The translations under genes were made by a program, and so were the position numbers. A stretch of DNA of 64,000 nt. Source: Arcobacter sp. CECT 8986. GTDB lineage: Bacteria > Campylobacterota > Campylobacteria > Campylobacterales > Arcobacteraceae. The notes beneath the pieces were generated by a model. The model saw only the letters and a list, made by a program, of their open reading frames with translations, did no database searches and was not told where the DNA came from. The stretch lies in contig NZ_PDKG01000007.1 of assembly GCF_004116725.1 (NCBI RefSeq), forward strand, positions 1 to 64,000. Direction: 5' to 3'. Shown here piece by piece: positions 1-64,000 of the stretch; the stretch's first letter is position 1; every line of letters begins with the position of its first letter.

Positions 1-167
1 TCATATGGACTATTTACTTTACTAATCCCATTTAATTTATATACACTCAAACTCTCATTTAGTATATCTGGCAGGTCACTTCTATAGTTTATTAGCCTTA
101 TTCTTGCTTTGATGTTTTGGTTGATTTCATTTCTAAGAGTTTTATTTATTTCTGATAATATTGACAT
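1..167 (-). CDS. vgrG: Probable VgrG (TssI) N-terminus, partial
   Basis: Only the first 55 codons lie in the window and the gene runs off the left edge. The start is ATG at 167, preceded by an AAGG ribosome binding site. The visible protein ends in a stretch reading LNGISKVNSPY, which resembles the start of the phage gpD-like domain of T6SS spike proteins. It lies directly downstream of hcp in the same direction, the usual place for vgrG at the end of a type VI operon. The family call rests mainly on this position plus a weak sequence resemblance. Another T6SS-linked gene is possible. Confidence 0.5.
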   Translation of the reverse strand, partial: MSILSEINKTLRNEINQNIKARIRLINYRSDLPDILNESLSVYKLNGISKVNSPY

Positions 168-228
168 TATAATACCTTATAGTAATTCATTATAAAAATC
201 ATTTAAAAGAATAAGTTTTATAATAAAT

Positions 229-256
229 TAAATATATGGGAAATCCCATATATTTA
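229..256 (-). terminator. Hairpin after hcp
   Basis: A perfect 12-bp inverted repeat (229-240 with 245-256, loop AAAT) lies immediately after the hcp stop codon. The stem centre is GGG/CCC and the rest is A+T. Read on the minus strand it is followed by A+T-rich sequence without a clean run of T. It may be a partial terminator that lowers vgrG transcription relative to hcp, or an mRNA 3'-end stabiliser for hcp. Confidence 0.5.
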
Positions 257-781
257 TTAAGCGTTAAGTCCAACACCAATTCTCCAGTCATCTTCACCTG
301 AAGTACTTGCTGTTTCATGTCTCCATGTAATTTTTCTATATGCAAATGCTACTTTTTCATATGGAGCAACTTGAGTTTTTTCAAGCCCTTCTTCATTATC
401 CATATAAGAAGAGATATCCACGATAACAGCATCTTCTAATTTGATTGTAAAATAATGTTCTGGTTTACCAGCATAACTTGTTCTATACCATTTTAATTCT
501 ACTTCTGTTAAAGTCTCACCTTTTGTTAATGCATTGTATAAAAGAGGTGAACACTTATCAAAAATTTTTGAAATAACCAATGGTTCATGAACTCTTTGTC
601 CTGATGGTTGACCAGACTGTGGATCTCTTGGAATTTTAATATCATGTGAAAAACCTTTTATTAAAGCTTCATTTTCATGACCTTTTTGGTAAGAGTTACC
701 AACAGACTCTGGAGTAAAAGTACCTTCAGTAATTAAACCTTGTGTACTACCTTTTATCGAAATAAAAATTGGATTGTTCAT
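257..781 (-). CDS. hcp: T6SS tube protein Hcp (TssD)
   Basis: This 174-residue protein has the length and layout of Hcp, which stacks as hexameric rings to form the inner tube fired by the type VI machine. The N-terminus (MNNPIFISIKG) and the central segment with RDPQSGQPSGQRVHEP match the conserved Hcp pattern. It has no signal peptide, as expected for a cytoplasmic and ejected subunit. A ribosome binding site AAGGAAA precedes the ATG. A 68-bp gap from the kinase gene and a hairpin after the stop suggest a separate, possibly stronger transcript than the rest of the locus. The family call is firm. Confidence 0.93.
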   Translation of the reverse strand: MNNPIFISIKGSTQGLITEGTFTPESVGNSYQKGHENEALIKGFSHDIKIPRDPQSGQPSGQRVHEPLVISKIFDKCSPLLYNALTKGETLTEVELKWYRTSYAGKPEHYFTIKLEDAVIVDISSYMDNEEGLEKTQVAPYEKVAFAYRKITWRHETASTSGEDDWRIGVGLNA

Positions 782-849
782 TCGTTTTCCTTATAAAAAT
801 TTAAGTTATGGAATTCTATCAATAAATAATTAAATAAATTATTAAAATA

Positions 850-1710
850 TCAATTAAAATAGAAAAATTTTACAATTTTATTGTAAATATCACTTTTATT
901 TACAGTTCTATCGTATTTTTTATATGATAAATTATCTCTAAACCACTTTTTTAATAAAAAAGGTATCTTTTCAAAATTATTTAAAATAATTTTTTCATTC
1001 GCTTTTTCTATACAATTTGTAGTAAATATCTCAAAACATATACTTGCAACAGAAAAATTATCAGATTGAATGGATGGTAATTGATTATCTAAAAGCTCTG
1101 GGGCACAATATTTAGGATTGTAAGCTTTTACTTTTGTATAGTCTAATTCAATATTTTCTTGAGTATTTATAGATTTTGATATACCAAAATCTATAAGTGT
1201 TAGGTTATTATTTTTATCTATTATTATATTTGAGGGATTTATATCTGCATGTATAATATTGTTTGAATGTATATATTCTACTAAAGAGACTAAAGTTTTT
1301 AATATGTTTAATTTAAACTTATTTGACATCTCAAAAAAGGGAATATCTTTTAATAACTTTCCTTCAATGTATTCAAGAATAATATAAGGCATATTTGATT
1401 TTTTATCAATACCAAAATCAAGAACTTTTACTATATTTTTATGATTTAACTTTTTTAAAAAAGTATATTCACTATATAATAAAGAGTCTATATCTTTATA
1501 ACTTTTAAGATTCTCATTTGGTATTTTTGCAACTATTTTTGATTCTTTATTAAAATGTAAATCATAAATATCATCTGCTTTATACACATCACATAATCCA
1601 CCCGTACCAACTAATTGCTTTAAAATATATCTTTTATTTAAGATAGTAACTTTTTCATTTTCATTTAGAACTTTACTATCTTTTTTTATTTGTTTTAAAA
1701 GTTCTTTCAA
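850..1710 (-). CDS. ppkA: T6SS-linked Ser/Thr protein kinase (PpkA-like)
   Basis: This is a bare Hanks-type kinase domain of 286 residues with no membrane segment or sensor domain, much shorter than PpkA of Pseudomonas. Visible motifs are the glycine loop GTGG at 35-38, the ATP-binding lysine in AKIPN near 62, the catalytic loop HADINPSN at 154-161, DFG at 174-176 and APE near 203-205. The lysine that normally follows the catalytic aspartate (DxKPxN) is asparagine here. It overlaps the phosphatase gene by 4 bp. In characterised systems this kinase phosphorylates the FHA scaffold to trigger assembly, and the same role is inferred here from the linked FHA and phosphatase genes. Confidence 0.85.
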   Translation of the reverse strand: MKELLKQIKKDSKVLNENEKVTILNKRYILKQLVGTGGLCDVYKADDIYDLHFNKESKIVAKIPNENLKSYKDIDSLLYSEYTFLKKLNHKNIVKVLDFGIDKKSNMPYIILEYIEGKLLKDIPFFEMSNKFKLNILKTLVSLVEYIHSNNIIHADINPSNIIIDKNNNLTLIDFGISKSINTQENIELDYTKVKAYNPKYCAPELLDNQLPSIQSDNFSVASICFEIFTTNCIEKANEKIILNNFEKIPFLLKKWFRDNLSYKKYDRTVNKSDIYNKIVKFFYFN

Positions 1711-2378
1711 TCTGAACTCCTTGAAATTAATATCGCAGTAATATTATCTTCAGCTTTAGTTTTTAAAACATTTTTTATTAATATATTCATACTTTTATCT
1801 ATATTCTTTTGTTTCATAGAATAAGAGATTACATCTTCATTAATAAAATCATACAATCCATCACTACAAAGTAAAAATTTATCACTATTTTCGATATTAA
1901 AAGATTTTTTTTCAAAAGTTAACTTTTTATTTGGTGCATTAATAGCAGATGTTAATACTTTTTGTCCATTTAATTGTTTTGCATGATCTTTTGTCAAACA
2001 CTTTAATCCATTTTTATATAAATAGCATCTACTATCTCCACAATGAATGCAAACTGCCCTATTTCCAAAAATATATAATAAAACAATTGTTGTACCCATT
2101 ATATTATTTGAACTAGAGTTATCAACTTTTCTTTGCAATATTTTATGTGCTTGAACTAAACAATCTTGAATCAATTCTAGGTTAGTATTAAAAGAATCTG
2201 TAAAAAATATATCATCAAATAAATCTGTAATTAATCTACTAGCAAAATTGCCATTATTATGTCCACCCATTCCATCACAAACAACCCATAAAGAATTTTG
2301 GTCATCACAAAAGAATGAGTCTTCATTTAAATCTCTAACATACCCAGGATGTGTAAAATATGAACTTTCAAACTTCAT
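1707..2378 (-). CDS. pppA: PP2C-family protein phosphatase (PppA-like)
   Basis: This 223-residue protein is a single PP2C domain. All metal-binding motifs are present: RDLNED at 15-20, DGMGGH at 35-40, GDSRCYLY near 115, CSDGLYD near 170 and EDN near 208. It should remove phosphate from threonine residues using Mn or Mg ions in the cytoplasm. It abuts tssM and overlaps the kinase gene by 4 bp, so kinase and phosphatase are probably made together as an opposing pair controlling T6SS assembly through the FHA protein. This is the arrangement of the threonine phosphorylation pathway known from Pseudomonas. Confidence 0.9.
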   Translation of the reverse strand: MKFESSYFTHPGYVRDLNEDSFFCDDQNSLWVVCDGMGGHNNGNFASRLITDLFDDIFFTDSFNTNLELIQDCLVQAHKILQRKVDNSSSNNIMGTTIVLLYIFGNRAVCIHCGDSRCYLYKNGLKCLTKDHAKQLNGQKVLTSAINAPNKKLTFEKKSFNIENSDKFLLCSDGLYDFINEDVISYSMKQKNIDKSMNILIKNVLKTKAEDNITAILISRSSD

Positions 2379-5300
2379 TTATATACTCTTTGGAAGTCTA
2401 AAAGTTGATAAATAATTATATTTTGTAAATGCTTGGCTAGTCTCTCCTTTAAGGAAAAAAGAACCTGTGTATTTTTTATCTTCATATTTTATTATTACTG
2501 AATCATTTGATTGTTTTTTTACTTTAAAATTATCAAATACTTGTAATATTGCCCAATCATTATCTAAATATTTTGAAATTACTTGTTTACCTTTTAAATT
2601 ATATAAATTAAATTTCACAACACTATCTAAACTATTTGCAGGCCAATTGATTTTTTGATTTTTTATTGGTCCATGCTCATAATAAATAGTATTACCATTA
2701 TATGTTAATTGCATTGTTGCTAAGTTACTTCCTAAAACATAAGGTTTGATATTTATAGTAAATCCTAAAGAACCACTATTTCTAAAAAATGCTTTTTTAA
2801 CTTTGAAAGATTTTAGAAGTGAATCAATAAATGTCTTATTTACACTAATAGAAGTACCATCAAGATTATTTATTTTATATGTATTATTTAATCTATTTAT
2901 ATTAATAAATAAAGAGACATAATTTTTATAAAATGTATCAATAATTCCATCTTTTTTAAAGAAATCATTAAAATCTTCTAATTTAATATAATCACCTTTT
3001 GTATTATAAATAGGATATTTTGAAGCAAGTTTTTGCTCATAAAATAGATAAACATCCTCTTTATATTTTTTATTCATATAACTTTTTGCTTGAGAAAGTA
3101 CAAAATACCAATTATTTTGTAAAAGCTGTTTATACCATTTATTTACATGAATTGGTAATGTATTAAAAGTTACAACAACTGGTTCAATTCTCCCTTCTAC
3201 TCTATCTTTAACTAATCTAAATGCCTCAAATGTAGAATTAACGGAACTATCTAAAGAAACCATAGTTTTATAGACTTTATCAAGTTTAATTGTAGCTCTA
3301 GAAAGAAGTTCTAAAGGTTGGTCATTTTTATCAATTAATTGTAGATATGGTTTAAAAAAGTCTCTTAAGTTTTTAATACTTTTATTATCAATTAATTGCT
3401 CTTTCTCTAACGCATTTTTTGCAAGTGCTCTTCCAATTTTACCAGGAGTAACAGTTGTAGCAACGGCTTTTGTTACATTTTCATTTGATGAAGCTTTTAA
3501 TTTTAATTTCTCTTCTGGAGTATAAATATCAGTATTTTCTTTAATTGCTGTAATAATATTATATATAGGAGAAGTTGATGAGCTAAAAATTGATAATTGA
3601 TTATTTAACTCCGTAATTCTACTTTTTTTAGGAATATTTAGCATTGAAATAGCTTTTAGCCACTCTTTTTTATACTCTGAATAATAAAGACTTAATATCT
3701 TTTTATAGCTTTCGCTTATTTGTGCTTGAGTTAATTGACTTTTTTTACCTAAAACCCAATTATTTTGTAAAACCTGTTTTGTAAGATTTCTTCCCTCTTT
3801 CATCATCAAAGTATGTCCCTCTTTTGTAAAAAGACCATTTATTTTTACATTTGCACCACTGAAAATATCTGGAGTTTCAAAAGTTTGAGAGAAACTAAAA
3901 TCTCTCAAATTTAAATTTTCTACTTTTGCTTTTAAACTTTTATAACTAAGTGCATCAATACCAAATTGCATCAATCTATTTCTTGCAACCTTTAATAAAT
4001 CGCTATTTAAATTTTGAGGAGTAAAACCTTTATTTAAAATATTTGCCCAATGATAATTTAGATTATTTTGTAATGATGGATAACTTTTATATAATATGTT
4101 CCATCTTTTTGCCATGTACTCTTCTAAGAAAGCTTTATCAATCTTATCTGTTCTATTTAGCATTACATATGCTTTTGTATTTTCCCAAGTTTCATCAAAA
4201 TTATTTAATCCATCTTTGATTTGTGATTGAATATCTAATTCAATTCTTTTCAAAAGAAGAGTTTTTAAATCATTATAATAGATATTTTCAAGAGATTCTC
4301 TTCTATTATCAACTTTATAAAATATTAGATTATAGAAGTTATCACCTATTTTATCTTCATCAAGAGTTTCAATATTTTTTAGATTATTTAAAATTTGTGC
4401 TATTTGATCAAAACTATCTGTTGCATAAACTTTTTTTCTATCAATTTGGTATTTTAAATAATCTTTTTCTATTTGTTTTAGCCCATTATTATGTGAAATA
4501 AAATCATTTAGCATATAAGTAGTTGTAAATATCACAAAGATAAAACTTGCTGCATATGCAATTATTTGATTTCTTTTAAACTTCTTTTTGTAGTTTTCAT
4601 CCATTTTAAGAATTTCAGATTCTGGAAAAATAATATCATTAAGAAGTTTTTTAATAAAAAGACCTTTTTTATCTCTACTATATTCTAACTGTTCTTCTGA
4701 AATCAATGCATTATGATTATCTTCACAAGGTACACTTGTAAAGTACAACCCTCTTAACATTAAAGGTTTTCTATATCTTGTTTGAGCAAAACACATATCA
4801 ATAAAAAGCGTTGTTTTTTCAAATACTTTTGATAAATTATTAGTAAAAAGATAAGTTTTTGGACGATTATTTTCTTCCCATTCATAATGAAGTTTAGTTA
4901 AAATTGAACTATTTAATCTTTTTAATAACTCTTCAAGTTGAGGCTTTACAATTGTAGTATCAATATTTTTTTCTTTATCATCAAAAGTGATTCCAAGAAT
5001 TTCATCTTTTTCATCTTCTTTTAAATCATTAAAATATTCGTTAAATCCTTCTATCTTATCAGATTTAGTGATTATTAAATATATAGGAATACTAGACATA
5101 AAAGCTAAAGAAAGTTCATCAAATCTATCTCTTAAATCTTTTGCATATTGCTCTAACTCTTTTTCAGTATATTCTATTAATTTATCAATACTAATTGTAA
5201 GAATAATACCATTAATTGGTCTTCTCCATCTTTTTTTTACAAATAAATCAAGAAATTTTTTCCAAACAAAAGGATCTTCTTCATTCTCTTTTTGTTCTAT

Positions 5301-5849
5301 ATAATTACCTGGTATATCTATAAAAATAGAGTGTTCTGCATAATACCATTGAAAATTTTGACTATTTGATTCTTCTACTACACTTTTTGTATCGTAATTA
5401 ACATTTAAAGGAAAGTTTAATCCAGAAGATTCTAAAAGCGTTGTTTTACCTTCATTCTTATCTCCTAGTACTAAGTACCATGGAAGTTCATATTTAGCTC
5501 TTCTTTTATTTTTATATAAAGATGATTTTCTTATTATTTTTATTGCTTCTTTAAATTTATTTTTTAAATCGCTAACTTTACTATTTATTACTTTTTTGAA
5601 CTCAGTTTCTAGCTCTTTTTTTCTTCTTTTCTCTTCTATAATCTCTTTTGTTTCTGGTTTTTTAAATACCATTATTAATAATATAGAGATAATTGTCAAA
5701 GAGATAATAATAGAAGATAGTAACAATCTACTAGATAAAGTTTTTAAGCTATCAAATAAATATGGCCATAAAAATATTATAAGTAAAGATATAATAAAAG
5801 ATGAAAATATTGACCAAAAATATAAACTCTTATAAAAAGGTTTTTTCAT
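2379..5849 (-). CDS. tssM: T6SS membrane complex protein TssM (IcmF)
   Basis: This 1156-residue protein is the large inner-membrane component that spans the periplasm and joins TssJ with TssL. Two hydrophobic segments lie near residues 9-29 and 41-60 and a third near 432-452, the usual TssM topology. A Walker A motif GDKNEGKT is present near residue 129, so the cytoplasmic NTPase domain looks intact. The long C-terminal part is the periplasmic IcmF-related and beta-domain region. It overlaps tssL by one base (TAATG) and abuts the phosphatase gene, consistent with translation from one message. Confidence 0.95.
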   Translation of the reverse strand: MKKPFYKSLYFWSIFSSFIISLLIIFLWPYLFDSLKTLSSRLLLSSIIISLTIISILLIMVFKKPETKEIIEEKRRKKELETEFKKVINSKVSDLKNKFKEAIKIIRKSSLYKNKRRAKYELPWYLVLGDKNEGKTTLLESSGLNFPLNVNYDTKSVVEESNSQNFQWYYAEHSIFIDIPGNYIEQKENEEDPFVWKKFLDLFVKKRWRRPINGIILTISIDKLIEYTEKELEQYAKDLRDRFDELSLAFMSSIPIYLIITKSDKIEGFNEYFNDLKEDEKDEILGITFDDKEKNIDTTIVKPQLEELLKRLNSSILTKLHYEWEENNRPKTYLFTNNLSKVFEKTTLFIDMCFAQTRYRKPLMLRGLYFTSVPCEDNHNALISEEQLEYSRDKKGLFIKKLLNDIIFPESEILKMDENYKKKFKRNQIIAYAASFIFVIFTTTYMLNDFISHNNGLKQIEKDYLKYQIDRKKVYATDSFDQIAQILNNLKNIETLDEDKIGDNFYNLIFYKVDNRRESLENIYYNDLKTLLLKRIELDIQSQIKDGLNNFDETWENTKAYVMLNRTDKIDKAFLEEYMAKRWNILYKSYPSLQNNLNYHWANILNKGFTPQNLNSDLLKVARNRLMQFGIDALSYKSLKAKVENLNLRDFSFSQTFETPDIFSGANVKINGLFTKEGHTLMMKEGRNLTKQVLQNNWVLGKKSQLTQAQISESYKKILSLYYSEYKKEWLKAISMLNIPKKSRITELNNQLSIFSSSTSPIYNIITAIKENTDIYTPEEKLKLKASSNENVTKAVATTVTPGKIGRALAKNALEKEQLIDNKSIKNLRDFFKPYLQLIDKNDQPLELLSRATIKLDKVYKTMVSLDSSVNSTFEAFRLVKDRVEGRIEPVVVTFNTLPIHVNKWYKQLLQNNWYFVLSQAKSYMNKKYKEDVYLFYEQKLASKYPIYNTKGDYIKLEDFNDFFKKDGIIDTFYKNYVSLFININRLNNTYKINNLDGTSISVNKTFIDSLLKSFKVKKAFFRNSGSLGFTINIKPYVLGSNLATMQLTYNGNTIYYEHGPIKNQKINWPANSLDSVVKFNLYNLKGKQVISKYLDNDWAILQVFDNFKVKKQSNDSVIIKYEDKKYTGSFFLKGETSQAFTKYNYLSTFRLPKSI

Positions 5850-6712
5850 TAGTTATTCTCCTTTTTTACATTATTAAAAACAATCTGTGTCGAATCTTTT
5901 TGTAATATTTGTAAAAAGTCATTATTTTGTGAATTTAAGCTTAGAGATAAAGATATATAAATTATTGCTAACAAAGCAAAAACAGTAGATAACAATAAAG
6001 GGTAAGATAGTTTATCAAAAAGTCTAAATTTCTCTTTTGATGGCTCTTGTTTTGTATAAAAAGTTAATGGTTCTTTGCCTTGTACAATCATAATTTGTTT
6101 AAATAAACTATCTTTTATATTATTAAGTTCTATTTGCCCTCTACTAATAACTCTATATTTACCCTCAAAGCCCAAAGATAAACAAATATACATAAACTCT
6201 AATATATGTATATATTTAGCAGGAGTTTTTAAAAATTTGTCCATAAGATGAAAAAAGTTTTCACCTCCATATGTTTCATTATGAAATATACTTAAAAGAC
6301 TATTATTTGCCCAATCATGTTGTTTACCAAAATAAGTTGAATTGACCATTTCATCTACAAAAGTACATAATATATATCTAGTTACTAAAATTTCTGTTTC
6401 AGGAACATCAAATTCATTTGTTTTCTCTTGAAATTGATTAATCTTATTTACAAAATTCTCTCTAACATTATTTATATCTAAAAACTCATCATCTTTATTA
6501 TCTAAAGTATAGATATATTCAAAAATAGGAATAGATGCACTAATAATTGGATTGAAACTAATCTCGAAATCATTTATATCAAAACTTTTGTTTCTTTTGA
6601 AATACGAAGCTTGTCTTTTAAGCTTTGTATATGTTTTTTCAATATCTTTAGAATCAAAATTTGTTAAATTTGTAGTATCATCTGCTGTTACTAAAATAGT
6701 TTTATTACTCAT
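5849..6712 (-). CDS. tssL: T6SS membrane complex protein TssL (DotU)
   Basis: This protein (287 residues from the chosen start) has a DotU-type cytoplasmic domain followed by a single transmembrane segment near residues 235-258 and a short tail. It lacks a fused OmpA-like peptidoglycan-binding domain. I chose ATG at 6712, which follows the tssK stop by two bases. The longer reading to 6733 would need a TTG start inside tssK. With TssM and TssJ it forms the envelope-spanning channel and docks the baseplate through TssK. Confidence 0.92.
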   Translation of the reverse strand: MSNKTILVTADDTTNLTNFDSKDIEKTYTKLKRQASYFKRNKSFDINDFEISFNPIISASIPIFEYIYTLDNKDDEFLDINNVRENFVNKINQFQEKTNEFDVPETEILVTRYILCTFVDEMVNSTYFGKQHDWANNSLLSIFHNETYGGENFFHLMDKFLKTPAKYIHILEFMYICLSLGFEGKYRVISRGQIELNNIKDSLFKQIMIVQGKEPLTFYTKQEPSKEKFRLFDKLSYPLLLSTVFALLAIIYISLSLSLNSQNNDFLQILQKDSTQIVFNNVKKENN

Positions 6713-6714
6713 TA

Positions 6715-8040
6715 TTACTCTTTTATTACCCAAAGTGCATATGAGATGTTTTCAATTTTTGAAGATAAATGAAATGCAAAACCAGCAGATTTTGCTAATT
6801 CATCTCTATTCTCTTTTGTTAATTCTATTTTAAAATATAGATGATTTACTTTATAAGGTATCTCTTTTGGTGCACTTTGTAAAGATTTTAATTTGAAACC
6901 AACAAGATGGAAATTTACTAGATTTTTAATAGTTTCAATAGTTCCAATTTTTAATCCAGTAGTTAATACTTCTTTTAACTTGCTAGCAGCAATATCAGCA
7001 CTTACAGCAAATATAAAAGTAGAGTTTTCAAGTATTTTTTTATCTTTTAAAGGAATAATATGAATTCCATATTTTTTCTTTTCTATATTTAAAGATATAC
7101 TATTTTGGTCTAAAACCATACTCAACATATCTTTTATTTTAGAGATAAGTAGATTAAAACTATCATTTTGTTCATAATGATTATATTTTATTAATTGAGT
7201 ATCTCTTCTTTCTTTTCTCATAAAAACAGCTAATTCAGAGCATAAAGATGATAATTCCAAAAATAGACTATCTGGATGGATTTTTTCTTGTGATAAATAA
7301 AAATCTATTCTTGCATATGCTTTATTAAGTAATTGAAGCATTAAATAATGTCCCAACTCAGTTGATTGCATAGAATTATCACTAATTTTATCTGCAAGCT
7401 TTTCACATCTATAATTTATCATTGCAGATAACTCTTTTATTTGAGATAATAAAAAAATACAAGAGTCTAAATGTAAAAAAGTAGGTTCAAAATTTTCATC
7501 TAAAGTGATATTTTCAGCTGTAGAAATATTACTAATTTTTGCAATTTTTAATTTTTGTAAGCCACCATTAATATCCTCTTCAAACTGAAGCTTGAAATTG
7601 TGTTTTGCAACTATTAAATCACTTTTGCTAATCTCTCCTGCATTTGTATTTGGAATATCTTTTAATATTGAGGCTTTATATCTTGTCACAAGTGTTTCTT
7701 GCTCTTCAAAATGAATATCATCACTATTTTGTGTATATAAAGGTAGAGTTAAATAAACATATTTACCAACATCTGAAGCTTTTATATCTATTACAAGCTG
7801 CTCATTTTTAGATGAAATATTAAATAATGTTCCATCTGGGAAAATACCACTTGCTTTTTTTATAAGAATTTTACCTGTATTTAAAAGATTTTCATCAATA
7901 TCTAAATCAAAAAACCCCCAATTATTAGCTCTACTTTCTAAAGACCTTGTTTTTAATTCATAATCATAATATCTATCATTTTGCTGAAAGTGTTGAGGTC
8001 TTATAAAAAGACCCTCTTTCCATACAACTTTATTTTCCAT
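6715..8040 (-). CDS. tssK: T6SS baseplate protein TssK
   Basis: This 441-residue protein has the standard TssK length and the characteristic N-terminus MENKVVWKEGLFIRPQHFQQ, near-universal in the family. TssK is a receptor-binding-protein-like trimer that links the baseplate (TssE, F, G) to the membrane complex through TssL and TssM. It lies between tssJ and tssL with gaps of a few bases, so translational coupling is likely. No oddities were seen. Confidence 0.95.
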   Translation of the reverse strand: MENKVVWKEGLFIRPQHFQQNDRYYDYELKTRSLESRANNWGFFDLDIDENLLNTGKILIKKASGIFPDGTLFNISSKNEQLVIDIKASDVGKYVYLTLPLYTQNSDDIHFEEQETLVTRYKASILKDIPNTNAGEISKSDLIVAKHNFKLQFEEDINGGLQKLKIAKISNISTAENITLDENFEPTFLHLDSCIFLLSQIKELSAMINYRCEKLADKISDNSMQSTELGHYLMLQLLNKAYARIDFYLSQEKIHPDSLFLELSSLCSELAVFMRKERRDTQLIKYNHYEQNDSFNLLISKIKDMLSMVLDQNSISLNIEKKKYGIHIIPLKDKKILENSTFIFAVSADIAASKLKEVLTTGLKIGTIETIKNLVNFHLVGFKLKSLQSAPKEIPYKVNHLYFKIELTKENRDELAKSAGFAFHLSSKIENISYALWVIKE

Positions 8041-8043
8041 TTT

Positions 8044-8493
8044 CTAGTCCACTCTTCTTATTTTAAAATTTTTTACTTCTAACTCAATATAGTTATAATC
8101 ATCATGCTCTAAATTTATTACATATTTCCATTTACTGTTGTTATCTAGTTTTCTAAAGTTACCAATTACTCCTAGAAATTTGGCATCTTTATCAAAAACT
8201 ATTTTATATGTTTGTTCTTGCAAAGGTGTAATTACATGTTTTGTTTGAGAAATCAAATCATCACCAAGTTTTTTGCCAGATTTATCAAGTAATGTCCAAT
8301 AATCGTATTTCATAAACTTTTCTGCTGATTTTAACTCATAAAATGTAAGCATTAAAGGAGATGAAATGTCATCTAAATCTGGATTTAAATTCTTTTTAGA
8401 AGTTACTACTAATTCTAAGTGTGTTGGTTTTGTAGAACAACCAGAAAGTAGTAATATTGTTGAAATAATTAAAAATACAATTTTTATTTTCAT
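8044..8493 (-). CDS. tssJ: T6SS outer-membrane lipoprotein TssJ
   Basis: This 149-residue lipoprotein starts with a signal peptide and a lipobox LLSGC, giving a lipidated Cys19. TssJ anchors the T6SS membrane complex to the outer membrane and contacts the periplasmic end of TssM. The mature part is short and beta-rich, as in the SciN family. It lies between the FHA gene and tssK with gaps below 10 bp. A second, very short lipoprotein gene sits just upstream of the FHA gene, so this locus has two lipoproteins. Confidence 0.9.
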   Translation of the reverse strand: MKIKIVFLIISTILLLSGCSTKPTHLELVVTSKKNLNPDLDDISSPLMLTFYELKSAEKFMKYDYWTLLDKSGKKLGDDLISQTKHVITPLQEQTYKIVFDKDAKFLGVIGNFRKLDNNSKWKYVINLEHDDYNYIELEVKNFKIRRVD

Positions 8494-8502
8494 TTTTTAT
8501 CC

Positions 8503-9690
8503 TTATGCTGATGTTAATTTGATTGTATATAAGATGTTTTTATACTCATCTACAAAATCATCCATAATCATCTCTTGAGCTTGTTTCTTATCTTTATCAA
8601 AACTATCAAACATATTAATATAGCAGTTCCACAACTGATGTTTTTTTGGTAATAAATTATTTATTTGATTGTTTTTTTCAAAATAGTATTCTAAATTTTT
8701 TGGAGAAAATTTATTTGCAGTAATATGTACTAAATTTTTAGAAGTTCTATGTAATGCTACATTGTGAGTATTTAACTCTTTAAATGATTTAGAAACAGCT
8801 TCAGATAAATTAACTTTTTGTGTATCATTGATATCCATTACATTGAGAGCTAATTGCCCCATTTTTATTGGATTTTCATTTATATGTAGTTTTTGTTCAT
8901 CTACTTTTAAATCTTTTGTTATTTTATCTTTTACTAACAGTGAGTGTTTTAATCCTTCAAGGGAATTTAAAACAATATCACAAACTTCGTTTAATACATT
9001 CTCTTTTTCATTTTTTGATAGATTTTCAAATTCAATACCTAATTTATTAGATAATATATTTGATATATCAATATTTGAATCATTTTTCTTTTCAAGAACA
9101 ACCTCTTGTGTAGGTTCCTCATGTTTATAAGTATCTACATCTATATGATTATCTAAAATATCATCATGTTCTTGATTCTCTTCTTCATAAACAGTTTCAA
9201 CTAATGTTGTCTCTTCTTCATCTTCAAACATATCTAATACGCTATTTGAATTATCAAAATCATCATATTCATCATTTATCATAGAAGAATCCATCAAATC
9301 ACTATCTTCTAGTAAAAAATCATCTGGAATTAGTTGTTCTTGCTCATAATTACTATTTGTAGAGTATTCATCATTTATAAATCTAGCTTGTAACTCATAT
9401 TCACCTAGTATAAATATATCTGAATCATCTATTTTTGTTAATGTATTTTTTGATAATCTTTTAAATGGATGTTTTAAAAAAGTCCCATTAGTACTTACGT
9501 CTTCTATATAATAATCACCATTTTCAAAATGAATATTAAAATGATTACTTGAAATTATATTTTTATTATCAATTAGCCGATTTTCTAAACTTTCATCTCT
9601 TCCTACTACACTATTTTCTTCATTGAAATGAAAATTTCTTTTTAAAATTTTCTCTTGAGGATGCTTAATTATATCTAGAATAAGTTTCAT
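8503..9690 (-). CDS. FHA-domain T6SS regulator (TagH/ImpI type)
   Basis: The first 100 or so residues form a forkhead-associated domain with the phosphothreonine-binding pattern GRDES, SSNHFNIHFENG and STNGTFL. A long acidic linker (about 115-205) rich in D, E and N follows. The C-terminal 170 residues match the domain found in TagH/ImpI proteins. In related systems the kinase phosphorylates the FHA protein and this promotes assembly. Kinase and phosphatase genes are in the same operon. Its ATG overlaps the stop of the 38-residue lipoprotein gene (ATGA). Confidence 0.88.
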   Translation of the reverse strand: MKLILDIIKHPQEKILKRNFHFNEENSVVGRDESLENRLIDNKNIISSNHFNIHFENGDYYIEDVSTNGTFLKHPFKRLSKNTLTKIDDSDIFILGEYELQARFINDEYSTNSNYEQEQLIPDDFLLEDSDLMDSSMINDEYDDFDNSNSVLDMFEDEEETTLVETVYEEENQEHDDILDNHIDVDTYKHEEPTQEVVLEKKNDSNIDISNILSNKLGIEFENLSKNEKENVLNEVCDIVLNSLEGLKHSLLVKDKITKDLKVDEQKLHINENPIKMGQLALNVMDINDTQKVNLSEAVSKSFKELNTHNVALHRTSKNLVHITANKFSPKNLEYYFEKNNQINNLLPKKHQLWNCYINMFDSFDKDKKQAQEMIMDDFVDEYKNILYTIKLTSA

Positions 9691-9803
9691 TTCATGTCCT
9701 CTACTTCAGGCTTTACTTGATATAAAGGTTTATAAGTTTCATGGAAACTTGCACATCCAGTATATAAAAATACTAGGAATATAATTAATAAACTTTTTTT
9801 CAT
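9687..9803 (-). CDS. Very short putative lipoprotein within the T6SS operon
   Basis: This ORF encodes 38 residues. It has a typical lipoprotein signal peptide with hydrophobic core LLIIFLVFLY and lipobox YTGC. The mature peptide is only about 22 residues and rich in E, P, K and Y. A ribosome binding site (AAGGAAAAG) precedes the ATG at 9803, and its TGA overlaps the FHA start codon. It fills the only sizeable gap between tssH and the FHA gene. It could be an accessory outer-membrane peptide of the secretion complex or a relic of a longer lipoprotein. No family was recognised. Confidence 0.7.
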   Translation of the reverse strand: MKKSLLIIFLVFLYTGCASFHETYKPLYQVKPEVEDMK

Positions 9804-9812
9804 ATCTTTTCC

Positions 9813-12347
9813 TTATTTAATAACTATTTCATTTGTTTTTTTATCAATATCAATATTGATATTTTTTAAATTTGTTTTATTTAGTGTCGCATCTAAAATA
9901 TGTTTTGATAATTTAGGCATAATATTTGTGTTGATTATTAAATCAATATTTCTAGCACCCGTATGCAAGCTATTTGATAAAGAAACAATATATTCAATAA
10001 TTTGCTCATTTATATTTAAAGAGATGTCTTTTTTTAATAACTGTTTTTTAGTAATATCAAACTTTAATCTAGTAATCTTTCTTAAAGATTCATCATCTAA
10101 GTTTAAATATGGAACAACGCTCATTCTTCCTAATAATGCAGGCTTTAAATAATCTTGTAAAATAGGAGTAATATGTTTTGTCAATTCTTCTAATGATATA
10201 TTGTTATTATTTTGACAATAATCTGTAATTTCATCAGTTGCAAGATTTGAAGTCATAATTATTGTTGTATTTTTAAAATCAATAACTCGACCTTCTCCAT
10301 CATTTACCTCTCCTTTGTCAAATATTTGATAGAAAAGATTTAAAATATCAGGATGAGCTTTTTCTATTTCATCTAATAAAACAACAGAATAAGGTTTTAC
10401 CCTAACAGGATCAGTTAATTGACCTCCATCTCCATATCCCACATAACCTGGAGGAGAACCAATTAATCTAGATACCGTATGCTTTTCTTGAAATTCAGTC
10501 ATATTAATCGTAGTAATAAATCTCTCTCCACCATATAAAAACTCTGCCAAAGCTCTTGCTGTTTCAGTTTTTCCTACACCACTTGGACCAACTAATAAAA
10601 ATACACCATTTGGTGACTCTTCTTTTTTTAATCCAGAAGCACTTATTTGTAAAAATGTATTTAAATAAGAGATTGCATGGTCTTGTCCTATTACTCTTGA
10701 TTTTATATTATCTTCTAATTCATAAATAGATTTAATCTGTTCTTCTACCATATTTCCCAAAGGAATCCCTGTCCAAGAAGAGATAACTTTTGCTACTTGT
10801 TCTTTATTAACAGTATTAAAAATATACGAATTATCTTTTTGTAAAGTTTTTAAACTATTTTTTAGTTTACATAATTTCTTTTCTTTTATTTGATTTAATA
10901 AATCTTTTTGTTTATTCCACTCATTTTCAATACTTTTTTTCTCTTTATAAAACTCTTTTAACTCTTTTTTTAACTCTTTAATTAGCTCTTTATTGTCTTT
11001 TATATTATTTTTATCATCTCTTTGTAAAAACTCTATTTCTCTGTTTTTTTCTATTATTTTAGTGTCTATTTTTTGTAACTCATAAGGAATATTTGATTGA
11101 CTTATCTTTACGTTTGCACAAGCAGTATCTAAAACGTCAATTGCTTTATCAGGAAGTTGCCTACCTGTTATATATTTTGCAGAAAATGCAGCAGCAGCTT
11201 TTAAAGCATCATCTTCAATATAAACCTTGTGTACTTCTTCATATTTATTTGCAAGTCCTCTTAATATAGTGATTGCTTCATCTATTGTTGGTTCTAGTAA
11301 ATTAATTTTTTGGAATCTTCTTGATAAGGCTGGATCTTTTTCAAAATATTTTCGGTATTCAAGCCAAGTTGTTGCAGCTATTGTTTTAAGTTCACCCCTT
11401 GCTAAAGCAGGTTTAAGTAAATTTGCAGCATCAGAACCACCTTCATTTCCTCCAGCTCCAATTAAAGTATGAGCTTCATCGATAAATAAAATTACAAAAT
11501 TATTTATCTCTTGAATTTGTTTGATAACTGTTTGTAATCTTCTTTCAAACTCACCTTTAACACTAGCTCCTGCTTGTAAAGCAGCAACATCTAAAGATAA
11601 AATTTGTGCATTTTTTAATTCATTTGGTACTTCATTATTTATAATTTTAAGTGCTAATCCTTCCACAACTGCAGTTTTACCAACACCTGCTTCTCCAACT
11701 AATATAGGATTGTTTTTTCTTCTTCTTAATAAAATATCAATTGCTTGTTTTATTTCACTATCTCTACATAAAACTGGGTCAATCTTGTTCTCTTTTGCCA
11801 ATTTAGATAAATCCGTAGTATATTTATCTAATTCTAACTCTTTACTATTATGTGATAAAGTTTGTTCATTATTTTGTGATACTGCTTTTTCGTTTAAACC
11901 AAATAGAAGTTCTTTTAACTCATTTTCATCAATATCTTTTAATTGTTGAAAATATTTTGTATTACTATATTTTATACTATTATCAAACATTGATAATATT
12001 AAAGAAGTCTCTGTAATTAATGATTGATTTAATACTAATCTACTATAAGAGTAAGCATCTTCTAACCAATTTACTAATATTGTTGAAAATATAGGACTAT
12101 TAGTTTCAGTTGCAGGAGTTATTTTTATCTCTTTTTGGATTATATTTAATAGTTCTTGATTATCTATGCCATATTGTTTTGTCATTGCATAAAATAGACT
12201 ATTTTCATTTTCAAGTAAAATATACAATATATCTTCTATTAATATCTCACTTCCACCTCTCATTATACATCGTTGGGCAGCTTCTTCAATATATCTTTTT
12301 GTTATGTTGTCTAAACTATTTATTAAATTTTTTAATTCAAGTTTCAT
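9813..12347 (-). CDS. tssH: T6SS sheath-recycling ATPase ClpV (TssH)
   Basis: This 844-residue protein is an AAA+ disaggregase of the ClpB/ClpV class with two nucleotide-binding domains. Walker A motifs are GEAGVGKT near residue 216 and GPSGVGKT near 587, with Walker B LFIDEAH and VLLDEIEKAH. The N-terminal region before residue 160 is the Clp-N-like part that binds contracted TssB/C. A coiled-coil middle domain lies around 405-490 and is rich in K and E. It disassembles the contracted sheath for reuse. Presence in the tss operon marks it as ClpV rather than ClpB. It overlaps tssG by one base. Confidence 0.95.
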   Translation of the reverse strand: MKLELKNLINSLDNITKRYIEEAAQRCIMRGGSEILIEDILYILLENENSLFYAMTKQYGIDNQELLNIIQKEIKITPATETNSPIFSTILVNWLEDAYSYSRLVLNQSLITETSLILSMFDNSIKYSNTKYFQQLKDIDENELKELLFGLNEKAVSQNNEQTLSHNSKELELDKYTTDLSKLAKENKIDPVLCRDSEIKQAIDILLRRRKNNPILVGEAGVGKTAVVEGLALKIINNEVPNELKNAQILSLDVAALQAGASVKGEFERRLQTVIKQIQEINNFVILFIDEAHTLIGAGGNEGGSDAANLLKPALARGELKTIAATTWLEYRKYFEKDPALSRRFQKINLLEPTIDEAITILRGLANKYEEVHKVYIEDDALKAAAAFSAKYITGRQLPDKAIDVLDTACANVKISQSNIPYELQKIDTKIIEKNREIEFLQRDDKNNIKDNKELIKELKKELKEFYKEKKSIENEWNKQKDLLNQIKEKKLCKLKNSLKTLQKDNSYIFNTVNKEQVAKVISSWTGIPLGNMVEEQIKSIYELEDNIKSRVIGQDHAISYLNTFLQISASGLKKEESPNGVFLLVGPSGVGKTETARALAEFLYGGERFITTINMTEFQEKHTVSRLIGSPPGYVGYGDGGQLTDPVRVKPYSVVLLDEIEKAHPDILNLFYQIFDKGEVNDGEGRVIDFKNTTIIMTSNLATDEITDYCQNNNNISLEELTKHITPILQDYLKPALLGRMSVVPYLNLDDESLRKITRLKFDITKKQLLKKDISLNINEQIIEYIVSLSNSLHTGARNIDLIINTNIMPKLSKHILDATLNKTNLKNINIDIDKKTNEIVIK

Positions 12348-13336
12348 TATTCTCCTTTTTGTGCAATAATAATTTTTTCATCATAGAAAGATTGACCAAT
12401 CCATGTATTTATTCCTAAGAATTGATTTTTATTATTCTCTAAATTTAAACAAGATTTTTCTTCTTTTTTTATTTCAAAGCAGATTTCATGTTTAAGTGGT
12501 TCATTTAAAGAAAAAGATATTAATTCTTTTAGTTCTTTCATTTTTTTACCTAAAATACTGTATTCAACTAGTTGGTAGTTTTTTACATCTTTTAATAAAA
12601 TCTGAAATTTTGCATTTCTACTCTCTACTGATTCACCTATTAAAAAAGAAGAGTTTAAACTAGAGTTTTTTTCACCCAATTTACAATGCTGCCATGTAGG
12701 AATATCATATTTATCTTTTACGCATTGAATTATCTCAAGATTTTGATGATCCAAATAGTGACGAAGTATAGATTTTAAAGTACCAGCAGATTTATGTTTC
12801 ATACATAATATACCAAGGTAAGGAAGTAGTTTTTTTAAGTTTAATGAACTATTATTCTCAATTCTATTTGAATATAATCCAAGAAAAGAAAAAATATATT
12901 TTGAAAATCTATCACTTAAATCATTTTGGTATTGTATGTAATATCTATGATTTTGCCAAATAGGATAAACAAATTTTTGTAGATGATGATTAAATAGATT
13001 TAAAAAATCATACAAAACTTTATCACTATCTAAACTATCTAAAACCATTTCACTATAATGTGATGGCATAGGTGATGCACTACCAAAAATACTTAAAAAA
13101 TTAAGTGTAATTTCTACTTTTAAATCTTTTTCTTTTATAAATTCAACTTTAGCAATTTCAGATTTTTGAAAAGATAAGCTTGGATTAGCTTTAAATCTAA
13201 TATATTCATATACTTCCAAGCTTGTTTTATTTATGTAGTGCTCTTTTAAATATGCACAAACAACTCTAATTATTTGAGGTAACGTATATTTTGATATATT
13301 CTCATTTAATGAGATATTAATACTATTTATATCCAT
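12347..13336 (-). CDS. tssG: T6SS baseplate protein TssG
   Basis: This is a TssG-family baseplate wedge protein that pairs with TssF and TssE. I chose ATG at 13336 (329 residues), which has TATAGG six bases upstream. A longer reading to 13366 uses TTG and has no good ribosome binding site. The segment SIFGSASPMPSHYSE, with the FGxxSPLPxH-type pattern, is the most conserved TssG motif and is well preserved. The family averages 300-350 residues. Confidence 0.92.
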   Translation of the reverse strand: MDINSINISLNENISKYTLPQIIRVVCAYLKEHYINKTSLEVYEYIRFKANPSLSFQKSEIAKVEFIKEKDLKVEITLNFLSIFGSASPMPSHYSEMVLDSLDSDKVLYDFLNLFNHHLQKFVYPIWQNHRYYIQYQNDLSDRFSKYIFSFLGLYSNRIENNSSLNLKKLLPYLGILCMKHKSAGTLKSILRHYLDHQNLEIIQCVKDKYDIPTWQHCKLGEKNSSLNSSFLIGESVESRNAKFQILLKDVKNYQLVEYSILGKKMKELKELISFSLNEPLKHEICFEIKKEEKSCLNLENNKNQFLGINTWIGQSFYDEKIIIAQKGE

Positions 13337-13343
13337 AATAAAC

Positions 13344-15110
13344 CTATAAAAGAGTTTGTGAGCCAAGTTTTATAGGCCATTGAAATAAATCTTCATTATC
13401 CATATCAACACTTAATTTATGAAAAGAATTAATATTACTATATAATGAAAAGAACTCATTTAAAACACAACAAAAAATATAAGCTTCACCTATACTTGAA
13501 AAATTAAATGGATTAATTTTTAATTTTATATGATTACCTCTTATTGGCATACCTCTATCAATCATCTCAGCACTTTCATAAGATACTGATTCTATTCCAT
13601 TTAGTTGCATCGCTGTTTTTTCTCTTTGTTTAATATCGTATGAACCAAAAAAATCATATGTTTCTATAATAGTTCTTAATGATTTTATATCTTCTAATGA
13701 TAAATAATTTAAAGACATATTAGAAATAACTCTCCATAAAAAATCTCCAGAAACAGGAGGTGGATAACTTTGAGTTGGAATCGTAATATTCTCAAATTTT
13801 AAAGTTGCACTATTTGATAATGGATTAGCAATACAAATATCTCCTAAAAGTAAAGAAGATGGCAAGTTTTTATTTGTACAAAGTATTTTTACAGATACTG
13901 TGGCATTACTTTTTTCTAAGTCTTCTTCAATTCCATTAGAATTTGCAAATCTTAAATATGTATTTGTTCTTGTTTCATCACTTGTAAGTTTAACTTTTGA
14001 AGAGTAATACTCACTATTAGAAAAAGTATGCTCAAATGATTCAAAAGGTAAATAATCTTCATAAATACCTTTTTTTGCTACCCATCCTCTTACATTTTCA
14101 ATAGAGAAAACTTCACAATAATTTTTATCAAGATTTGAAGGAACTACTAAATACTCTTCATCATAACTTGTTTTTCTAATTGGTACAGAATCTGTCTCAA
14201 ATATATTTATAATAGGAGTTGCATATAAATGGAAGTTTTCTAACGTTGGTGTTTCTGATTGAGTTATTTTTTTATCAAGATTTATTTTAATAGTAAAAGA
14301 TCTACTCTTTTCTAAAACTTGTTTAGAAATAAAATTTATATTTGAAAGGTTTTCAATATCTATAAAAAGAAATTTATCTTTAAAACAAAAATACTCTTGA
14401 AGTAGTTTATATCCATCGAAAACATTTAAAGAGTAAGGTAATAAATCATCATTATCGAATCCAACAGGTTTAATTGAATCTTTTGATAGTTGAATTGATA
14501 CCAACTCTTTATCTTCTGAATTAATTGAGACTTTCATATCTTGAACATAATTTATCAAAAATAGATATAAATCTTGTGCAATAAACTTAGAACCTCCTAA
14601 ATACAATCTTAATGTATCAAATGTAATATCACTAAGAGTTCCTGAAGCTGTCATTTTAAAAGTTAATTCAATTTCACTTTTTTTACTGTATGTAAAATAG
14701 TTTACTTTTTCTAACTCAAAAGGCATAACAGTTAAATCATAAGATGTTCTAAATTTACATTGAGTATTATTTACATTTTTACTTAATACTTCTGTATTTT
14801 TATCAATTTTTATATTTTGTGTTGAATCTTTTAGAGATTCATATTTTATAATTGAATATGAAGGAATAGGTCTAATATAATTTGGCCATAAAAGTTGTAC
14901 TAAAGTATGAGAGACTTCTGGTAATTCATAATTTAATTGTTGTTTTAATCTTCCTGTTAAAAAAGAAAAACCTTCTAATAGTCTTTCTACATCAGGGTCT
15001 TGCCCCTCTTTTGACAAGTAGCTTGATAATCCAGGATTTTTTTTAGAAAACTCTGCTCCTTCATATCTCAAAGAAGAAAGTTCTTTTTTATAATAGTCAT
15101 TAAATGTCAT
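13344..15110 (-). CDS. tssF: T6SS baseplate protein TssF
   Basis: This 588-residue protein matches TssF in length and in the opening segment, where EGAEFSKKNPGLSSYLS is followed by DPDVERLLEGFSFLTGR. This is the family hallmark. TssF is the gp6-like wedge subunit of the contractile baseplate, acting in the cytoplasm with TssG and TssE. It overlaps the end of tssE by 11 bp. No odd features were found. Confidence 0.95.
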   Translation of the reverse strand: MTFNDYYKKELSSLRYEGAEFSKKNPGLSSYLSKEGQDPDVERLLEGFSFLTGRLKQQLNYELPEVSHTLVQLLWPNYIRPIPSYSIIKYESLKDSTQNIKIDKNTEVLSKNVNNTQCKFRTSYDLTVMPFELEKVNYFTYSKKSEIELTFKMTASGTLSDITFDTLRLYLGGSKFIAQDLYLFLINYVQDMKVSINSEDKELVSIQLSKDSIKPVGFDNDDLLPYSLNVFDGYKLLQEYFCFKDKFLFIDIENLSNINFISKQVLEKSRSFTIKINLDKKITQSETPTLENFHLYATPIINIFETDSVPIRKTSYDEEYLVVPSNLDKNYCEVFSIENVRGWVAKKGIYEDYLPFESFEHTFSNSEYYSSKVKLTSDETRTNTYLRFANSNGIEEDLEKSNATVSVKILCTNKNLPSSLLLGDICIANPLSNSATLKFENITIPTQSYPPPVSGDFLWRVISNMSLNYLSLEDIKSLRTIIETYDFFGSYDIKQREKTAMQLNGIESVSYESAEMIDRGMPIRGNHIKLKINPFNFSSIGEAYIFCCVLNEFFSLYSNINSFHKLSVDMDNEDLFQWPIKLGSQTLL

Positions 15111-15516
15111 TTTTATAAACTCTTACCTTTCCATTTTTCAATAAATTAGCTTTAAAACTAACTTTTTTACTTTTACCTTTTACTACTAAATAACCTTGTA
15201 TAAAAATAGTCATTTCATTAAAAGATAAATTTTCTCTTGATACCCCTACTTTTGTTTTGTACAATCTTGGTTCAAATTTTTTAATAGTATCTTCAGAGTT
15301 TTTTTCAATTAACTCAATAGAGTCTTTCATACTTAAATTAATATTATTTAAGTCGATTTTTCCATAGTCTTTTGCAATCTCTGCACTTCCTGCATTAGAG
15401 GAGAATATTCTAGATAAATTATTTGCAATTGATGCATATAATGCCTCTTCTGTTGTATCATATAAGTTATCATCAAAACTAGAAGATAATCTTTCAAATA
15501 GACTCCCCTTGTACAT
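15100..15516 (-). CDS. tssE: T6SS baseplate protein TssE (gp25-like)
   Basis: This 138-residue protein belongs to the gp25-like lysozyme-related family. It shows the expected SLFERLSSSF near the N-terminus and the conserved KKFEPRL motif near residue 80 that starts sheath polymerisation. TssE is the baseplate subunit on which the TssB/C sheath is nucleated. The gene follows tssC by 2 bases and overlaps tssF. Confidence 0.92.
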   Translation of the reverse strand: MYKGSLFERLSSSFDDNLYDTTEEALYASIANNLSRIFSSNAGSAEIAKDYGKIDLNNINLSMKDSIELIEKNSEDTIKKFEPRLYKTKVGVSRENLSFNEMTIFIQGYLVVKGKSKKVSFKANLLKNGKVRVYKNDI

Positions 15517-15518
15517 TT

Positions 15519-16997
15519 TTACTCTTTATCCAATTTACCAACTAAAGATAATTCAAAATTTGCACCCATGTATTTAAAATGTGGTCTTAATGAAATTTTT
15601 ACTTTATACCAACCTGGATCATCTGCAATATCTTCAACATCAATTGCAATCTCTTTAAATGGTCTTTTACTTCTAATTTCAGGACTTGGATTTTCTTGAT
15701 TTGCAACATATTGTTTTGCCCATTTATTTAATTCTCTTTCTAAGTCTGATCTTTCTCTCCATGCACCAATATATTCTCTTTGTAATACTTTTATATAGTG
15801 AGACATTCTTGTAATTGCAAATAAATATGGAAGTTGAGTACCTAATTTATAATTTAATTGAGCTTCATTTCCTTCAGGAGTATTTGCAAATAATTTTGGT
15901 TCTTGTGCTGAACTTGCTGCAAAAAATGCTGCTGTGTTACTTCCTTTTCTCATAATTAAAGGAATAAAACCTTGTTCTGATAATTCATACTCTCTTCTAT
16001 CAGATACTAGTACTTCTGTTGGTATTTTCATCTCAATATCACCCATACTTTCAAAAGTATGAACAGGTAAATCTCTAACTTCACCACCAGATTTAGGACC
16101 AATAATATTAGTACACCATCTATAGTTTGCAAAACTATCTGTTAATTTACTAGCAAATGCATAAACTGTATTTCCCCATAAGTAATTTTCATGGCTTTTA
16201 GATACATCTTCTTTATAAATAAAATTAGAAATAGGATTATCTTCAGGATCATAAGGAGGTCTTAAAAGAAATCTAGGAAGTGTTAGTCCAACATATCTTG
16301 AATCTTCATTTTTTCTAAAACCTTTCCATGCTGCATATTGAGGAGAAGTCATAACATCTTCAATATCTTTTAAATCAGGAAGCCCTTCAAAACTATCAAG
16401 ACCAAAAAATTTAGGCCCAGCTGCACTAATAAAAGGAGCATGACTCATCGCTGCAATTGATGCAACTTTATTTAAGAATTTTATATCCATATTAGAAGGA
16501 GACAGTTCATAATCAGCAATTATTGTTCCAACAGGTTCTCCACCAAATTGACCATATCCTGCTGTATAAACATGCTTATAAAGTCCACTTTTTGTAATAT
16601 CTAAACTATCTTCAAAATCTTCGATTAAATCTTCTTTTGAAACATTAATAAATTCCATTAAAATATTTTGTCTAAAGTCAGTTCTTTCAACTAACATATA
16701 AAGACCTCTCCATTTTGATTCTAATGCTTGAAATTGTTCATGATGCAAAATTTCATCCATTTGTTTTGATATCTTTTCATCAATCTCTGCAATCATCTTA
16801 TCAATAATTGCTTTATTTACTTTTTCTTCTTCATTATTTGATTTAATAAGCTCTTCTACAAGTGCTCCCACACCTGTTTTTACGACAGAGTAACTATCAT
16901 CTTCTTTTTTTAAACTTGTTTGAGCAACGATATTATCAAGTAAACTTAACTGCTCAATATCAGATAATTGGCTATTTGCTACCTCTTCTATTAACAT
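15519..16997 (-). CDS. tssC: T6SS sheath large subunit TssC
   Basis: This 492-residue protein is the large sheath subunit (VipB/TssC). Conserved segments include ESKWRGLYMLVERTDF near residue 95, the SHAPFISAAGP region near 190, and FGLDSFEGLPDL. TssB and TssC polymerise around the Hcp tube and contract to fire it. It is 10 bp downstream of tssB, the invariant partner order. Confidence 0.97.
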   Translation of the reverse strand: MLIEEVANSQLSDIEQLSLLDNIVAQTSLKKEDDSYSVVKTGVGALVEELIKSNNEEEKVNKAIIDKMIAEIDEKISKQMDEILHHEQFQALESKWRGLYMLVERTDFRQNILMEFINVSKEDLIEDFEDSLDITKSGLYKHVYTAGYGQFGGEPVGTIIADYELSPSNMDIKFLNKVASIAAMSHAPFISAAGPKFFGLDSFEGLPDLKDIEDVMTSPQYAAWKGFRKNEDSRYVGLTLPRFLLRPPYDPEDNPISNFIYKEDVSKSHENYLWGNTVYAFASKLTDSFANYRWCTNIIGPKSGGEVRDLPVHTFESMGDIEMKIPTEVLVSDRREYELSEQGFIPLIMRKGSNTAAFFAASSAQEPKLFANTPEGNEAQLNYKLGTQLPYLFAITRMSHYIKVLQREYIGAWRERSDLERELNKWAKQYVANQENPSPEIRSKRPFKEIAIDVEDIADDPGWYKVKISLRPHFKYMGANFELSLVGKLDKE

Positions 16998-17007
16998 TTA
17001 TACTCCT

Positions 17008-17496
17008 TTATTCTTTAACACTTAAATTTAATTCATTCATTAATTTGTCTCTTTCTGCTTTATTAGAAATTGCATCTTCAATCGCTTTTCTAAAAGCAGG
17101 AACATTTCCTAAAGGGCCTTTTAATGCCATTAAAGATTGTCTTAATTGCATTAATATTTTCATTTCAGGAATATTTTCAACTATTTTTTCTGGTGAAAAG
17201 TCTTTGATACTATTAATTTTTAAATCAACATTTAAAGAAGAATCCTCTTCTTCTACAAGTTTATTATCTACGTTAAAAGATACTGAAAGATTTTGTGCTT
17301 TTAAAACATCATTAAAATTATTTTTATCAATTTTAATAGCTTTTCTCTCTTCAATTGGTTTTTTCTCTTCATTTGGATTATATTCTCCTAATAAAGTAAC
17401 CTTATAAGGTATTTCAATCTCTTCTGTCATATCACCTGTTGCAGGTTTATATGTAACATTAATTCTCTCTTTTGGTGATTCTGATTGTTTGTTCAT
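17008..17496 (-). CDS. tssB: T6SS sheath small subunit TssB
   Basis: This 162-residue protein is the small sheath subunit (VipA/TssB). The pattern RINVTYKP, then VTLLGEYNP and the LR-rich C-terminal helix (LMQLRQSLMALKGPLGNVPAF) are the standard family signature. It forms the sheath heterodimer with TssC and carries the helix recognised by ClpV. It sits 8 bp after tssA. Confidence 0.96.
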   Translation of the reverse strand: MNKQSESPKERINVTYKPATGDMTEEIEIPYKVTLLGEYNPNEEKKPIEERKAIKIDKNNFNDVLKAQNLSVSFNVDNKLVEEEDSSLNVDLKINSIKDFSPEKIVENIPEMKILMQLRQSLMALKGPLGNVPAFRKAIEDAISNKAERDKLMNELNLSVKE

Positions 17497-17504
17497 TATT
17501 TCTC

Positions 17505-18959
17505 CTAATTTATATTAATTTCTAAAGCTTTATCTATATCAATTTTGCATAAAACTGCATACATTTTTTCAAGTTTTTCTCTTTTTATTTGAACACTTGT
17601 AAAATAGTTCAAAACCAAAGAATAGACTTTTGATACAATTTTTGGATTCCACTCAACTAAATTAAATTTTTTTATATTTTTGTTAAGTTCATCAAATAGT
17701 GCTAAAGATATATCATCTTTATTAAAATTAATTGCTATTTCCAAATGTTTAATTCTTAATAAAAATTTATCTTTTTCACTTTTGCTTTGAGAATACATCT
17801 CTTCAATTTTTTTCATTGCCTCCTTTAAATCTGAAATTTCTTCTAAATCTAACTCATCATTTTGATTTGTAGTAGAATCACTATTCTCATTTGTTTCTAA
17901 CTCTTTTTTTATCCATGATTTTGTTTTTGCTGAAGCAAAAGGTGTTTTATCTTGAAAAGATAGATTTAATAATCCATTATTTGTTTTGATATATGAAATG
18001 AATTGATTTTGTACTTCTTTTGATATATATTGCTTATCAATTGCTTCAAGTATTTTGAAACTATAATAGTGTCCATCTAGCCAAAAAGGACACATTTGAA
18101 TAATTTCCTCACATAAAATTAAAGCCTCTTCATATTTTTTTTCATTAAATAACTGTTTTAATTCATCAATTTCTAAAATTGAAGGTGGATTTAATGGAGT
18201 AATTCCATTTTCATTAATAGGTAATTCATCAACTTCAAGCCAAGATAAGAATCTAGTAATTTTTATTGATTTTAAATCTGCAAAATCTTTTTGTCTATAA
18301 TATGATGATAAATTTGTAGCTGTTTTTTTCAGTAGTGATAAAGATGAAGAAACAGTACTTTCTGAAATAGAATCCAATTGTTGTGGCTCTTCTTTTTTAT
18401 CTTCCTGTTTTTTTTGATGTTCTATTTTAGATTGTTCATCTTGTGCAATTTTTTCAGATAATACTTTTATAACTTTTTTAAAATATTTTTCATCATTATT
18501 TAAAATTTGATTATAAACAATGCAAAGTTGTTTAAAATACTCTAAAAAATTTATTTGATTTACTTTATCTTGAAAGTTATGATTTATTAATTCATTTGTA
18601 ATTGTTTCATCAAACCAAGCAATTGTATTTGTTTTTGCTTTTAATGATTTAGGATAAAGGTTTTCATTAAAACTTTTTATAAAATCAATATATATTTCTA
18701 AGTTTTTTTCTAAACCAAAAAAAGAGTCCTTTTTCCAAATAGAATAAATCCACCAAGTAGCAATTTTCAAATCTTTACTTTTTGTATTTAATAACTCATA
18801 TGAATTATTTAATACAAACTCCCAATCTGTTGTACCATCAAATTGAGCACTATGAGTTTTATCTATCTCTTGTTCTATTAGTAAAAATGAGTCATTATAT
18901 TTAAAATCTTCACCAACAATTGATTTGTCATCAATTTGATTTAAAATAGAATTGTACAA
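17505..18959 (-). CDS. tssA: T6SS assembly cap protein TssA
   Basis: This 484-residue protein has the ImpA N-terminal domain (about 1-130, including VGEDFKYNDSF and a WW-IYSIWKKD helix) and a long C-terminal part from about 250. TssA primes and caps the growing tube and sheath. The start is TTG at 18957-18959, with an AAGG about ten bases upstream. No in-frame ATG lies nearby without losing the conserved domain. It is the first gene of the operon and faces the 303-bp A+T-rich spacer that must hold the main T6SS promoter. Confidence 0.9.
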   Translation of the reverse strand: MYNSILNQIDDKSIVGEDFKYNDSFLLIEQEIDKTHSAQFDGTTDWEFVLNNSYELLNTKSKDLKIATWWIYSIWKKDSFFGLEKNLEIYIDFIKSFNENLYPKSLKAKTNTIAWFDETITNELINHNFQDKVNQINFLEYFKQLCIVYNQILNNDEKYFKKVIKVLSEKIAQDEQSKIEHQKKQEDKKEEPQQLDSISESTVSSSLSLLKKTATNLSSYYRQKDFADLKSIKITRFLSWLEVDELPINENGITPLNPPSILEIDELKQLFNEKKYEEALILCEEIIQMCPFWLDGHYYSFKILEAIDKQYISKEVQNQFISYIKTNNGLLNLSFQDKTPFASAKTKSWIKKELETNENSDSTTNQNDELDLEEISDLKEAMKKIEEMYSQSKSEKDKFLLRIKHLEIAINFNKDDISLALFDELNKNIKKFNLVEWNPKIVSKVYSLVLNYFTSVQIKREKLEKMYAVLCKIDIDKALEININ

Positions 18960-19262
18960 TTTAACAAGCCTTATATTAATATAGTTAAACTATTTATTTA
19001 CAAAAAATTGCAAAATTGTAGCTAGAAGATTTTTAATTTTCCTTAAATAAATTTACAAAAATATTATTTTATTATCTATTTTTTTATTATTTATTATTGA
19101 ATTAAATAATAATATTAGTTATTATAGAGAGATTAAAGGGTTTAAAATAAATTAATTTATTATTTTAATTATAAAAAAATTTTTAAATTTTATAAAATAA
19201 CAAAAATAATCTACTAATTTTAATGTTAATTTTATACAATTTATAAAAAAATAGGTTTTAAG
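18960..19262. promoter_or_regulatory. Divergent A+T-rich intergenic region between tssA and cbiX
   Basis: These 303 bases are almost entirely A and T with long A and T tracts. No ORF with a plausible ribosome binding site was found. The region separates the leftward T6SS operon from the rightward chelatase gene and so must carry promoters for both. Candidate -10-like sequences are frequent, which is uninformative at this base composition. I could not identify a sigma-54 (GG-N10-GC) site. The extreme A+T content would suit binding by a silencing nucleoid protein, but that is inference. Confidence 0.5.
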
Positions 19263-19631
19263 ATGAATTCACTAATATTAATAGCCCATGGAAGTAGAGT
19301 TGAAGACTCAAATAATGAAGTTGTATCTTTGATAAAAAGATTAAAAGATAAGAATAAAGACGAAAATTTATGCATTAGTTATGCTTTTTTAGAACTTGCA
19401 GAGCCTTCTATTGAACATAGTATAAAAGAGCAAATAAAAAAAGGTTGTAAAAAAATAATATTATTACCCTATTTTTTAGCTCAAGGCAAACATGTAAAAG
19501 TTGATATTCCAAATGAAATAAATAAATATAAAGACCTACACAAAAATATTGAATTTGTTTTATTACCACACTTAGGTGCAAATGATATGATTATTGATTT
19601 GATTTTGTCAAATGCTAAAGGGAAGATTTAA
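19263..19631 (+). CDS. CbiX/SirB-type sirohydrochlorin chelatase
   Basis: This 122-residue protein is a single-domain (small) CbiX-family chelatase, which inserts Co or Fe into sirohydrochlorin for cobalamin or sirohaem. The N-terminal LILIAHGSR carries the metal-binding histidine, and the second conserved region reads LPYFLAQGKHVKVDIP with its histidine. The length suits the short archaeal-type CbiX or SirB proteins that act as dimers. It is convergent with the following gene, with stop codons adjoining. Which metal is used cannot be told from sequence. Confidence 0.82.
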   Translation: MNSLILIAHGSRVEDSNNEVVSLIKRLKDKNKDENLCISYAFLELAEPSIEHSIKEQIKKGCKKIILLPYFLAQGKHVKVDIPNEINKYKDLHKNIEFVLLPHLGANDMIIDLILSNAKGKI

Positions 19632-19904
19632 TTACCAAAAACTTGTTGTTAACTCTTCTTCTTTTAACTCTACTTCAATAAATACATTTTCACTATAATC
19701 TTGATAGATGCTATAATCTCCAAAATATAAAGATTTTTCAATATCTTTTTTATTTAAATAAATAGTATCATCTTCATTATCTAAGCTATTAAGATGATAC
19801 TCCACAATAGAAGGAGCCATACTATTAATGGCTTCTTCTAAAGAAGAAAAGTCATTTACACCAAATGTGTTAAATAAGATATCTTTATTTATTTGTTTAG
19901 TCAT
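19632..19904 (-). CDS. Hypothetical acidic protein
   Basis: This encodes 90 residues with no signal peptide or membrane segment. It is acidic and rich in Y, S, E and D, with C-terminal VEVELKEEELTTSFW-type composition. I recognise no family. It lies 11 bp downstream of the coiled-coil gene in the same direction, so the two are probably co-transcribed. Its stop abuts the stop of the chelatase gene on the other strand. Confidence 0.65.
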   Translation of the reverse strand: MTKQINKDILFNTFGVNDFSSLEEAINSMAPSIVEYHLNSLDNEDDTIYLNKKDIEKSLYFGDYSIYQDYSENVFIEVELKEEELTTSFW

Positions 19905-19915
19905 ATTTTTATTAG

Positions 19916-20380
19916 TTAGTTATTAAACCCATTTAATAGTGAAGCCATCCTGTTTAAGTCAATTTTATTTTCATTACTTCCGTCTGAATTAAAATCAGAA
20001 GAAGAACTATGCTCCAGCTCTTCTTCTAAAATTTCACTTAAACTGCTATGTCCTGAAGACTTTTGATTTTTATCTTTTATTTCAATATTAGCTAAAGGTT
20101 TCTCTTTTTTATTCCCCAATAAACTTTCAATCTTACCTAACATTGAATTGATATTAGTATTTTGTTTTTCAGTTGAATCATTTAATTCATTAACATTATC
20201 TTCTAAATTTCTTTTTGTTTCTTCAAGATTTTTAACTTTTGCCTCTAAATTTTTTTTATCTTCTTCTAAATTCTTAATATTTTGCTCTAATAATGTATTC
20301 TCATTTTGTAATTCTTCATATGCTTTAATTAATGTATTTAGCGCTTCATTTAGCTTTGTAATAGTTTCTTGATTAGTCAT
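19916..20380 (-). CDS. Coiled-coil hypothetical protein
   Basis: This 154-residue protein is dominated by a heptad-repeat coiled coil from about residue 5 to 90 (repeated N, L, E and K with L or I at heptad positions). A low-complexity Ser/Asp-rich linker and a short conserved-looking C-terminal helix ending in MASLLNGFNN follow. No enzymatic motif is visible. A ribosome binding site AGAGGA precedes the ATG. The layout suggests a structural or adaptor protein, but the function is unknown. Confidence 0.7.
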   Translation of the reverse strand: MTNQETITKLNEALNTLIKAYEELQNENTLLEQNIKNLEEDKKNLEAKVKNLEETKRNLEDNVNELNDSTEKQNTNINSMLGKIESLLGNKKEKPLANIEIKDKNQKSSGHSSLSEILEEELEHSSSSDFNSDGSNENKIDLNRMASLLNGFNN

Positions 20381-20434
20381 TTTTATTAAATCCTCTTTAG
20401 GTTTGTGTTATTAAAAACCTAATTATTACAAAAC

Positions 20435-22408
20435 TTAGCTAATAATTCCATCAATTTTTAATAAAGAATCAACACTTGGTTCTCTTTGTGCAAAATTGAA
20501 AAACAATTTATCCATATTTTCAGACCCACCTTTTTGTAAAATATTTTCCTTATATTTTAAGGCTAACGTTTTGTTAAATAGATTACCAGAGTCAATAAAC
20601 ATATAAAATGCATCTGCACTAAGTACTTCTGCCCATTTATACGAATAATATCCTGCTGCATAACCTCCTCCAAAAATATGTGAAAATCCATTTTGAAATT
20701 TATTATAAGAAGGTGGAAGAATTGGACTAAATTCCGCTCTAATAGAATCTAATAAAGATTGAATTTCTTCACCATTATTGTATAATTTTTGATGTAGTTT
20801 AAAATCAAACAATGCAAATTCAACTTGTCTTATCATTGCTAAAGAAGATTGAAAATTTTTGGCATTAATTAATCTTTGTATCGCTTCATCATTTAAAACT
20901 TCTTTCGTTTGATAATGTTTAGCAAATATTTTTAATACATCTTTTGCATATGCAAAATACTCTAAAAATTGAGAAGGGAATTCAACTACATCCCAAGCAA
21001 CTCCAGATATTCCACTTACATAAGGTTCTTCTACTTTACTTAATAAATGATGTAATGCATGTCCCATTTCATGAAATAAAGTAACAACATCATCATGTCT
21101 TAATAATGAAGGTGTATTATCTTTTGAAGGTGGAAAATTACACACAATAAAAGCTGTTGGTAAATGTTCTTTGTTTTTATTATCAATATAATGAGTATGC
21201 CAGTTATTCATCCAAGCACCACCTCTTTTACTTTTTCTTGATTCTAAATCTAAATAAATTCTACCAGTAATTTTTCCATCTTCTTTTAGATTATAAACTT
21301 TTACTTTTTCATCCCAAGATTTTGTTTTATCAGTAATATCAACAAATTCAACTTTAAATACTTCATTTAAAAAAGAGAAAAAACCTTCTAAAACTGATTT
21401 TTGTTCTAAATAAGGTCTATAAAACTCTTGGTCTAAATCATATTTTGCTTTTTTTAATTTCTCACTATAATAGCTCAAATCAAAGCTTTTAATATCATCA
21501 ATACCATCTTCTTTTGCAAGTTTTGCAACCTCTTCAAGCTCTTCTTTTGCCTTTTGCTTACCTTTTTGTCCTAATTCTTCTAAAAATGAGATTACTTCAT
21601 CTTCACTTTTTGCCATTTTTCTACTTAAAGAGTATTGTGCATAGCAATCAAAACCTAAAAGTTTTACTTTTTCATCTTTTAGTTTTAGAATTTCATTAAT
21701 TACATTTTCGTTTTCAGGAGCTCTAGTACAATAAGCTTTATATATCTCTTCTCTTTTTTCTCTATTTGAACCATAAGTAATATATGCCAAATAAGATGGC
21801 ATTTGAAGTGTAAATTTATATTTTGTTTTATCATCTTCTTCAAATGAAGCAAGTTCAATATCTGATTTAGGCAACTCTTTTACATCTTCATAATCATCAC
21901 AAATCATTTCATAACTATTTGTTGCATCTAAAAGATTCTGAGAAAACTTTTGAGAAAGTTCACTAAGTTTTAGATTTAGCTCTTTTAGTTTATCTTTTTT
22001 ATCTTTTTCTAAATGACAACCACTTAATTCAAAGTCTCTAATTTCATTTTCTAAAACTTTTTTTTGTATACCATTTAATGATATATAATACTTATCTTGT
22101 ATATCTTTTAAAGATGTATAAATATAATCATTCTGAGATAACTCAGTTTCATAAATTGAGATGATTGGAAGGCACTCTTCTAAAACATTTTGAGTTAAAT
22201 TTGAATTTTTAACTGAATCAATATGAAATATAGGAGTGATAAATTCATTTAGTCTCTCCCCTACTTCTTGATATGGCATTACAAAATTTTCATAAGTTTT
22301 ATTTTCTATTTTTAATAACTCTTCAATTTTATTTTTACTATCTTTAATTTTTACTTCTAATATCTCTTTACTATTTTCTAAATTCTCAATATTAAAATCT
22401 TCAAACAT
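20435..22408 (-). CDS. prlC: M3 family oligopeptidase (oligopeptidase A-like)
   Basis: This 657-residue zinc metallopeptidase degrades short peptides in the cytoplasm. The catalytic HEMGH motif (in LFHEMGHALHHLLS) lies near residue 445, and the downstream GGYAAGYYSYKWAEVLSAD region near 600 is typical of the thimet oligopeptidase/PrlC family. The length fits oligopeptidase A (about 680). It overlaps the prmC stop by 8 bp, so the two are co-translated. An alternative family label is M3 peptidyl-dipeptidase (dcp); the motifs do not separate them. Confidence 0.87.
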   Translation of the reverse strand: MFEDFNIENLENSKEILEVKIKDSKNKIEELLKIENKTYENFVMPYQEVGERLNEFITPIFHIDSVKNSNLTQNVLEECLPIISIYETELSQNDYIYTSLKDIQDKYYISLNGIQKKVLENEIRDFELSGCHLEKDKKDKLKELNLKLSELSQKFSQNLLDATNSYEMICDDYEDVKELPKSDIELASFEEDDKTKYKFTLQMPSYLAYITYGSNREKREEIYKAYCTRAPENENVINEILKLKDEKVKLLGFDCYAQYSLSRKMAKSEDEVISFLEELGQKGKQKAKEELEEVAKLAKEDGIDDIKSFDLSYYSEKLKKAKYDLDQEFYRPYLEQKSVLEGFFSFLNEVFKVEFVDITDKTKSWDEKVKVYNLKEDGKITGRIYLDLESRKSKRGGAWMNNWHTHYIDNKNKEHLPTAFIVCNFPPSKDNTPSLLRHDDVVTLFHEMGHALHHLLSKVEEPYVSGISGVAWDVVEFPSQFLEYFAYAKDVLKIFAKHYQTKEVLNDEAIQRLINAKNFQSSLAMIRQVEFALFDFKLHQKLYNNGEEIQSLLDSIRAEFSPILPPSYNKFQNGFSHIFGGGYAAGYYSYKWAEVLSADAFYMFIDSGNLFNKTLALKYKENILQKGGSENMDKLFFNFAQREPSVDSLLKIDGIIS

Positions 22409-23240
22409 TTTTATTCTCCTTTTTAAATTTAATTATAAAACCTCTATCAAATTTAGAGTAATCTTCATAAAAGTTATAATTTTCTATATTAAACTTCTTA
22501 AAATACTCCTCTAAAGGTCTTTTTTGATCATAACCCATTTCACATAATAAATAAGGTATATCTTTTTTATATGTTTGTTCAATTATTGCTTTTAATAATT
22601 CATCACCAATCTCTCCACCAAATAATGCATTTCTTGGCTCAAATTCAACATTTTTGGGTAACTTATAATTATTTGCAATGTATGGGGGATTTGAAATGGT
22701 CATTATAAACTCTTCATCATCAACATTTTCATATAAATCACTCTTTATAAAAGTGATTTTATCCTCAACTTTATGTCTTTTTGCATTTTTAGAAGCTAAA
22801 GTCAATGCATCATCATTTATATCAACTGCTATTATTTTTATATCTTTAATAAGTTTTGCTAACATTACAGAAATTATTCCAGAGCCTGTTCCAATTTCAA
22901 TTACTTTTGGATTTGGAATATCTTTTAATATTTCAACTGCTTGTTCAACTAATAATTCAGTTTCAGGTCTAGGAATCAAAACATTTGTAGCAACTTCAAA
23001 TATTTCTCCATAAAAAGAAGCTTTATTTGTCAAATACTCTAATGGATAGTCTGTTGCTCTTTTTTTTACTAATTTTTCTAGCTCTTTTTCTTTATTAAAC
23101 TCTTCATTATAATTAAGATGTAGCCATATTACATTTTTCTGTAATATATGTAATATTAATATTTCTACTTCTTTATTTGGAATATGTGTAATATTCTTTA
23201 ATAAACTAGAATATTTTTTAACGCACTCTTTTATAGTCAA
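22401..23240 (-). CDS. prmC: Release factor glutamine methyltransferase PrmC
   Basis: This 279-residue SAM-dependent enzyme methylates the GGQ glutamine of peptide release factors. An N-terminal helical domain (1-75) precedes a Rossmann domain with VIEIGTGSGIIS near 112 and the catalytic SNPPY near 184. LIPRPETELLVE near 90 is the standard family signature. Neighbours hemW and the M3 peptidase lie on the same strand. Confidence 0.94.
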   Translation of the reverse strand: MTIKECVKKYSSLLKNITHIPNKEVEILILHILQKNVIWLHLNYNEEFNKEKELEKLVKKRATDYPLEYLTNKASFYGEIFEVATNVLIPRPETELLVEQAVEILKDIPNPKVIEIGTGSGIISVMLAKLIKDIKIIAVDINDDALTLASKNAKRHKVEDKITFIKSDLYENVDDEEFIMTISNPPYIANNYKLPKNVEFEPRNALFGGEIGDELLKAIIEQTYKKDIPYLLCEMGYDQKRPLEEYFKKFNIENYNFYEDYSKFDRGFIIKFKKENKNV

Positions 23241-23276
23241 TACATTTAACCTTTTTTTATTTATTTTATTTAATAT

Positions 23277-24341
23277 TTACTCTATTATATATAAAGCCAA
23301 CTCATCTGCAAGTAAAAAATTTAAATTATATACTTTTGTTTTATCTTTTTTTAATCTATTATTCAAGATTAAATCTTCAACTTTTTCTAACTCTTTTTGA
23401 GTAAAAATAGATAATTCAACACCTGTACTACATCTAAAACCTAATAGTATTTTTTCTACTTTTATATCATCATTTGATAAATTTTCTATTTCATAATTTA
23501 ATGGATCAGAGATATACTCTTCTATACTTTTTGAAGGATAGTATCTTTGTTTATTTTTATATCCAACAGCACCTGCACCAATTCCTAAATACTCTTTATG
23601 TTGCCAATATCCATAGTTATGTTTTGATTGAAATTTTTCTGCTTTTGCAAAATTTGAGATTTCATATTGGCCAAATCCACTACTTTTTATATAATCAAAT
23701 ATCTCATAAGATAACTCTTCGTCATCTATTTTTACTTCTGATTTATTAAAGAATTTTGTACCTTCTTCAATCGTTAAACTATATGCACTTAAGTGTGTAA
23801 TTGGTAAAGAAAATGCAGTATCAAAATCATCTTTTAAACTATCGAGTGTATCTCCTTGAACACCATAAATTATATCGCAGTTAATACCATTAAAACCTAT
23901 ACAATTTGCATTTTGTATAGCTGTTATAGCACTTTTATTATTATGCGAACGTCCAAGTAATTTTAGCTTATTATTATCAAAACTTTGCACTCCAAAACTT
24001 ACTCTATTTACTCCTAAACTCTTCATACCTTCAAGCCATTTTTTAGATGCAGAATTTGGGTTTGCTTCAGAAGTAATTTCACAATCATCTTTTAAATATG
24101 GAGTAATTAATTCAAACACTTTTTCATACTCTTCAAATTTTACAGAACTTGGAGTACCTCCTCCAATAAAAACTGTTTCAAATTTTTCATTATTATCATC
24201 TAAATATTTTAATTCAGTTTCTAACTGTTTTACTAATGCTTTCATATAGTTATGTTTAAGATGAAATTTATCAGTGTAAGAATTGAATGCACAATAGTGA
24301 CATTTGCTATCACAAAAAGGAATATGTATATATAAAAGCAA
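23277..24341 (-). CDS. hemW: Radical SAM haem chaperone HemW
   Basis: This 354-residue radical SAM protein has the HemW signature: YIHIPFCDSKCHYCAF with Cys10, Cys14 and Cys17 ligating the 4Fe-4S cluster, and GGGTPS near 60. It lacks the longer N-terminal extension of true oxygen-independent coproporphyrinogen oxidase HemN. HemW is thought to hand haem to respiratory enzymes, although many databases still call it HemN-like. It is divergent from the Nudix gene across 55 bp. Confidence 0.88.
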   Translation of the reverse strand: MLLYIHIPFCDSKCHYCAFNSYTDKFHLKHNYMKALVKQLETELKYLDDNNEKFETVFIGGGTPSSVKFEEYEKVFELITPYLKDDCEITSEANPNSASKKWLEGMKSLGVNRVSFGVQSFDNNKLKLLGRSHNNKSAITAIQNANCIGFNGINCDIIYGVQGDTLDSLKDDFDTAFSLPITHLSAYSLTIEEGTKFFNKSEVKIDDEELSYEIFDYIKSSGFGQYEISNFAKAEKFQSKHNYGYWQHKEYLGIGAGAVGYKNKQRYYPSKSIEEYISDPLNYEIENLSNDDIKVEKILLGFRCSTGVELSIFTQKELEKVEDLILNNRLKKDKTKVYNLNFLLADELALYIIE

Positions 24342-24396
24342 CTTTTAATCCTATATTAATTATAATTTTGGGCTAATTATAAGGGAAAATATATTT

Positions 24397-24894
24397 ATGA
24401 CTGATAAAAAAGAAATAATACCTAATAAAAATGGTAAAAATTACAGACCGAATGTTGCAGCAATAGTACTATCAGCAAAATATCCTGAAAAGTGTGAAGT
24501 TTTTATAGCATCACGCACAGATGTTGATAATGCTTGGCAATTTCCACAAGGTGGAATTGATGAGGGAGAAACATCAAAACAGGCTTTATTTAGGGAACTA
24601 GAAGAAGAAATAGGAACAAATAAAGTGGAGATAATTGCACAATATCCTGAATGGGTTAGTTATGATTTCCCACCTGCAATTGCAAAAAAAATGCAACCTT
24701 ATGATGGACAAATACAAAAATATTATTTAGTTAAACTCAAAAAAGGTGCAAAGATTAATATTAATACTGAGATACCTGAGTTTAGTGAATATAAGTTTGT
24801 AGCAACAAAAAATATATATGACTATATTACTTTTTTTAAAAGAACTGTTTACAAACAAGTTCTTAAATATTTTAGAAAAGAGGGTTATATTTAA
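24397..24894 (+). CDS. rppH: RNA pyrophosphohydrolase (Nudix, RppH/NudH-like)
   Basis: This 165-residue Nudix hydrolase has a complete Nudix box starting GGIDEGE and ending RELEEEIG (about residues 50-72), preceded by WQFPQGG. The length and YRPNVAAIVLS start match RppH, which converts 5'-triphosphate RNA ends to monophosphate and so starts mRNA decay. Hydrolysis of dinucleoside polyphosphates is an alternative activity. AAGGGA lies upstream of the ATG. The next gene is lysC, 17 bp on. Confidence 0.88.
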   Translation: MTDKKEIIPNKNGKNYRPNVAAIVLSAKYPEKCEVFIASRTDVDNAWQFPQGGIDEGETSKQALFRELEEEIGTNKVEIIAQYPEWVSYDFPPAIAKKMQPYDGQIQKYYLVKLKKGAKININTEIPEFSEYKFVATKNIYDYITFFKRTVYKQVLKYFRKEGYI

Positions 24895-24911
24895 AAAGGT
24901 TAGAAAAGAAA

Positions 24912-26123
24912 ATGTTAAAAGTTTTAAAATTTGGTGGAACAAGTGTTGGTACTTTAGAAAGAATACAAAATGTTGCTAACATTATAAAGAAGATAAAAGA
25001 TGAGGGTCACGATGTAATTGCAGTTGTTTCTGCAATGAGTGGTGAAACAAATAAATTAATAGAGTATGCTGAGAATTTTTCTAAATCTCCAAATAGATGT
25101 GAGATGGATATGCTTTTAAGTTCAGGGGAAAGAGTAACTTCTGCACTTTTATCAATTGCATTAAACGAGCAAGGATATAATGCAATTTCAATGAGTGGTA
25201 GACAAGCTGGTATTATTACAGATGAAGCTCATACAAAAGCTAGAATTGAAGGTATTAACACATCTTCAATGAAAAATGCTATAAAAGATGGAAAAATTAT
25301 TGTTGTTGCAGGTTTTCAAGGTGTAACAGAAGAAGGAAGAGTAACTACACTTGGTAGAGGTGGAAGTGATTTGACTGCTGTTGCAATTGCTGGAGCTATT
25401 GATGCAGATGTATGTGAAATCTATACAGATGTTGATGGAATCTATACAACTGACCCAAGAATTGAACCTAAAGCAAAAAAACTAGATAAAATTTCATATG
25501 ATGAGATGCTAGAACTTGCTTCATTAGGTGCTAAAGTTTTACAAAATAGATCAGTAGAGATGGCAAAAAAACTAAATGTAAACCTAGTATCAAGAAGTAG
25601 TTTTACACCGGAAATTGAAGGAACATTAATCACTAAGGAAGAGAATATTATGGAAAAACCAATCGTTAGCGGTATTGCATTAGATAGAAATCAAATTAGA
25701 GTTGGGTTATATGGAATCACTGATAGACCTGGCATTGCAGCATCAATTTTTACATCATTAGCTGATGAGAATATAAATGTTGACATGATAGTTCAAACAA
25801 AAGGGACTGATGGAAAAACTAATTTAGACTTTACAATTCCAACAACAGATTTTGAAGCTTGTAAAAAAGTAATGGCTAAATTTGACAATGAAGATTCAAC
25901 TAGAATTGATTATAGTGATGAAATCTGTAAAGTATCTATCGTTGGTGTTGGTATGAAATCTCATACTGGTGTTGCATCAAAAGCATTTGCAACATTAGCA
26001 AAAGAGAATATTAATATCAGAATAATATCAACAAGTGAAATTAAAATTTCAATGATTATTTTAGAAAAATATGCAGAACTAGCTGTTAGAGCTCTACATG
26101 ATGTTTATAATTTGGATAAATAA
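24912..26123 (+). CDS. lysC: Aspartate kinase
   Basis: This 403-residue protein catalyses ATP-dependent phosphorylation of aspartate, the first step to lysine, threonine, methionine and diaminopimelate. The kinase domain opens with KFGGTSVG and carries the GRGGSDLTA motif near 153. Two ACT domains (about 265-330 and 340-400) at the C-terminus provide feedback control by lysine or threonine. It leads a run lysC-hobA-holB-folP characteristic of Campylobacterota. No internal-start beta subunit was obvious. Confidence 0.95.
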   Translation: MLKVLKFGGTSVGTLERIQNVANIIKKIKDEGHDVIAVVSAMSGETNKLIEYAENFSKSPNRCEMDMLLSSGERVTSALLSIALNEQGYNAISMSGRQAGIITDEAHTKARIEGINTSSMKNAIKDGKIIVVAGFQGVTEEGRVTTLGRGGSDLTAVAIAGAIDADVCEIYTDVDGIYTTDPRIEPKAKKLDKISYDEMLELASLGAKVLQNRSVEMAKKLNVNLVSRSSFTPEIEGTLITKEENIMEKPIVSGIALDRNQIRVGLYGITDRPGIAASIFTSLADENINVDMIVQTKGTDGKTNLDFTIPTTDFEACKKVMAKFDNEDSTRIDYSDEICKVSIVGVGMKSHTGVASKAFATLAKENINIRIISTSEIKISMIILEKYAELAVRALHDVYNLDK

Positions 26124-26125
26124 TA

Positions 26126-26677
26126 GTGCAAGAATTTTTAAATTGGACAGTAGACATAATCAGGGAAGATAAACTTTTATCTCCTTGGTTAGAAGAAAAA
26201 AAATATGAATGGACACCTTTAGTATCTAAATCAATTGTAAATATATTAGAGAAAGGTTGTTCAATTATCATCATCACAGATAAAGAAAGAGATTGGTTTT
26301 TAGAGTATATTTTTACAAATATTAACTCACCAGCTCAAAATAGACCTTTTTTACCTTTTTATGATGGAAAAGGTTTTTATAAATATCTTGATGAAGTAAA
26401 ATCGGAAGAGGATATCAATTATGTGAAAGATATGCTAAATATATCTTTTCCTAATGGATACTGTTTTTGGTATATTGGTAGAAGTCAAAATGTTAGGGCT
26501 ATTATTCCAAAAGTTTCAAAAAACTCATTTCTTTGGCTTTTTGATGAAGAGATGCAAGATGCATTTAATTTAAGAAGTAAAGATGAAGCTTTAGATATGA
26601 AACTTTTACAAATGTTTAGACTTTACAATAAAACATTAAGTGCTGCACTATTTGCAGAGATAAATGTAGAGAATTAA
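26126..26677 (+). CDS. hobA: DnaA-binding initiation regulator HobA
   Basis: This 183-residue protein matches HobA, the Campylobacterota-specific partner that tetramerises and organises DnaA at oriC. It uses GTG at 26126, two bases after lysC. Recognisable segments are the N-terminal helix with FLNWTVDIIRED and the central YCFWYIGRS strand. It is a functional analogue of DiaA with a SIS-like fold. The gene order lysC-hobA-holB-folP, as in Helicobacter, supports the call strongly. Confidence 0.88.
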   Translation: MQEFLNWTVDIIREDKLLSPWLEEKKYEWTPLVSKSIVNILEKGCSIIIITDKERDWFLEYIFTNINSPAQNRPFLPFYDGKGFYKYLDEVKSEEDINYVKDMLNISFPNGYCFWYIGRSQNVRAIIPKVSKNSFLWLFDEEMQDAFNLRSKDEALDMKLLQMFRLYNKTLSAALFAEINVEN

Positions 26678-27315
26678 TGCTAAATTTGACAGATATTAAA
26701 GTAGAAGCTTCTACTATATTAATAGTAAATAGTATAGAAGAAACACTTTCATACCTTTTATCAATTTTGCCTACACATTCATCAAGAATCATTAAAAATG
26801 AAGAAAAAGATGAGTTTTTAATAGCGCAAGCAAACGCAGCAATAAAAGAAGCATATATCGCTTCAAACAGTAAAAAATATATTATATTATGTGGGAAAAC
26901 TTTTAGAAGTGAAGCACAAAACTCTTTACTAAAAGTTTTGGAAGAGCCTCCTAAAAATATTGTCTTTATTATAGTTACAACAACTAAATCAACTATACTA
27001 CCAACAATATTTTCAAGAATGCCACACAAATACTTGAAAAAATCAGAAGAATCTACATCTATTGATTTAGATTTAAAAAGATTGGATTTGAAAGATATTT
27101 ACTCTTTTATAAAAGAGAATCAAAAGATTTCAAAGCAAGAGAGTAAAAATATTGTTCAATCAATGCTATATAAAGCAATGGAACAAAAAATTGAACTATC
27201 TAAAAAAGAGCTTGAAATATTTTCAAATTCAATTAAACTACTTGATTTAAACTCTAGACCAATAAATGTATTAACTTCTTTATTACTTACATTAGAACAA
27301 AGAGAAAATAAATGA
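26677..27315 (+). CDS. holB: DNA polymerase III delta prime-like subunit
   Basis: This 212-residue protein corresponds to a short form of the clamp-loader delta prime subunit. The segment ILCGKTFRSEAQNSLLKVLEEPP (residues about 68-90) includes the SRC-equivalent helix and the LLKxLEEPP motif shared by all clamp-loader subunits. There is no Walker A, as is usual for delta prime. It starts at the last base of hobA's stop codon and overlaps folP by 4 bp. The protein is much shorter than E. coli HolB (334), which is usual in this phylum. Confidence 0.83.
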   Translation: MLNLTDIKVEASTILIVNSIEETLSYLLSILPTHSSRIIKNEEKDEFLIAQANAAIKEAYIASNSKKYIILCGKTFRSEAQNSLLKVLEEPPKNIVFIIVTTTKSTILPTIFSRMPHKYLKKSEESTSIDLDLKRLDLKDIYSFIKENQKISKQESKNIVQSMLYKAMEQKIELSKKELEIFSNSIKLLDLNSRPINVLTSLLLTLEQRENK

Positions 27316-28115
27316 GCAATTTTAAAACAAAAATAATGGGTATTTTAAATGCAAATGAAGACTCATTTTTTAAAAATAGTAGATTTGATGAAAAAGATGC
27401 AATTAAAAGAATCGAAACTCTAATTAATGATGGTGCTAAGATAATTGATATTGGTGCTGTTTCAAGTAGACCAGGAAGTTTACCTGTAAAGCCTGAAGTA
27501 GAATTAGAAAGAGTAAAAAATATTGCTGATTTGATATATTCAAATAAATTATATGAAAAAGCAAAATTTTCTATTGATTCTTATGAACCTTTAGTTATTG
27601 ATTATGTGTTAAATAAAGGTTTTTCAATAGTAAATGATATTACTGGTTTACAAAATGAAGAAGTAATTAAACTTTGTGCAAAATATAATGCTGCAGCAGT
27701 AATAATGCATATGCAAAAAGACCCTACTTTAATGCAAGAAAATCCTGTATATGAAGATGTTGTACTTGAAGTAAAAGAGTTCTTAAAACAACAAGCTTTA
27801 AAAGCAGAATCATTTGGAGTAAAAGAGATAATATTAGATGTTGGTATAGGTTTTGGAAAAACATTAGAACATAATTTAAAACTATTAAAAAATTTAAGAG
27901 ATTTTGAAGATTTGGGTTATGAACTGTTAATTGGTGCAAGTAGAAAATCAATGATTGATAAAATTGTACCTTCATCAATAGAACAAAGACTACCTGGAAC
28001 TATTGCTGTACATTTAGAATCTATAAATAATGGTGCTTCGATTATTAGATGTCATGATGTAAAAGAGCATTATCAAGCAATTAAAGTTACTGAAGCTATA
28101 AAAGAGATACAATAA
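27312..28115 (+). CDS. folP: Dihydropteroate synthase
   Basis: This 267-residue TIM-barrel enzyme joins p-aminobenzoate to dihydropterin pyrophosphate in folate synthesis and is the sulfonamide target. Motifs include MGILNANEDSFF at the N-terminus (normally MGIxNxTPDSF), IIDIGAVSSRPGS near 45, and the pterin-binding DVGIGFGKTLEHN near 175. In the first motif the usual TPDS is NEDS, and GxESTRPG is GAVSSRPG. These variants keep the functional Asn and Ser/Arg positions. It overlaps holB by 4 bp. Confidence 0.92.
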   Translation: MSNFKTKIMGILNANEDSFFKNSRFDEKDAIKRIETLINDGAKIIDIGAVSSRPGSLPVKPEVELERVKNIADLIYSNKLYEKAKFSIDSYEPLVIDYVLNKGFSIVNDITGLQNEEVIKLCAKYNAAAVIMHMQKDPTLMQENPVYEDVVLEVKEFLKQQALKAESFGVKEIILDVGIGFGKTLEHNLKLLKNLRDFEDLGYELLIGASRKSMIDKIVPSSIEQRLPGTIAVHLESINNGASIIRCHDVKEHYQAIKVTEAIKEIQ

Positions 28116-28127
28116 AATGTATCTCTT
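28102..28127. terminator. Bidirectional terminator between folP and tyrA
   Basis: A perfect 10-bp inverted repeat AAGAGATACA/TGTATCTCTT with loop ATAAAA spans the convergent 3' ends, with the folP stop codon inside the loop and the tyrA stop at the right arm. On the minus strand it runs into a TTTTAT tract, so it most clearly serves tyrA. Confidence 0.7.
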
Positions 28128-28965
28128 AAAGAATTTCATGTAATGTATTTGCTTTAGCCATCCATTTTTCTAATTCTTCATAATTTTCATCTTCTACCAT
28201 TTTTCTTACTTTTTTCATATGTTCTTCAAATAAGTCAATTGATTTTAATAAATTCTTTCTATTTTGTTTAAAAATATCTGTCCACATTTTTGGACTTGAT
28301 TTAGCCACCCTACTCATATCTTTAAATCCACCTGCTGCTAATGCAATAATAGATTTAGGATCTTCGTGTGACATTACTGTATTTGCAAGAGAAAATGATA
28401 TTGCATGTGGTAAATGAGACATAAAACAAGCATGGATATCATGCTCATCTGCATTCATTACAACTATTCTCATTCCAATTCCTTGGAATATTCTTAGTGC
28501 TTTGTTTACATGAGTATTTTCATTTTTTTCTAAATTACATAAAACTACAGTATTACCTTCATATAATCCATCAATGGCAGCTTTAGGCCCTGATTTTTCC
28601 GTACCTGTCATTGGATGTGCAGGAATAAAGTTTTCCCTTATTTGTTCTGGGATATTTTCAACAATATACTCTTTTGTAGAACCCATATCTATAATAGTAG
28701 TTTTCTTATCTATATCCTGAAGAGATGGAAACATTTTAATTATTCCATCAACAGGAATTGCTAAAATAATTACATCAGATTCTTTTTTTAAAGTCTCTAA
28801 ATCAACAATTTCATCTACTAAATTTAATTCTAAAACATCTTTTTTATTTTTTTCGTTATTTATATAACCTAAAACTTTTTTTGCAATTCCATACTTTTTT
28901 AGTGCTTTTGCTAAAGAACCACCCATTAAACCGAGTCCAACTATACCTATATTCAATTTTCTCAC
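28126..28965 (-). CDS. tyrA: Prephenate dehydrogenase
   Basis: This 279-residue NAD-dependent enzyme converts prephenate to 4-hydroxyphenylpyruvate for tyrosine. The N-terminal Rossmann motif is GIVGLGLMGGSLAKAL. The catalytic region with HPMTGTEKSGP near 116 holds the conserved histidine, and a second histidine lies in SHLPHAISF. No chorismate mutase or ACT domain is fused, so it is a stand-alone TyrA. It is divergent from bamA and convergent with folP. Confidence 0.93.
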   Translation of the reverse strand: MRKLNIGIVGLGLMGGSLAKALKKYGIAKKVLGYINNEKNKKDVLELNLVDEIVDLETLKKESDVIILAIPVDGIIKMFPSLQDIDKKTTIIDMGSTKEYIVENIPEQIRENFIPAHPMTGTEKSGPKAAIDGLYEGNTVVLCNLEKNENTHVNKALRIFQGIGMRIVVMNADEHDIHACFMSHLPHAISFSLANTVMSHEDPKSIIALAAGGFKDMSRVAKSSPKMWTDIFKQNRKNLLKSIDLFEEHMKKVRKMVEDENYEELEKWMAKANTLHEIL

Positions 28966-29063
28966 CTCATAAAATAATTGTTTGGTGTATTATATCTTAA
29001 AGATGCTATAAACTTAATTTAGATATATTAGCTACTTTAATTATAAATGTACTAAGGATTGAT

Positions 29064-31316
29064 GTGAAAAAAAGACTTACATTACTATCAATAGCGTTAG
29101 CTTCATTACTTCACGCAGAACAAATCAACTCAATTGAATATATTAATTTAACTAAAATTTCGTCAAAAATTGCAGATGAAACTTTAGGATTAAAACCTGG
29201 TGAAGAGTTAGATGTTAATAAAGTAAATAAAGCCTTAAAAGAGTTTTATAAATTTGGTTATTTTGATGATATTAGCGTTAAAACAGAAAATGGAAAACTA
29301 CAATTTATTTTCCAAGAAAAACCTTCTATTGCAAATTTAGAAGTAAATGGCTATAAATCAAGAGAAGAAGATATCGACAGTTTAAAAGCTCTAATGGGAC
29401 TTAAAAAAGGTAGTATGTATTCTACACAAAGAGCTAAAAAAGCCAAGCAAGTTTTACTTTCTGAGTTAGAAAAAGACGGCTATATTAACTCTATCGTTGA
29501 AGTAGAAGTTGAGCCTATTACTCAAAGTTCAGTATCTGTAGTATTTAATGTTAACAAAGGTGATGAAATTGTAATCAAAAAAGTTAACTATGTAGGTGCA
29601 AATAAACTTGGTTCTAGTGATTTTGAAGATGTTACGGCAAATAAAGAAGAGGATTTTATCTCTTGGTGGTTTGGGCAAAATGACGGAGAGTTAAAACTTG
29701 ATCAGCTTGACTATGAAAAACCAAGAATTAATGACCTTTATTTCCAAAATGGATATTTAGATGCAAAAGTTCAAGATCCATTTTTAAAAGTAGATTTTGC
29801 TTCAAATCAAGCAAGATTAGACTTCTTTATTAATGAAGGTGAGCAATATACAACTAACTCAATAAAAATTTATGTTGATGAATCAATTTTAAAATCAAAA
29901 GATTTATACCCAGAGTTAGAACTAAAAAAAGATAGAACTTTCAATATTGCTGATTTAAGAAAAGATGTAGAATTTATCAAAACAAAAATTTCAGATTTAG
30001 GTTATGCATTTGCACAAGTTAAATATGACATCAATAAAGATAAAAAGAATGCAAAAGCTGATATTGTTTTTAATGTAATCCCTGGAAAAAAAGTTTATAT
30101 CAATGATGTAAAAATTTCAGGAAACTCAAGAACATTAGATAGAGTTATTAGAAGAAATATTTATTTAGCACCTGGAGATTTATTTAGCTTAACTGATTAT
30201 AAAGATTCTATTTCAAAACTAAAAAGAACTGGATATTTTGATGATGTGCAAGTAGAACAAAAAAGAATTTCTGAAGATAGAATGGACTTAGCAGTAAAAG
30301 TTGTTGAAGCAAGAACTGGTAATATCATCTTAGGTGGTGGATATGGTTCTTATGATAAAATGATGATAAATGCTGCTATTAGTGATAATAATATTTTTGG
30401 TTCTGGACTTGGAGTATCTTTATCAACTGAACTTTCAGCAAGAGAATCTGATTTTACATTTAAATTAACAAACCCAGCAATAAATGATAGTAAATATAAT
30501 GGTGATATCGAAATTCATAATGAAGATACTGAGATTGATAGAGACAACTATGAATTAGATAAAAAAACAGTTGGTTTCTCTGTTGGTTTAGGTAAAGAGT
30601 TCTTTAGAAACTTCTATGCAGGTGCTAGATATAGACTTGACTTTATTGATGAAAGTTATGATTATGATGATGACTTTAAAAAAGATGCATCAAAAGAATA
30701 TTATGATGATACAGATTATATAACAAGTTCTATTACTCCATATATAAATTTCAATAATACTGATGATTTCTATTTACCAAGAAGTGGTATAAAAGCTGGT
30801 ACTTCATTAGAAATTGCTGGATTAGGTGGAGATTCAAAATATCTAAAATCAAGTACATACTTTAAATATTTCTATTCATTAGAGGATGCATTTGATTTAG
30901 ACTGGATTTTTAGATATAAAACAAGTTTAAAAATGATTATTGATAATGGTCAAATTAATCAAGGTGATTCTTTATACTTAGGTGGTCCAAAATCACTTAG
31001 AGGATTTAAATCATATGCATTTGGTCCAGATAATGATGATGGAATCAAAGAAGATCCATATAAAAGATTATATACAAACTCAGTAGAGATGAGTTTCCCT
31101 CTTGTTGCAAGCGCTAAGATGAGATGGGGAGTATTTTATGATTATGGGATGACAGGTGAAGATAGCTTTAGTCAAGTTACTAGATCTTCAACAGGTGCAT
31201 TATTTGAATGGGTATCTCCTGTAGGACCTCTTCAACTTATTTTTGCACAACCAATTGATGATGAGTCAGGGGATGATACATCATCTTTTGAATTTTCTTT
31301 AGGAAGTAGTTTTTAA
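29064..31316 (+). CDS. bamA: Outer-membrane protein assembly factor BamA
   Basis: This 750-residue protein inserts beta-barrel proteins into the outer membrane. It has a signal peptide ending near SLLHA-EQ, POTRA repeats through roughly residue 415, and a 16-strand barrel at the C-terminus ending in Phe (FSLGSSF), the usual beta-signal. The lid motif GGPKSLRGFK (VRGF-like) is present near 640. The start is GTG at 29064 with AAGGA seven bases upstream. It is followed by mqnC with overlapping stop and start (TAATG). Confidence 0.95.
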   Translation: MKKRLTLLSIALASLLHAEQINSIEYINLTKISSKIADETLGLKPGEELDVNKVNKALKEFYKFGYFDDISVKTENGKLQFIFQEKPSIANLEVNGYKSREEDIDSLKALMGLKKGSMYSTQRAKKAKQVLLSELEKDGYINSIVEVEVEPITQSSVSVVFNVNKGDEIVIKKVNYVGANKLGSSDFEDVTANKEEDFISWWFGQNDGELKLDQLDYEKPRINDLYFQNGYLDAKVQDPFLKVDFASNQARLDFFINEGEQYTTNSIKIYVDESILKSKDLYPELELKKDRTFNIADLRKDVEFIKTKISDLGYAFAQVKYDINKDKKNAKADIVFNVIPGKKVYINDVKISGNSRTLDRVIRRNIYLAPGDLFSLTDYKDSISKLKRTGYFDDVQVEQKRISEDRMDLAVKVVEARTGNIILGGGYGSYDKMMINAAISDNNIFGSGLGVSLSTELSARESDFTFKLTNPAINDSKYNGDIEIHNEDTEIDRDNYELDKKTVGFSVGLGKEFFRNFYAGARYRLDFIDESYDYDDDFKKDASKEYYDDTDYITSSITPYINFNNTDDFYLPRSGIKAGTSLEIAGLGGDSKYLKSSTYFKYFYSLEDAFDLDWIFRYKTSLKMIIDNGQINQGDSLYLGGPKSLRGFKSYAFGPDNDDGIKEDPYKRLYTNSVEMSFPLVASAKMRWGVFYDYGMTGEDSFSQVTRSSTGALFEWVSPVGPLQLIFAQPIDDESGDDTSSFEFSLGSSF

Positions 31317-32383
31317 TGGTTAAACCAATGAATATTGACAAAAGATTATCCAAAGAGGAAGCATTAGATTTAATTCAAAATGCTTCATTAACAGATCTTG
31401 GAAAATTAGCTAGTGAAAAAAAAGCACAATTACACCCTAAAAAAGTAACAACATTCGTAGTTGATAGAAATATCAACTACACAAATGTATGTTGGGTAGA
31501 TTGTAAATTCTGTGCTTTTTACAGACATAAAAGGGATGAAGATTCATATGTTTTATCATATGATGAAATTGATAAAAAAATTGAAGAATTATTAGAGATT
31601 GGTGGAACACAAATCCTTATGCAAGGTGGAGTTCATCCAAATTTAAAAATAGATTATTATGAAGACTTAGTTGAACATATACATACAAAATTTCCACAAA
31701 TTACACTTCATAGTTTTTCTGCAATAGAAATTTCATATATTGCAAAAGTTTCAAAAATAACAAAACTAGAAGTATTAAAAAGATTACAAGCAAAAGGATT
31801 AAGCTCTATTCCAGGTGCAGGAGCTGAAATTTTAAGTGATAAAGTTAGAGATATTATTGCACCTAAAAAAATCGATGTAGATGAATGGTTAGAAGTTCAT
31901 AGACTTGCGCACTCAATTGGAATGAAAACAACTGCAACTATGATGTTTGGTACAGTTGAAACTGATGAAGAAATAATTGAACATTGGGATAGAATAAGAC
32001 AATTACAAGATGAAACTGGTGGATTTAGAGCATTTATTATGTGGTCTTTTCAAAGTGCAAATACAAAACTTAAAGATGAGATTCCTGATTTAAAACCACA
32101 ATCATCAAATAGATACTTAAGACTTCTTGCTGTATCAAGACTATTTTTAGATAATTTCCCTAACATTCAAAGTTCTTGGGTAACTCAAGGGTCTTACATA
32201 GGTCAATTAGCCTTAAAATTTGGTGCAAATGATCTTGGAAGTACTATGATGGAAGAGAATGTTGTAGCAGCAGCAGGAGCAACAAATTGTATGAATCAAG
32301 ATGAGATGATTGCTCTTATTAAAGATGTGGGAGAAAATCCTGCAAAAAGAAATACTGCTTATGAGATAATTGAGAGGTATTAA
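31316..32383 (+). CDS. mqnC: Cyclic dehypoxanthine futalosine synthase MqnC
   Basis: This 355-residue radical SAM enzyme acts in the futalosine route to menaquinone. The cluster motif CWVDCKFC (CxxxCxxC) lies near residue 60, with the following FYRHKRDED. The GGVHP segment near 103 is typical of the MqnC/CofH group. The futalosine pathway is the menaquinone route used by Campylobacterota, which supports MqnC over CofH. A second ATG at 31325-31330 is a possible alternative start. Confidence 0.9.
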   Translation: MVKPMNIDKRLSKEEALDLIQNASLTDLGKLASEKKAQLHPKKVTTFVVDRNINYTNVCWVDCKFCAFYRHKRDEDSYVLSYDEIDKKIEELLEIGGTQILMQGGVHPNLKIDYYEDLVEHIHTKFPQITLHSFSAIEISYIAKVSKITKLEVLKRLQAKGLSSIPGAGAEILSDKVRDIIAPKKIDVDEWLEVHRLAHSIGMKTTATMMFGTVETDEEIIEHWDRIRQLQDETGGFRAFIMWSFQSANTKLKDEIPDLKPQSSNRYLRLLAVSRLFLDNFPNIQSSWVTQGSYIGQLALKFGANDLGSTMMEENVVAAAGATNCMNQDEMIALIKDVGENPAKRNTAYEIIERY

Positions 32384-32392
32384 AATCAAATT

Positions 32393-33691
32393 ATGAAAGC
32401 AAAAAAACTATTTAAATGTGTTATTACACTATTTAGTTTGCAAGGAATTTTAATGAGTGCACAAATTAAACATATAAATATTAATAATGTTGAAGTGCCT
32501 GTTATTTTTGAAAAACAAACAAGTTTACCAATTTTAAATTTACAATTAGTTTTTCAAAATTCAGGTTCAATTCAAGATAATAAACTTAATGGAATTGCCT
32601 CCTTTTCGGCAAAATTATTAAATGAAGGTACGAAAAAGCTTGGCTCAACTAAATTTGCTTCAAAATTAGAGAGTAATGCAATTTCACTAAATGCAACTTC
32701 TGGTTTTGAGACTTTTGTTATTGAACTTTCTTCTTTAAAAGAAGTTAACAATAAAGCTTTTAATTATTTAGAAGATTTATTAAAAGATCCAAACTATGAT
32801 AAAAGTGTAGTTGAAAAGATAAAAACAATTCAAATTGGTTCTTTAAAAAGAAAACAAAATGATTATGATTATGTTGCTAAAAATCAATTAAAAAAAGTTT
32901 TATTTAAAGATACACCATTGGAAAACCCTTCAAGTGGTACAATTGAGTCTATTTCTAAAATAAAACTATCAAATATAAAAGATTTTATATCAAATACATT
33001 CAATCTATCAAATTTGATTATTGTTGCAGGTGGTGATGTAAAATATTCTGAAATTGAATCAAAACTAAAAGAAGTTTTAAAAAATTTACCAACTGGTAAG
33101 AAAAGAGAACTTAAAAGTTTTGAAATTACAGCAAAACCAACAACAAAAGAGTTATTAAAAGATACTCAACAAGCATATATCTATTTTGGAAGTAAATTTA
33201 ATGCAAATCCAACAAATAAAGATAATTATATGGCAAAAGTTGCCTCTTTTATTTTAGGTGGTTCTGGATTTGGTTCAAGACTTATGGAAGAGATAAGAGT
33301 AAAAAGAGGTTTAGCTTATAGTGCTTATGGATATGTTTCTATCAATAAATCACACTCTTATTTTACAGGTTATTTACAAACAAAATTAGAAAGTGCTAAA
33401 GAAGCTAAAGAGTTAGTTTCTAAAATTGTTGATGAGTTTGTTCAAAAAGGTGTAACACAAGATGAATTAGATTCTGCAAAGAATTTCTTACTTGGAAGTG
33501 AACCACTAAGAACAGAAACATTAGCACAAAGACTAGGAAGAGCTTTTAATCTTTATTACAAAGGATTAGAGCAAGATTATCCTAAAAAAGAATTAGAAAA
33601 AATTCAAAATTTAAAATTAGATGATTTAAATGATTATATTAAATCTCATAAAGAGATTATTAATTTATCATTTTCAATTGTAAGGAAATAA
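32393..33691 (+). CDS. M16-family peptidase-like protein without the zinc motif
   Basis: This 432-residue protein has a signal peptide (core [18 protein letters not shown]) and the two-lobed M16 fold. The place where active family members carry HxxEH reads [19 protein letters not shown], so both histidines and the glutamate are missing. The C-terminal lobe keeps the R-Y pair region ([16 protein letters not shown]). This resembles the non-catalytic partner subunit found in two-protein M16 peptidases. It is predicted to be periplasmic. No catalytic partner is seen in the window. Confidence 0.82.
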
Positions 33692-33692
33692 A

Positions 33693-34964
33693 TTGTTAAG
33701 AATTGCCCCAAGTTTAACTGGAGACATGCAAATAAATGACTTAAGAGTTGCTCTATTTAATTTTATTATGTCAAAAAAATTAGATGAAGAACTTTTAATT
33801 AGAATAGAAGATTTAGATAAAGAGAATTTTATTGAAGGAAAAGACAAGGAGATTTTAGAACTTTTAAATCTTTTTTCAATAGATTATACAAGAGTATTAT
33901 ATCAAAGTAGTAATTTCAAATATTATCAAAAACTTGCAATGCAGTTAATGGGACAAAAAAAAGCTTTTGCTTGTTTTTGTAGTGATGAAAAACTAGAAGA
34001 ATTAAAACAAGATGCAATAAAAAACAATAAACCTGTTGTTTATGATGGTTTTTGTGAAAAGTTATCTGATGAAGCAGTATTAGAAGTTAATGCTCCTTTT
34101 ACTGTTAGAATAAAAAGACCAAATGATAATATTAAATTTGATGATTTAATAAAAGGAACATTAGATTACTCTTCTGATGATGTAGACTCATTTGTTATTT
34201 TAACTCATGATAAGAATCCTACTTCTAATTATGCTTGTGCAATTGATGATATGTTATATGATATTTCATTTGTTATAGATACAGAAGATAAAATTTCAAA
34301 CACTCCTAAACAGATTCATATTAGAAACTCTTTAGGTTATAGTAAAAAAATAGATTATCTTCATTTACCAAAAATAGAGGTACAAGATGAGATTTCTATA
34401 AAAAGTCTTATTGAAGAAGGTTTCTTACCTGCAGCAATTGCAAATTACTTAGTATTATTAGGTAATAAAACACCAAAAGATATTTTTACTTTAGAAGAAG
34501 CAATAGAGTGGTTTGATACTAAAAATATTTCAAAAAGTAGTGTTGTATTTGATATTGAAAAGTTAAAAATGATAAATAAACAGCATTTAGAATCAATTGA
34601 TGAATTAAGACTTTCTAAATTATTAGGATTTGCAGATACAGATATTGGTAAATTGGGAAAACTATTTTTAGAAACTTGTAGTACATTAAAACAAATAAAA
34701 GAGAGAATTGATTTAATTTTTTCTAAAAAAGAGAGAATTGATGAATTTCAAGAAGAAACTACAAAAATTATAGATTGTCTTAAAAAAGCACCTTTTATTA
34801 ATGATTATGCTGAATTTGAAGAATATATCTCAAATGTAACAAATCTTAAAGGTGAAGCATTATTAAAACCTTTATACTATGTTTTTACAGGTACTAATAA
34901 TGGTCCTAAGTTAAATGATATTTATCCATTAGTTAAAAATTATATAGGAGAGATAATAAAATGA
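33693..34964 (+). CDS. gltX: Glutamyl-tRNA synthetase-like protein lacking signature motifs
   Basis: This 423-residue protein aligns by eye with GluRS from the start (LRIAPSLTG for RFAPSPTG) to the anticodon-binding half. The class I HIGH motif reads QIND. The KMSKS loop is deleted: [21 protein letters not shown] directly joins segments that normally flank it. RSDGxPTYNFA has become [11 protein letters not shown], and the ITHVIRGEDH segment [10 protein letters not shown]. The start is TTG at 33693. The frame is open throughout, so it is not a pseudogene by sequence decay. It sits in the gltX-yggT-slt order known from Campylobacter. Aminoacylation seems unlikely and another gltX must exist elsewhere. 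Confidence 0.8.
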
Positions 34965-35242
34965 TAGATGCTTTATTAAGTTCTTTTTTTACAGTAGTAT
35001 TAGGAATAATTTTTCTTTATAAATGGGTTATCATTATTTCAGCAATTTTGTCATGGGTTAGACCAGATCCATACAATCCAATAGTTCAAATGTTATATAG
35101 ATTAACAGAACCTGCTTATGCTCTTATTAGAAGAGTAATTCCTACAGTATTTGGAGGAATGGATTTAGCACCAGTTATTCTTATTTTTATTCTAATATTT
35201 TTAGAAACATTTCTTAGTAAACTATTTATGGGAATGATGTAA
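34961..35242 (+). CDS. YggT-family membrane protein
   Basis: This 93-residue protein has two hydrophobic segments (about 5-30 and 65-90) with the conserved loop [20 protein letters not shown] between them, the hallmark of the YggT family. In other bacteria YggT proteins are linked to division or osmotic functions, and the exact role is unclear. It overlaps the GluRS-like gene by 4 bp (ATGA) and is followed by slt within 4 bp. Confidence 0.88.
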
Positions 35243-35246
35243 TAAT

Positions 35247-36914
35247 ATGAGAGGAACACTTTTTTCATTAATTTTAGCTAGTATATTATATGCTGATAAC
35301 TCTGTTGTTAATAAAAATAGTAGTTCCTCTTTATCTAATGAGAATTTAAAAAAAGAGTTTAAAGTAACATTAGATTGGTTAAAAGATAAACCAAAATCAA
35401 TAACAAAAGATTTCTATATTTTACAATATTTAAAAGAGGATATAACTTCAAAAGAGGCTTTAGATGCCTTAAGTATGGTAAAATATGTAAATAATAAGAT
35501 TTTTTTTGAATTTGCTAAGAAATTTAAAAATGATGAAACTTTAGCTGTTGCTCAATGTATGAGTGCAAGTGCAAAAGAGTTAGTATCTACATATGATGAT
35601 TGTATAAAAGTAGGATTAAGTCTTTATAAAGCGACTACCCTATCACAAACGCAATTAAATCAGACAATTCAATTAGTTCAAGATAGATATTCAGAATTTG
35701 CTCAACAACTAAAAATCATATCTTCTTCTATTCCTTTTACAAAAGTTATTTCAACATCTGTTGATAACTTTTATGAAATTTATCTAAATGTTGGTAATAA
35801 ATTTAGAATTGATTATTTAAATTATAAGCTTCCTAAAAGTACTATTTCAAAAGTAAAAGATGATAGAAGATTTGAAAGACTTATAAAATACTCAATTACA
35901 AATCCTAAATTAGATTTATTAAGTAAATCATTTTTAAATATAGAAGATAAAGGTTTTTCTTCAGATACCTCTTTTTATCTAGCATTAAATGAACTAAATA
36001 ATAATAATTTTGATAAAGCACTACAATATTTAGATAATGCTTATAAAAAAGCATATTCACAAGAATTAAAAAATAAAGTTTTATTTTGGAAATATCAAGT
36101 AACTTTTGATAATAATTATCTTGAACAATTATCTAACTCAAATCACATTGATTTGTATGCATTATATGCAAAAGAGTTATTAAATAAAAAATTGCCTGAA
36201 ATAAAATATGATATTGCGTTACAACATAATGAAATATCTAAATTTGATACTTCAAATCCTTTTTTATGGCTAGATGTTTTAAAAAATAGTAAAGATTTAG
36301 ATAAACAGAAAGTTGATTATTATAAATCTATTTTTACTGATGAAAAAACTAAACCTTATTTAGCTTATATTTTAAATAAATATCATAAATATCAAGATAA
36401 TTTTTATTTATTGCCATATAAAGAGTACTTAAAAGAGTATCCAATAAATAGACAAGCATTAGTTTATTCTCTTGCAAAACAAGAAAGTAAGTTTATACCC
36501 TCTTCTATTTCTACTTCTTATGCACAAGGTGTAATGCAAATAATGCCTTTTTTAAGTAAAGTAATAGCAAAAAGATTAGATGAGAAATATGATATTTTTA
36601 AACAGTTTGATGCAAAAACAAATTTAAAATATGCAAATTATCATTTAAATAATTTAGAAAAGAATATTACAAATCCACTTTTTATTGCATACTCGTATAA
36701 CGGTGGATATGGATATTTTAAATCATTAAAGAAACAAGGTTTATTTGTAAAAAAAGGTTTTTTTGAGCCATTTATGAGTATGGAGTTGATTTCTTATGAT
36801 GAGACAAGAGAATATGGGAAAAAAGTTTTAACAAACTATTACATATATATGAATCATTTAGGTAAGAAGAATAGTTTTAAACTATCTTCTATTTTTGAAA
36901 ACCTAATTGAATAG
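35247..36914 (+). CDS. slt: Soluble lytic murein transglycosylase
   Basis: This 555-residue periplasmic enzyme cleaves peptidoglycan between MurNAc and GlcNAc with anhydro-ring formation. A signal peptide (LFSLILASILYA) is followed by a long helical superhelix and a C-terminal catalytic domain. The active-site glutamate is in LAKQESKF near residue 412, with QGVMQIMPF and the AYNGGYG-like SYNGGYGYF motif downstream. Its 3' end overlaps a convergent lipoprotein gene by 26 bp. Confidence 0.92.
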   Translation: MRGTLFSLILASILYADNSVVNKNSSSSLSNENLKKEFKVTLDWLKDKPKSITKDFYILQYLKEDITSKEALDALSMVKYVNNKIFFEFAKKFKNDETLAVAQCMSASAKELVSTYDDCIKVGLSLYKATTLSQTQLNQTIQLVQDRYSEFAQQLKIISSSIPFTKVISTSVDNFYEIYLNVGNKFRIDYLNYKLPKSTISKVKDDRRFERLIKYSITNPKLDLLSKSFLNIEDKGFSSDTSFYLALNELNNNNFDKALQYLDNAYKKAYSQELKNKVLFWKYQVTFDNNYLEQLSNSNHIDLYALYAKELLNKKLPEIKYDIALQHNEISKFDTSNPFLWLDVLKNSKDLDKQKVDYYKSIFTDEKTKPYLAYILNKYHKYQDNFYLLPYKEYLKEYPINRQALVYSLAKQESKFIPSSISTSYAQGVMQIMPFLSKVIAKRLDEKYDIFKQFDAKTNLKYANYHLNNLEKNITNPLFIAYSYNGGYGYFKSLKKQGLFVKKGFFEPFMSMELISYDETREYGKKVLTNYYIYMNHLGKKNSFKLSSIFENLIE

Positions 36915-37467
36915 TATCTAAATCATTTGTAACTTCAATTTGTTTATTTCTTGCATCATTATTTTGAGCTTTTTCTTCTTCTAATTTATTTTTTAACTCT
37001 ACAATTTTTTCAAGACCTTTGTTGTTAACTAATCTTAAATTTAAAGTATATCCATCTTGTTTTGGAAAATGGAAAATATAATAATTCCCCCATGGATTTT
37101 TAATAGGTAATGATTTTACAAGTAAAGATTTAGCATCTAAAATATATGGTTTTGCTAGAGGTTTATCATCATTTAACATAACTTGATACCCATATTTTCT
37201 AAAATCTTGTTCTTTTTCATTAACAAAATAAACACCAATTATAAAACTCTCAATTCCTTTATCAAAATCTTTGTGAACAGGATTTAAATAAGTAGCAAAA
37301 AATTGAATTTTTGGTTCATTTTCTACAATAATATCAGTTTTCTTTGTATATTGTAAAGCACTAGGATTTAACTGCGTATCTTCAAAGTTAGTTAACGCTT
37401 GATTTTTAGCACACCCACTAAAAAATATTGCGGCAGCACATGAAATAGCTAAAAAGATTTTTTTCAT
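36889..37467 (-). CDS. Putative lipoprotein
   Basis: This 192-residue protein has a signal peptide (AISCAAAIFF) and lipobox FSGC, so it should be lipidated at Cys19. The mature part has a mixed beta-rich domain and a charged helix near residues 155-175 (KIVELKNKLEEEKAQNN). I recognise no named family. It is convergent with and overlaps slt by 26 bp and is divergent from mobB. Confidence 0.78.
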   Translation of the reverse strand: MKKIFLAISCAAAIFFSGCAKNQALTNFEDTQLNPSALQYTKKTDIIVENEPKIQFFATYLNPVHKDFDKGIESFIIGVYFVNEKEQDFRKYGYQVMLNDDKPLAKPYILDAKSLLVKSLPIKNPWGNYYIFHFPKQDGYTLNLRLVNNKGLEKIVELKNKLEEEKAQNNDARNKQIEVTNDLDTIQLGFQK

Positions 37468-37546
37468 TATTTATTTATCTCCAATTTAATTTAATGACAT
37501 TTTACACTAAACATACTTTAACCATCATTTGGATAAAATCCAGCCT

Positions 37547-38053
37547 ATGATGAAAAAGATTTTTAAAAAACATGCCGTAGCTTTTTCTGGTCCTTCAAAT
37601 AGTGGAAAAACTACATTAATAGTAAAAGTATCAAATATTTTGCAAGATAGAGGTTATAAAGTTTGCATAGTAAAACATGACCCTAAAGATAAAGCAAGAT
37701 TTGACACTCCAGGAAAAGACAGTGATAAATTCACACAAACTGGTGCAGATGTAGCAGTAGTTTCACCTAATAGAACGACGCTATTCAAACAAGATACTTC
37801 ATCGATTGATGAAATTATTAAAATGTTTGATGAATTTGATTATTTATTAGTTGAAGGATTAAAAACACTACCTCTTCCTAGAATATCTATTTTTAGAAAT
37901 TCTTTAGATGAATCATATTTTAAAGTTACTAATGCAATAGCTTTTGATAGCTCTATTAATAGTAATGATATCCCAAACAATATAGATAAACTTGATTTAA
38001 ATAATCCAGAACAGATAATTGACTGGATTGAAAAAAATTCAAAGAGAGTATAA
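37547..38053 (+). CDS. mobB: Molybdopterin-guanine dinucleotide biosynthesis protein MobB
   Basis: This GTP-binding protein (168 residues from the chosen start) assists MobA in attaching GMP to molybdopterin. The P-loop GPSNSGKTT is near residue 15, and [17 protein letters not shown] follows the MobB pattern. The upstream TTG at 37529 lies inside a GGATAAAAT sequence that looks like a -10 promoter element, so ATG at 37547 is preferred. It leads the run mobB-fbp-small gene-metG. Confidence 0.88.
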
Positions 38054-38055
38054 TT

Positions 38056-38904
38056 ATGACAGAAATTTTTGATGCAATAAAAAAATCTGCAATTGAAATA
38101 AAAAATTTAATAGAAACAGGCGATACTGGTAAAAGTACACATGAAAACTCTACAGGAGATACTCAATTAAAACTTGACATTGCAAGTGATGAAATAATTG
38201 AAGATATTTTCAAAGATGTACCTTCAATCAAAGCTATTGTAAGTGAAGAACAAGAAGCAATAGTACCTTTACACGAAGATGGTAAATATTTAATAGCATA
38301 TGATCCTTTAGATGGTTCATCATTAGCTGATGTTAATTTATCAGTTGGTTCAATTTTTGGAATATATGAGAATGAGTTTAATGGTAAAAATATTGTAGCT
38401 TCGGTTTATGTAGTTTATGGACCAAGAGTAGAATTAGTAATTGCTACTACTGATGTTAAAATGTATAGATTAATAAATAATGAATTTAAATTTATGCAAG
38501 ATATCAAATTAAATGAAAAAGGTAAGCTAAATGCTCCAGGTTCAACTCAAAATTGTTGGGCACCTTATCACAAACAATTAATTGATGATATTTTTCAAGA
38601 TGGTTATAGATTAAGATATTCAGGTGGAATGGTTCCTGATTTACACCAAATATTATTAAAAGGTGGAGGACTTTTCTCTTACCCTGGAACTACTGATAGA
38701 CCAAAAGGTAAATTAAGACAATTATTTGAAGTATTTCCATTTGCATTTGTATATGAAAAAGCTAATGGACAAGCAATTGATGGTTTTGATAGAGTACTAG
38801 ACGTAGAAACTACTCATATTCATGATACAAGCCCTTGTTTTTTTGGGTCAAATGAAGAGATAAATAGAGTTAAAAAAGTTTATAAAGAAAATGCAAGAAA
38901 ATAA
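38056..38904 (+). CDS. fbp: Class I fructose-1,6-bisphosphatase
   Basis: This 282-residue enzyme hydrolyses fructose 1,6-bisphosphate in gluconeogenesis. The metal site is visible as SEEQE near 72 and [12 protein letters not shown] near 91-102, and [11 protein letters not shown] near 195 is also typical. It starts 2 bp after mobB and overlaps the next small gene by 14 bp. Together with pckA further on, it shows a complete gluconeogenic exit from the TCA cycle. Confidence 0.94.
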
Positions 38905-39103
38905 TTCAAACGAAATAGTAATAGATGAATGGGAACTTAAGCTTGATGCTGCTTTAAAAGAGTTAAAGCAATGCCAAACGAGTAAAGAGTTAAACTCATG
39001 CTCTCCTTGTTCTTTATTTTTTGAGTGTGAATTAAGAAAAAAATATATTTTAGCTGTTTATGAGTCTATGAACAAAGGCTCAGGCGGTGGATTTGAATTT
39101 TAA
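38891..39103 (+). CDS. Small cysteine-rich hypothetical protein
   Basis: This 70-residue protein carries four cysteines: one in KQCQTS, and [10 protein letters not shown] in the middle with CxxC and CxxxxxC spacing. It ends in a Gly/Phe-rich tail. A small metal-binding role is possible. It overlaps fbp by 14 bp and lies 14 bp before metG. I recall a similar small ORF at this place between fbp and the methionyl-tRNA synthetase gene in Campylobacter, which suggests a real conserved gene. Confidence 0.75.
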
Positions 39104-39117
39104 TTAAGAGGTAAAAA

Positions 39118-41061
39118 ATGGAAGAAACTTGTAAAAATGTATATATCACAACACCAATTTATTATGTAAATGACGTAGCACATATTGGACATGCATATAC
39201 TACAATAATTGCAGATATGCTTGCTAGATATTCTAGACTTACTGGACACAATACATACTTTTTAACAGGTACAGATGAGCATGGACAAAAGATTGCTCAA
39301 AGTGCTGAGGCAAGAGGAAAAACACCAAAAGAGTATGCAGATGAAGTTTCAGGTAAATTTAGAGCATTATGGGATAATTTTGATATTTCATATGATAAAT
39401 TTATAAGAACTACAGATGAAGAACACAAACTAGGTGCACAAAAAGCATTTGAAAAAATGTACAACAAAGGTGATATTTATAAAGGTGAGTATGAAGGTTT
39501 TTATTGTGTATCATGTGAAACTTTCTTTACTGAAAAACAACTAATAGATGAACAATTTTGTCCAGATTGTGGTAAACCTACTTCAATAGTAAAAGAAGAG
39601 AGTTTTTTCTTTAAACTATCAAAATATGAAGATAGATTATTAAAATGGTATGAAGAAAATGAAGATTGTATTTTACCTAGATCTAAAAAGAATGAAATTG
39701 TTAACTTTGTAAAAAGTGGATTAAGAGATTTATCTATTTCTAGAACATCTTTTGAATGGGGTGTTAAACTTCCAGAAGCAATAAATGAACCAAAACATGT
39801 TATGTATGTTTGGCTAGATGCACTTATTAACTATATCTCTGCACTAGGATATGGAAGTAATGAAGAAAAATTTGAATTTTGGCCTGCAAGTGTTCATTTA
39901 GTAGGTAAAGATATTTTAAGATTCCATGCAATTTATTGGCCAGCATTTTTAATGAGTTTAGAATTACCTCTTCCAAAACATATTGCTGCTCATGGATGGT
40001 GGACAAGAGATGGTGAAAAAATGTCTAAGTCTAAAGGTAATGTTGTTGATCCAAAACAAGTTGCAGATGCTTATGGTTTAGATGCATTTAGATACTTTAT
40101 GTTAAGAGAAGTACCTTTTGGACAAGATGGAGATTTTTCTCAAAAAGCTTTAATTGATAGAATAAACTCTGATTTAGGAAATGATTTAGGAAACTTACTA
40201 AATAGAATTTCTGGTATGAGTGGTAAATATTTTGATTTTAAAGTATCGTCAGTTGATGTAGAAAAATATCATGCAAAAGAGTTAGAAGAAGTAAATGCTA
40301 TTTTAGAGAATGTTGAAGAACTTATTTTTAATATGCAAATAAATAGATTTTTAGAAGAGTTATGGAAAGTTCTTACTATTGCAAATAAAGCAATTGGTGA
40401 TTATGAACCTTGGACAAAAATGAAAGAGGGAAAAACTGAAGAAGCAATGGCATTAGTTGCACTTATTACTAATATAATGGCAAGAGTTTCTGTGTTATTA
40501 CAACCAGTTATGCCAGAAAAAATTGCAAAAATTGCTACTTCTTTAGGAATTGAGATTAATACAGAACTTTATAATAAAATAATAGTAAACAAAGAGTTAT
40601 TATCTGATACTGTTATTACTAAAGTTGACCAATTATTCCCAAGAGTTGAAGAGCCATTAATAGAGCAAGCTCCAGAAGCTAAAACTGAAAAATCTCAAAC
40701 AGAAAAAGAGACAAATAAAGAAGAAGAACCTGATAATTTAATCACTATTGATAAATTTTTTGAAACTACTATAAAAGTTGGGACAATTGTAGAAGCACAA
40801 GAAGTTCCTAAATCAAAAAAATTACTTAAATTACAAGTTGACTTAGGTGAAGGAAAAAATAGACAAGTTCTTGCAGGAATTAAAGAGTACTATTCTGCTG
40901 ATGAACTTGTTGGAACTCAAGCTTGTGTTGTAGCAAATCTTAAACCTGCTAAATTAATGGGTATGCTAAGTGAAGGTATGCTTTTAGCAGCTAAAGATGA
41001 AAATGGTTTATGTTTAGTTAGACCAGAAAAAACAAAAATTTCAGGGACAAAAATAAGCTAG
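39118..41061 (+). CDS. metG: Methionyl-tRNA synthetase
   Basis: This 647-residue class I synthetase charges tRNA-Met. HIGH is at residues 22-25, KMSKS near 301, and a zinc-binding pair CVSC/CPDC lies near 130-146. After an acidic linker (about 515-535) the C-terminal 105 residues form the EMAP-II-like tRNA-binding dimerisation domain (IKVGTIVEAQEVPKSKKLL). The next gene begins on the last base of its stop codon. Confidence 0.96.
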   Translation: MEETCKNVYITTPIYYVNDVAHIGHAYTTIIADMLARYSRLTGHNTYFLTGTDEHGQKIAQSAEARGKTPKEYADEVSGKFRALWDNFDISYDKFIRTTDEEHKLGAQKAFEKMYNKGDIYKGEYEGFYCVSCETFFTEKQLIDEQFCPDCGKPTSIVKEESFFFKLSKYEDRLLKWYEENEDCILPRSKKNEIVNFVKSGLRDLSISRTSFEWGVKLPEAINEPKHVMYVWLDALINYISALGYGSNEEKFEFWPASVHLVGKDILRFHAIYWPAFLMSLELPLPKHIAAHGWWTRDGEKMSKSKGNVVDPKQVADAYGLDAFRYFMLREVPFGQDGDFSQKALIDRINSDLGNDLGNLLNRISGMSGKYFDFKVSSVDVEKYHAKELEEVNAILENVEELIFNMQINRFLEELWKVLTIANKAIGDYEPWTKMKEGKTEEAMALVALITNIMARVSVLLQPVMPEKIAKIATSLGIEINTELYNKIIVNKELLSDTVITKVDQLFPRVEEPLIEQAPEAKTEKSQTEKETNKEEEPDNLITIDKFFETTIKVGTIVEAQEVPKSKKLLKLQVDLGEGKNRQVLAGIKEYYSADELVGTQACVVANLKPAKLMGMLSEGMLLAAKDENGLCLVRPEKTKISGTKIS

Positions 41062-42053
41062 TGAAAGTATCATCAATTATTGATATAACAGATGGAGAAG
41101 TTTTAAACTCTCCATCAATCTCTTTTATTTATAATATAAAACAATGTGCATCCAAAGTTAAAGAAGGTGATTTATTTGTTGCAAAAAATCCAAATGATAT
41201 TCAACTTGCAATAAATAATGGTGCATTTGCAATCCTTGTTGATTCTTATATAACTGTTACTGATTTTGAAATTGCATGGATAAAAGTTGATAATTTAGAT
41301 GAAGCAATAATAAAATTAATTAGATTTAGATTATCAAGTTATGATTTAAAAGTTTTTTCTTGTGATGAAATTACTTTTAATTATATAAAATATTTAAAAC
41401 CTCTAAATAAAACTGATTTAAAATTAATTGAAAGTATTGATGATGCACTTAAAGTTTTAGATGATATTGAAATAAATAATATTTTAATATTTAAAAATGC
41501 ACCTTTTATGAATAAACTTTATCCTCAAAACTCTACAATAGAATTTGCAGATACAAAAAAATTAAAAAATATAATTCAACATACAATTTTTGAAACATCT
41601 TTTACTTATAATGACCTATTTTTTCAAAAAGTAAGAGTTCCTAAAATATATATAGATAAATTTTTAACTGCATTTGATTTTCTTGATTGTGAGTTGGATT
41701 TTTCAAAATTAAAAAATTGTGAATTACTACGACCTATTTTTGTAGATAGATTTATAAATCAAGTTGAATTTGGTAAAAGTAACAAATTTTTAATCTTACA
41801 AAATAATTTATCATTAATTGAAAATGAGATTTTATATCTTAAAGAAAATTTTAAATACGGTAAAATAATATTTTTATGCAAAAAAGAGATAAATAATTTT
41901 TATGCAAAACAAAATATTATAGAAAAAGAAGAAGATATAAAAGAGTTTCTAAAATCTAACAATTTCAATGCTGCATATTTAATTGGATATAAATATGAAA
42001 AACTAAATGAATTGCTAGATTCAGAAGATATGCAAACTACCCTACTTTTCTAA
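41061..42053 (+). CDS. Mur-ligase N-domain-like protein of unknown function
   Basis: This 330-residue protein starts with GTG overlapping the metG stop (TAGTG). Residues 1-95 resemble the UDP-MurNAc-binding N-domain of MurE/MurF: VKEGDLFVA, then a stretch like AINNGAFAILVD. There is no GTNGKT-type P-loop and no ligase central domain. The rest contains GKSNKFLILQN and a strand-helix pattern that could be a degenerate remainder. It may be an inactive Mur paralogue or a binding protein. It is convergent with the repressor gene and overlaps it by 4 bp. Confidence 0.65.
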   Translation: MKVSSIIDITDGEVLNSPSISFIYNIKQCASKVKEGDLFVAKNPNDIQLAINNGAFAILVDSYITVTDFEIAWIKVDNLDEAIIKLIRFRLSSYDLKVFSCDEITFNYIKYLKPLNKTDLKLIESIDDALKVLDDIEINNILIFKNAPFMNKLYPQNSTIEFADTKKLKNIIQHTIFETSFTYNDLFFQKVRVPKIYIDKFLTAFDFLDCELDFSKLKNCELLRPIFVDRFINQVEFGKSNKFLILQNNLSLIENEILYLKENFKYGKIIFLCKKEINNFYAKQNIIEKEEDIKEFLKSNNFNAAYLIGYKYEKLNELLDSEDMQTTLLF

Positions 42054-42706
42054 TATACAAGTCCAAAAGAACCTACAACTTTTCCTAATAAGTTAATCTC
42101 TTGATTGCTTAAAACTTGTTTTGGATAATCTTTATTATCAGAAATAATATCAAGGTTACCATCAACTCTTTGTTGTATTCTTTTTACAAAAAGACCATGA
42201 ACTGTTGTAAATGCAAAAATTCCTTCTCTTTTTATATCTTTTTTTGTTTTATCTAAAAATATAATATTTCCAGAATTTAATGATGGCTCCATAGAATCTC
42301 CAATTACATTAATTGCATCTATATTTTTTAAATTTTCTTTTCCACCTAACATATTTATAAAATATTCTGGAACTTCTAGATTTTGAGAATTATCACTATC
42401 TTCATAGGCACCACCACCAGCACTTACTCTAATATCTGGATAATATTTTATCCAATATTTGTCAGTTGAATCTAATAATGAGTTAGGATTTTGATTGTAA
42501 AGTAACCAGTTTATTGATATCTTCTTTTTTGCACAAAAATCCAAAATATTTTGATATGGAATTTTTCCTCTATTTTTCATAGTTGCAAAATTTGCTTGTG
42601 ATAAATCAAGCTCAGTAGCAACATCTTTATCAAAAACCTTACCAGATTTACCGTCTGCGCTAATAACATCTTTCAATTTTTCAATAATTTCATTAACAAA
42701 AAGCAT
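42050..42706 (-). CDS. S24-family (LexA/CI-like) transcriptional repressor
   Basis: This 218-residue protein combines an N-terminal helix-turn-helix (about 25-70, DLSQANFATMKNRGKIPY) with a C-terminal S24 peptidase domain. The catalytic serine is in GDSMEPS near 139-145 and the lysine in FVKRI near 176. A possible self-cleavage site is the AG in RVSAGGGA. DNA damage would be expected to trigger self-cleavage and derepression. Two TGTAAT-type palindromes lie in front of the gene. The HTH is strikingly similar to that of the CI-like protein of the integrated element. Confidence 0.87.
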   Translation of the reverse strand: MLFVNEIIEKLKDVISADGKSGKVFDKDVATELDLSQANFATMKNRGKIPYQNILDFCAKKKISINWLLYNQNPNSLLDSTDKYWIKYYPDIRVSAGGGAYEDSDNSQNLEVPEYFINMLGGKENLKNIDAINVIGDSMEPSLNSGNIIFLDKTKKDIKREGIFAFTTVHGLFVKRIQQRVDGNLDIISDNKDYPKQVLSNQEINLLGKVVGSFGLVY

Positions 42707-42731
42707 TAAAACTCCTAAATTTGTAACTTAA

Positions 42732-42746
42732 TGTAATTATATTACA
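42732..42746. promoter_or_regulatory. Candidate repressor operator 1
   Basis: TGTAATTATATTACA is a perfect 15-bp palindrome 26 bp upstream of the S24 repressor start. It is nested in a wider inverted repeat (AATTTGTAA at 42718-42726 and TTACAAATT at 42742-42750). Position and symmetry suggest autoregulation by the adjacent repressor; this is inference. Confidence 0.55.
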
Positions 42747-42791
42747 AATTGAAATATTTTTCAATAGATTTTTAAAAAAATATTATAATTT

Positions 42792-42806
42792 TGTAATATT
42801 TATACA
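42792..42806. promoter_or_regulatory. Candidate repressor operator 2
   Basis: TGTAATATTTATACA matches operator 1 with an imperfect right arm and has 7-bp outer arms TTTTGTA/TACAAAA (42789-42795 and 42803-42809). It lies just before the ribosome binding site of the 31-residue divergent ORF, so it could control that transcript. Confidence 0.45.
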
Positions 42807-42819
42807 AAAGGAACATAAA

Positions 42820-42915
42820 ATGGGAGAAAAAGTTTATAATATTAGTAGTTTTGTAATAGATTTGTTATATAAAGTTGACATTATTATATATAAATTTGGA
42901 GAAAAAGTTTTATAA
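42820..42915 (+). CDS. Possible 31-residue small protein divergent from the S24 repressor
   Basis: ATG at 42820 is preceded by AAAAGGA seven bases upstream and opens a 31-codon ORF ending in TAA. The peptide has an amphipathic or hydrophobic centre (FVIDLLYKVDIIIYKF) flanked by two copies of the tetrapeptide GEKV. It could be a small membrane-associated peptide or chance. No family can be assigned. The rest of the 331-bp gap between the repressor and oadG holds the operators and an A+T-rich promoter region. Confidence 0.4.
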   Translation: MGEKVYNISSFVIDLLYKVDIIIYKFGEKVL

Positions 42916-43037
42916 TAGATTAATTATCTAAGAAAATACAAAAGTTTCTATAAAATGTGGCTATTTATAAATTTTAATAAAGGTACTTTAATATAAAATT
43001 GTACTTACAAATTACAGTGGTAACCACGGAGAGTAAT

Positions 43038-43286
43038 ATGGAACATAATATGATAATAGAAGCATTGAAATTTATGGTATTAGGAATGGGAGTTGTATTC
43101 TCATTTTTAATTATTATGATTTTCGTGTTAAAGGGTCAAGCGGCCTTAATAAGTAAATATTTTCCTGCAAAGGAAAAACAGCCCCCTAGTAAACCGCAGG
43201 CAACTCAAGCAACTGCTACTTCAGATTCTGCTAAAGTAGCTGCTATAATAGCTGCAGTTCAACATCACAAAAATCTCAAAGGTTAA
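43038..43286 (+). CDS. oadG: Oxaloacetate decarboxylase gamma subunit (OadG-like)
   Basis: This 82-residue membrane protein has one N-terminal transmembrane segment (about 7-30, ALKFMVLGMGVVFSFLIIMIF) and a Pro/Ala/Lys-rich linker followed by a short helix with HHKNLKG, probably the zinc-binding tail. I chose ATG at 43038 with GGAGAG upstream; a longer TTG reading from 42999 lacks support. OadG anchors the alpha subunit to the beta subunit of the Na+-pumping decarboxylase. Five bases separate it from oadA. Confidence 0.85.
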   Translation: MEHNMIIEALKFMVLGMGVVFSFLIIMIFVLKGQAALISKYFPAKEKQPPSKPQATQATATSDSAKVAAIIAAVQHHKNLKG

Positions 43287-43291
43287 TATAT

Positions 43292-45112
43292 ATGGCGAAG
43301 AAACACATTGATGTCATGGATACTACTTTTAGAGATGGATTTCAATCTGTCTTTGGTGGTAGAGTTCTAATGGAGGATTTCTTTCCAGCAGTTGAAGCTG
43401 CGAAAGATGCTGGTATAACTCATTTTGAGTTTGGTGGAGGAGCAAGATTTCAATCTCTGTTCTTTTATTTAAGAGAAAATGCATTTGATATGATGGACAA
43501 ATTTAGAGAACTAGTTGGTCCAGAAGCAAATCTTCAAACACTTGCAAGAGGAATAAACACTGTTATGCTTGACACAGGTTCTAGAGAACTTGTTGATATG
43601 CACGCAAAAATGTTTGCAAAACATGGTGTTACTACAATCAGAAATTTTGACGCTTTAAATGATGTACAAAACTTAGAGTATTCTGCAGAATGTATTAAAA
43701 AATATGGATTAAATCACGAAGTTGTTGTTACATTAATGGACTTACCTCCAGGATGCGTTGGAGCTCATGATGTTGCTTTTTATGAAAAAACTTTAAGAAA
43801 TATTCTTGATAGCGGTATTGCATATGATTCAATCTGTTTTAAAGACGCTTCAGGAACAAGTTCTCCACAAAAAGTTTTTGAAACTATTAAAATGGCAAGA
43901 AAACTAGTTGGAAAAGATACTCACATTAGATTACATACTCACGAAACAGCTGGTGTTTCTGTTGCTTGTTATTTAGCAGCACTTGAAGGTGGTGCAGATG
44001 GTATTGACTTAGCTGCAAGTCCTGTAAGTGGTGGTACTTCACAACCAGATATTCTTACTATGCTTCATGCAGTAAAAGGGAAAAATTATGATTTTGGTCT
44101 TGATGTAGAAAAAGTATTAAAATATCAAGAAGTATTAAACAACTGCTTAAAAGACTATTTCATTCCACCAGAAGCTACACAAGTTTCACCATTAATTCCT
44201 TTCTCACCAATGCCAGGTGGAGCATTAACAGCAAATACGCAAATGATGAGAGATAACGGGACTTTAGAAAAATTCCCTCAAGTTATTAAAGCTATGAGAG
44301 AGGTTGTAGAAAAAGGTGGTTATGGTACATCTGTAACTCCAGTTTCACAATTTTATTGGCAACAAGCTTACGCAAACGTTATGTTTGGACCTTGGAAACA
44401 AATTGCTCCTGGATATGGGAAAATGGTATTAGGATACTTTGGTAAAACTCCTACAGAACCAGATCCAGAAGTTGTTAAATTAGCTTCTGAAAAATTAAAA
44501 TTAGAACCTACTACTGAAAATCCTTTAGATATTGCAGATAGAGATGAGAGAAAAACTATGGCATTCTGGGAGAAAAGGTTAAAAGAAGAAGGTTTAGAAA
44601 CTTCAGAAGAAAATATTTTCATTGCAGCTGCTTGTGATGAAAAAGGTATTACATTCTTAAAAGGCGATGGTCCTTTAAATATTAGAAAAACTACAAAAAA
44701 TGATGTTTGTGAAAATGATAAAGTATGTGAAAAGGGAGAAAATAAAAATATGAGTAATGCAACTGGTAATTATACTGTAGTAGTTGATGGACAAAAATTC
44801 AATGTAACAATAGCAGAAGGTGATGCGGATATCCAAATAACACCTGTAGCTGCACAAGCTAAAACTGAATCTGTAGCACCTGCTGCAACTTCAGCATCTG
44901 GTGAAGAAGTTCCTGCAGCTGTAAATGGTACTGTTTGGAAAGTATTAGTAAAAGAAGGTGAAAAGGTTGAAAAAGATCAAAAAATCATGATTTTAGAAGC
45001 AATGAAAATGGAAATTGATATTAATGCACCAGTTGCAGGTACAATTTCTAAAATCTTAGTTTCTCAAAGTGAAGCTGTTGATGAAGGACAACCTTTAGCT
45101 ATTATTAGCTAA
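43292..45112 (+). CDS. oadA: Oxaloacetate decarboxylase alpha / pyruvate carboxylase B-type biotin protein
   Basis: This 606-residue protein has an N-terminal carboxyltransferase TIM barrel ([10 protein letters not shown] near 10, metal site HTHETAG near 215), a PYC/OADA domain and a C-terminal biotin carrier with EAMKMEID near 572. The linker around residues 470-486 has a low-complexity sequence ([16 protein letters not shown]) followed by an in-frame ATG at 44750 that has AAGGGAG 13 bases upstream. Neighbouring oadG and oadB make the Na+-pump decarboxylase the likely complex rather than pyruvate carboxylase. Confidence 0.92.
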
Positions 45113-45125
45113 TAATGGAGTAATA

Positions 45126-46457
45126 ATGAAGAAAAGTCTATTTATTTCAATATTTGTTTTTCTTATGAGTATTTGCAGTGTTAATGCACTTGCAAATACT
45201 GATGCACATGAAGTAACAAATAAAGTTGAACAAAAAAGTTATGAAGCAAGGACGTTAACAGACCTTATTCAATCTTTTTATAAAACTACAGGTCTAAATG
45301 CAATAGTTAATCCAAAAGATGGTGTAAAAGATTCACATGGAAATAATATGACTCTATTCGCTCAAAGCGGTGGTAGAGTTATTATGATTATTATTTGTTT
45401 CTTACTATTTTATTTAGCAATCAAAAAAGGTTTCGAACCTCTATTATTATTACCTATTGGATTTGGTGGTATTCTAGCAAATATTCCTATCGCGAATATT
45501 GCAGGTCCTCATGGAATGCTAGGTATTATTTATGATATGGGGATTTCAAACGAATTCTTCCCACTTCTTATTTTTATGGGTGTAGGAGCTATGACAGACT
45601 TTGGTCCTTTATTAGCAAATCCTAAAACTGCACTTCTTGGTGGTGCTGCACAATTTGGTATTTTCGGTTCTTTAGTAGGTGCTGTTATACTTTCTCAATT
45701 TGTACCAGGAATTGATTTTACATTACAACAATCAGCAGCTATTTCAATTATCGGTGGTGCTGATGGACCAACATCAATCTTTATTGCTTCTGCTTTAGCT
45801 CCTGAATTATTAGGTGCAATTGCTGTTGCTGCTTATTCATATATGGCGTTAGTACCAGTAATTCAACCTCCAATTATGAAAGCTTTAACAACAGAGCAAG
45901 AAAGAAAAATCAAAATGACTTCTATGAGAAAAGTTTCTAAATTAGAAAAAATTGTTTTCCCATTAGTTGTTTTAGTGTTAACTTTACTAATTTTACCAGA
46001 TGCTTCTCCTCTTATTGGAGCGCTTTGTTTTGGTAATTTTGCTAAAGAATCAGGAGTTGTTGAGAGACTTTCTGATACAATGCAGAATTCATTAATAAAC
46101 ATAGTTACAATTTTCTTAGGACTTGGTGTGGGTTCTAAGTTAGCAGCAGAACAATTTCTTGTTGCAGAGACTATGGGAATAATGGTAATTGGATTAGTTG
46201 CGTTCGCTGCGGGAACAGCTGCAGGATTAATTATGGCTAAACTAATGAATAAATTTAGTTCAAAAGATAATCAAATTAACCCACTAATTGGTGCTGCTGG
46301 AGTTTCTGCTGTACCGATGGCAGCAAGAGTTGTTAGTAAAGTTGGTCAAAAAGAAGACCCTTCAAATATTTTACTAATGCATGCAATGGGACCAAATGTT
46401 GCTGGTGTAATCGGTTCTGCGGTTGCTGCTGGTGTACTTTTATCAATTTTTAAATAA
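45126..46457 (+). CDS. oadB: Oxaloacetate decarboxylase beta subunit (Na+ pump)
   Basis: This 443-residue polytopic membrane protein couples decarboxylation of carboxybiotin to Na+ export. It has a signal-like N-terminus ([17 protein letters not shown]) and a soluble stretch to about residue 75. About nine hydrophobic segments follow. The conserved [14 protein letters not shown] region holds the Na+-binding aspartate, and FGPLLANPK is also typical. It lies 13 bp after oadA and 33 bp before pckA. Confidence 0.94.
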
Positions 46458-46490
46458 TAAAATAAATAATAGTAGGAAAGAGTATAAAAA

Positions 46491-48071
46491 ATGCCTGAAA
46501 TTAAAAATTCACTTGGACTTGAAAACGTAGGAAAAGTGTACAGAAATCTAGATGTTGATACGTTAATTACTCATGCAGTAAATAATGAAGGTGCAAAAGT
46601 TTCATCAACTGGTGCACTGATGATTGATACTGGTATCTTTACTGGAAGAAGCCCTAAAGATAAATTTTTTGTAAATCAAGACCCATCAAATAAATATATT
46701 TCATGGGGTGAGATTAACCAACCTGTTACTAAAGATGTATATGAAGACTTACTTGTTAATTCAAAAAAACAACTAAGTAACAAAGATCTTTATGTAACTG
46801 ATGTTTATTGTGGTGCTAGTTTAGATAGTAGAAAATCAGTAAGATTTATTACTGAAGTTGCGTGGCAAGCACATTTTATTCAAAATATGTTTATTGTTCC
46901 ACAAACACAAGAAGAGTTAGATAATTTTAAACCAGAATTTACAATTTATAATTCTTGTAAAACAATTGACAAATCTTATGTAAGTCATAATTTACATTCT
47001 GAAGTTTATGTTGTTTTCAATGTAGAAGAAAATTGTGCAATTATTGGTGGAACATGGTATGCTGGTGAGATGAAAAAGGGAGTTTTCTCTATGATGAACT
47101 ACTGGCTTCCATTAGAAGGAAAATTATCAATGCATTGTTCTGCAAATATTGGTAAAGATGGTGATACTGCACTATTCTTTGGACTTAGTGGAACAGGAAA
47201 AACAACACTTTCAACAGATCCAAATAGAGCTCTAATTGGTGATGATGAACATGGTTGGGATGATAATGGTATTTTCAACTTTGAGGGAGGTTGTTATGCT
47301 AAAGTTATCAACTTAGATAAAGACTCTGAACCAGAAATCTATAATGCAATCAAAAAAGGTGCTATTTTAGAAAACGTTGTTTGTGATGAAAATGGTGAAG
47401 TTGATTATAAAGATGCTAGTAAAACAGAGAATACTAGAGTTTCTTATCCAATTGAACATATTGAAAACCATGCACCAACAATGAGTGGTGGACATCCAAG
47501 CAATATTATTTTCTTATGTGCAGATGCATTTGGTGTTTTACCTCCAGTTGCAAAACTTACAAGAGATCAAGCTATGTATTATTTCTTAAGTGGTTATACT
47601 GCAAAAGTTGCAGGAACTGAAAGAGGAATTACTGAGCCTGTTGCTACATTCTCTTCTTGTTTTGGAGAAGCATTTTTACCTCTAAATCCTACAGTTTATG
47701 CTGAATTATTAGGTGAGAAAATAGACAAACACAATGTTAATGTATTCTTAGTTAACACTGGATGGACTGGTGGTCCTTATGGAATTGGTTCAAGAATGAG
47801 TATTAAAAATACAAGAGCTTGCATCAATGCTATTTTAGATGGTTCTATCAATAATTCAGATTTTGAAGTTTTACCATACTTTAATTTATCTATTCCAAAA
47901 ACTTTAGCAGGAGTTGATACAGAAGTATTAAATCCTAGAAATACTTGGGAAGATAAACAAGCATATGATGAAATGGCAAAAAAATTAGCTGGAATGTATA
48001 TTGATAATTTCAAAAAATATTTAACACTTGAAAGTGAATTTGATTTTACTGCGGCAGGTCCACAAGTATAA
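46491..48071 (+). CDS. pckA: Phosphoenolpyruvate carboxykinase (ATP)
   Basis: This 526-residue enzyme converts oxaloacetate and ATP to phosphoenolpyruvate. The P-loop [11 protein letters not shown] lies near 233 and the metal site region [11 protein letters not shown] near 253; RSPKDKF near 57 is the substrate site. Clustering with the oxaloacetate decarboxylase genes puts two oxaloacetate-consuming exits side by side, one to PEP for gluconeogenesis and one to pyruvate with Na+ export. AGGAAAG precedes the ATG. Confidence 0.96.
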
Positions 48072-48078
48072 TTAACTG

Positions 48079-48126
48079 ATAAGAGGATTAAGTTCCTCTT
48101 ATTAAAAAGAGTAAGAATTACTCTTT
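48079..48126. terminator. Double hairpin between convergent pckA and ribB
   Basis: Two perfect 9-bp hairpins stand side by side: 48079-48102 (ATAAGAGGA/TCCTCTTAT, loop 6) and 48106-48126 (AAAGAGTAA/TTACTCTTT, loop 3). The second, read on the minus strand, is followed by TTTTTAAT and is a good intrinsic terminator for ribB. The first ends pckA but has only a weak T tract. Confidence 0.75.
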
Positions 48127-48127
48127 C

Positions 48128-49159
48128 TTACCCTTCTATTTGAATCTCTTCTTGTATTTCTAATCCAAAACCTTGTAAACCTACAAATGAATGTTTTCCA
48201 CCACTTGTCATAAGTTTTACTTTTTTGATATTTAAACTATTTAAAATTTGTGCACCAATACCATAATCTTTTTGTGATTCTTTTCTTGATTTCCCATCAC
48301 TTAAGAAAATTAAAATACCACCTTTAGATTCTAAGAAATTGATAGTTTTTAACATTGAATTTATTTTATCACTATTCATGAAAAGTTCAATATCAGGAAT
48401 TACTGTATGAAATTTAACATGAGAAACATCTTCTAATTCTTTAAAAATAATTGCAGTATGAATATTTCCTAAATGGTCTTTAAAATCTTTTTTAATTACA
48501 CTAGAATTAAAAAATTTAGTTTGTTCAGAATGAACCTCTTCTACTAATTTTTCATGAGAAAGTCTATACTCTACTAAATCAGATATGTATATTTGTTTTA
48601 GTTTGTGTTTTTTTGCAAATTTATCTAAATCATCTCTTCTTGCCATTGTTCCATCATCTTTCATGATTTCACAAATTACAGCTTCCCCATTAAAGCCTGC
48701 TAATTTACATAAATCTAAACTTCCTTCTGTATGTCCTGTTCTTACCAAAACTCCTCCATCTTTTGCAATCAATGGAAAAATATGTCCAGGTCTTACTAAT
48801 TGTTGAGCTTTTGATACTGGATTTGCTAATATTTTAATTGTATCATCTCTCTCCCCTGCACTAATTCCTGTTGCTGCATCTACTGCATCTACTGATACTG
48901 TAAAAGCTGTTTCATAAGATGAAGTGTTTGATTCAACCATAGGATTTAATTCAAGTTTATTTGCTGTTTCTTTTGTTACAGATACACAAATTAAACCTTT
49001 TGCATGAGATGCCATAAAGTTTACTTTATCAGGAGTACTCAATGCAGCTGCATAAACTAAATCTCCTTCATTTTCTCTATCTTCATCATCTAACATGATA
49101 ACCATGTTACCTTTTCTTATCTCTTCTATTGCTTCTTCTACTCTTTTTGTTGCTGACAT
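48128..49159 (-). CDS. ribB: 3,4-dihydroxy-2-butanone 4-phosphate synthase with degenerate GTP cyclohydrolase II domain
   Basis: Residues 1-205 form an intact RibB domain (MLDDEDRENEGDLVYAA near 23, and RTGHTEGSLDLCKLAG near 137) that makes the four-carbon unit of riboflavin from ribulose 5-phosphate. Residues 210-343 resemble GTP cyclohydrolase II (KDYGIGAQILNSLNIKKVKL) but lack the zinc-binding cysteine triad. This matches the RibBX-type fusion described in other bacteria, so the second domain is probably not catalytic. A separate RibA would be needed. The divergent neighbours are the tRNA genes. Confidence 0.92.
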   Translation of the reverse strand: MSATKRVEEAIEEIRKGNMVIMLDDEDRENEGDLVYAAALSTPDKVNFMASHAKGLICVSVTKETANKLELNPMVESNTSSYETAFTVSVDAVDAATGISAGERDDTIKILANPVSKAQQLVRPGHIFPLIAKDGGVLVRTGHTEGSLDLCKLAGFNGEAVICEIMKDDGTMARRDDLDKFAKKHKLKQIYISDLVEYRLSHEKLVEEVHSEQTKFFNSSVIKKDFKDHLGNIHTAIIFKELEDVSHVKFHTVIPDIELFMNSDKINSMLKTINFLESKGGILIFLSDGKSRKESQKDYGIGAQILNSLNIKKVKLMTSGGKHSFVGLQGFGLEIQEEIQIEG

Positions 49160-49237
49160 AATTTCTCTTTTTTAATAAAATTTATTTATATATTTTAAAT
49201 TATATCAAAAAATTTGAAAAAATAGATAAAGTTACCC

Positions 49238-49266
49238 TTGACAAAGATGACTTTTTCTACTATAAT
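49238..49266 (+). promoter_or_regulatory. Strong sigma-70 promoter for the tRNA pair
   Basis: TTGACA at 49238-49243 and TATAAT at 49261-49266 are separated by exactly 17 bp, a perfect consensus. The tRNA-Gln gene starts 17 bp after the -10 box. It should drive both tRNAs. Once the element is integrated, this strong promoter also points into its left end, antisense to its leftward genes. Confidence 0.88.
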
Positions 49267-49282
49267 TTCGGCACTTAAAGGT

Positions 49283-49357
49283 TGGGGTATCGCCAAGTGG
49301 TAAGGCAACGGTTTTTGGTATCGTCACTCGCAGGTTCGAATCCTGCTACCCCATCCA
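49283..49357 (+). tRNA. tRNA-Gln (anticodon TTG)
   Basis: This 75-nt tRNA has acceptor stem TGGGGTA/TACCCCA, T-loop GTTCGAATC and an encoded CCA end. The anticodon loop TTTTGGT places TTG at positions 34-36, reading glutamine CAA/CAG. It lies 9 bp before the initiator tRNA and shares its promoter. Confidence 0.95.
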
Positions 49358-49366
49358 CTTTTATGT

Positions 49367-49447
<81 letters not shown>

Positions 49448-49519
49448 GATATCAAACTACAAACCCCAATATTTTTTTAAATTATAAAATAATAATTATA
49501 TACGTTAAAACTAAATGAA

Positions 49520-49660
49520 CTAATTATCTAAATCTAACTGACCTTTAATATAATTAATTTCTTTTACTGCATAGAAACAAAATTTAAAAACTGGAATAAA
49601 TACAAGAGTATTAAATAAAGCTATAAGAGCAATTATTAAATTAATAAATTCATAATTCAT
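49520..49660 (-). CDS. Possible 46-residue membrane protein at the left end of the element
   Basis: ATG at 49660 opens a 46-codon ORF that overlaps the end of the preceding gene by 11 bp. The peptide has one hydrophobic segment (about 5-30, INLIIALIALFNTLVFIPVF) and a charged C-terminal tail. It is the last gene of the leftward run and might be a holin, spanin-like or virion membrane peptide. The ribosome binding site is weak. The remaining 70 bp to the attachment site hold no gene. Confidence 0.45.
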   Translation of the reverse strand: MNYEFINLIIALIALFNTLVFIPVFKFCFYAVKEINYIKGQLDLDN

Positions 49661-50123
49661 CTAATTGACTTCTTAATTTTATAGCTTTTTTTTCTAAATC
49701 AATAAGCTTATTAATATCATCAATATTAGGTTCATTGCCTTGTAATTCAGCAAATTTAATAGAACGAGTTGGACGAGTAGCTTCTTTATCAATATTTAGT
49801 AATTCATTAATAATTTTAGACTTATTATAATTTTTAAAAAGAGAATTATCTACAATCCATTCTTTAGTATCAACATTAAATCTAGAATAAGTATTAGGAG
49901 GATTTAATTTTTTTAACTCTAAATCAAATAATTCTTTATATTTCGAATAATCAAAAACCGTAATATTTTTATTAAAATCATTTTTATATTCAACAACACC
50001 TTTTTTTAATTCAGTATCAAAACTTATACAATGAATTTTATCATCAATATCAAATTCTAAATTTTCAATAGTTAAACCATCAATACTTACTGCTTTATTA
50101 TCATTTATAATTAATATTTTCAT
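49650..50123 (-). CDS. Fibre-associated protein, possibly a tail fibre assembly-type chaperone
   Basis: This 157-residue protein follows the fibre gene by 1 bp. A central segment with NVDTKEWIVDNSLF and a later LLNIDKEATRPTRS resembles small proteins encoded next to phage tail fibres, where they aid folding or attachment. The C-terminal 35 residues form a predicted helix (DDINKLIDLEKKAIKLRSQL). The function is inferred from position and loose resemblance only. Confidence 0.5.
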   Translation of the reverse strand: MKILIINDNKAVSIDGLTIENLEFDIDDKIHCISFDTELKKGVVEYKNDFNKNITVFDYSKYKELFDLELKKLNPPNTYSRFNVDTKEWIVDNSLFKNYNKSKIINELLNIDKEATRPTRSIKFAELQGNEPNIDDINKLIDLEKKAIKLRSQLDEL

Positions 50124-50124
50124 T

Positions 50125-51225
50125 TTAAACTCCTTTATACATTATGTAAGATAAAGCATAATAAGGAGGAATAAAAGAATGATTATGTCCTTGATTACCT
50201 CCAGAACTACTAGTAAAAAAACTAGATGCATAAGAAGTATCCGCAACAAAACCACCAAGTTTAGGAAGATTAGAAGAAGAACCATTAGCATAAAAAGTAG
50301 TTGAATGATTATGACTAGGCATTTGATTAACACTTAAAGTTGTATTTTGTGTATTAAAGCTTCCACCAGTTGTTCCTGCTGGTCTTGTAGAACTTGCCCC
50401 TATTACGAATTTATCTGTTAAATTAGGTGTACCATTTTTACCATCACAAATATACCAACCTTGCGGTATATTACTAGATGAACCTGAATAAATACCTATA
50501 AAGCCTACAAAAGGAAAATTAGAAGAATCACCCTTAGGACCTTGTGGACCTATATCCCCTTTTTCTCCCTTAGGACCTTGAGGACCCATTTCACCTTTAT
50601 CACCCTTAAGACCTTGTGGACCTATATCCCCCTTTTCTCCTCTTAAAAACTCTTTTTGTTCATCAGTAAAGTCAGCAAAAGTCATATTACCATCTTCACC
50701 CTTTTCGCCTTTATCACCTTTAGGACCTCGTGGACCTATATCCCCCTTTTCTCCCTTAGGACCTTGCGGACCTATTTCGCCTTTATCACCCTTAAGACCT
50801 TGTGGACCTATATCCCCTTTTTCTCCCCTTAAAAACTCTTTTTGTTCATCAGTAAGGTCAGCAAAAGTCATATTACCATCTTCGCCCTTTTCGCCTTTAT
50901 CACCTTTAGGACCTAATGGACCAATATCTCCCTTTTCTCCCTTAGGACCTTGCGGACCCATTTCACCTTTAAAAGAATTATTTTCATAATCATTCTTAAC
51001 ACTATTGTATAAAAGCTCTATTTTACTATTTAAATTATCTAAATCAATTTTATTCTTTAAAACTTGAGTATCTAAAATAGAATCATATACACCTTTTATT
51101 TCTAATATTTCACTATCAAATTTAAAAAGGTCAGACAATTCTATATCATCAGTTATTCTACTATTTACTTGTGCAATTAATTTATCAACAGCATCTAAAA
51201 AAGTTTGTATTCTTGCATCAGTCAT
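50125..51225 (-). CDS. Collagen-like fibre with tail-collar C-terminus
   Basis: This 366-residue protein has a helical N-terminus (about 1-90), then Gly-X-Y collagen repeats (about 93-240) such as GPQGPKGEKGDIGP, interrupted twice by a non-collagen block with TFADLTDEQKEFL. The C-terminal 125 residues are a phage tail-collar-type tip: GWYICDGKNGTPNLTDKF, then MPSHNHS and GHNHSFIPPYYALSYIM. Such tips bind metal and receptors on phage fibres. This is the only clear virion-like structural gene in the element. Confidence 0.88.
   Translation of the reverse strand: MTDARIQTFLDAVDKLIAQVNSRITDDIELSDLFKFDSEILEIKGVYDSILDTQVLKNKIDLDNLNSKIELLYNSVKNDYENNSFKGEMGPQGPKGEKGDIGPLGPKGDKGEKGEDGNMTFADLTDEQKEFLRGEKGDIGPQGLKGDKGEIGPQGPKGEKGDIGPRGPKGDKGEKGEDGNMTFADFTDEQKEFLRGEKGDIGPQGLKGDKGEMGPQGPKGEKGDIGPQGPKGDSSNFPFVGFIGIYSGSSSNIPQGWYICDGKNGTPNLTDKFVIGASSTRPAGTTGGSFNTQNTTLSVNQMPSHNHSTTFYANGSSSNLPKLGGFVADTSYASSFFTSSSGGNQGHNHSFIPPYYALSYIMYKGV
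50530..50965 (-). repeat. 186-bp tandem repeat in the collagen-like region
   Basis: The sequence repeats with a period of 186 bp (62 codons). For example, the block encoding TDEQKEFLR begins at 50642 and again at 50828 with one base changed. Copies are nearly identical, which points to recent duplication. The edges given are approximate. Confidence 0.8.
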
Positions 51226-51282
51226 AAAAATCCTTTTTTATTTTCTTAAATCTACTTACAAAATAAATAAATTTAAAAAAAC

Positions 51283-51304
51283 AATAGAGGAGTTAACCTC
51301 TATT
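51283..51304 (-). terminator. Intrinsic terminator of the 137-residue gene
   Basis: An 8-bp stem (AATAGAGG/CCTCTATT) with loop of 6, read on the minus strand, is followed directly by GTTTTTTTAAATT. It starts one base after the stop codon. It separates this gene from the fibre gene. Confidence 0.85.
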
Positions 51305-51305
51305 A

Positions 51306-51719
51306 TTATGCTCCAGTTTGAGTAGAAGCAGAAAAAGACTCACTTCTTTTAACTGTTACTCTTGTAGGAACTTCATTTGGTAACATTTCAAATGGTTTAG
51401 TTGTTTTTAAAACTGCTGCTATATCATCAACATTTGCAGTATTTTTAAAATGAATAACTCCACTATAAGGTCTAATACTTGCAATTTGGTTTTTAGGACC
51501 ACTTAAAAAAATTCCAGTAACTGGATTAGTAGACGCATTATTTTGGTCAACATTTGTAGTATCAGAAAGAGAATCATTAATTTCTTTTACTTCATAACCA
51601 CCTGCTAATAATGCACCTAACGCAGTAACATCATCATTTTCACCATACATTCTAAATGATGTAGATTTATTCTCACCATTAACTACTACTCTTTGAGTAA
51701 TTTGAAATTGTTTTGCCAT
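51306..51719 (-). CDS. Unknown 137-residue protein, candidate major coat protein
   Basis: The protein has no signal peptide, membrane segment or known motif. It is rich in N, T, S and V, with alternating beta-type pattern (QITQRVVVNG, SIRPYSGVIHF) and a Ser/Thr-rich tail. The gene stands alone, with its own consensus -35 promoter (51768-51795) and a strong terminator (51283-51304), unlike the tightly packed neighbours. Such insulated, strongly expressed small genes in viruses often encode the main coat or DNA-binding protein. This is inference; no family was recognised. Confidence 0.6.
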   Translation of the reverse strand: MAKQFQITQRVVVNGENKSTSFRMYGENDDVTALGALLAGGYEVKEINDSLSDTTNVDQNNASTNPVTGIFLSGPKNQIASIRPYSGVIHFKNTANVDDIAAVLKTTKPFEMLPNEVPTRVTVKRSESFSASTQTGA

Positions 51720-51767
51720 AATTTATATCCTTGCTTTTTAATATTTTTCTCATTTGAGTAATGAAAT

Positions 51768-51795
51768 TATTTAATATTTTAAAGTTTTTTGTCAA
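51768..51795 (-). promoter_or_regulatory. Promoter for the 137-residue gene
   Basis: On the minus strand a perfect TTGACA (51795-51790) is followed after 16 bp by TAAATA (51773-51768). The start codon lies about 50 bp downstream with AAGGA before it. The -35 box is unusually good for this A+T-rich DNA. Confidence 0.6.
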
Positions 51796-51856
51796 TAGAA
51801 CATTTTTTTTGTTTGAGAGTTGTTTTTATAGGATTTAGAAAGCTTAAAAGTAAGAC

Positions 51857-51885
51857 ATAGGTTTTAATAAAAAAATAAAACCTAT
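51857..51885 (-). terminator. Hairpin after the leftward morphogenesis-type gene run
   Basis: A 10-bp inverted repeat (ATAGGTTTTA/TAAAACCTAT, loop 9) lies six bases after the stop of the 112-residue gene. On the minus strand GTCTTACTTTT follows, a modest T tract; on the plus strand ATTTTTT follows. It separates the upstream run from the 137-residue unit. Confidence 0.55.
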
Positions 51886-51890
51886 ATTTT

Positions 51891-52229
51891 TTAAATTTTC
51901 AAAGTTAAATATGTAATTTGTGTATCTTTAATTTTTATATGTTGCTTTATCATTTGTGCAAGTTTTTTTTCATCTAAACTTTTCTTTACCTTAGGTAATT
52001 TAATATTTAAATATCCAAATTTATTACTAGCATTAACAACAATACTATTACGATAATTATCACTTAAATTAAAATTATCTTGTTTAGTTTGATATACATA
52101 TTCTCTTATTTCTGATACAGTTGCACCGATACAATTTTCGAAAAAGTTTAAAACATCATTGTAATGTTTTGCTTCGACATTAGAATAAAAAGTTTTAGTA
52201 TCTTCAATATAAGTAACTTGATATTTCAT
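51891..52229 (-). CDS. Unknown 112-residue protein, paralogue of its neighbour
   Basis: No known motif was seen. It shares a layout with the upstream 121-residue protein: a strand, then NDVLNFFEN matching NDVISFLET, then a strand with SEIREYVYQTK matching VSIKKVVYSKK, and a lysine-rich C-terminal region (KKLAQMIKQHIKIKD). Tandem duplication followed by divergence is likely. It starts one base after the upstream gene stop. Confidence 0.65.
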   Translation of the reverse strand: MKYQVTYIEDTKTFYSNVEAKHYNDVLNFFENCIGATVSEIREYVYQTKQDNFNLSDNYRNSIVVNASNKFGYLNIKLPKVKKSLDEKKLAQMIKQHIKIKDTQITYLTLKI

Positions 52230-52230
52230 T

Positions 52231-52596
52231 TTAAGCCTTTAATATATTTATAATATCTTCTATTTTTTCATCATTAAAAGTTAAATATTTTTTAATATTT
52301 GTTTTTAATAATTCATAACTAATATTTTTAAGAGGAAATCTAAAATCTAATAACCCAGTATAATTTTGAGTTTTAACCATAACTTTAAGATGTTTATCAT
52401 GTGCCTTAAAAGATGGGGCTAAAGCCCCTGACGTAGTACCAATAAGATATTTTTTTGAATAAACAACTTTTTTAATACTTACAACTTTTGCAGTAGAAAT
52501 TGTTTCTAAAAAAGAAATAACATCATTTTTATTATCCATTTCTAAATAAAGATTATCTGTTCTACCTTGAAATAATGAAACATAAAATAATGCCAT
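52231..52596 (-). CDS. Unknown 121-residue protein, paralogue of its neighbour
   Basis: The start is ATG at 52596, overlapping the upstream TGA (TGATG); a GTG one codon earlier is less likely. The protein has alternating strands with NDVISFLET and KKVVYSKKYLIGTTSG, related by eye to the following gene. It contains a GC-rich palindrome at DNA level (52415-52428). No function can be assigned; the pair may form a hetero-oligomer. Confidence 0.65.
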   Translation of the reverse strand: MALFYVSLFQGRTDNLYLEMDNKNDVISFLETISTAKVVSIKKVVYSKKYLIGTTSGALAPSFKAHDKHLKVMVKTQNYTGLLDFRFPLKNISYELLKTNIKKYLTFNDEKIEDIINILKA

Positions 52597-53393
52597 CACT
52601 TAACCTTTGTAAAACCAGTACTAGTAATATAATCTAAATGAGTTTGAGATAGATTAATTATCTCACCTTCAGCACTAACAGCATATTCACTAAAACCATT
52701 CAACTTATCAATAAAATTTTTACTCCAAACATCATTACCACTAGAAAAATTATAACCAGTTACTCTTTTATATAAATCTTTATCTTGTTTTGTTTTCTTC
52801 CAAGTTCCAGTTTTCATTTTATGTAAAAAAAGAGCATTTTTATCTTCACTAGTAGTTCTTTTTTGTTGTTGAGAAGAAGAAAGAACAGAATTAAAATGAT
52901 TAATTTTACCATTACGCATATGAATTTGATTTTGACGTTCTTGTGCAATAATACTAGAGATATTATTAACATTACTATTTGCCATCTGAGCCATAACTAA
53001 ACGTTCTTCTTGCGTACCAATAACAACACCTAAAGCACCTTTCACAAGCTTCCCAATTGCTCCACCAAGTTTACCAAATCTAGTTAAAGCACCTTGAAGT
53101 TTATTTCTTGTTCTACTTGCGATTGAAGTACCTTTAATATAAGCAAAAATAGTACCAGAAGTAGCAATAATTCTAGCCATTGCATATTCAGTAACAGTTA
53201 TAATAACTGCATTCATTGTCATAAATTTAAGTGTATTTAATGCACTTTCTAAAGCTTCACCCATAATACTATCAGAATCAATTTTATCCTCTAAAGGTTT
53301 AAAATATTCATTAGCATATTTATAAGTTATACCAGTAGTAAGTTCATCAACAAAATCATCAATGGCACTTTCACCAATTTGACTAGCTTTCAT
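52596..53393 (-). CDS. Unknown 265-residue protein with a hydrophobic central region
   Basis: Residues about 48-88 are hydrophobic (NTLKFMTMNAVIITVTEYAM and on to IATSGTIFAYIKG), and a second, Gly/Ala-rich stretch follows at about 102-126 (LTRFGKLGGAIGKLVKGALG). Between 140 and 200 it is polar and rich in Q, N, S and K. The layout of membrane-active helices plus a polar tail recalls DNA-pilot or membrane-piercing virion proteins, but no similarity was recognised. It overlaps both neighbours. Confidence 0.6.
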   Translation of the reverse strand: MKASQIGESAIDDFVDELTTGITYKYANEYFKPLEDKIDSDSIMGEALESALNTLKFMTMNAVIITVTEYAMARIIATSGTIFAYIKGTSIASRTRNKLQGALTRFGKLGGAIGKLVKGALGVVIGTQEERLVMAQMANSNVNNISSIIAQERQNQIHMRNGKINHFNSVLSSSQQQKRTTSEDKNALFLHKMKTGTWKKTKQDKDLYKRVTGYNFSSGNDVWSKNFIDKLNGFSEYAVSAEGEIINLSQTHLDYITSTGFTKVK

Positions 53394-53955
53394 TATCTAC
53401 TCCATTAACTTTTAATATATCAATATTAACAAAATCTGAAACAACTTTACTCATAATATTATCATCATTTTTAATATCATCAGAGTCATCAACTAAATCA
53501 CCATAAGGAATTCTATTTTCTAAAGATTTGTCTAAAGCATATTCAGCATTAGCACGAGCTTTAGCTTCTAAAGGTCTAATTTGTTTACCATGAGAATCAA
53601 TTAACTGACTTCCATTTATTTGACCTGTTTCATGAAAAGTTAAATGTTTTAATTTAACATTATTTATTTTTTCAGAAGTTGTAGCAATCTTATCAATAAC
53701 AGTTTTTACATCATCAAGCTTCTTAGTAGCTTTTGAAATTTCACTACTAACCTTAGAAGCATTATCTTTTAATACATTTAATAGCATAGTTCCATCTCCT
53801 ACATTAATATTTGGACTACCTTTTTTTTTCATATAATTATCTTCACCAGTTGGAGAAGTACCATTTTTATTATAAGAGGAATAAGCAAACTCACCATTAT
53901 TATCTATGACTTCATCAATACCCTCACCACCTATAACCATATATGCATCAGCCAT
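53383..53955 (-). CDS. Unknown 190-residue protein of the structural-like block
   Basis: I chose ATG at 53955, which has AGGTGG five bases upstream within the end of the previous gene. The GTG at 53964 is less likely. The protein is hydrophilic, with a helical segment around 55-95 (SKVSSEISKATKKLDDVKTV) and an acidic C-terminus. No signal, membrane segment or enzymatic motif was found. Overlaps at both ends suggest translational coupling in a packed run. Confidence 0.6.
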   Translation of the reverse strand: MADAYMVIGGEGIDEVIDNNGEFAYSSYNKNGTSPTGEDNYMKKKGSPNINVGDGTMLLNVLKDNASKVSSEISKATKKLDDVKTVIDKIATTSEKINNVKLKHLTFHETGQINGSQLIDSHGKQIRPLEAKARANAEYALDKSLENRIPYGDLVDDSDDIKNDDNIMSKVVSDFVNIDILKVNGVDNES

Positions 53956-54280
53956 TTGAACCACCTAGTAACATTAAATTTAACTGCTTAGATACAACTT
54001 CAATATTAGCAATTTGAGTTAAAACTTTATCAGGTAAAGCACCTCGCGAATATTGAATATCTTTTAAATATTTATTATTTGCATCAACAACATTACTAAT
54101 TGACAAAATGTTTTTATTTATTTTAATTATTGCTTCACTTATTTTGACTTGATTAGATTGTGTTTTATGAATTTCATTTAACAAGTCAACAATTGCATCA
54201 CCCATAGGTTCTATTGCATCAGTTTTTTCTTTTATATCTCTTAATAACTGCTCGCACTGACCTATCATATCATCACTCAT
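53948..54280 (-). CDS. Unknown 110-residue coiled-coil protein
   Basis: The protein is almost wholly helical, with heptad-like pattern across residues 5-75 (LLRDIKEKTDAIEPMGDAIV onward) and a Gly-rich end. It contains one cysteine and no signal peptide. It could be a scaffolding or chaperone-like protein within the unknown gene block; this is conjecture from shape and location. Confidence 0.6.
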   Translation of the reverse strand: MSDDMIGQCEQLLRDIKEKTDAIEPMGDAIVDLLNEIHKTQSNQVKISEAIIKINKNILSISNVVDANNKYLKDIQYSRGALPDKVLTQIANIEVVSKQLNLMLLGGSNG

Positions 54281-54289
54281 AATTATCCT

Positions 54290-55441
54290 TTAAAAATATC
54301 TACTAAAATCAGCATGAAAAGTAATTTCTGCACCATAAGAAGTTTTACTAATTTTATAACCATGTTCTAAACTTTCATAACCGCCAAAACCATCTGGAAA
54401 CATACCATTAGACAACCAAGGTAAAGAACCTAAATACTCTTCTAAATAAGGTTGAAGTTCATCAAATAATACAGATAATGGATTATTTGCTAATCTTGAA
54501 GCTTTATTAATATAATTTCTAAAATTTTGAGGATTAATAGAAATAGTTTTATAAGATGGTGGCTCTTTATAAGGTATATAATTAGAAGTTTGTTTAAATT
54601 TTTGAAACTCAATATCATCTTTTTGATAATCAATAGATTGAGAATAAGGTAAATCTTTTTTTCTAAAAAAATCCTTATCAATTTCATATTCTAAACAACA
54701 AGTTGATTCTAATTTACGATTATAAAGTTCTTCATTATATGCTGGAACAAAATCATCAAAATCAATAACATCACCAAAAACAGACCTAATAAAATTACCA
54801 ATTTCACCAGGATAAAAATTTCCTAAACCAACTCCAACAGTTGCATCATCACCACTTTTATTTTTATAATTATAAACAAAAGGAGTATTTAATTCACCTA
54901 ATGCTCTAGTAAAATCTGCTATAAACTCTTTAAAAAGCCTTTGCGTTTCTTCATATTGTTGTTTATGTACTGCTAAAGAGTGCAAATATTGTTTTTCTAT
55001 GGAACTACCTTTTTTATAATCAGGCATCTTTCTCAAAAATTTCTCATCTTCATCAATCCAATATTTAGCACAAGCAGAAGATTTAACAAATAATTCATCC
55101 ATCATTTTTAAATAAGCAACAGTTGAAGTTGATAATGTAACAAAATTACTCTCTGTATTATTATTAACTGTTTGAAGTTTAATTTTTGTTTTATCAAATT
55201 TAACTTTAATTGCATCATGAAATTTATTTTCATTAGAAATATCATTTGCACTTAAAAAATATCTTCTATGTTTATCAGGGTCATGCATTAACATATTTTC
55301 AAACAATGTTCTAAAATTAGGTTTTTTAAACTTTGGAACATTTGGTAAATCAAAAGAAGGAGCAATATCACCCTCTTTTAAATCTGCATTTGCAATTATT
55401 CCAATAGAATAATCACCACCTAAATTATCATAATAAGGCAT
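54290..55441 (-). CDS. Unknown 383-residue protein, largest of the structural-like block
   Basis: No known domain is apparent. The protein begins MPYYDNLGGDYSIG, has a helical middle (about 100-190) and aromatic, beta-prone stretches toward the end (GYKISKTSYGAEITFHADF). The size is in the range of double-jelly-roll or other non-tailed capsid proteins, but I cannot see a diagnostic motif. It follows the possible holin by 8 bp. A structure prediction would be decisive. Confidence 0.6.
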   Translation of the reverse strand: MPYYDNLGGDYSIGIIANADLKEGDIAPSFDLPNVPKFKKPNFRTLFENMLMHDPDKHRRYFLSANDISNENKFHDAIKVKFDKTKIKLQTVNNNTESNFVTLSTSTVAYLKMMDELFVKSSACAKYWIDEDEKFLRKMPDYKKGSSIEKQYLHSLAVHKQQYEETQRLFKEFIADFTRALGELNTPFVYNYKNKSGDDATVGVGLGNFYPGEIGNFIRSVFGDVIDFDDFVPAYNEELYNRKLESTCCLEYEIDKDFFRKKDLPYSQSIDYQKDDIEFQKFKQTSNYIPYKEPPSYKTISINPQNFRNYINKASRLANNPLSVLFDELQPYLEEYLGSLPWLSNGMFPDGFGGYESLEHGYKISKTSYGAEITFHADFSRYF

Positions 55442-55449
55442 AACAATAC

Positions 55450-55674
55450 CTATTTAGCTCTCTGATATTGAACTTTAGAAACATAATCTTTTTCAGTAGT
55501 AAGTCCACCTTTTGAATTTTGTGCATTTTCTAAAGCATTTGCAATACCTTTAACAACTTTTAAACCTACATTGATTTTAGTAGCAGCCTTTGCTGGTAAT
55601 AAAAATAAAGCAGTTGGATAAACTGCACCAATAACAGTAGAAACTATTCCTAAATTATCTAATAACCAATTCAT
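55450..55674 (-). CDS. Small membrane protein next to the lysozyme, possible holin
   Basis: This 74-residue protein has one or two hydrophobic stretches (LGIVSTVIGAVYPTALFLLP at about 7-27, then an amphipathic helix) and a charged C-terminus. It starts one base after the lysozyme stop. Holins usually neighbour endolysins and have this size, so a holin role is plausible. A virion membrane protein is the alternative. Confidence 0.55.
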   Translation of the reverse strand: MNWLLDNLGIVSTVIGAVYPTALFLLPAKAATKINVGLKVVKGIANALENAQNSKGGLTTEKDYVSKVQYQRAK

Positions 55675-55675
55675 A

Positions 55676-56131
55676 TTAATATTCTCCTTTTAATTTTTGT
55701 GATAATTTTTTTGCTCTTATAGGTGTTTGAATAGCCCATTTTGAATTAAGCATTTCTATACTAGCCTTAGCAACATATTCACGATAATCTATATCACGAC
55801 CATTAATTAAATTTAAATAAGCCGTTTCAAGATATGAAATTGTATTTTTAAATTTTAATAAACCATAAAGTCCTAATTGATAAGCCATTTCGATTAAAAC
55901 CTCTTGAACATTATCCGGAAGAGAAGAAAAAAAATAAATTTCATCTTCTAATTTCAATTTAATATCCAAACAATCTGAATTTAAAAATTCATCTGCTTCA
56001 TGCTTAGTAATTCCTCTATCTTCTAAATTTCGACCATATCCAATAGTAAGCTTACCAGCTGGACAAGTATAAACTTTAAGACTAAACCCCTCATGTGCAA
56101 TAATAGATTTTTTTAATCTATCTATATTCAT
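55676..56131 (-). CDS. T4-type phage lysozyme (glycoside hydrolase 24)
   Basis: This 151-residue protein is a compact endolysin that cleaves the MurNAc-GlcNAc bond. The catalytic pattern E-8aa-C/D-5aa-T is present as Glu14 (AHEGFSL), Cys23 (YTCPAG) and Thr29 (KLTIGYGRN). There is no signal or SAR segment, so release through a holin is expected. It is preceded by AAGGAG located inside the end of the HTH gene. It shows that the element lyses its host from within, or once did. Confidence 0.92.
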   Translation of the reverse strand: MNIDRLKKSIIAHEGFSLKVYTCPAGKLTIGYGRNLEDRGITKHEADEFLNSDCLDIKLKLEDEIYFFSSLPDNVQEVLIEMAYQLGLYGLLKFKNTISYLETAYLNLINGRDIDYREYVAKASIEMLNSKWAIQTPIRAKKLSQKLKGEY

Positions 56132-56133
56132 AA

Positions 56134-56301
56134 CTAAACTCCTTGTAAATAAAAATTATTTGTAAAATACCTTTTAACAGTACGCCATGTCATATTAGTT
56201 TCTTTTGCAATTTGATTAATATTAATAGGTTTACCCCCTTTATGTAAATTTGAAATAGCAATAAGAATTTTTCTTTTATTATTAAGAACATCTTTTCTCA
56301 T
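56134..56301 (-). CDS. Small HTH protein coupled to rep
   Basis: This 55-residue ORF starts with ATG overlapping the rep TGA (ATGA) and ends two bases before the lysozyme start codon. Residues about 28-46 (INQIAKETNMTWRTVKRYF) form a clear helix-turn-helix of the kind found in small replication or transcription regulators. It may control the switch between replication and late lysis genes. Codon use and packing support a real gene despite its small size. Confidence 0.7.
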   Translation of the reverse strand: MRKDVLNNKRKILIAISNLHKGGKPININQIAKETNMTWRTVKRYFTNNFYLQGV

Positions 56302-57692
56302 ACATTAACCCTCATAAGCTTTTTTTGATATTGTTCAAATGTCACAATTGTTGTAGGTTCACCATCAATAATTGCATAAGTATTTTTTATATTATTTAAT
56401 AAATCTTTTTTATAATGATAAAAACCATCTTCAATAATTCCATTTTGAGAATAAAAAACCTGAGCATTAGACATATAATCCAAAGCATTTAAACGAGCTT
56501 TATCAATTAAAGTAATACCTTGTGATTCTTTTAATTCTTTATTTGCATCTATCAAAATTTGAGATAATTCATCACTATTAAAATCACCTCTTTTAAGCTT
56601 TACAAAAGTAGAAATAACAGCCTTATATGCATTCTTAACATATTCAACCTCTGGTTTTTTAATATCTTTAATTTTTTGAAGTTTAGGAGCAACAATATTA
56701 TTAAAAGATAAGATATTTTCCCAAACAAAAGAAATATCAGCTCTTTGAAATCTTTTTCTTAATGTTTCAGGATTTAAAAAAAAGATACTACCATCTTCTA
56801 AAGTTGTAAATTTATGAATTTGTTCAATGACTTGTTTTGTTGATAATTGTTTATGAACAAATCTTGATGTAGCATAAGACCAAAGTTGAGAAATAGAAGT
56901 TAAAACATTTTCTAAAGAATCTAATAAACCATTATCACCTAATAAATATTTTAATTTATCACGTCTAAATTGAAATTCAATTCGCCAAACATTTTGAGAT
57001 TTATCAAAATTAGGATTTAATTCCCAAGATAAAACTTGAACAAATGATTTTTCTTTTTTTTGCGAAATTTCAACAGTTTTATTATAAATTCTCAACATTT
57101 CCGAGCCTTTACCAATTGAGAAACCCGTAAATGCATTACCATAATAATGCTCAGATGAAATATTATTATGATGTATTGTTTTTGTTTTTGATAAAGTTTT
57201 TATTCTATGTAAATCAAAAGAAGTAAACTCATAACCTTGAATATCTTTTGCAAGATGAATTTCTGAAACTTTAACAATATAATTAGAAAAGAAATTATTA
57301 ACAATATTCTTAACTGATTGAATTGCACTTTTATAACCAAAACGAAGCAAAAACTCCGCTCTAAACTCCACTTTTACTAATGGATTATTATGTGTATTAG
57401 AATACTTTAATAAAGAGATAGTTATATCTCCATTTTGAATAACTACATTAAAACCACTTTGTGAAGTTGCCATAACTCTAAATTTTGTTTTAGCAAATTC
57501 AACATTAACAAATCTTTTTTGATTATCATGATTTTTTATATTTTGTGCTTCTTCTTTATGATTTAAAAACATATCAACAGTTGAATTAAATAATTCCATT
57601 TCCTCAAATGTTGATATACTGTTTGGATAAAATTGTAACTTTAATGTATCTACTATATCGTTCAAAGTTGTGATTTTGTTCATGTGTCCCAC
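56298..57692 (-). CDS. Rolling-circle replication initiation protein (Rep_trans type)
   Basis: This 464-residue protein matches the replication initiation factor family found in pT181-type plasmids and CTX-phage RstA. Visible signatures are SEIHLAKDIQG near 145, FTGFSIGKG near 195, EMLRIYNKT near 206, and WRIEFQFRRDKL near 245. The nicking tyrosine is probably the one in RIYNKT, by analogy. The GTG at 57692 has AGGGGG five bases upstream; an ATG at 57683 is the alternative. This site lies in a hairpin (see 57696-57731). It implies single-strand intermediates. Confidence 0.82.
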   Translation of the reverse strand: MGHMNKITTLNDIVDTLKLQFYPNSISTFEEMELFNSTVDMFLNHKEEAQNIKNHDNQKRFVNVEFAKTKFRVMATSQSGFNVVIQNGDITISLLKYSNTHNNPLVKVEFRAEFLLRFGYKSAIQSVKNIVNNFFSNYIVKVSEIHLAKDIQGYEFTSFDLHRIKTLSKTKTIHHNNISSEHYYGNAFTGFSIGKGSEMLRIYNKTVEISQKKEKSFVQVLSWELNPNFDKSQNVWRIEFQFRRDKLKYLLGDNGLLDSLENVLTSISQLWSYATSRFVHKQLSTKQVIEQIHKFTTLEDGSIFFLNPETLRKRFQRADISFVWENILSFNNIVAPKLQKIKDIKKPEVEYVKNAYKAVISTFVKLKRGDFNSDELSQILIDANKELKESQGITLIDKARLNALDYMSNAQVFYSQNGIIEDGFYHYKKDLLNNIKNTYAIIDGEPTTIVTFEQYQKKLMRVNV

Positions 57693-57695
57693 TTA

Positions 57696-57731
57696 GACCC
57701 CCTTGTTAATCTAGCAAGGGGTCAACCCCTT
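57696..57731 (-). promoter_or_regulatory. Mutually exclusive hairpins over the rep ribosome binding site
   Basis: On the minus strand three segments occur in order: AAGGGG, CCCCTTG and CAAGGGGG, the last containing the rep ribosome binding site. Segments 1-2 form a 6-bp stem with a 4-base loop (57716-57731). Segments 2-3 form GACCCCTTG/CAAGGGGGTC with one bulge and a 9-base loop (57696-57723). Both cannot form together. One frees the ribosome binding site and the other hides it. A cruciform replication origin is an alternative reading. Confidence 0.6.
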
Positions 57732-57740
57732 TCTTTTAAA

Positions 57741-58130
57741 TTAAATTTGTGTAAATCTTGTAATAATTGGTTCAATATATGTATTACCAAATTTTTTAAC
57801 CTCTCCTACATAACCCTCACAAAAATAAGTATGCATTTCTTGAACTAGGTCATAATTATCTTTTGAAACTTCTTTTTCCAATTCTGCACCCATGAACTGT
57901 AATGTTATATAAAACTTATCAGGGTAACATTGAGGTACTCCATTAACCTCTTTTTGATTACCTGATTGTTTATCAATAATTGGTTGACCTTGTTGAACTC
58001 TTTTTGATACAACTCTTGCACCTAATTTAACAATATTTTGTTCTCTTTGTTGTTGTTTTAATTCTAACTCTCTTTGTGCTTTTAAAACTGCTTGTTGAAT
58101 TTGTTCTTCAACTGTTAATTTTTCTGCCAT
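57741..58130 (-). CDS. Possible ssDNA-binding protein
   Basis: This 129-residue protein has a Q/E/K-rich helical N-terminus (about 5-35) and a beta-rich C-terminal 80 residues with PDKFYITLQFMGAELE and YVGEVKKFGNTYIEP. In small rolling-circle viruses the gene beside rep often encodes a single-strand binding protein, and the strand pattern would fit an OB fold. No diagnostic motif is visible, so the call rests on position and shape. Confidence 0.45.
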   Translation of the reverse strand: MAEKLTVEEQIQQAVLKAQRELELKQQQREQNIVKLGARVVSKRVQQGQPIIDKQSGNQKEVNGVPQCYPDKFYITLQFMGAELEKEVSKDNYDLVQEMHTYFCEGYVGEVKKFGNTYIEPIITRFTQI

Positions 58131-58225
58131 AAATAATTCCTTTGTTAATATTTAAGGTGTTTTAACCCTTATATATCCCTTGTTTTTTGACAAAAGATAT
58201 ATAAAAATTACAAAATAGAAAAGTA

Positions 58226-58522
58226 TTAAACAAAATTCAAAATAAGTTGTTTTTGTTTCTCTTCTAAAAATTCATTTGGAATAACTTTTTTATTATCAGT
58301 AAATAACTCAACTTTTACTAATCTATTAGGGAATACATATTTCATTTTCAAAAGAGATAAATTCTCATCAAATGTTTTACTTTTATCTAAAATAAAAAAT
58401 TTTGTTTCAAACCTCTTAAAATTATGAAGATAATCAAAAGTAAACTTTACATAAACATTAAATTTCTGTTTTAAATACATATCTACATTAATTTGACTAA
58501 GCCAAGAAAAACCTAATTCCAA
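58226..58522 (-). CDS. Unknown 98-residue basic protein
   Basis: The upstream reading extends to TTG at 58537, but TTG at 58522 has AAAGGG six bases before it and is preferred. The protein is beta-rich with aromatic and lysine residues (KQKFNVYVKFTFDYL, FETKFFILDKSK) and no known motif. It lies between the noncoding segment and the ssDNA-binding-like gene in the early run, so a replication or control role is likely. A pair of competing hairpins overlaps its ribosome binding site. Confidence 0.55.
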   Translation of the reverse strand: MELGFSWLSQINVDMYLKQKFNVYVKFTFDYLHNFKRFETKFFILDKSKTFDENLSLLKMKYVFPNRLVKVELFTDNKKVIPNEFLEEKQKQLILNFV

Positions 58523-58529
58523 GATTATC

Positions 58530-58553
58530 CCTTTCAAAGGGCTAAAGCCCTTT
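58530..58553 (-). promoter_or_regulatory. Competing hairpins over the ribosome binding site of the 98-residue gene
   Basis: On the minus strand the order is AAAGGGC, TTTA, GCCCTTT, G, AAAGGG. The first two arms form a 7-bp stem (58536-58553). The second and third arms form CCCTTTGAAAGGG, which would hide the AAAGGG ribosome binding site. The layout repeats that in front of rep. On the plus strand the first stem is followed by TTT and could also act as a terminator. Confidence 0.5.
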
Positions 58554-58716
58554 TTCTATGGTAAGCTAACGCGCTTCGCTTGTTCATTTTTAGCAAAAGA
58601 AAAAACTAAAACTATTCTCAAAAAATTTTACGCAAGTTGCTAAAAATCACATAACTAAAAACTTTTAAAAGCCATTTACAATAAATTCGCAAAATATAAA
58701 TGACTTATAAAAATAC
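58554..58716. other. Noncoding segment with long inverted repeat, possible replication origin
   Basis: These 163 bases between integrase and the 98-residue gene hold no ORF. A perfect 11-bp inverted repeat (ATTTTTAGCAA at 58586-58596 and TTGCTAAAAAT at 58637-58647) encloses 40 bases. A short GC-rich patch GCGCTTCGC (58571-58579), unusual for this DNA, lies beside it. Such features fit a rolling-circle double-strand origin or an integrase arm-site region. The function is unproven. Confidence 0.4.
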
Positions 58717-59856
58717 TTAAGAAAATAAATCAAACAATTCAAATAATTTATTATTAACTATTTTTGAATTTTCTGTTTTTCTTTCAGAGTAAATCTCAGT
58801 AGTTTTAACACTTCCATGTCCTAAAACATCCCTTATTTCTTCTAAAGGCATACCAAGTTCTTTTCTTGCAAAAGTACCAACTACATGACGAAAATCTTGA
58901 CAACGAAAAGAAACAGGAATATCTGAAGCAATCTTTATAGATTTAAAAAATTTTGAAATATCAGAATAAGGCTTATTAGTTTTAGGATTAATAAAAATAT
59001 AACTATCATCAACTTTTCTATACACTTGAAGTTCTAAAAATTCTTTTCTAAGAAAATCAGTCATTTCATGAAAATGAGTTTTTTTATCTTTACTTTTATG
59101 AGCAGGAATTAAATATTCATTTTCTAAAAAATTAATTTCACCCCACTCTAAATTTTTAACTTCACCAAATCTACGACCATGTATCATAAGAATAAGCATA
59201 AGTCTCTTTTTTCTAACTTCTAATTCAGTAGTATCAATATCAATAATATTCTTATAAAAAGTAGATATTTGATTAACAGATAAATTCATATAAACATGAT
59301 TATCATAAGGTTTAATAGTAACATGAGAAGCGGGGTTATCTCTTTTTAAAAGACCTTCTTTTTTCAAAAAAGTAAAAAAAGACTGAATAGAACTTTTAAT
59401 ATTCTCTTGTGTTTTTCTAGCACATTTAATCTCACCATTTGTATTTTTATAATCCAATTGATTAATATACTCCTGAATATCACTATAATTAATTTTATCA
59501 ATTTCCATATGCCCAAATTTAGGTAAAATCCAATTTTTAAATCTAGATTTTTTAGTCTTTTGTTCTGAAATACTCCACTTTTTAAATTCAACTCTTAAAT
59601 ACTCTAAATAACAAGTTTTAAATAATGTTTTAGACAATGCTTTAGATAACTTATCACCATAAATTTTAGAATTAAAATCATTTGGTTTATTACCTTTTTT
59701 TAACTGGTCTAATTTTTTAACGGCAATAGTTAAAGAAGTACCTAAATTAACTTTTTTAGGTTTTCCCTCTTTATCTATATATCTACCATAATAATGTCTT
59801 TTGTTATCAGATTTTAAAACCTTGTAAAAAATTCCTTTATAGCTAGTTTTAATCAT
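58717..59856 (-). CDS. int: Tyrosine recombinase (integrase)
   Basis: This 379-residue integrase has an arm-binding-like N-terminus (YGRYIDKEGKPKKVNLG), a core-binding domain and a catalytic domain. Catalytic residues are Arg in MIHGRRFGEV near 227, Arg in QDFRHVVGTF, His in VLGHGS and the nucleophile Tyr in KTTEIYSE near the end. The usual His of HxLRH is Gln here. I chose ATG at 59856 with AAAGG eight bases upstream over TTG at 59883. It should catalyse integration at the tRNA-fMet 3' half. It overlaps the CII-like gene by 8 bp. Confidence 0.93.
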   Translation of the reverse strand: MIKTSYKGIFYKVLKSDNKRHYYGRYIDKEGKPKKVNLGTSLTIAVKKLDQLKKGNKPNDFNSKIYGDKLSKALSKTLFKTCYLEYLRVEFKKWSISEQKTKKSRFKNWILPKFGHMEIDKINYSDIQEYINQLDYKNTNGEIKCARKTQENIKSSIQSFFTFLKKEGLLKRDNPASHVTIKPYDNHVYMNLSVNQISTFYKNIIDIDTTELEVRKKRLMLILMIHGRRFGEVKNLEWGEINFLENEYLIPAHKSKDKKTHFHEMTDFLRKEFLELQVYRKVDDSYIFINPKTNKPYSDISKFFKSIKIASDIPVSFRCQDFRHVVGTFARKELGMPLEEIRDVLGHGSVKTTEIYSERKTENSKIVNNKLFELFDLFS

Positions 59857-60352
59857 TATCAAAACCTTTAATTTTTGCTTCAAAAGTTCTTAATAAACTT
59901 CTAAATTGATAAGCAATAGAATTAAGTTTCTGTTTTTCATTTTCATCAATATTATTATCTTTTACAGCTTCTAAAAAATGTTTAGACAATTCACCATTAG
60001 TAGAAGTAATATGTAATAAAATAGATTCTAAAGAAATATCAAGATTATTTGACAATGCACTATCAAAACATAAAAAATCATACTTTGAACAAATATAATC
60101 AAATACAATTTTTTGACTATTAGAAGATAAACAATCGATAATTATAAATATTTCATCAATTCTAAAATACTTAGTAGAAGAAAAATCAACATAAGAATTA
60201 AACTCTTTAACAGAATTAAAACCCAACTTAAAAGATATATCTTTACGAGTAGTACCTCTAGTAAACTTAAATTCTTTATCGTTACTTTCAATAGCAAAAA
60301 GCAATCTTTTTAAAAAAATATCATCTTTTGGAATATTTGCAAATCTACTCAT
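59849..60352 (-). CDS. CII-like phage regulatory protein
   Basis: This 167-residue protein has an N-terminal region with a TRKDISFKLGFNSV helix pair and a C-terminal segment (NGELSKHFLEAVKDNNIDEN onward) that resembles the ending of P2/CP76-type phage CII regulators, where a Gly-Glu-Leu, a short acidic turn and a long helix recur. The similarity is judged by eye and is moderate. It overlaps its neighbours on both sides and belongs to the early leftward transcript that begins at 60608. Confidence 0.5.
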   Translation of the reverse strand: MSRFANIPKDDIFLKRLLFAIESNDKEFKFTRGTTRKDISFKLGFNSVKEFNSYVDFSSTKYFRIDEIFIIIDCLSSNSQKIVFDYICSKYDFLCFDSALSNNLDISLESILLHITSTNGELSKHFLEAVKDNNIDENEKQKLNSIAYQFRSLLRTFEAKIKGFDND

Positions 60353-60608
60353 TACAAAAACCTACAATTGAATTATTGCCAAAAGACATAATATGAGAAG
60401 ATACTTTTTTAATACAATTAAACCATTGGATTTCAAAAGAATTTCTAGATTCTTTAATAATTTTACATTTATAAGTTTTATCAGTTGAAGTCCTAACTAG
60501 ACAAAACTTAAAATTTTTAATAGTTTTTGAGTACAAATTACAAGATTTTCTTATCATTTTTGAATTAATTTTGTTATAATCTGAACTTTTATGGGGTGTA
60601 ATTGACAT
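60345..60608 (-). CDS. Unknown basic 87-residue protein, first gene of the early run
   Basis: I chose ATG at 60608, which has AAAGGG about eight bases upstream; a longer reading to 60653 would start inside the promoter. The protein is rich in K, S and N with four cysteines (two in RKSCNLYSK/FKFCLVRT) and no membrane segment. As the first gene after the promoter opposite cI it occupies the cro/early-regulator position. No HTH was recognised. Confidence 0.6.
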   Translation of the reverse strand: MSITPHKSSDYNKINSKMIRKSCNLYSKTIKNFKFCLVRTSTDKTYKCKIIKESRNSFEIQWFNCIKKVSSHIMSFGNNSIVGFCNE

Positions 60609-60637
60609 ATAAATACCCTTTAAAATAAATATAAGAA

Positions 60638-60685
60638 ATGTAATTATAAACAAAATATTTACATATTGTCAAGTTAATAATTACA
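60638..60685 (-). promoter_or_regulatory. Early leftward promoter with operator half-sites
   Basis: On the minus strand TTGACA (60672-60667) and TATAAT (60648-60643) are separated by 18 bp. TGTAA-type half-sites surround it: TGTAA at 60639-60643, TTACA at 60659-60663 and TTACA at 60681-60685, spaced 20 and 22 bp, about two helical turns each. An inverted repeat ATGTAA/TTACAT (60638-60664) overlaps the -10 and spacer. This is the expected lysogeny switch region between the CI-like gene and the early run. Confidence 0.65.
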
Positions 60686-60700
60686 AAATAAAGGTTTAAA

Positions 60701-61033
60701 ATGGAAAATATAGACAATTTTCAAGAAATAATGGACAAATTTAAAAAAACATTAAACATTAAAAGTGACTCAGAAATTGCCGAAAAATTGGACATTTCAA
60801 GACAAAACTATTCAGACAGAAAAAAAAGAAATAGTATCCCATATGAAGAAATTATAAAATTATGCAAAAAAGAAAAAATTAACATAGATAATATACTCAA
60901 TAATAAAGATTATATTTACAATAATATTAGATATAAAGAAGAACTTTACAAAATAATTGATAAATTAAATGAAAAAGAATTAGAATATTATTATCATATA
61001 ATAAAAGCCCAAATAATCAAAAAAGAGATATAA
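60701..61033 (+). CDS. CI-like repressor without peptidase domain
   Basis: This 110-residue protein has a CI-type helix-turn-helix (about 20-60: AEKLDISRQNYSDRKKRNSI then PYEEIIKLCKKEKI) and a short helical tail. The S24 autoproteolysis domain found in the host repressor at 42050-42706 is absent. Its HTH and that of the host protein are closely similar by eye. It is divergent from the early run and probably maintains lysogeny. Induction would need a mechanism other than self-cleavage. Confidence 0.82.
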   Translation: MENIDNFQEIMDKFKKTLNIKSDSEIAEKLDISRQNYSDRKKRNSIPYEEIIKLCKKEKINIDNILNNKDYIYNNIRYKEELYKIIDKLNEKELEYYYHIIKAQIIKKEI

Positions 61034-61037
61034 AAAA

Positions 61038-61403
61038 ATGGAAGAAGAAAAATATAAACCTTATTGGTTAATAATAACTCTAACAATGCAAATAATACTA
61101 TACACAATTTTATTTACAAGAGGAATGAATAATAATACATTGAGTTATAACATATTGACGGATATTGGTCTTGTATCAGCTTCATTAATATTAATAATAA
61201 ATATTATATTTTGGTTGTATAGTTTTATATCAATATTACTAAAAGATTTCAAAAAAGACATTAATAAAATAACATGGTTAATAGCAATTATATTCGTTCC
61301 ATTTTGTTGGATTTTTTACTTAGACGCAGAAAGAATAATAATTAAAAAGAAGAAAGTAGATAAAAACGAGAATTTAAATGATAAAGTTATAAATATAAAA
61401 TAA
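61038..61403 (+). CDS. Membrane protein of the lysogeny side
   Basis: This 121-residue protein has three hydrophobic segments (about 9-27, 37-70 and 80-100) and a lysine-rich C-terminal tail. The last segment, WLIAIIFVPFCWIFYL, recalls the PLDc_N-type membrane domain. It lies 4 bp after the CI-like gene in the same transcript and so is probably made in lysogens. Superinfection exclusion or another lysogenic conversion role is possible, but this is inference. Confidence 0.65.
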   Translation: MEEEKYKPYWLIITLTMQIILYTILFTRGMNNNTLSYNILTDIGLVSASLILIINIIFWLYSFISILLKDFKKDINKITWLIAIIFVPFCWIFYLDAERIIIKKKKVDKNENLNDKVINIK

Positions 61404-61495
61404 CTTTATCAAACAAATACAATAGAAATAAACAACTAAAAAACATCATTTAATCCCCACAAAAAAGCATTTATAAAGATACTCAAAGTACAATA

Positions 61496-61517
61496 AAAAG
61501 TACAAAATTGTACTTTT
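61496..61517 (+). terminator. Hairpin after the cI-membrane protein unit
   Basis: A 9-bp inverted repeat AAAAGTACA/TGTACTTTT with a 4-base loop is followed by ATTAAG. It lies about 90 bp past the membrane protein stop. The T tract is short but the arm ends in TTTT. The rest of 61404-61580 is A+T-rich with no ORF. Confidence 0.5.
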
Positions 61518-61580
61518 ATTAAGTTAAAATTAAGTAAGTAAATCCCTATATTAAAGTAATTACAAAAAAATATAATTGGT

Positions 61581-61629
61581 CTCATAACCCGAAGGTCGCT
61601 AGTTCAAATCTAGCTTCCGCAACCAATCA
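61581..61629 (+). repeat. attR: 49-bp direct repeat, truncated tRNA-fMet copy
   Basis: This is an exact copy of 49399-49447: the 3' half of tRNA-fMet from the anticodon loop through CCA plus four bases. The 5' half is missing, so it is not a functional tRNA. It marks the right end of the element. Confidence 0.92.
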
Positions 61630-61736
61630 TTACTTATATTTTACTCATTTAAAAAAATAAATCAAAGTTTTTTATAATTATTATTTAATAATAAGATTTC
61701 AGTAGTATAATTAATATATTACACTTTGGAGTTAAT

Positions 61737-62705
61737 ATGAAAAAGTTACTATTTATATCTACATTTATTTTTATCTTTATATTATTTAATGGCTGTCAAG
61801 AAAAACAAGAAAATACAAAGTTTTATGGCAATGTTGACGTTAGAACTGTATCTTTAGGCTTTAGAGTTGGTGGAAAAATCCAAAATGTATATTTTGATGA
61901 AGGTGATACAGTAAAAAAAGGTCAAATAATTGCAAAATTAGATAATTCTATTTATGAGCAATCATTAAATAATATAAAAGCTCAAGTTCTACAACAAACT
62001 GCTAATGTAAATAAATTAAAAAAAGGTTACAGACAAGAAGATATAAATAAAGCAAAAGCTACTCTACTTCAAAGAGAAGTTGCTATGAAAAAAGCGAAAA
62101 AAGATTTACAAAGAAATACAATACTATTAAATAAAAATTCTATATCAAAACAAGATTATGATGATATAAAACTTGTTTATGATAATGCAAAAGCTTTATA
62201 CTTATATGCAAAAAGCAACTACAATCTACTCAAAAATGGTTATGAAAAAGAAGATGTACAAGCTGCAATAGCTCAACTGCAAGCTTTAAAAGCACAAGAA
62301 GAACTTCAAAAAATCAATTTAGATGATACCATTTTAAAAGCACCAACAGACGGAACTATTCTTACAAGAGCATATGAAATTGGCTCTATTGTAAATGCTT
62401 CAACACCTATAATAGATATGGCAAAAAGTGATGAGCATTGGATAAGAAGTTATATGTCTGAAAAGTATTTAGGTAAAATTAAACCTGGAATGAGTGCAAA
62501 AATCTATACTGATAGTACAAAAAAAGTATATAAAGCAACTGTTAGCTTCATTTCAGTAATTGCAGAGTTTACTCCTAAAAATGTACAAACAGAGGATTTA
62601 AGAACAGATTTAGTATATAGATTTAGACTTATTTTAAATGATTATGATGATAACATTAGACAAGGTATGCCTGTAACTATAAAATTTGATAACTTAAAAG
62701 AGTAA
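61737..62705 (+). CDS. HlyD-family periplasmic adaptor lipoprotein (efflux)
   Basis: This 322-residue protein has a signal peptide with lipobox FNGC, so it is probably membrane-anchored by lipid. It follows the membrane-fusion layout: biotinyl-lipoyl half motif (GGKIQNVYFDEGDTVKKGQI) near 43, a long alpha-helical hairpin (about 75-190), the second half LKAPTDGTILT near 200 and a beta-barrel domain. It resembles YbhG/YhiI adaptors paired with tandem-ATPase ABC exporters, which is the next gene. TTGGAG lies upstream of the ATG and a TATAAT box at 61706-61711. Confidence 0.9.
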   Translation: MKKLLFISTFIFIFILFNGCQEKQENTKFYGNVDVRTVSLGFRVGGKIQNVYFDEGDTVKKGQIIAKLDNSIYEQSLNNIKAQVLQQTANVNKLKKGYRQEDINKAKATLLQREVAMKKAKKDLQRNTILLNKNSISKQDYDDIKLVYDNAKALYLYAKSNYNLLKNGYEKEDVQAAIAQLQALKAQEELQKINLDDTILKAPTDGTILTRAYEIGSIVNASTPIIDMAKSDEHWIRSYMSEKYLGKIKPGMSAKIYTDSTKKVYKATVSFISVIAEFTPKNVQTEDLRTDLVYRFRLILNDYDDNIRQGMPVTIKFDNLKE

Positions 62706-62711
62706 AAGTTT

Positions 62712-64000
62712 ATGTCATTAGTTAAGATTGATAATTTATCAAAGGCTTTTGATAATAATTTAGCTTTAAAAAATATCAATATTAATATAAAAGAGAAAAA
62801 AGTTACAGGATTAGTAGGTCCTGATGGAGCAGGAAAAACTACTCTTATTAGACTAATGATAGGATTATTAGATAAAACAAGTGGTGAAATAACTGTGTTA
62901 GGACACTCTCTTCCAAAATTTGCACATGAAATACAAAAAGAGATTGGATATATGCCTCAAAAGTTTGGTTTATATGAAGATTTAAGTGTGCATGAAAATC
63001 TTAATTTATATGCAAAATTACAAGAGATTCCAAAAAATGAAATATCTAAAAGAATAGAAGAACTTCTAAAATTTACTAATTTAACAGACTTTTCCTCTTT
63101 TTTAGCAAAAAATCTATCTGGAGGAATGAAGCAAAAACTAGGTTTAGCTTGTGCACTTATAAAAAAACCAAAATTACTGCTACTTGATGAACCAGGAGTT
63201 GGTGTTGATCCTATTTCAAGAAGAGAGTTATGGCAAATTGTACAACAATTAATAGAAGATAACGTAGGTGTAATATGGAGTACAGCATATTTAGATGAAG
63301 CACAGCTTTGTGATGAAGTGATTTTATTAAATCAAGGCACAGTTCTTTTCAATGGAAAACCTGATGATTTAAAAAAAACAATGAATAATAAAGTCTTTAA
63401 ATTAGTAGGCTCATTTAAAAATAAAAGAGAGACATTAAGACTTGCACTAAAAAGTGATAAAGTGAAAGATGGGGTGATATTGGGTGATAGCATAAAGCTA
63501 GTATGTGATGATGAAAGCTTTTTACCTAATTTAAAAGACATAGATGCAATAAATTGTAAGTATGAAAAAATAGAACCTAATTTTGAAGATGGTTTTATGA
63601 ATATTTTAAATGGGAATTTCAATTCAGATTCCCCTTTGTCTAAAGAACTTAAAACTTTAGAAAAGATTGATGGAAGTTTAATTGAAGCCATTTCTTTAAC
63701 TAAAAAATTTGGAAATTTTGTTGCTACAAATAATGTTAATTTTCAAATAAAACAAGGTGAAATATTTGGTTTTTTAGGACCAAATGGTGCAGGAAAATCA
63801 ACCACTTTTAAGATGTTATGTGGACTATTACATCCAACAAGTGGTGAAGCAAAAGTTCTTGGTTTAAGTTTAGAAAAAAGTTCATATTTAGCAAGAAAAA
63901 AAATAGGTTATATGTCTCAAAAATTTGCTTTATATGGAGATATCTCTGTAATAGAAAATATGAGATTTTTTGCAGGAATATATGGTTTAAAGGGAAAAGG
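62712..64000 (+). CDS. ABC exporter tandem ATPase (YbhF/RbbA-like), partial
   Basis: The reading frame stays open to the right edge, giving about 430 residues. It contains a full ATP-binding domain with Walker A GPDGAGKTT near 37, signature LSGGMKQK near 136 and Walker B LLLLDEPG near 158. A second domain begins near 325 with Walker A GPNGAGKSTT near 357. Two ATPase domains in one chain after an HlyD adaptor match YbhF-type drug or cation exporters. Membrane permease genes would be expected further right. It starts six bases after the adaptor gene. Confidence 0.9.
   Translation, partial: MSLVKIDNLSKAFDNNLALKNININIKEKKVTGLVGPDGAGKTTLIRLMIGLLDKTSGEITVLGHSLPKFAHEIQKEIGYMPQKFGLYEDLSVHENLNLYAKLQEIPKNEISKRIEELLKFTNLTDFSSFLAKNLSGGMKQKLGLACALIKKPKLLLLDEPGVGVDPISRRELWQIVQQLIEDNVGVIWSTAYLDEAQLCDEVILLNQGTVLFNGKPDDLKKTMNNKVFKLVGSFKNKRETLRLALKSDKVKDGVILGDSIKLVCDDESFLPNLKDIDAINCKYEKIEPNFEDGFMNILNGNFNSDSPLSKELKTLEKIDGSLIEAISLTKKFGNFVATNNVNFQIKQGEIFGFLGPNGAGKSTTFKMLCGLLHPTSGEAKVLGLSLEKSSYLARKKIGYMSQKFALYGDISVIENMRFFAGIYGLKGK

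Follow-up and report, generated by a model that had tools for sequence, protein, structure and literature searches.

Why does a glutamyl-tRNA synthetase gene that has lost both signature motifs of its active site keep an open reading frame? The question is raised by gltX2, a gene in the window, by which we mean the whole stretch of 64,000 nucleotides from Arcobacter sp. CECT 8986 that was analysed. According to PMC3927822, the GluRS2 of Campylobacterota loads glutamate onto tRNAGln, and the product is the substrate for GatCAB. Of the 10 epsilonproteobacteria in the same 2014 survey, 6 had both GluRS2 and GlnRS, and its authors suggested that GlnRS may be non-functional there; no mention of GluRS2 degeneration was found in the accessible part of it. 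Our literature search, limited to papers free of subscription, found nothing beyond that survey on degenerate GluRS2 in relatives of Arcobacter.

In the present study, we compared the locus with its counterparts across the order Campylobacterales. We found that GluRS2 has lost its motifs repeatedly in GlnRS-bearing genomes, and that the degenerate protein is under purifying selection.

The gltX2 gene

The features of the locus are as follows (window coordinates and strand).

32393..33691, +, M16-type peptidase gene (name assigned from sequence), upstream neighbour and dN/dS control
33682..33687, +, Shine-Dalgarno-like AAGGAA of gltX2, read from sequence
33693..34964, +, degenerate gltX2 (pseudo-GluRS2), 423 amino acids, TTG start, TIGR00464 and PF00749 matches
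33729..33740, +, QIND in place of the HIGN signature, residues 13-16 (alignment)
33972..34055, +, retained putative Zn-type site, C94-x-C96 ... Y117-xxx-C121 (columns unchanged by parsimony)
34224..34226, +, PTYN to PTSN, glutamate-pocket Tyr, Y178S (alignment)
34272..34292, +, VIRGEDH to VIDTEDK, pocket Arg, R196D (alignment)
34380..34385, +, junction of a 10-codon in-frame deletion, after residue 230 (alignments against L006 and L012)
34946..34950, +, Shine-Dalgarno-like AGGAG for yggT, inside the 3' end of gltX2
34961..35242, +, yggT, its ATG overlapping the gltX2 stop (ATGA, 34961-34964)
35247..36914, +, Slt-type lytic transglycosylase gene (name assigned from sequence), downstream neighbour

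The frame is open throughout its 423 codons. The product matched TIGR00464, the NCBIfam model for bacterial glutamate--tRNA ligase, at 330.6 bits, above the cutoff of 289.95, and PF00749 at 168.7 bits. The HIGH signature of the TIGR00464 family is replaced by QIND, and the KMSKS signature (KMSKR) is gone through an in-frame deletion of 10 residues, the exact junction of which depends on the alignment. GKKMSKRD is present in L006, the gltX2 locus of a genome of the same genus (G001). The preliminary description of this DNA had reported the QIND, the deleted loop and the open frame, and the sequence and its alignment against relatives confirmed all three. Its assignment of the copy to the tRNAGln-type GluRS2 also held: gltX2 shares locus and tree position with canonical GluRS2 and is the Campylobacterales ortholog. 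The gene resembles the known Campylobacterota GluRS2 (HphiGN type) in its position by yggT, length, domain order and placement in the tree. It differs in that HIGN and KMSKR are absent, the glutamate pocket is incomplete and the genome also encodes GlnRS. The pocket positions are Y178 and R196, which we take to be such from general knowledge of GluRS structures. Judged from these motifs, the product cannot plausibly aminoacylate tRNA, and we infer that its enzymatic activity has been lost.

It is very unlikely that a non-canonical motif still makes the protein an active enzyme, or that it acts on a different substrate, as in a GluQRS-like reaction. Degenerate copies do keep R3, S7 and the Zn-type cysteines (by parsimony, zero changes in columns C94, C96, Y117 and C121 over 58 degenerate copies of the family), and the product matches TIGR03838 at 127.6 bits. 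However, the cutoff of that model is 276.7 bits. In addition, the KMSKS loop was deleted to a different extent from one lineage to the next, and many have lost the pocket Tyr and Arg, unlike what a shared new active site would leave. GluQRS (YadB) has in common with gltX2 a GluRS-type catalytic domain and a Cys-Cys-Tyr-Cys Zn-type site; gltX2, in contrast, keeps the anticodon-binding domain, lacks HIGH and scores far below the family cutoff. We rejected GluQRS-like activity on this score and on the loss of the motifs.

Synthetases of the genome and the family

Three class Ic synthetases are encoded in the window genome: a GlnRS with a fused YqeY-type domain (754 amino acids, with HIGH and MSKR intact), an intact GluRS1 of 468 amino acids, and the degenerate GluRS2. 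The other gltX gene that the preliminary description had led us to look for is thus present and intact, with a GlnRS besides. This GlnRS is horizontally acquired; the phylogeny of GlnRS conflicts with one built from M16 and YggT, the products of the two neighbouring genes, and places the window genus in two separate GlnRS lineages. By the motif evidence, GlnRS would be the enzyme at work, contrary to the suggestion in PMC3927822.

GatB passed its cutoff in 101 of the 104 genomes of the family, and AsnRS reached the cutoff in none. With no AsnRS above the cutoff, GatCAB would still be needed for Asn-tRNA and would therefore not be lost along with GluRS2 activity.

Two genomes (G052 and G056), and a third that is 83% complete (G037), gave a single class Ic match, apparently GluRS1, and appear to have neither GluRS2 nor GlnRS; their GluRS1 may be non-discriminating. 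A eukaryote-like GlnRS in the G028 bin (L124 1489-2715; G028:C171:7988-9214) is open under the ciliate code (TAA and TAG as Gln), and its contig is most likely a protist contaminant.

Motif loss and GlnRS in Campylobacterales

GlnRS was above its cutoff in 141 of the 397 genomes of the order. GlnRS-bearing genomes supplied 126 GluRS2 sequences: KMSKS is gone from 118, and HIGH as well from 103 of those; both motifs are intact in 64 of the 65 GluRS2 sequences from genomes without GlnRS. The tie between GlnRS presence and GluRS2 degeneration (118/126 versus 1/65) is far beyond chance, and the loss is common to the relatives of the window gene, a point that the preliminary description had raised. 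The lone degenerate copy without GlnRS is in a genome that is 74% complete (G021), from which GlnRS may simply be missing. Six genomes (G092, G094, G098, G404, G277 and G217) have GlnRS together with a GluRS2 bearing both motifs; these are possibly recent GlnRS acquisitions, at early stages.

On the M16 and YggT tree, GlnRS presence requires 10 changes and GluRS2 degeneration 9, at least 6 of the latter on strongly supported branches. Six independent pairs could be drawn on supported branches; degeneration follows GlnRS in 4-6 of them and none is opposed, which is modest evidence alone (sign test, p 0.03-0.125). Six more families (f4, f6, f7, f10, f16 and f20) each contain canonical GlnRS-free and degenerate GlnRS-bearing members. 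The GluRS2 motifs were thus lost independently at least about 12 times, a count that assumes that these six families are monophyletic.

The acquired glnS is often the immediate neighbour of the degenerate gltX2, in one orientation or the other (in f16, f20 and f6; for example, L266, L297 and L308), as if it had been inserted there repeatedly.

Selection after motif loss

We calculated dN/dS by NG86 and compared it with a neutral simulation that used the gltX2 composition. Close degenerate pairs gave 0.11-0.33 in the family and 0.12-0.32 at the order level, where every domain was constrained; the window gene and its nearest relative (G005), which have the same deletion, gave 0.33. The values were 0.04-0.14 for canonical pairs, mostly about 0.1 for the M16 neighbour and 1.2-1.4 in the simulation. 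The degenerate copies are therefore under purifying selection, and the neutral rates that would have meant true decay were not found among the relatives. The earlier proposal that selection holds a protein which, from its motifs, would not aminoacylate agrees with a dN/dS of about 0.2.

A young, decaying pseudogene, still open by recency, would account for the destroyed active-site motifs and for a dN/dS about two times that of canonical copies. It deserves almost no credence: these dN/dS values lie far from neutral, no internal stop was found in any degenerate copy used, although about 8% of neutral mutations would make one, and the degenerate lineages extend over several genera and families. 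A simple pseudogene is rejected by dN/dS and the open frame.

One apparently frame-broken copy, in G032, was left out of the degenerate set. Here gltX2, yggT and glnS are consecutive (L123; G032:C290:3700-9300), and all three contain many frame jumps. Because yggT and glnS are broken too, we set the copy aside as likely noisy assembly, the jumps probably being indel errors and not decay.

The degenerate tree of the family has a length of about 16 substitutions per site, and 33 sites are invariant both there and in the canonical copies of the family. The sites that changed in degenerate copies are the catalytic H13, G15, N16, T41, G197, D199 and KMSKR; the basic residues R116, R171, K386 and R405, otherwise invariant, were also lost.

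Fold, surface and charge

The AlphaFold2 model of the product shows a predicted complete GluRS fold (pLDDT 92.2, pTM 0.87), and the best Foldseek match was to a solved GluRS, 2cfo (TMq 0.84). With burial approximated from residue classes, 3.7% of the exposed-like sites are hydrophobic in degenerate copies, compared with 3.5% in canonical copies and 65% at mutational equilibrium. Because these sites remain hydrophilic, the degenerate GluRS2 appears to be kept soluble and folded. Constraint extends over the whole fold, and conserved hydrophilic sites relax most, from a pN/pS of 0.030 to 0.192; this pattern also fits selection for folding alone.

On average, net charge drops from -4.6 to -13.7 in degenerate copies, a shift of about -9, and the arginines per protein fall from 15.5 to 9.8. 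Both changes argue against strong or intact tRNA binding. A dead factor that holds tRNAGln, for example shielding it from GluRS1 or passing it to GlnRS, would suit the anticodon-binding and stem-contact domains present in most copies. Given the charge shift and the loss of the four basic residues named above, such a factor is improbable, and the guess of a tRNA-binding factor in the preliminary description is weakened accordingly.

The operon and yggT

Most of the family shares the gene order mqnC, M16 peptidase, gltX2, yggT, slt, and gltX2 is followed by yggT in each of the 74 loci that we examined in the wider order, which bears out the earlier claim of a conserved operon. In 157 of 174 copies, with or without GlnRS in the genome, gltX2 ends in an ATGA-type overlap with the downstream start. 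A Shine-Dalgarno-like string is present in the last 30 nucleotides of gltX2 in 60/60 GlnRS-bearing and 37/40 GlnRS-free copies of the family. To judge from this arrangement, a frame break in gltX2 would probably lower yggT expression. The putative coupling accounts for the open frame; it does not alone account for the constraint on amino acids, which is strong. We therefore rejected coupling as the only constraint and kept it as the core of the main rival explanation.

In that rival explanation, gltX2 is a relic trapped in the operon: its product has no function, its frame is locked by the yggT overlap and ribosome-binding site, and it is kept folded since it is always made. We regard this as a real possibility, if a somewhat doubtful one. 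It fits the conserved junction with yggT, the string inside gltX2, the fold-like constraint and the greatest relaxation at functional polar sites. It also fits two genomes: in G233, about 100 codons were lost in frame while the final codons and the junction with yggT remained, and in G254 gltX2 is gone and glnS abuts yggT directly in its place. However, such trapping would make large in-frame deletions cost nothing, yet they are rare among degenerate copies; exposed-like sites still have a pN/pS of 0.27; and about fifteen charged residues have hardly changed across the family. Because pure coupling would tolerate the large deletions that are so rare, a non-catalytic role of the protein is favoured.

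Lineages without the gene

GluRS2 was not found in GlnRS-bearing G042, G044, G129, G142, G143, G155, G178, G141, G215, G254 and G301, and the copies of G233 and G138 are without the anticodon-binding domain. Whatever its role, gltX2 is dispensable in some lineages. In two of these genomes, G042 and G044, GatB is present and AsnRS absent, which weakens a strict requirement for GluRS2 as a GatCAB scaffold.

Discussion

The explanation that we consider best, at about an even chance, is that GluRS2 was made redundant by GlnRS and retained a non-catalytic role. GluRS2 makes Glu-tRNAGln for GatCAB in Campylobacterales. The arrival of glnS by horizontal transfer would have made this aminoacylation redundant, and the ATP and glutamate sites would then have degenerated as motifs were substituted and the KMSKS loop was deleted in frame. 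A full-length synthetase, soluble and folded, would still be produced under purifying selection. The reason for its retention is, in our view, most likely a protein-level role that predates GlnRS, as a binding partner or scaffold, with the GatCAB machinery as the first candidate partner, and the ATGA overlap with yggT may help to hold the frame open. That this non-catalytic function is ancestral to GluRS2 and was unmasked at least about 12 times by GlnRS replacement is a little short of an even chance. The preliminary description had read the gene as a repurposed copy; the selected, non-aminoacylating GluRS2 of that reading stands, but GlnRS as the cause was missed, and so were the many recurrences, in place of one event.

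Dead synthetase paralogues are already known as a kind, and the recurrent GluRS2 case is new within it. HisZ and others likewise keep a selected synthetase fold without aminoacylation; gltX2, judged from its sequence, has the same combination of a predicted synthetase fold, no catalytic motifs and purifying selection. Unlike HisZ, which stems from one ancient duplication, pseudo-GluRS2 arises repeatedly from an orthologous enzyme after replacement.

Our finding reverses the published guess as to which of the two coexisting enzymes works in GlnRS-bearing Campylobacterales. An NCBIfam equivalog model scores the motif-less protein as glutamate--tRNA ligase, so automatic annotation likely mislabels it. 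GluRS2 has become redundant on many occasions, and nearly every time its dead form was kept, which amounts to a replicated natural experiment. It opens a testable question: whether synthetases harbour non-catalytic roles that go unseen, or whether genes tightly coupled in an operon can become stuck as folded, useless proteins. If an ancestral second function was indeed unmasked, these genes would form a natural class of synthetases that have died repeatedly and yet stayed under selection.
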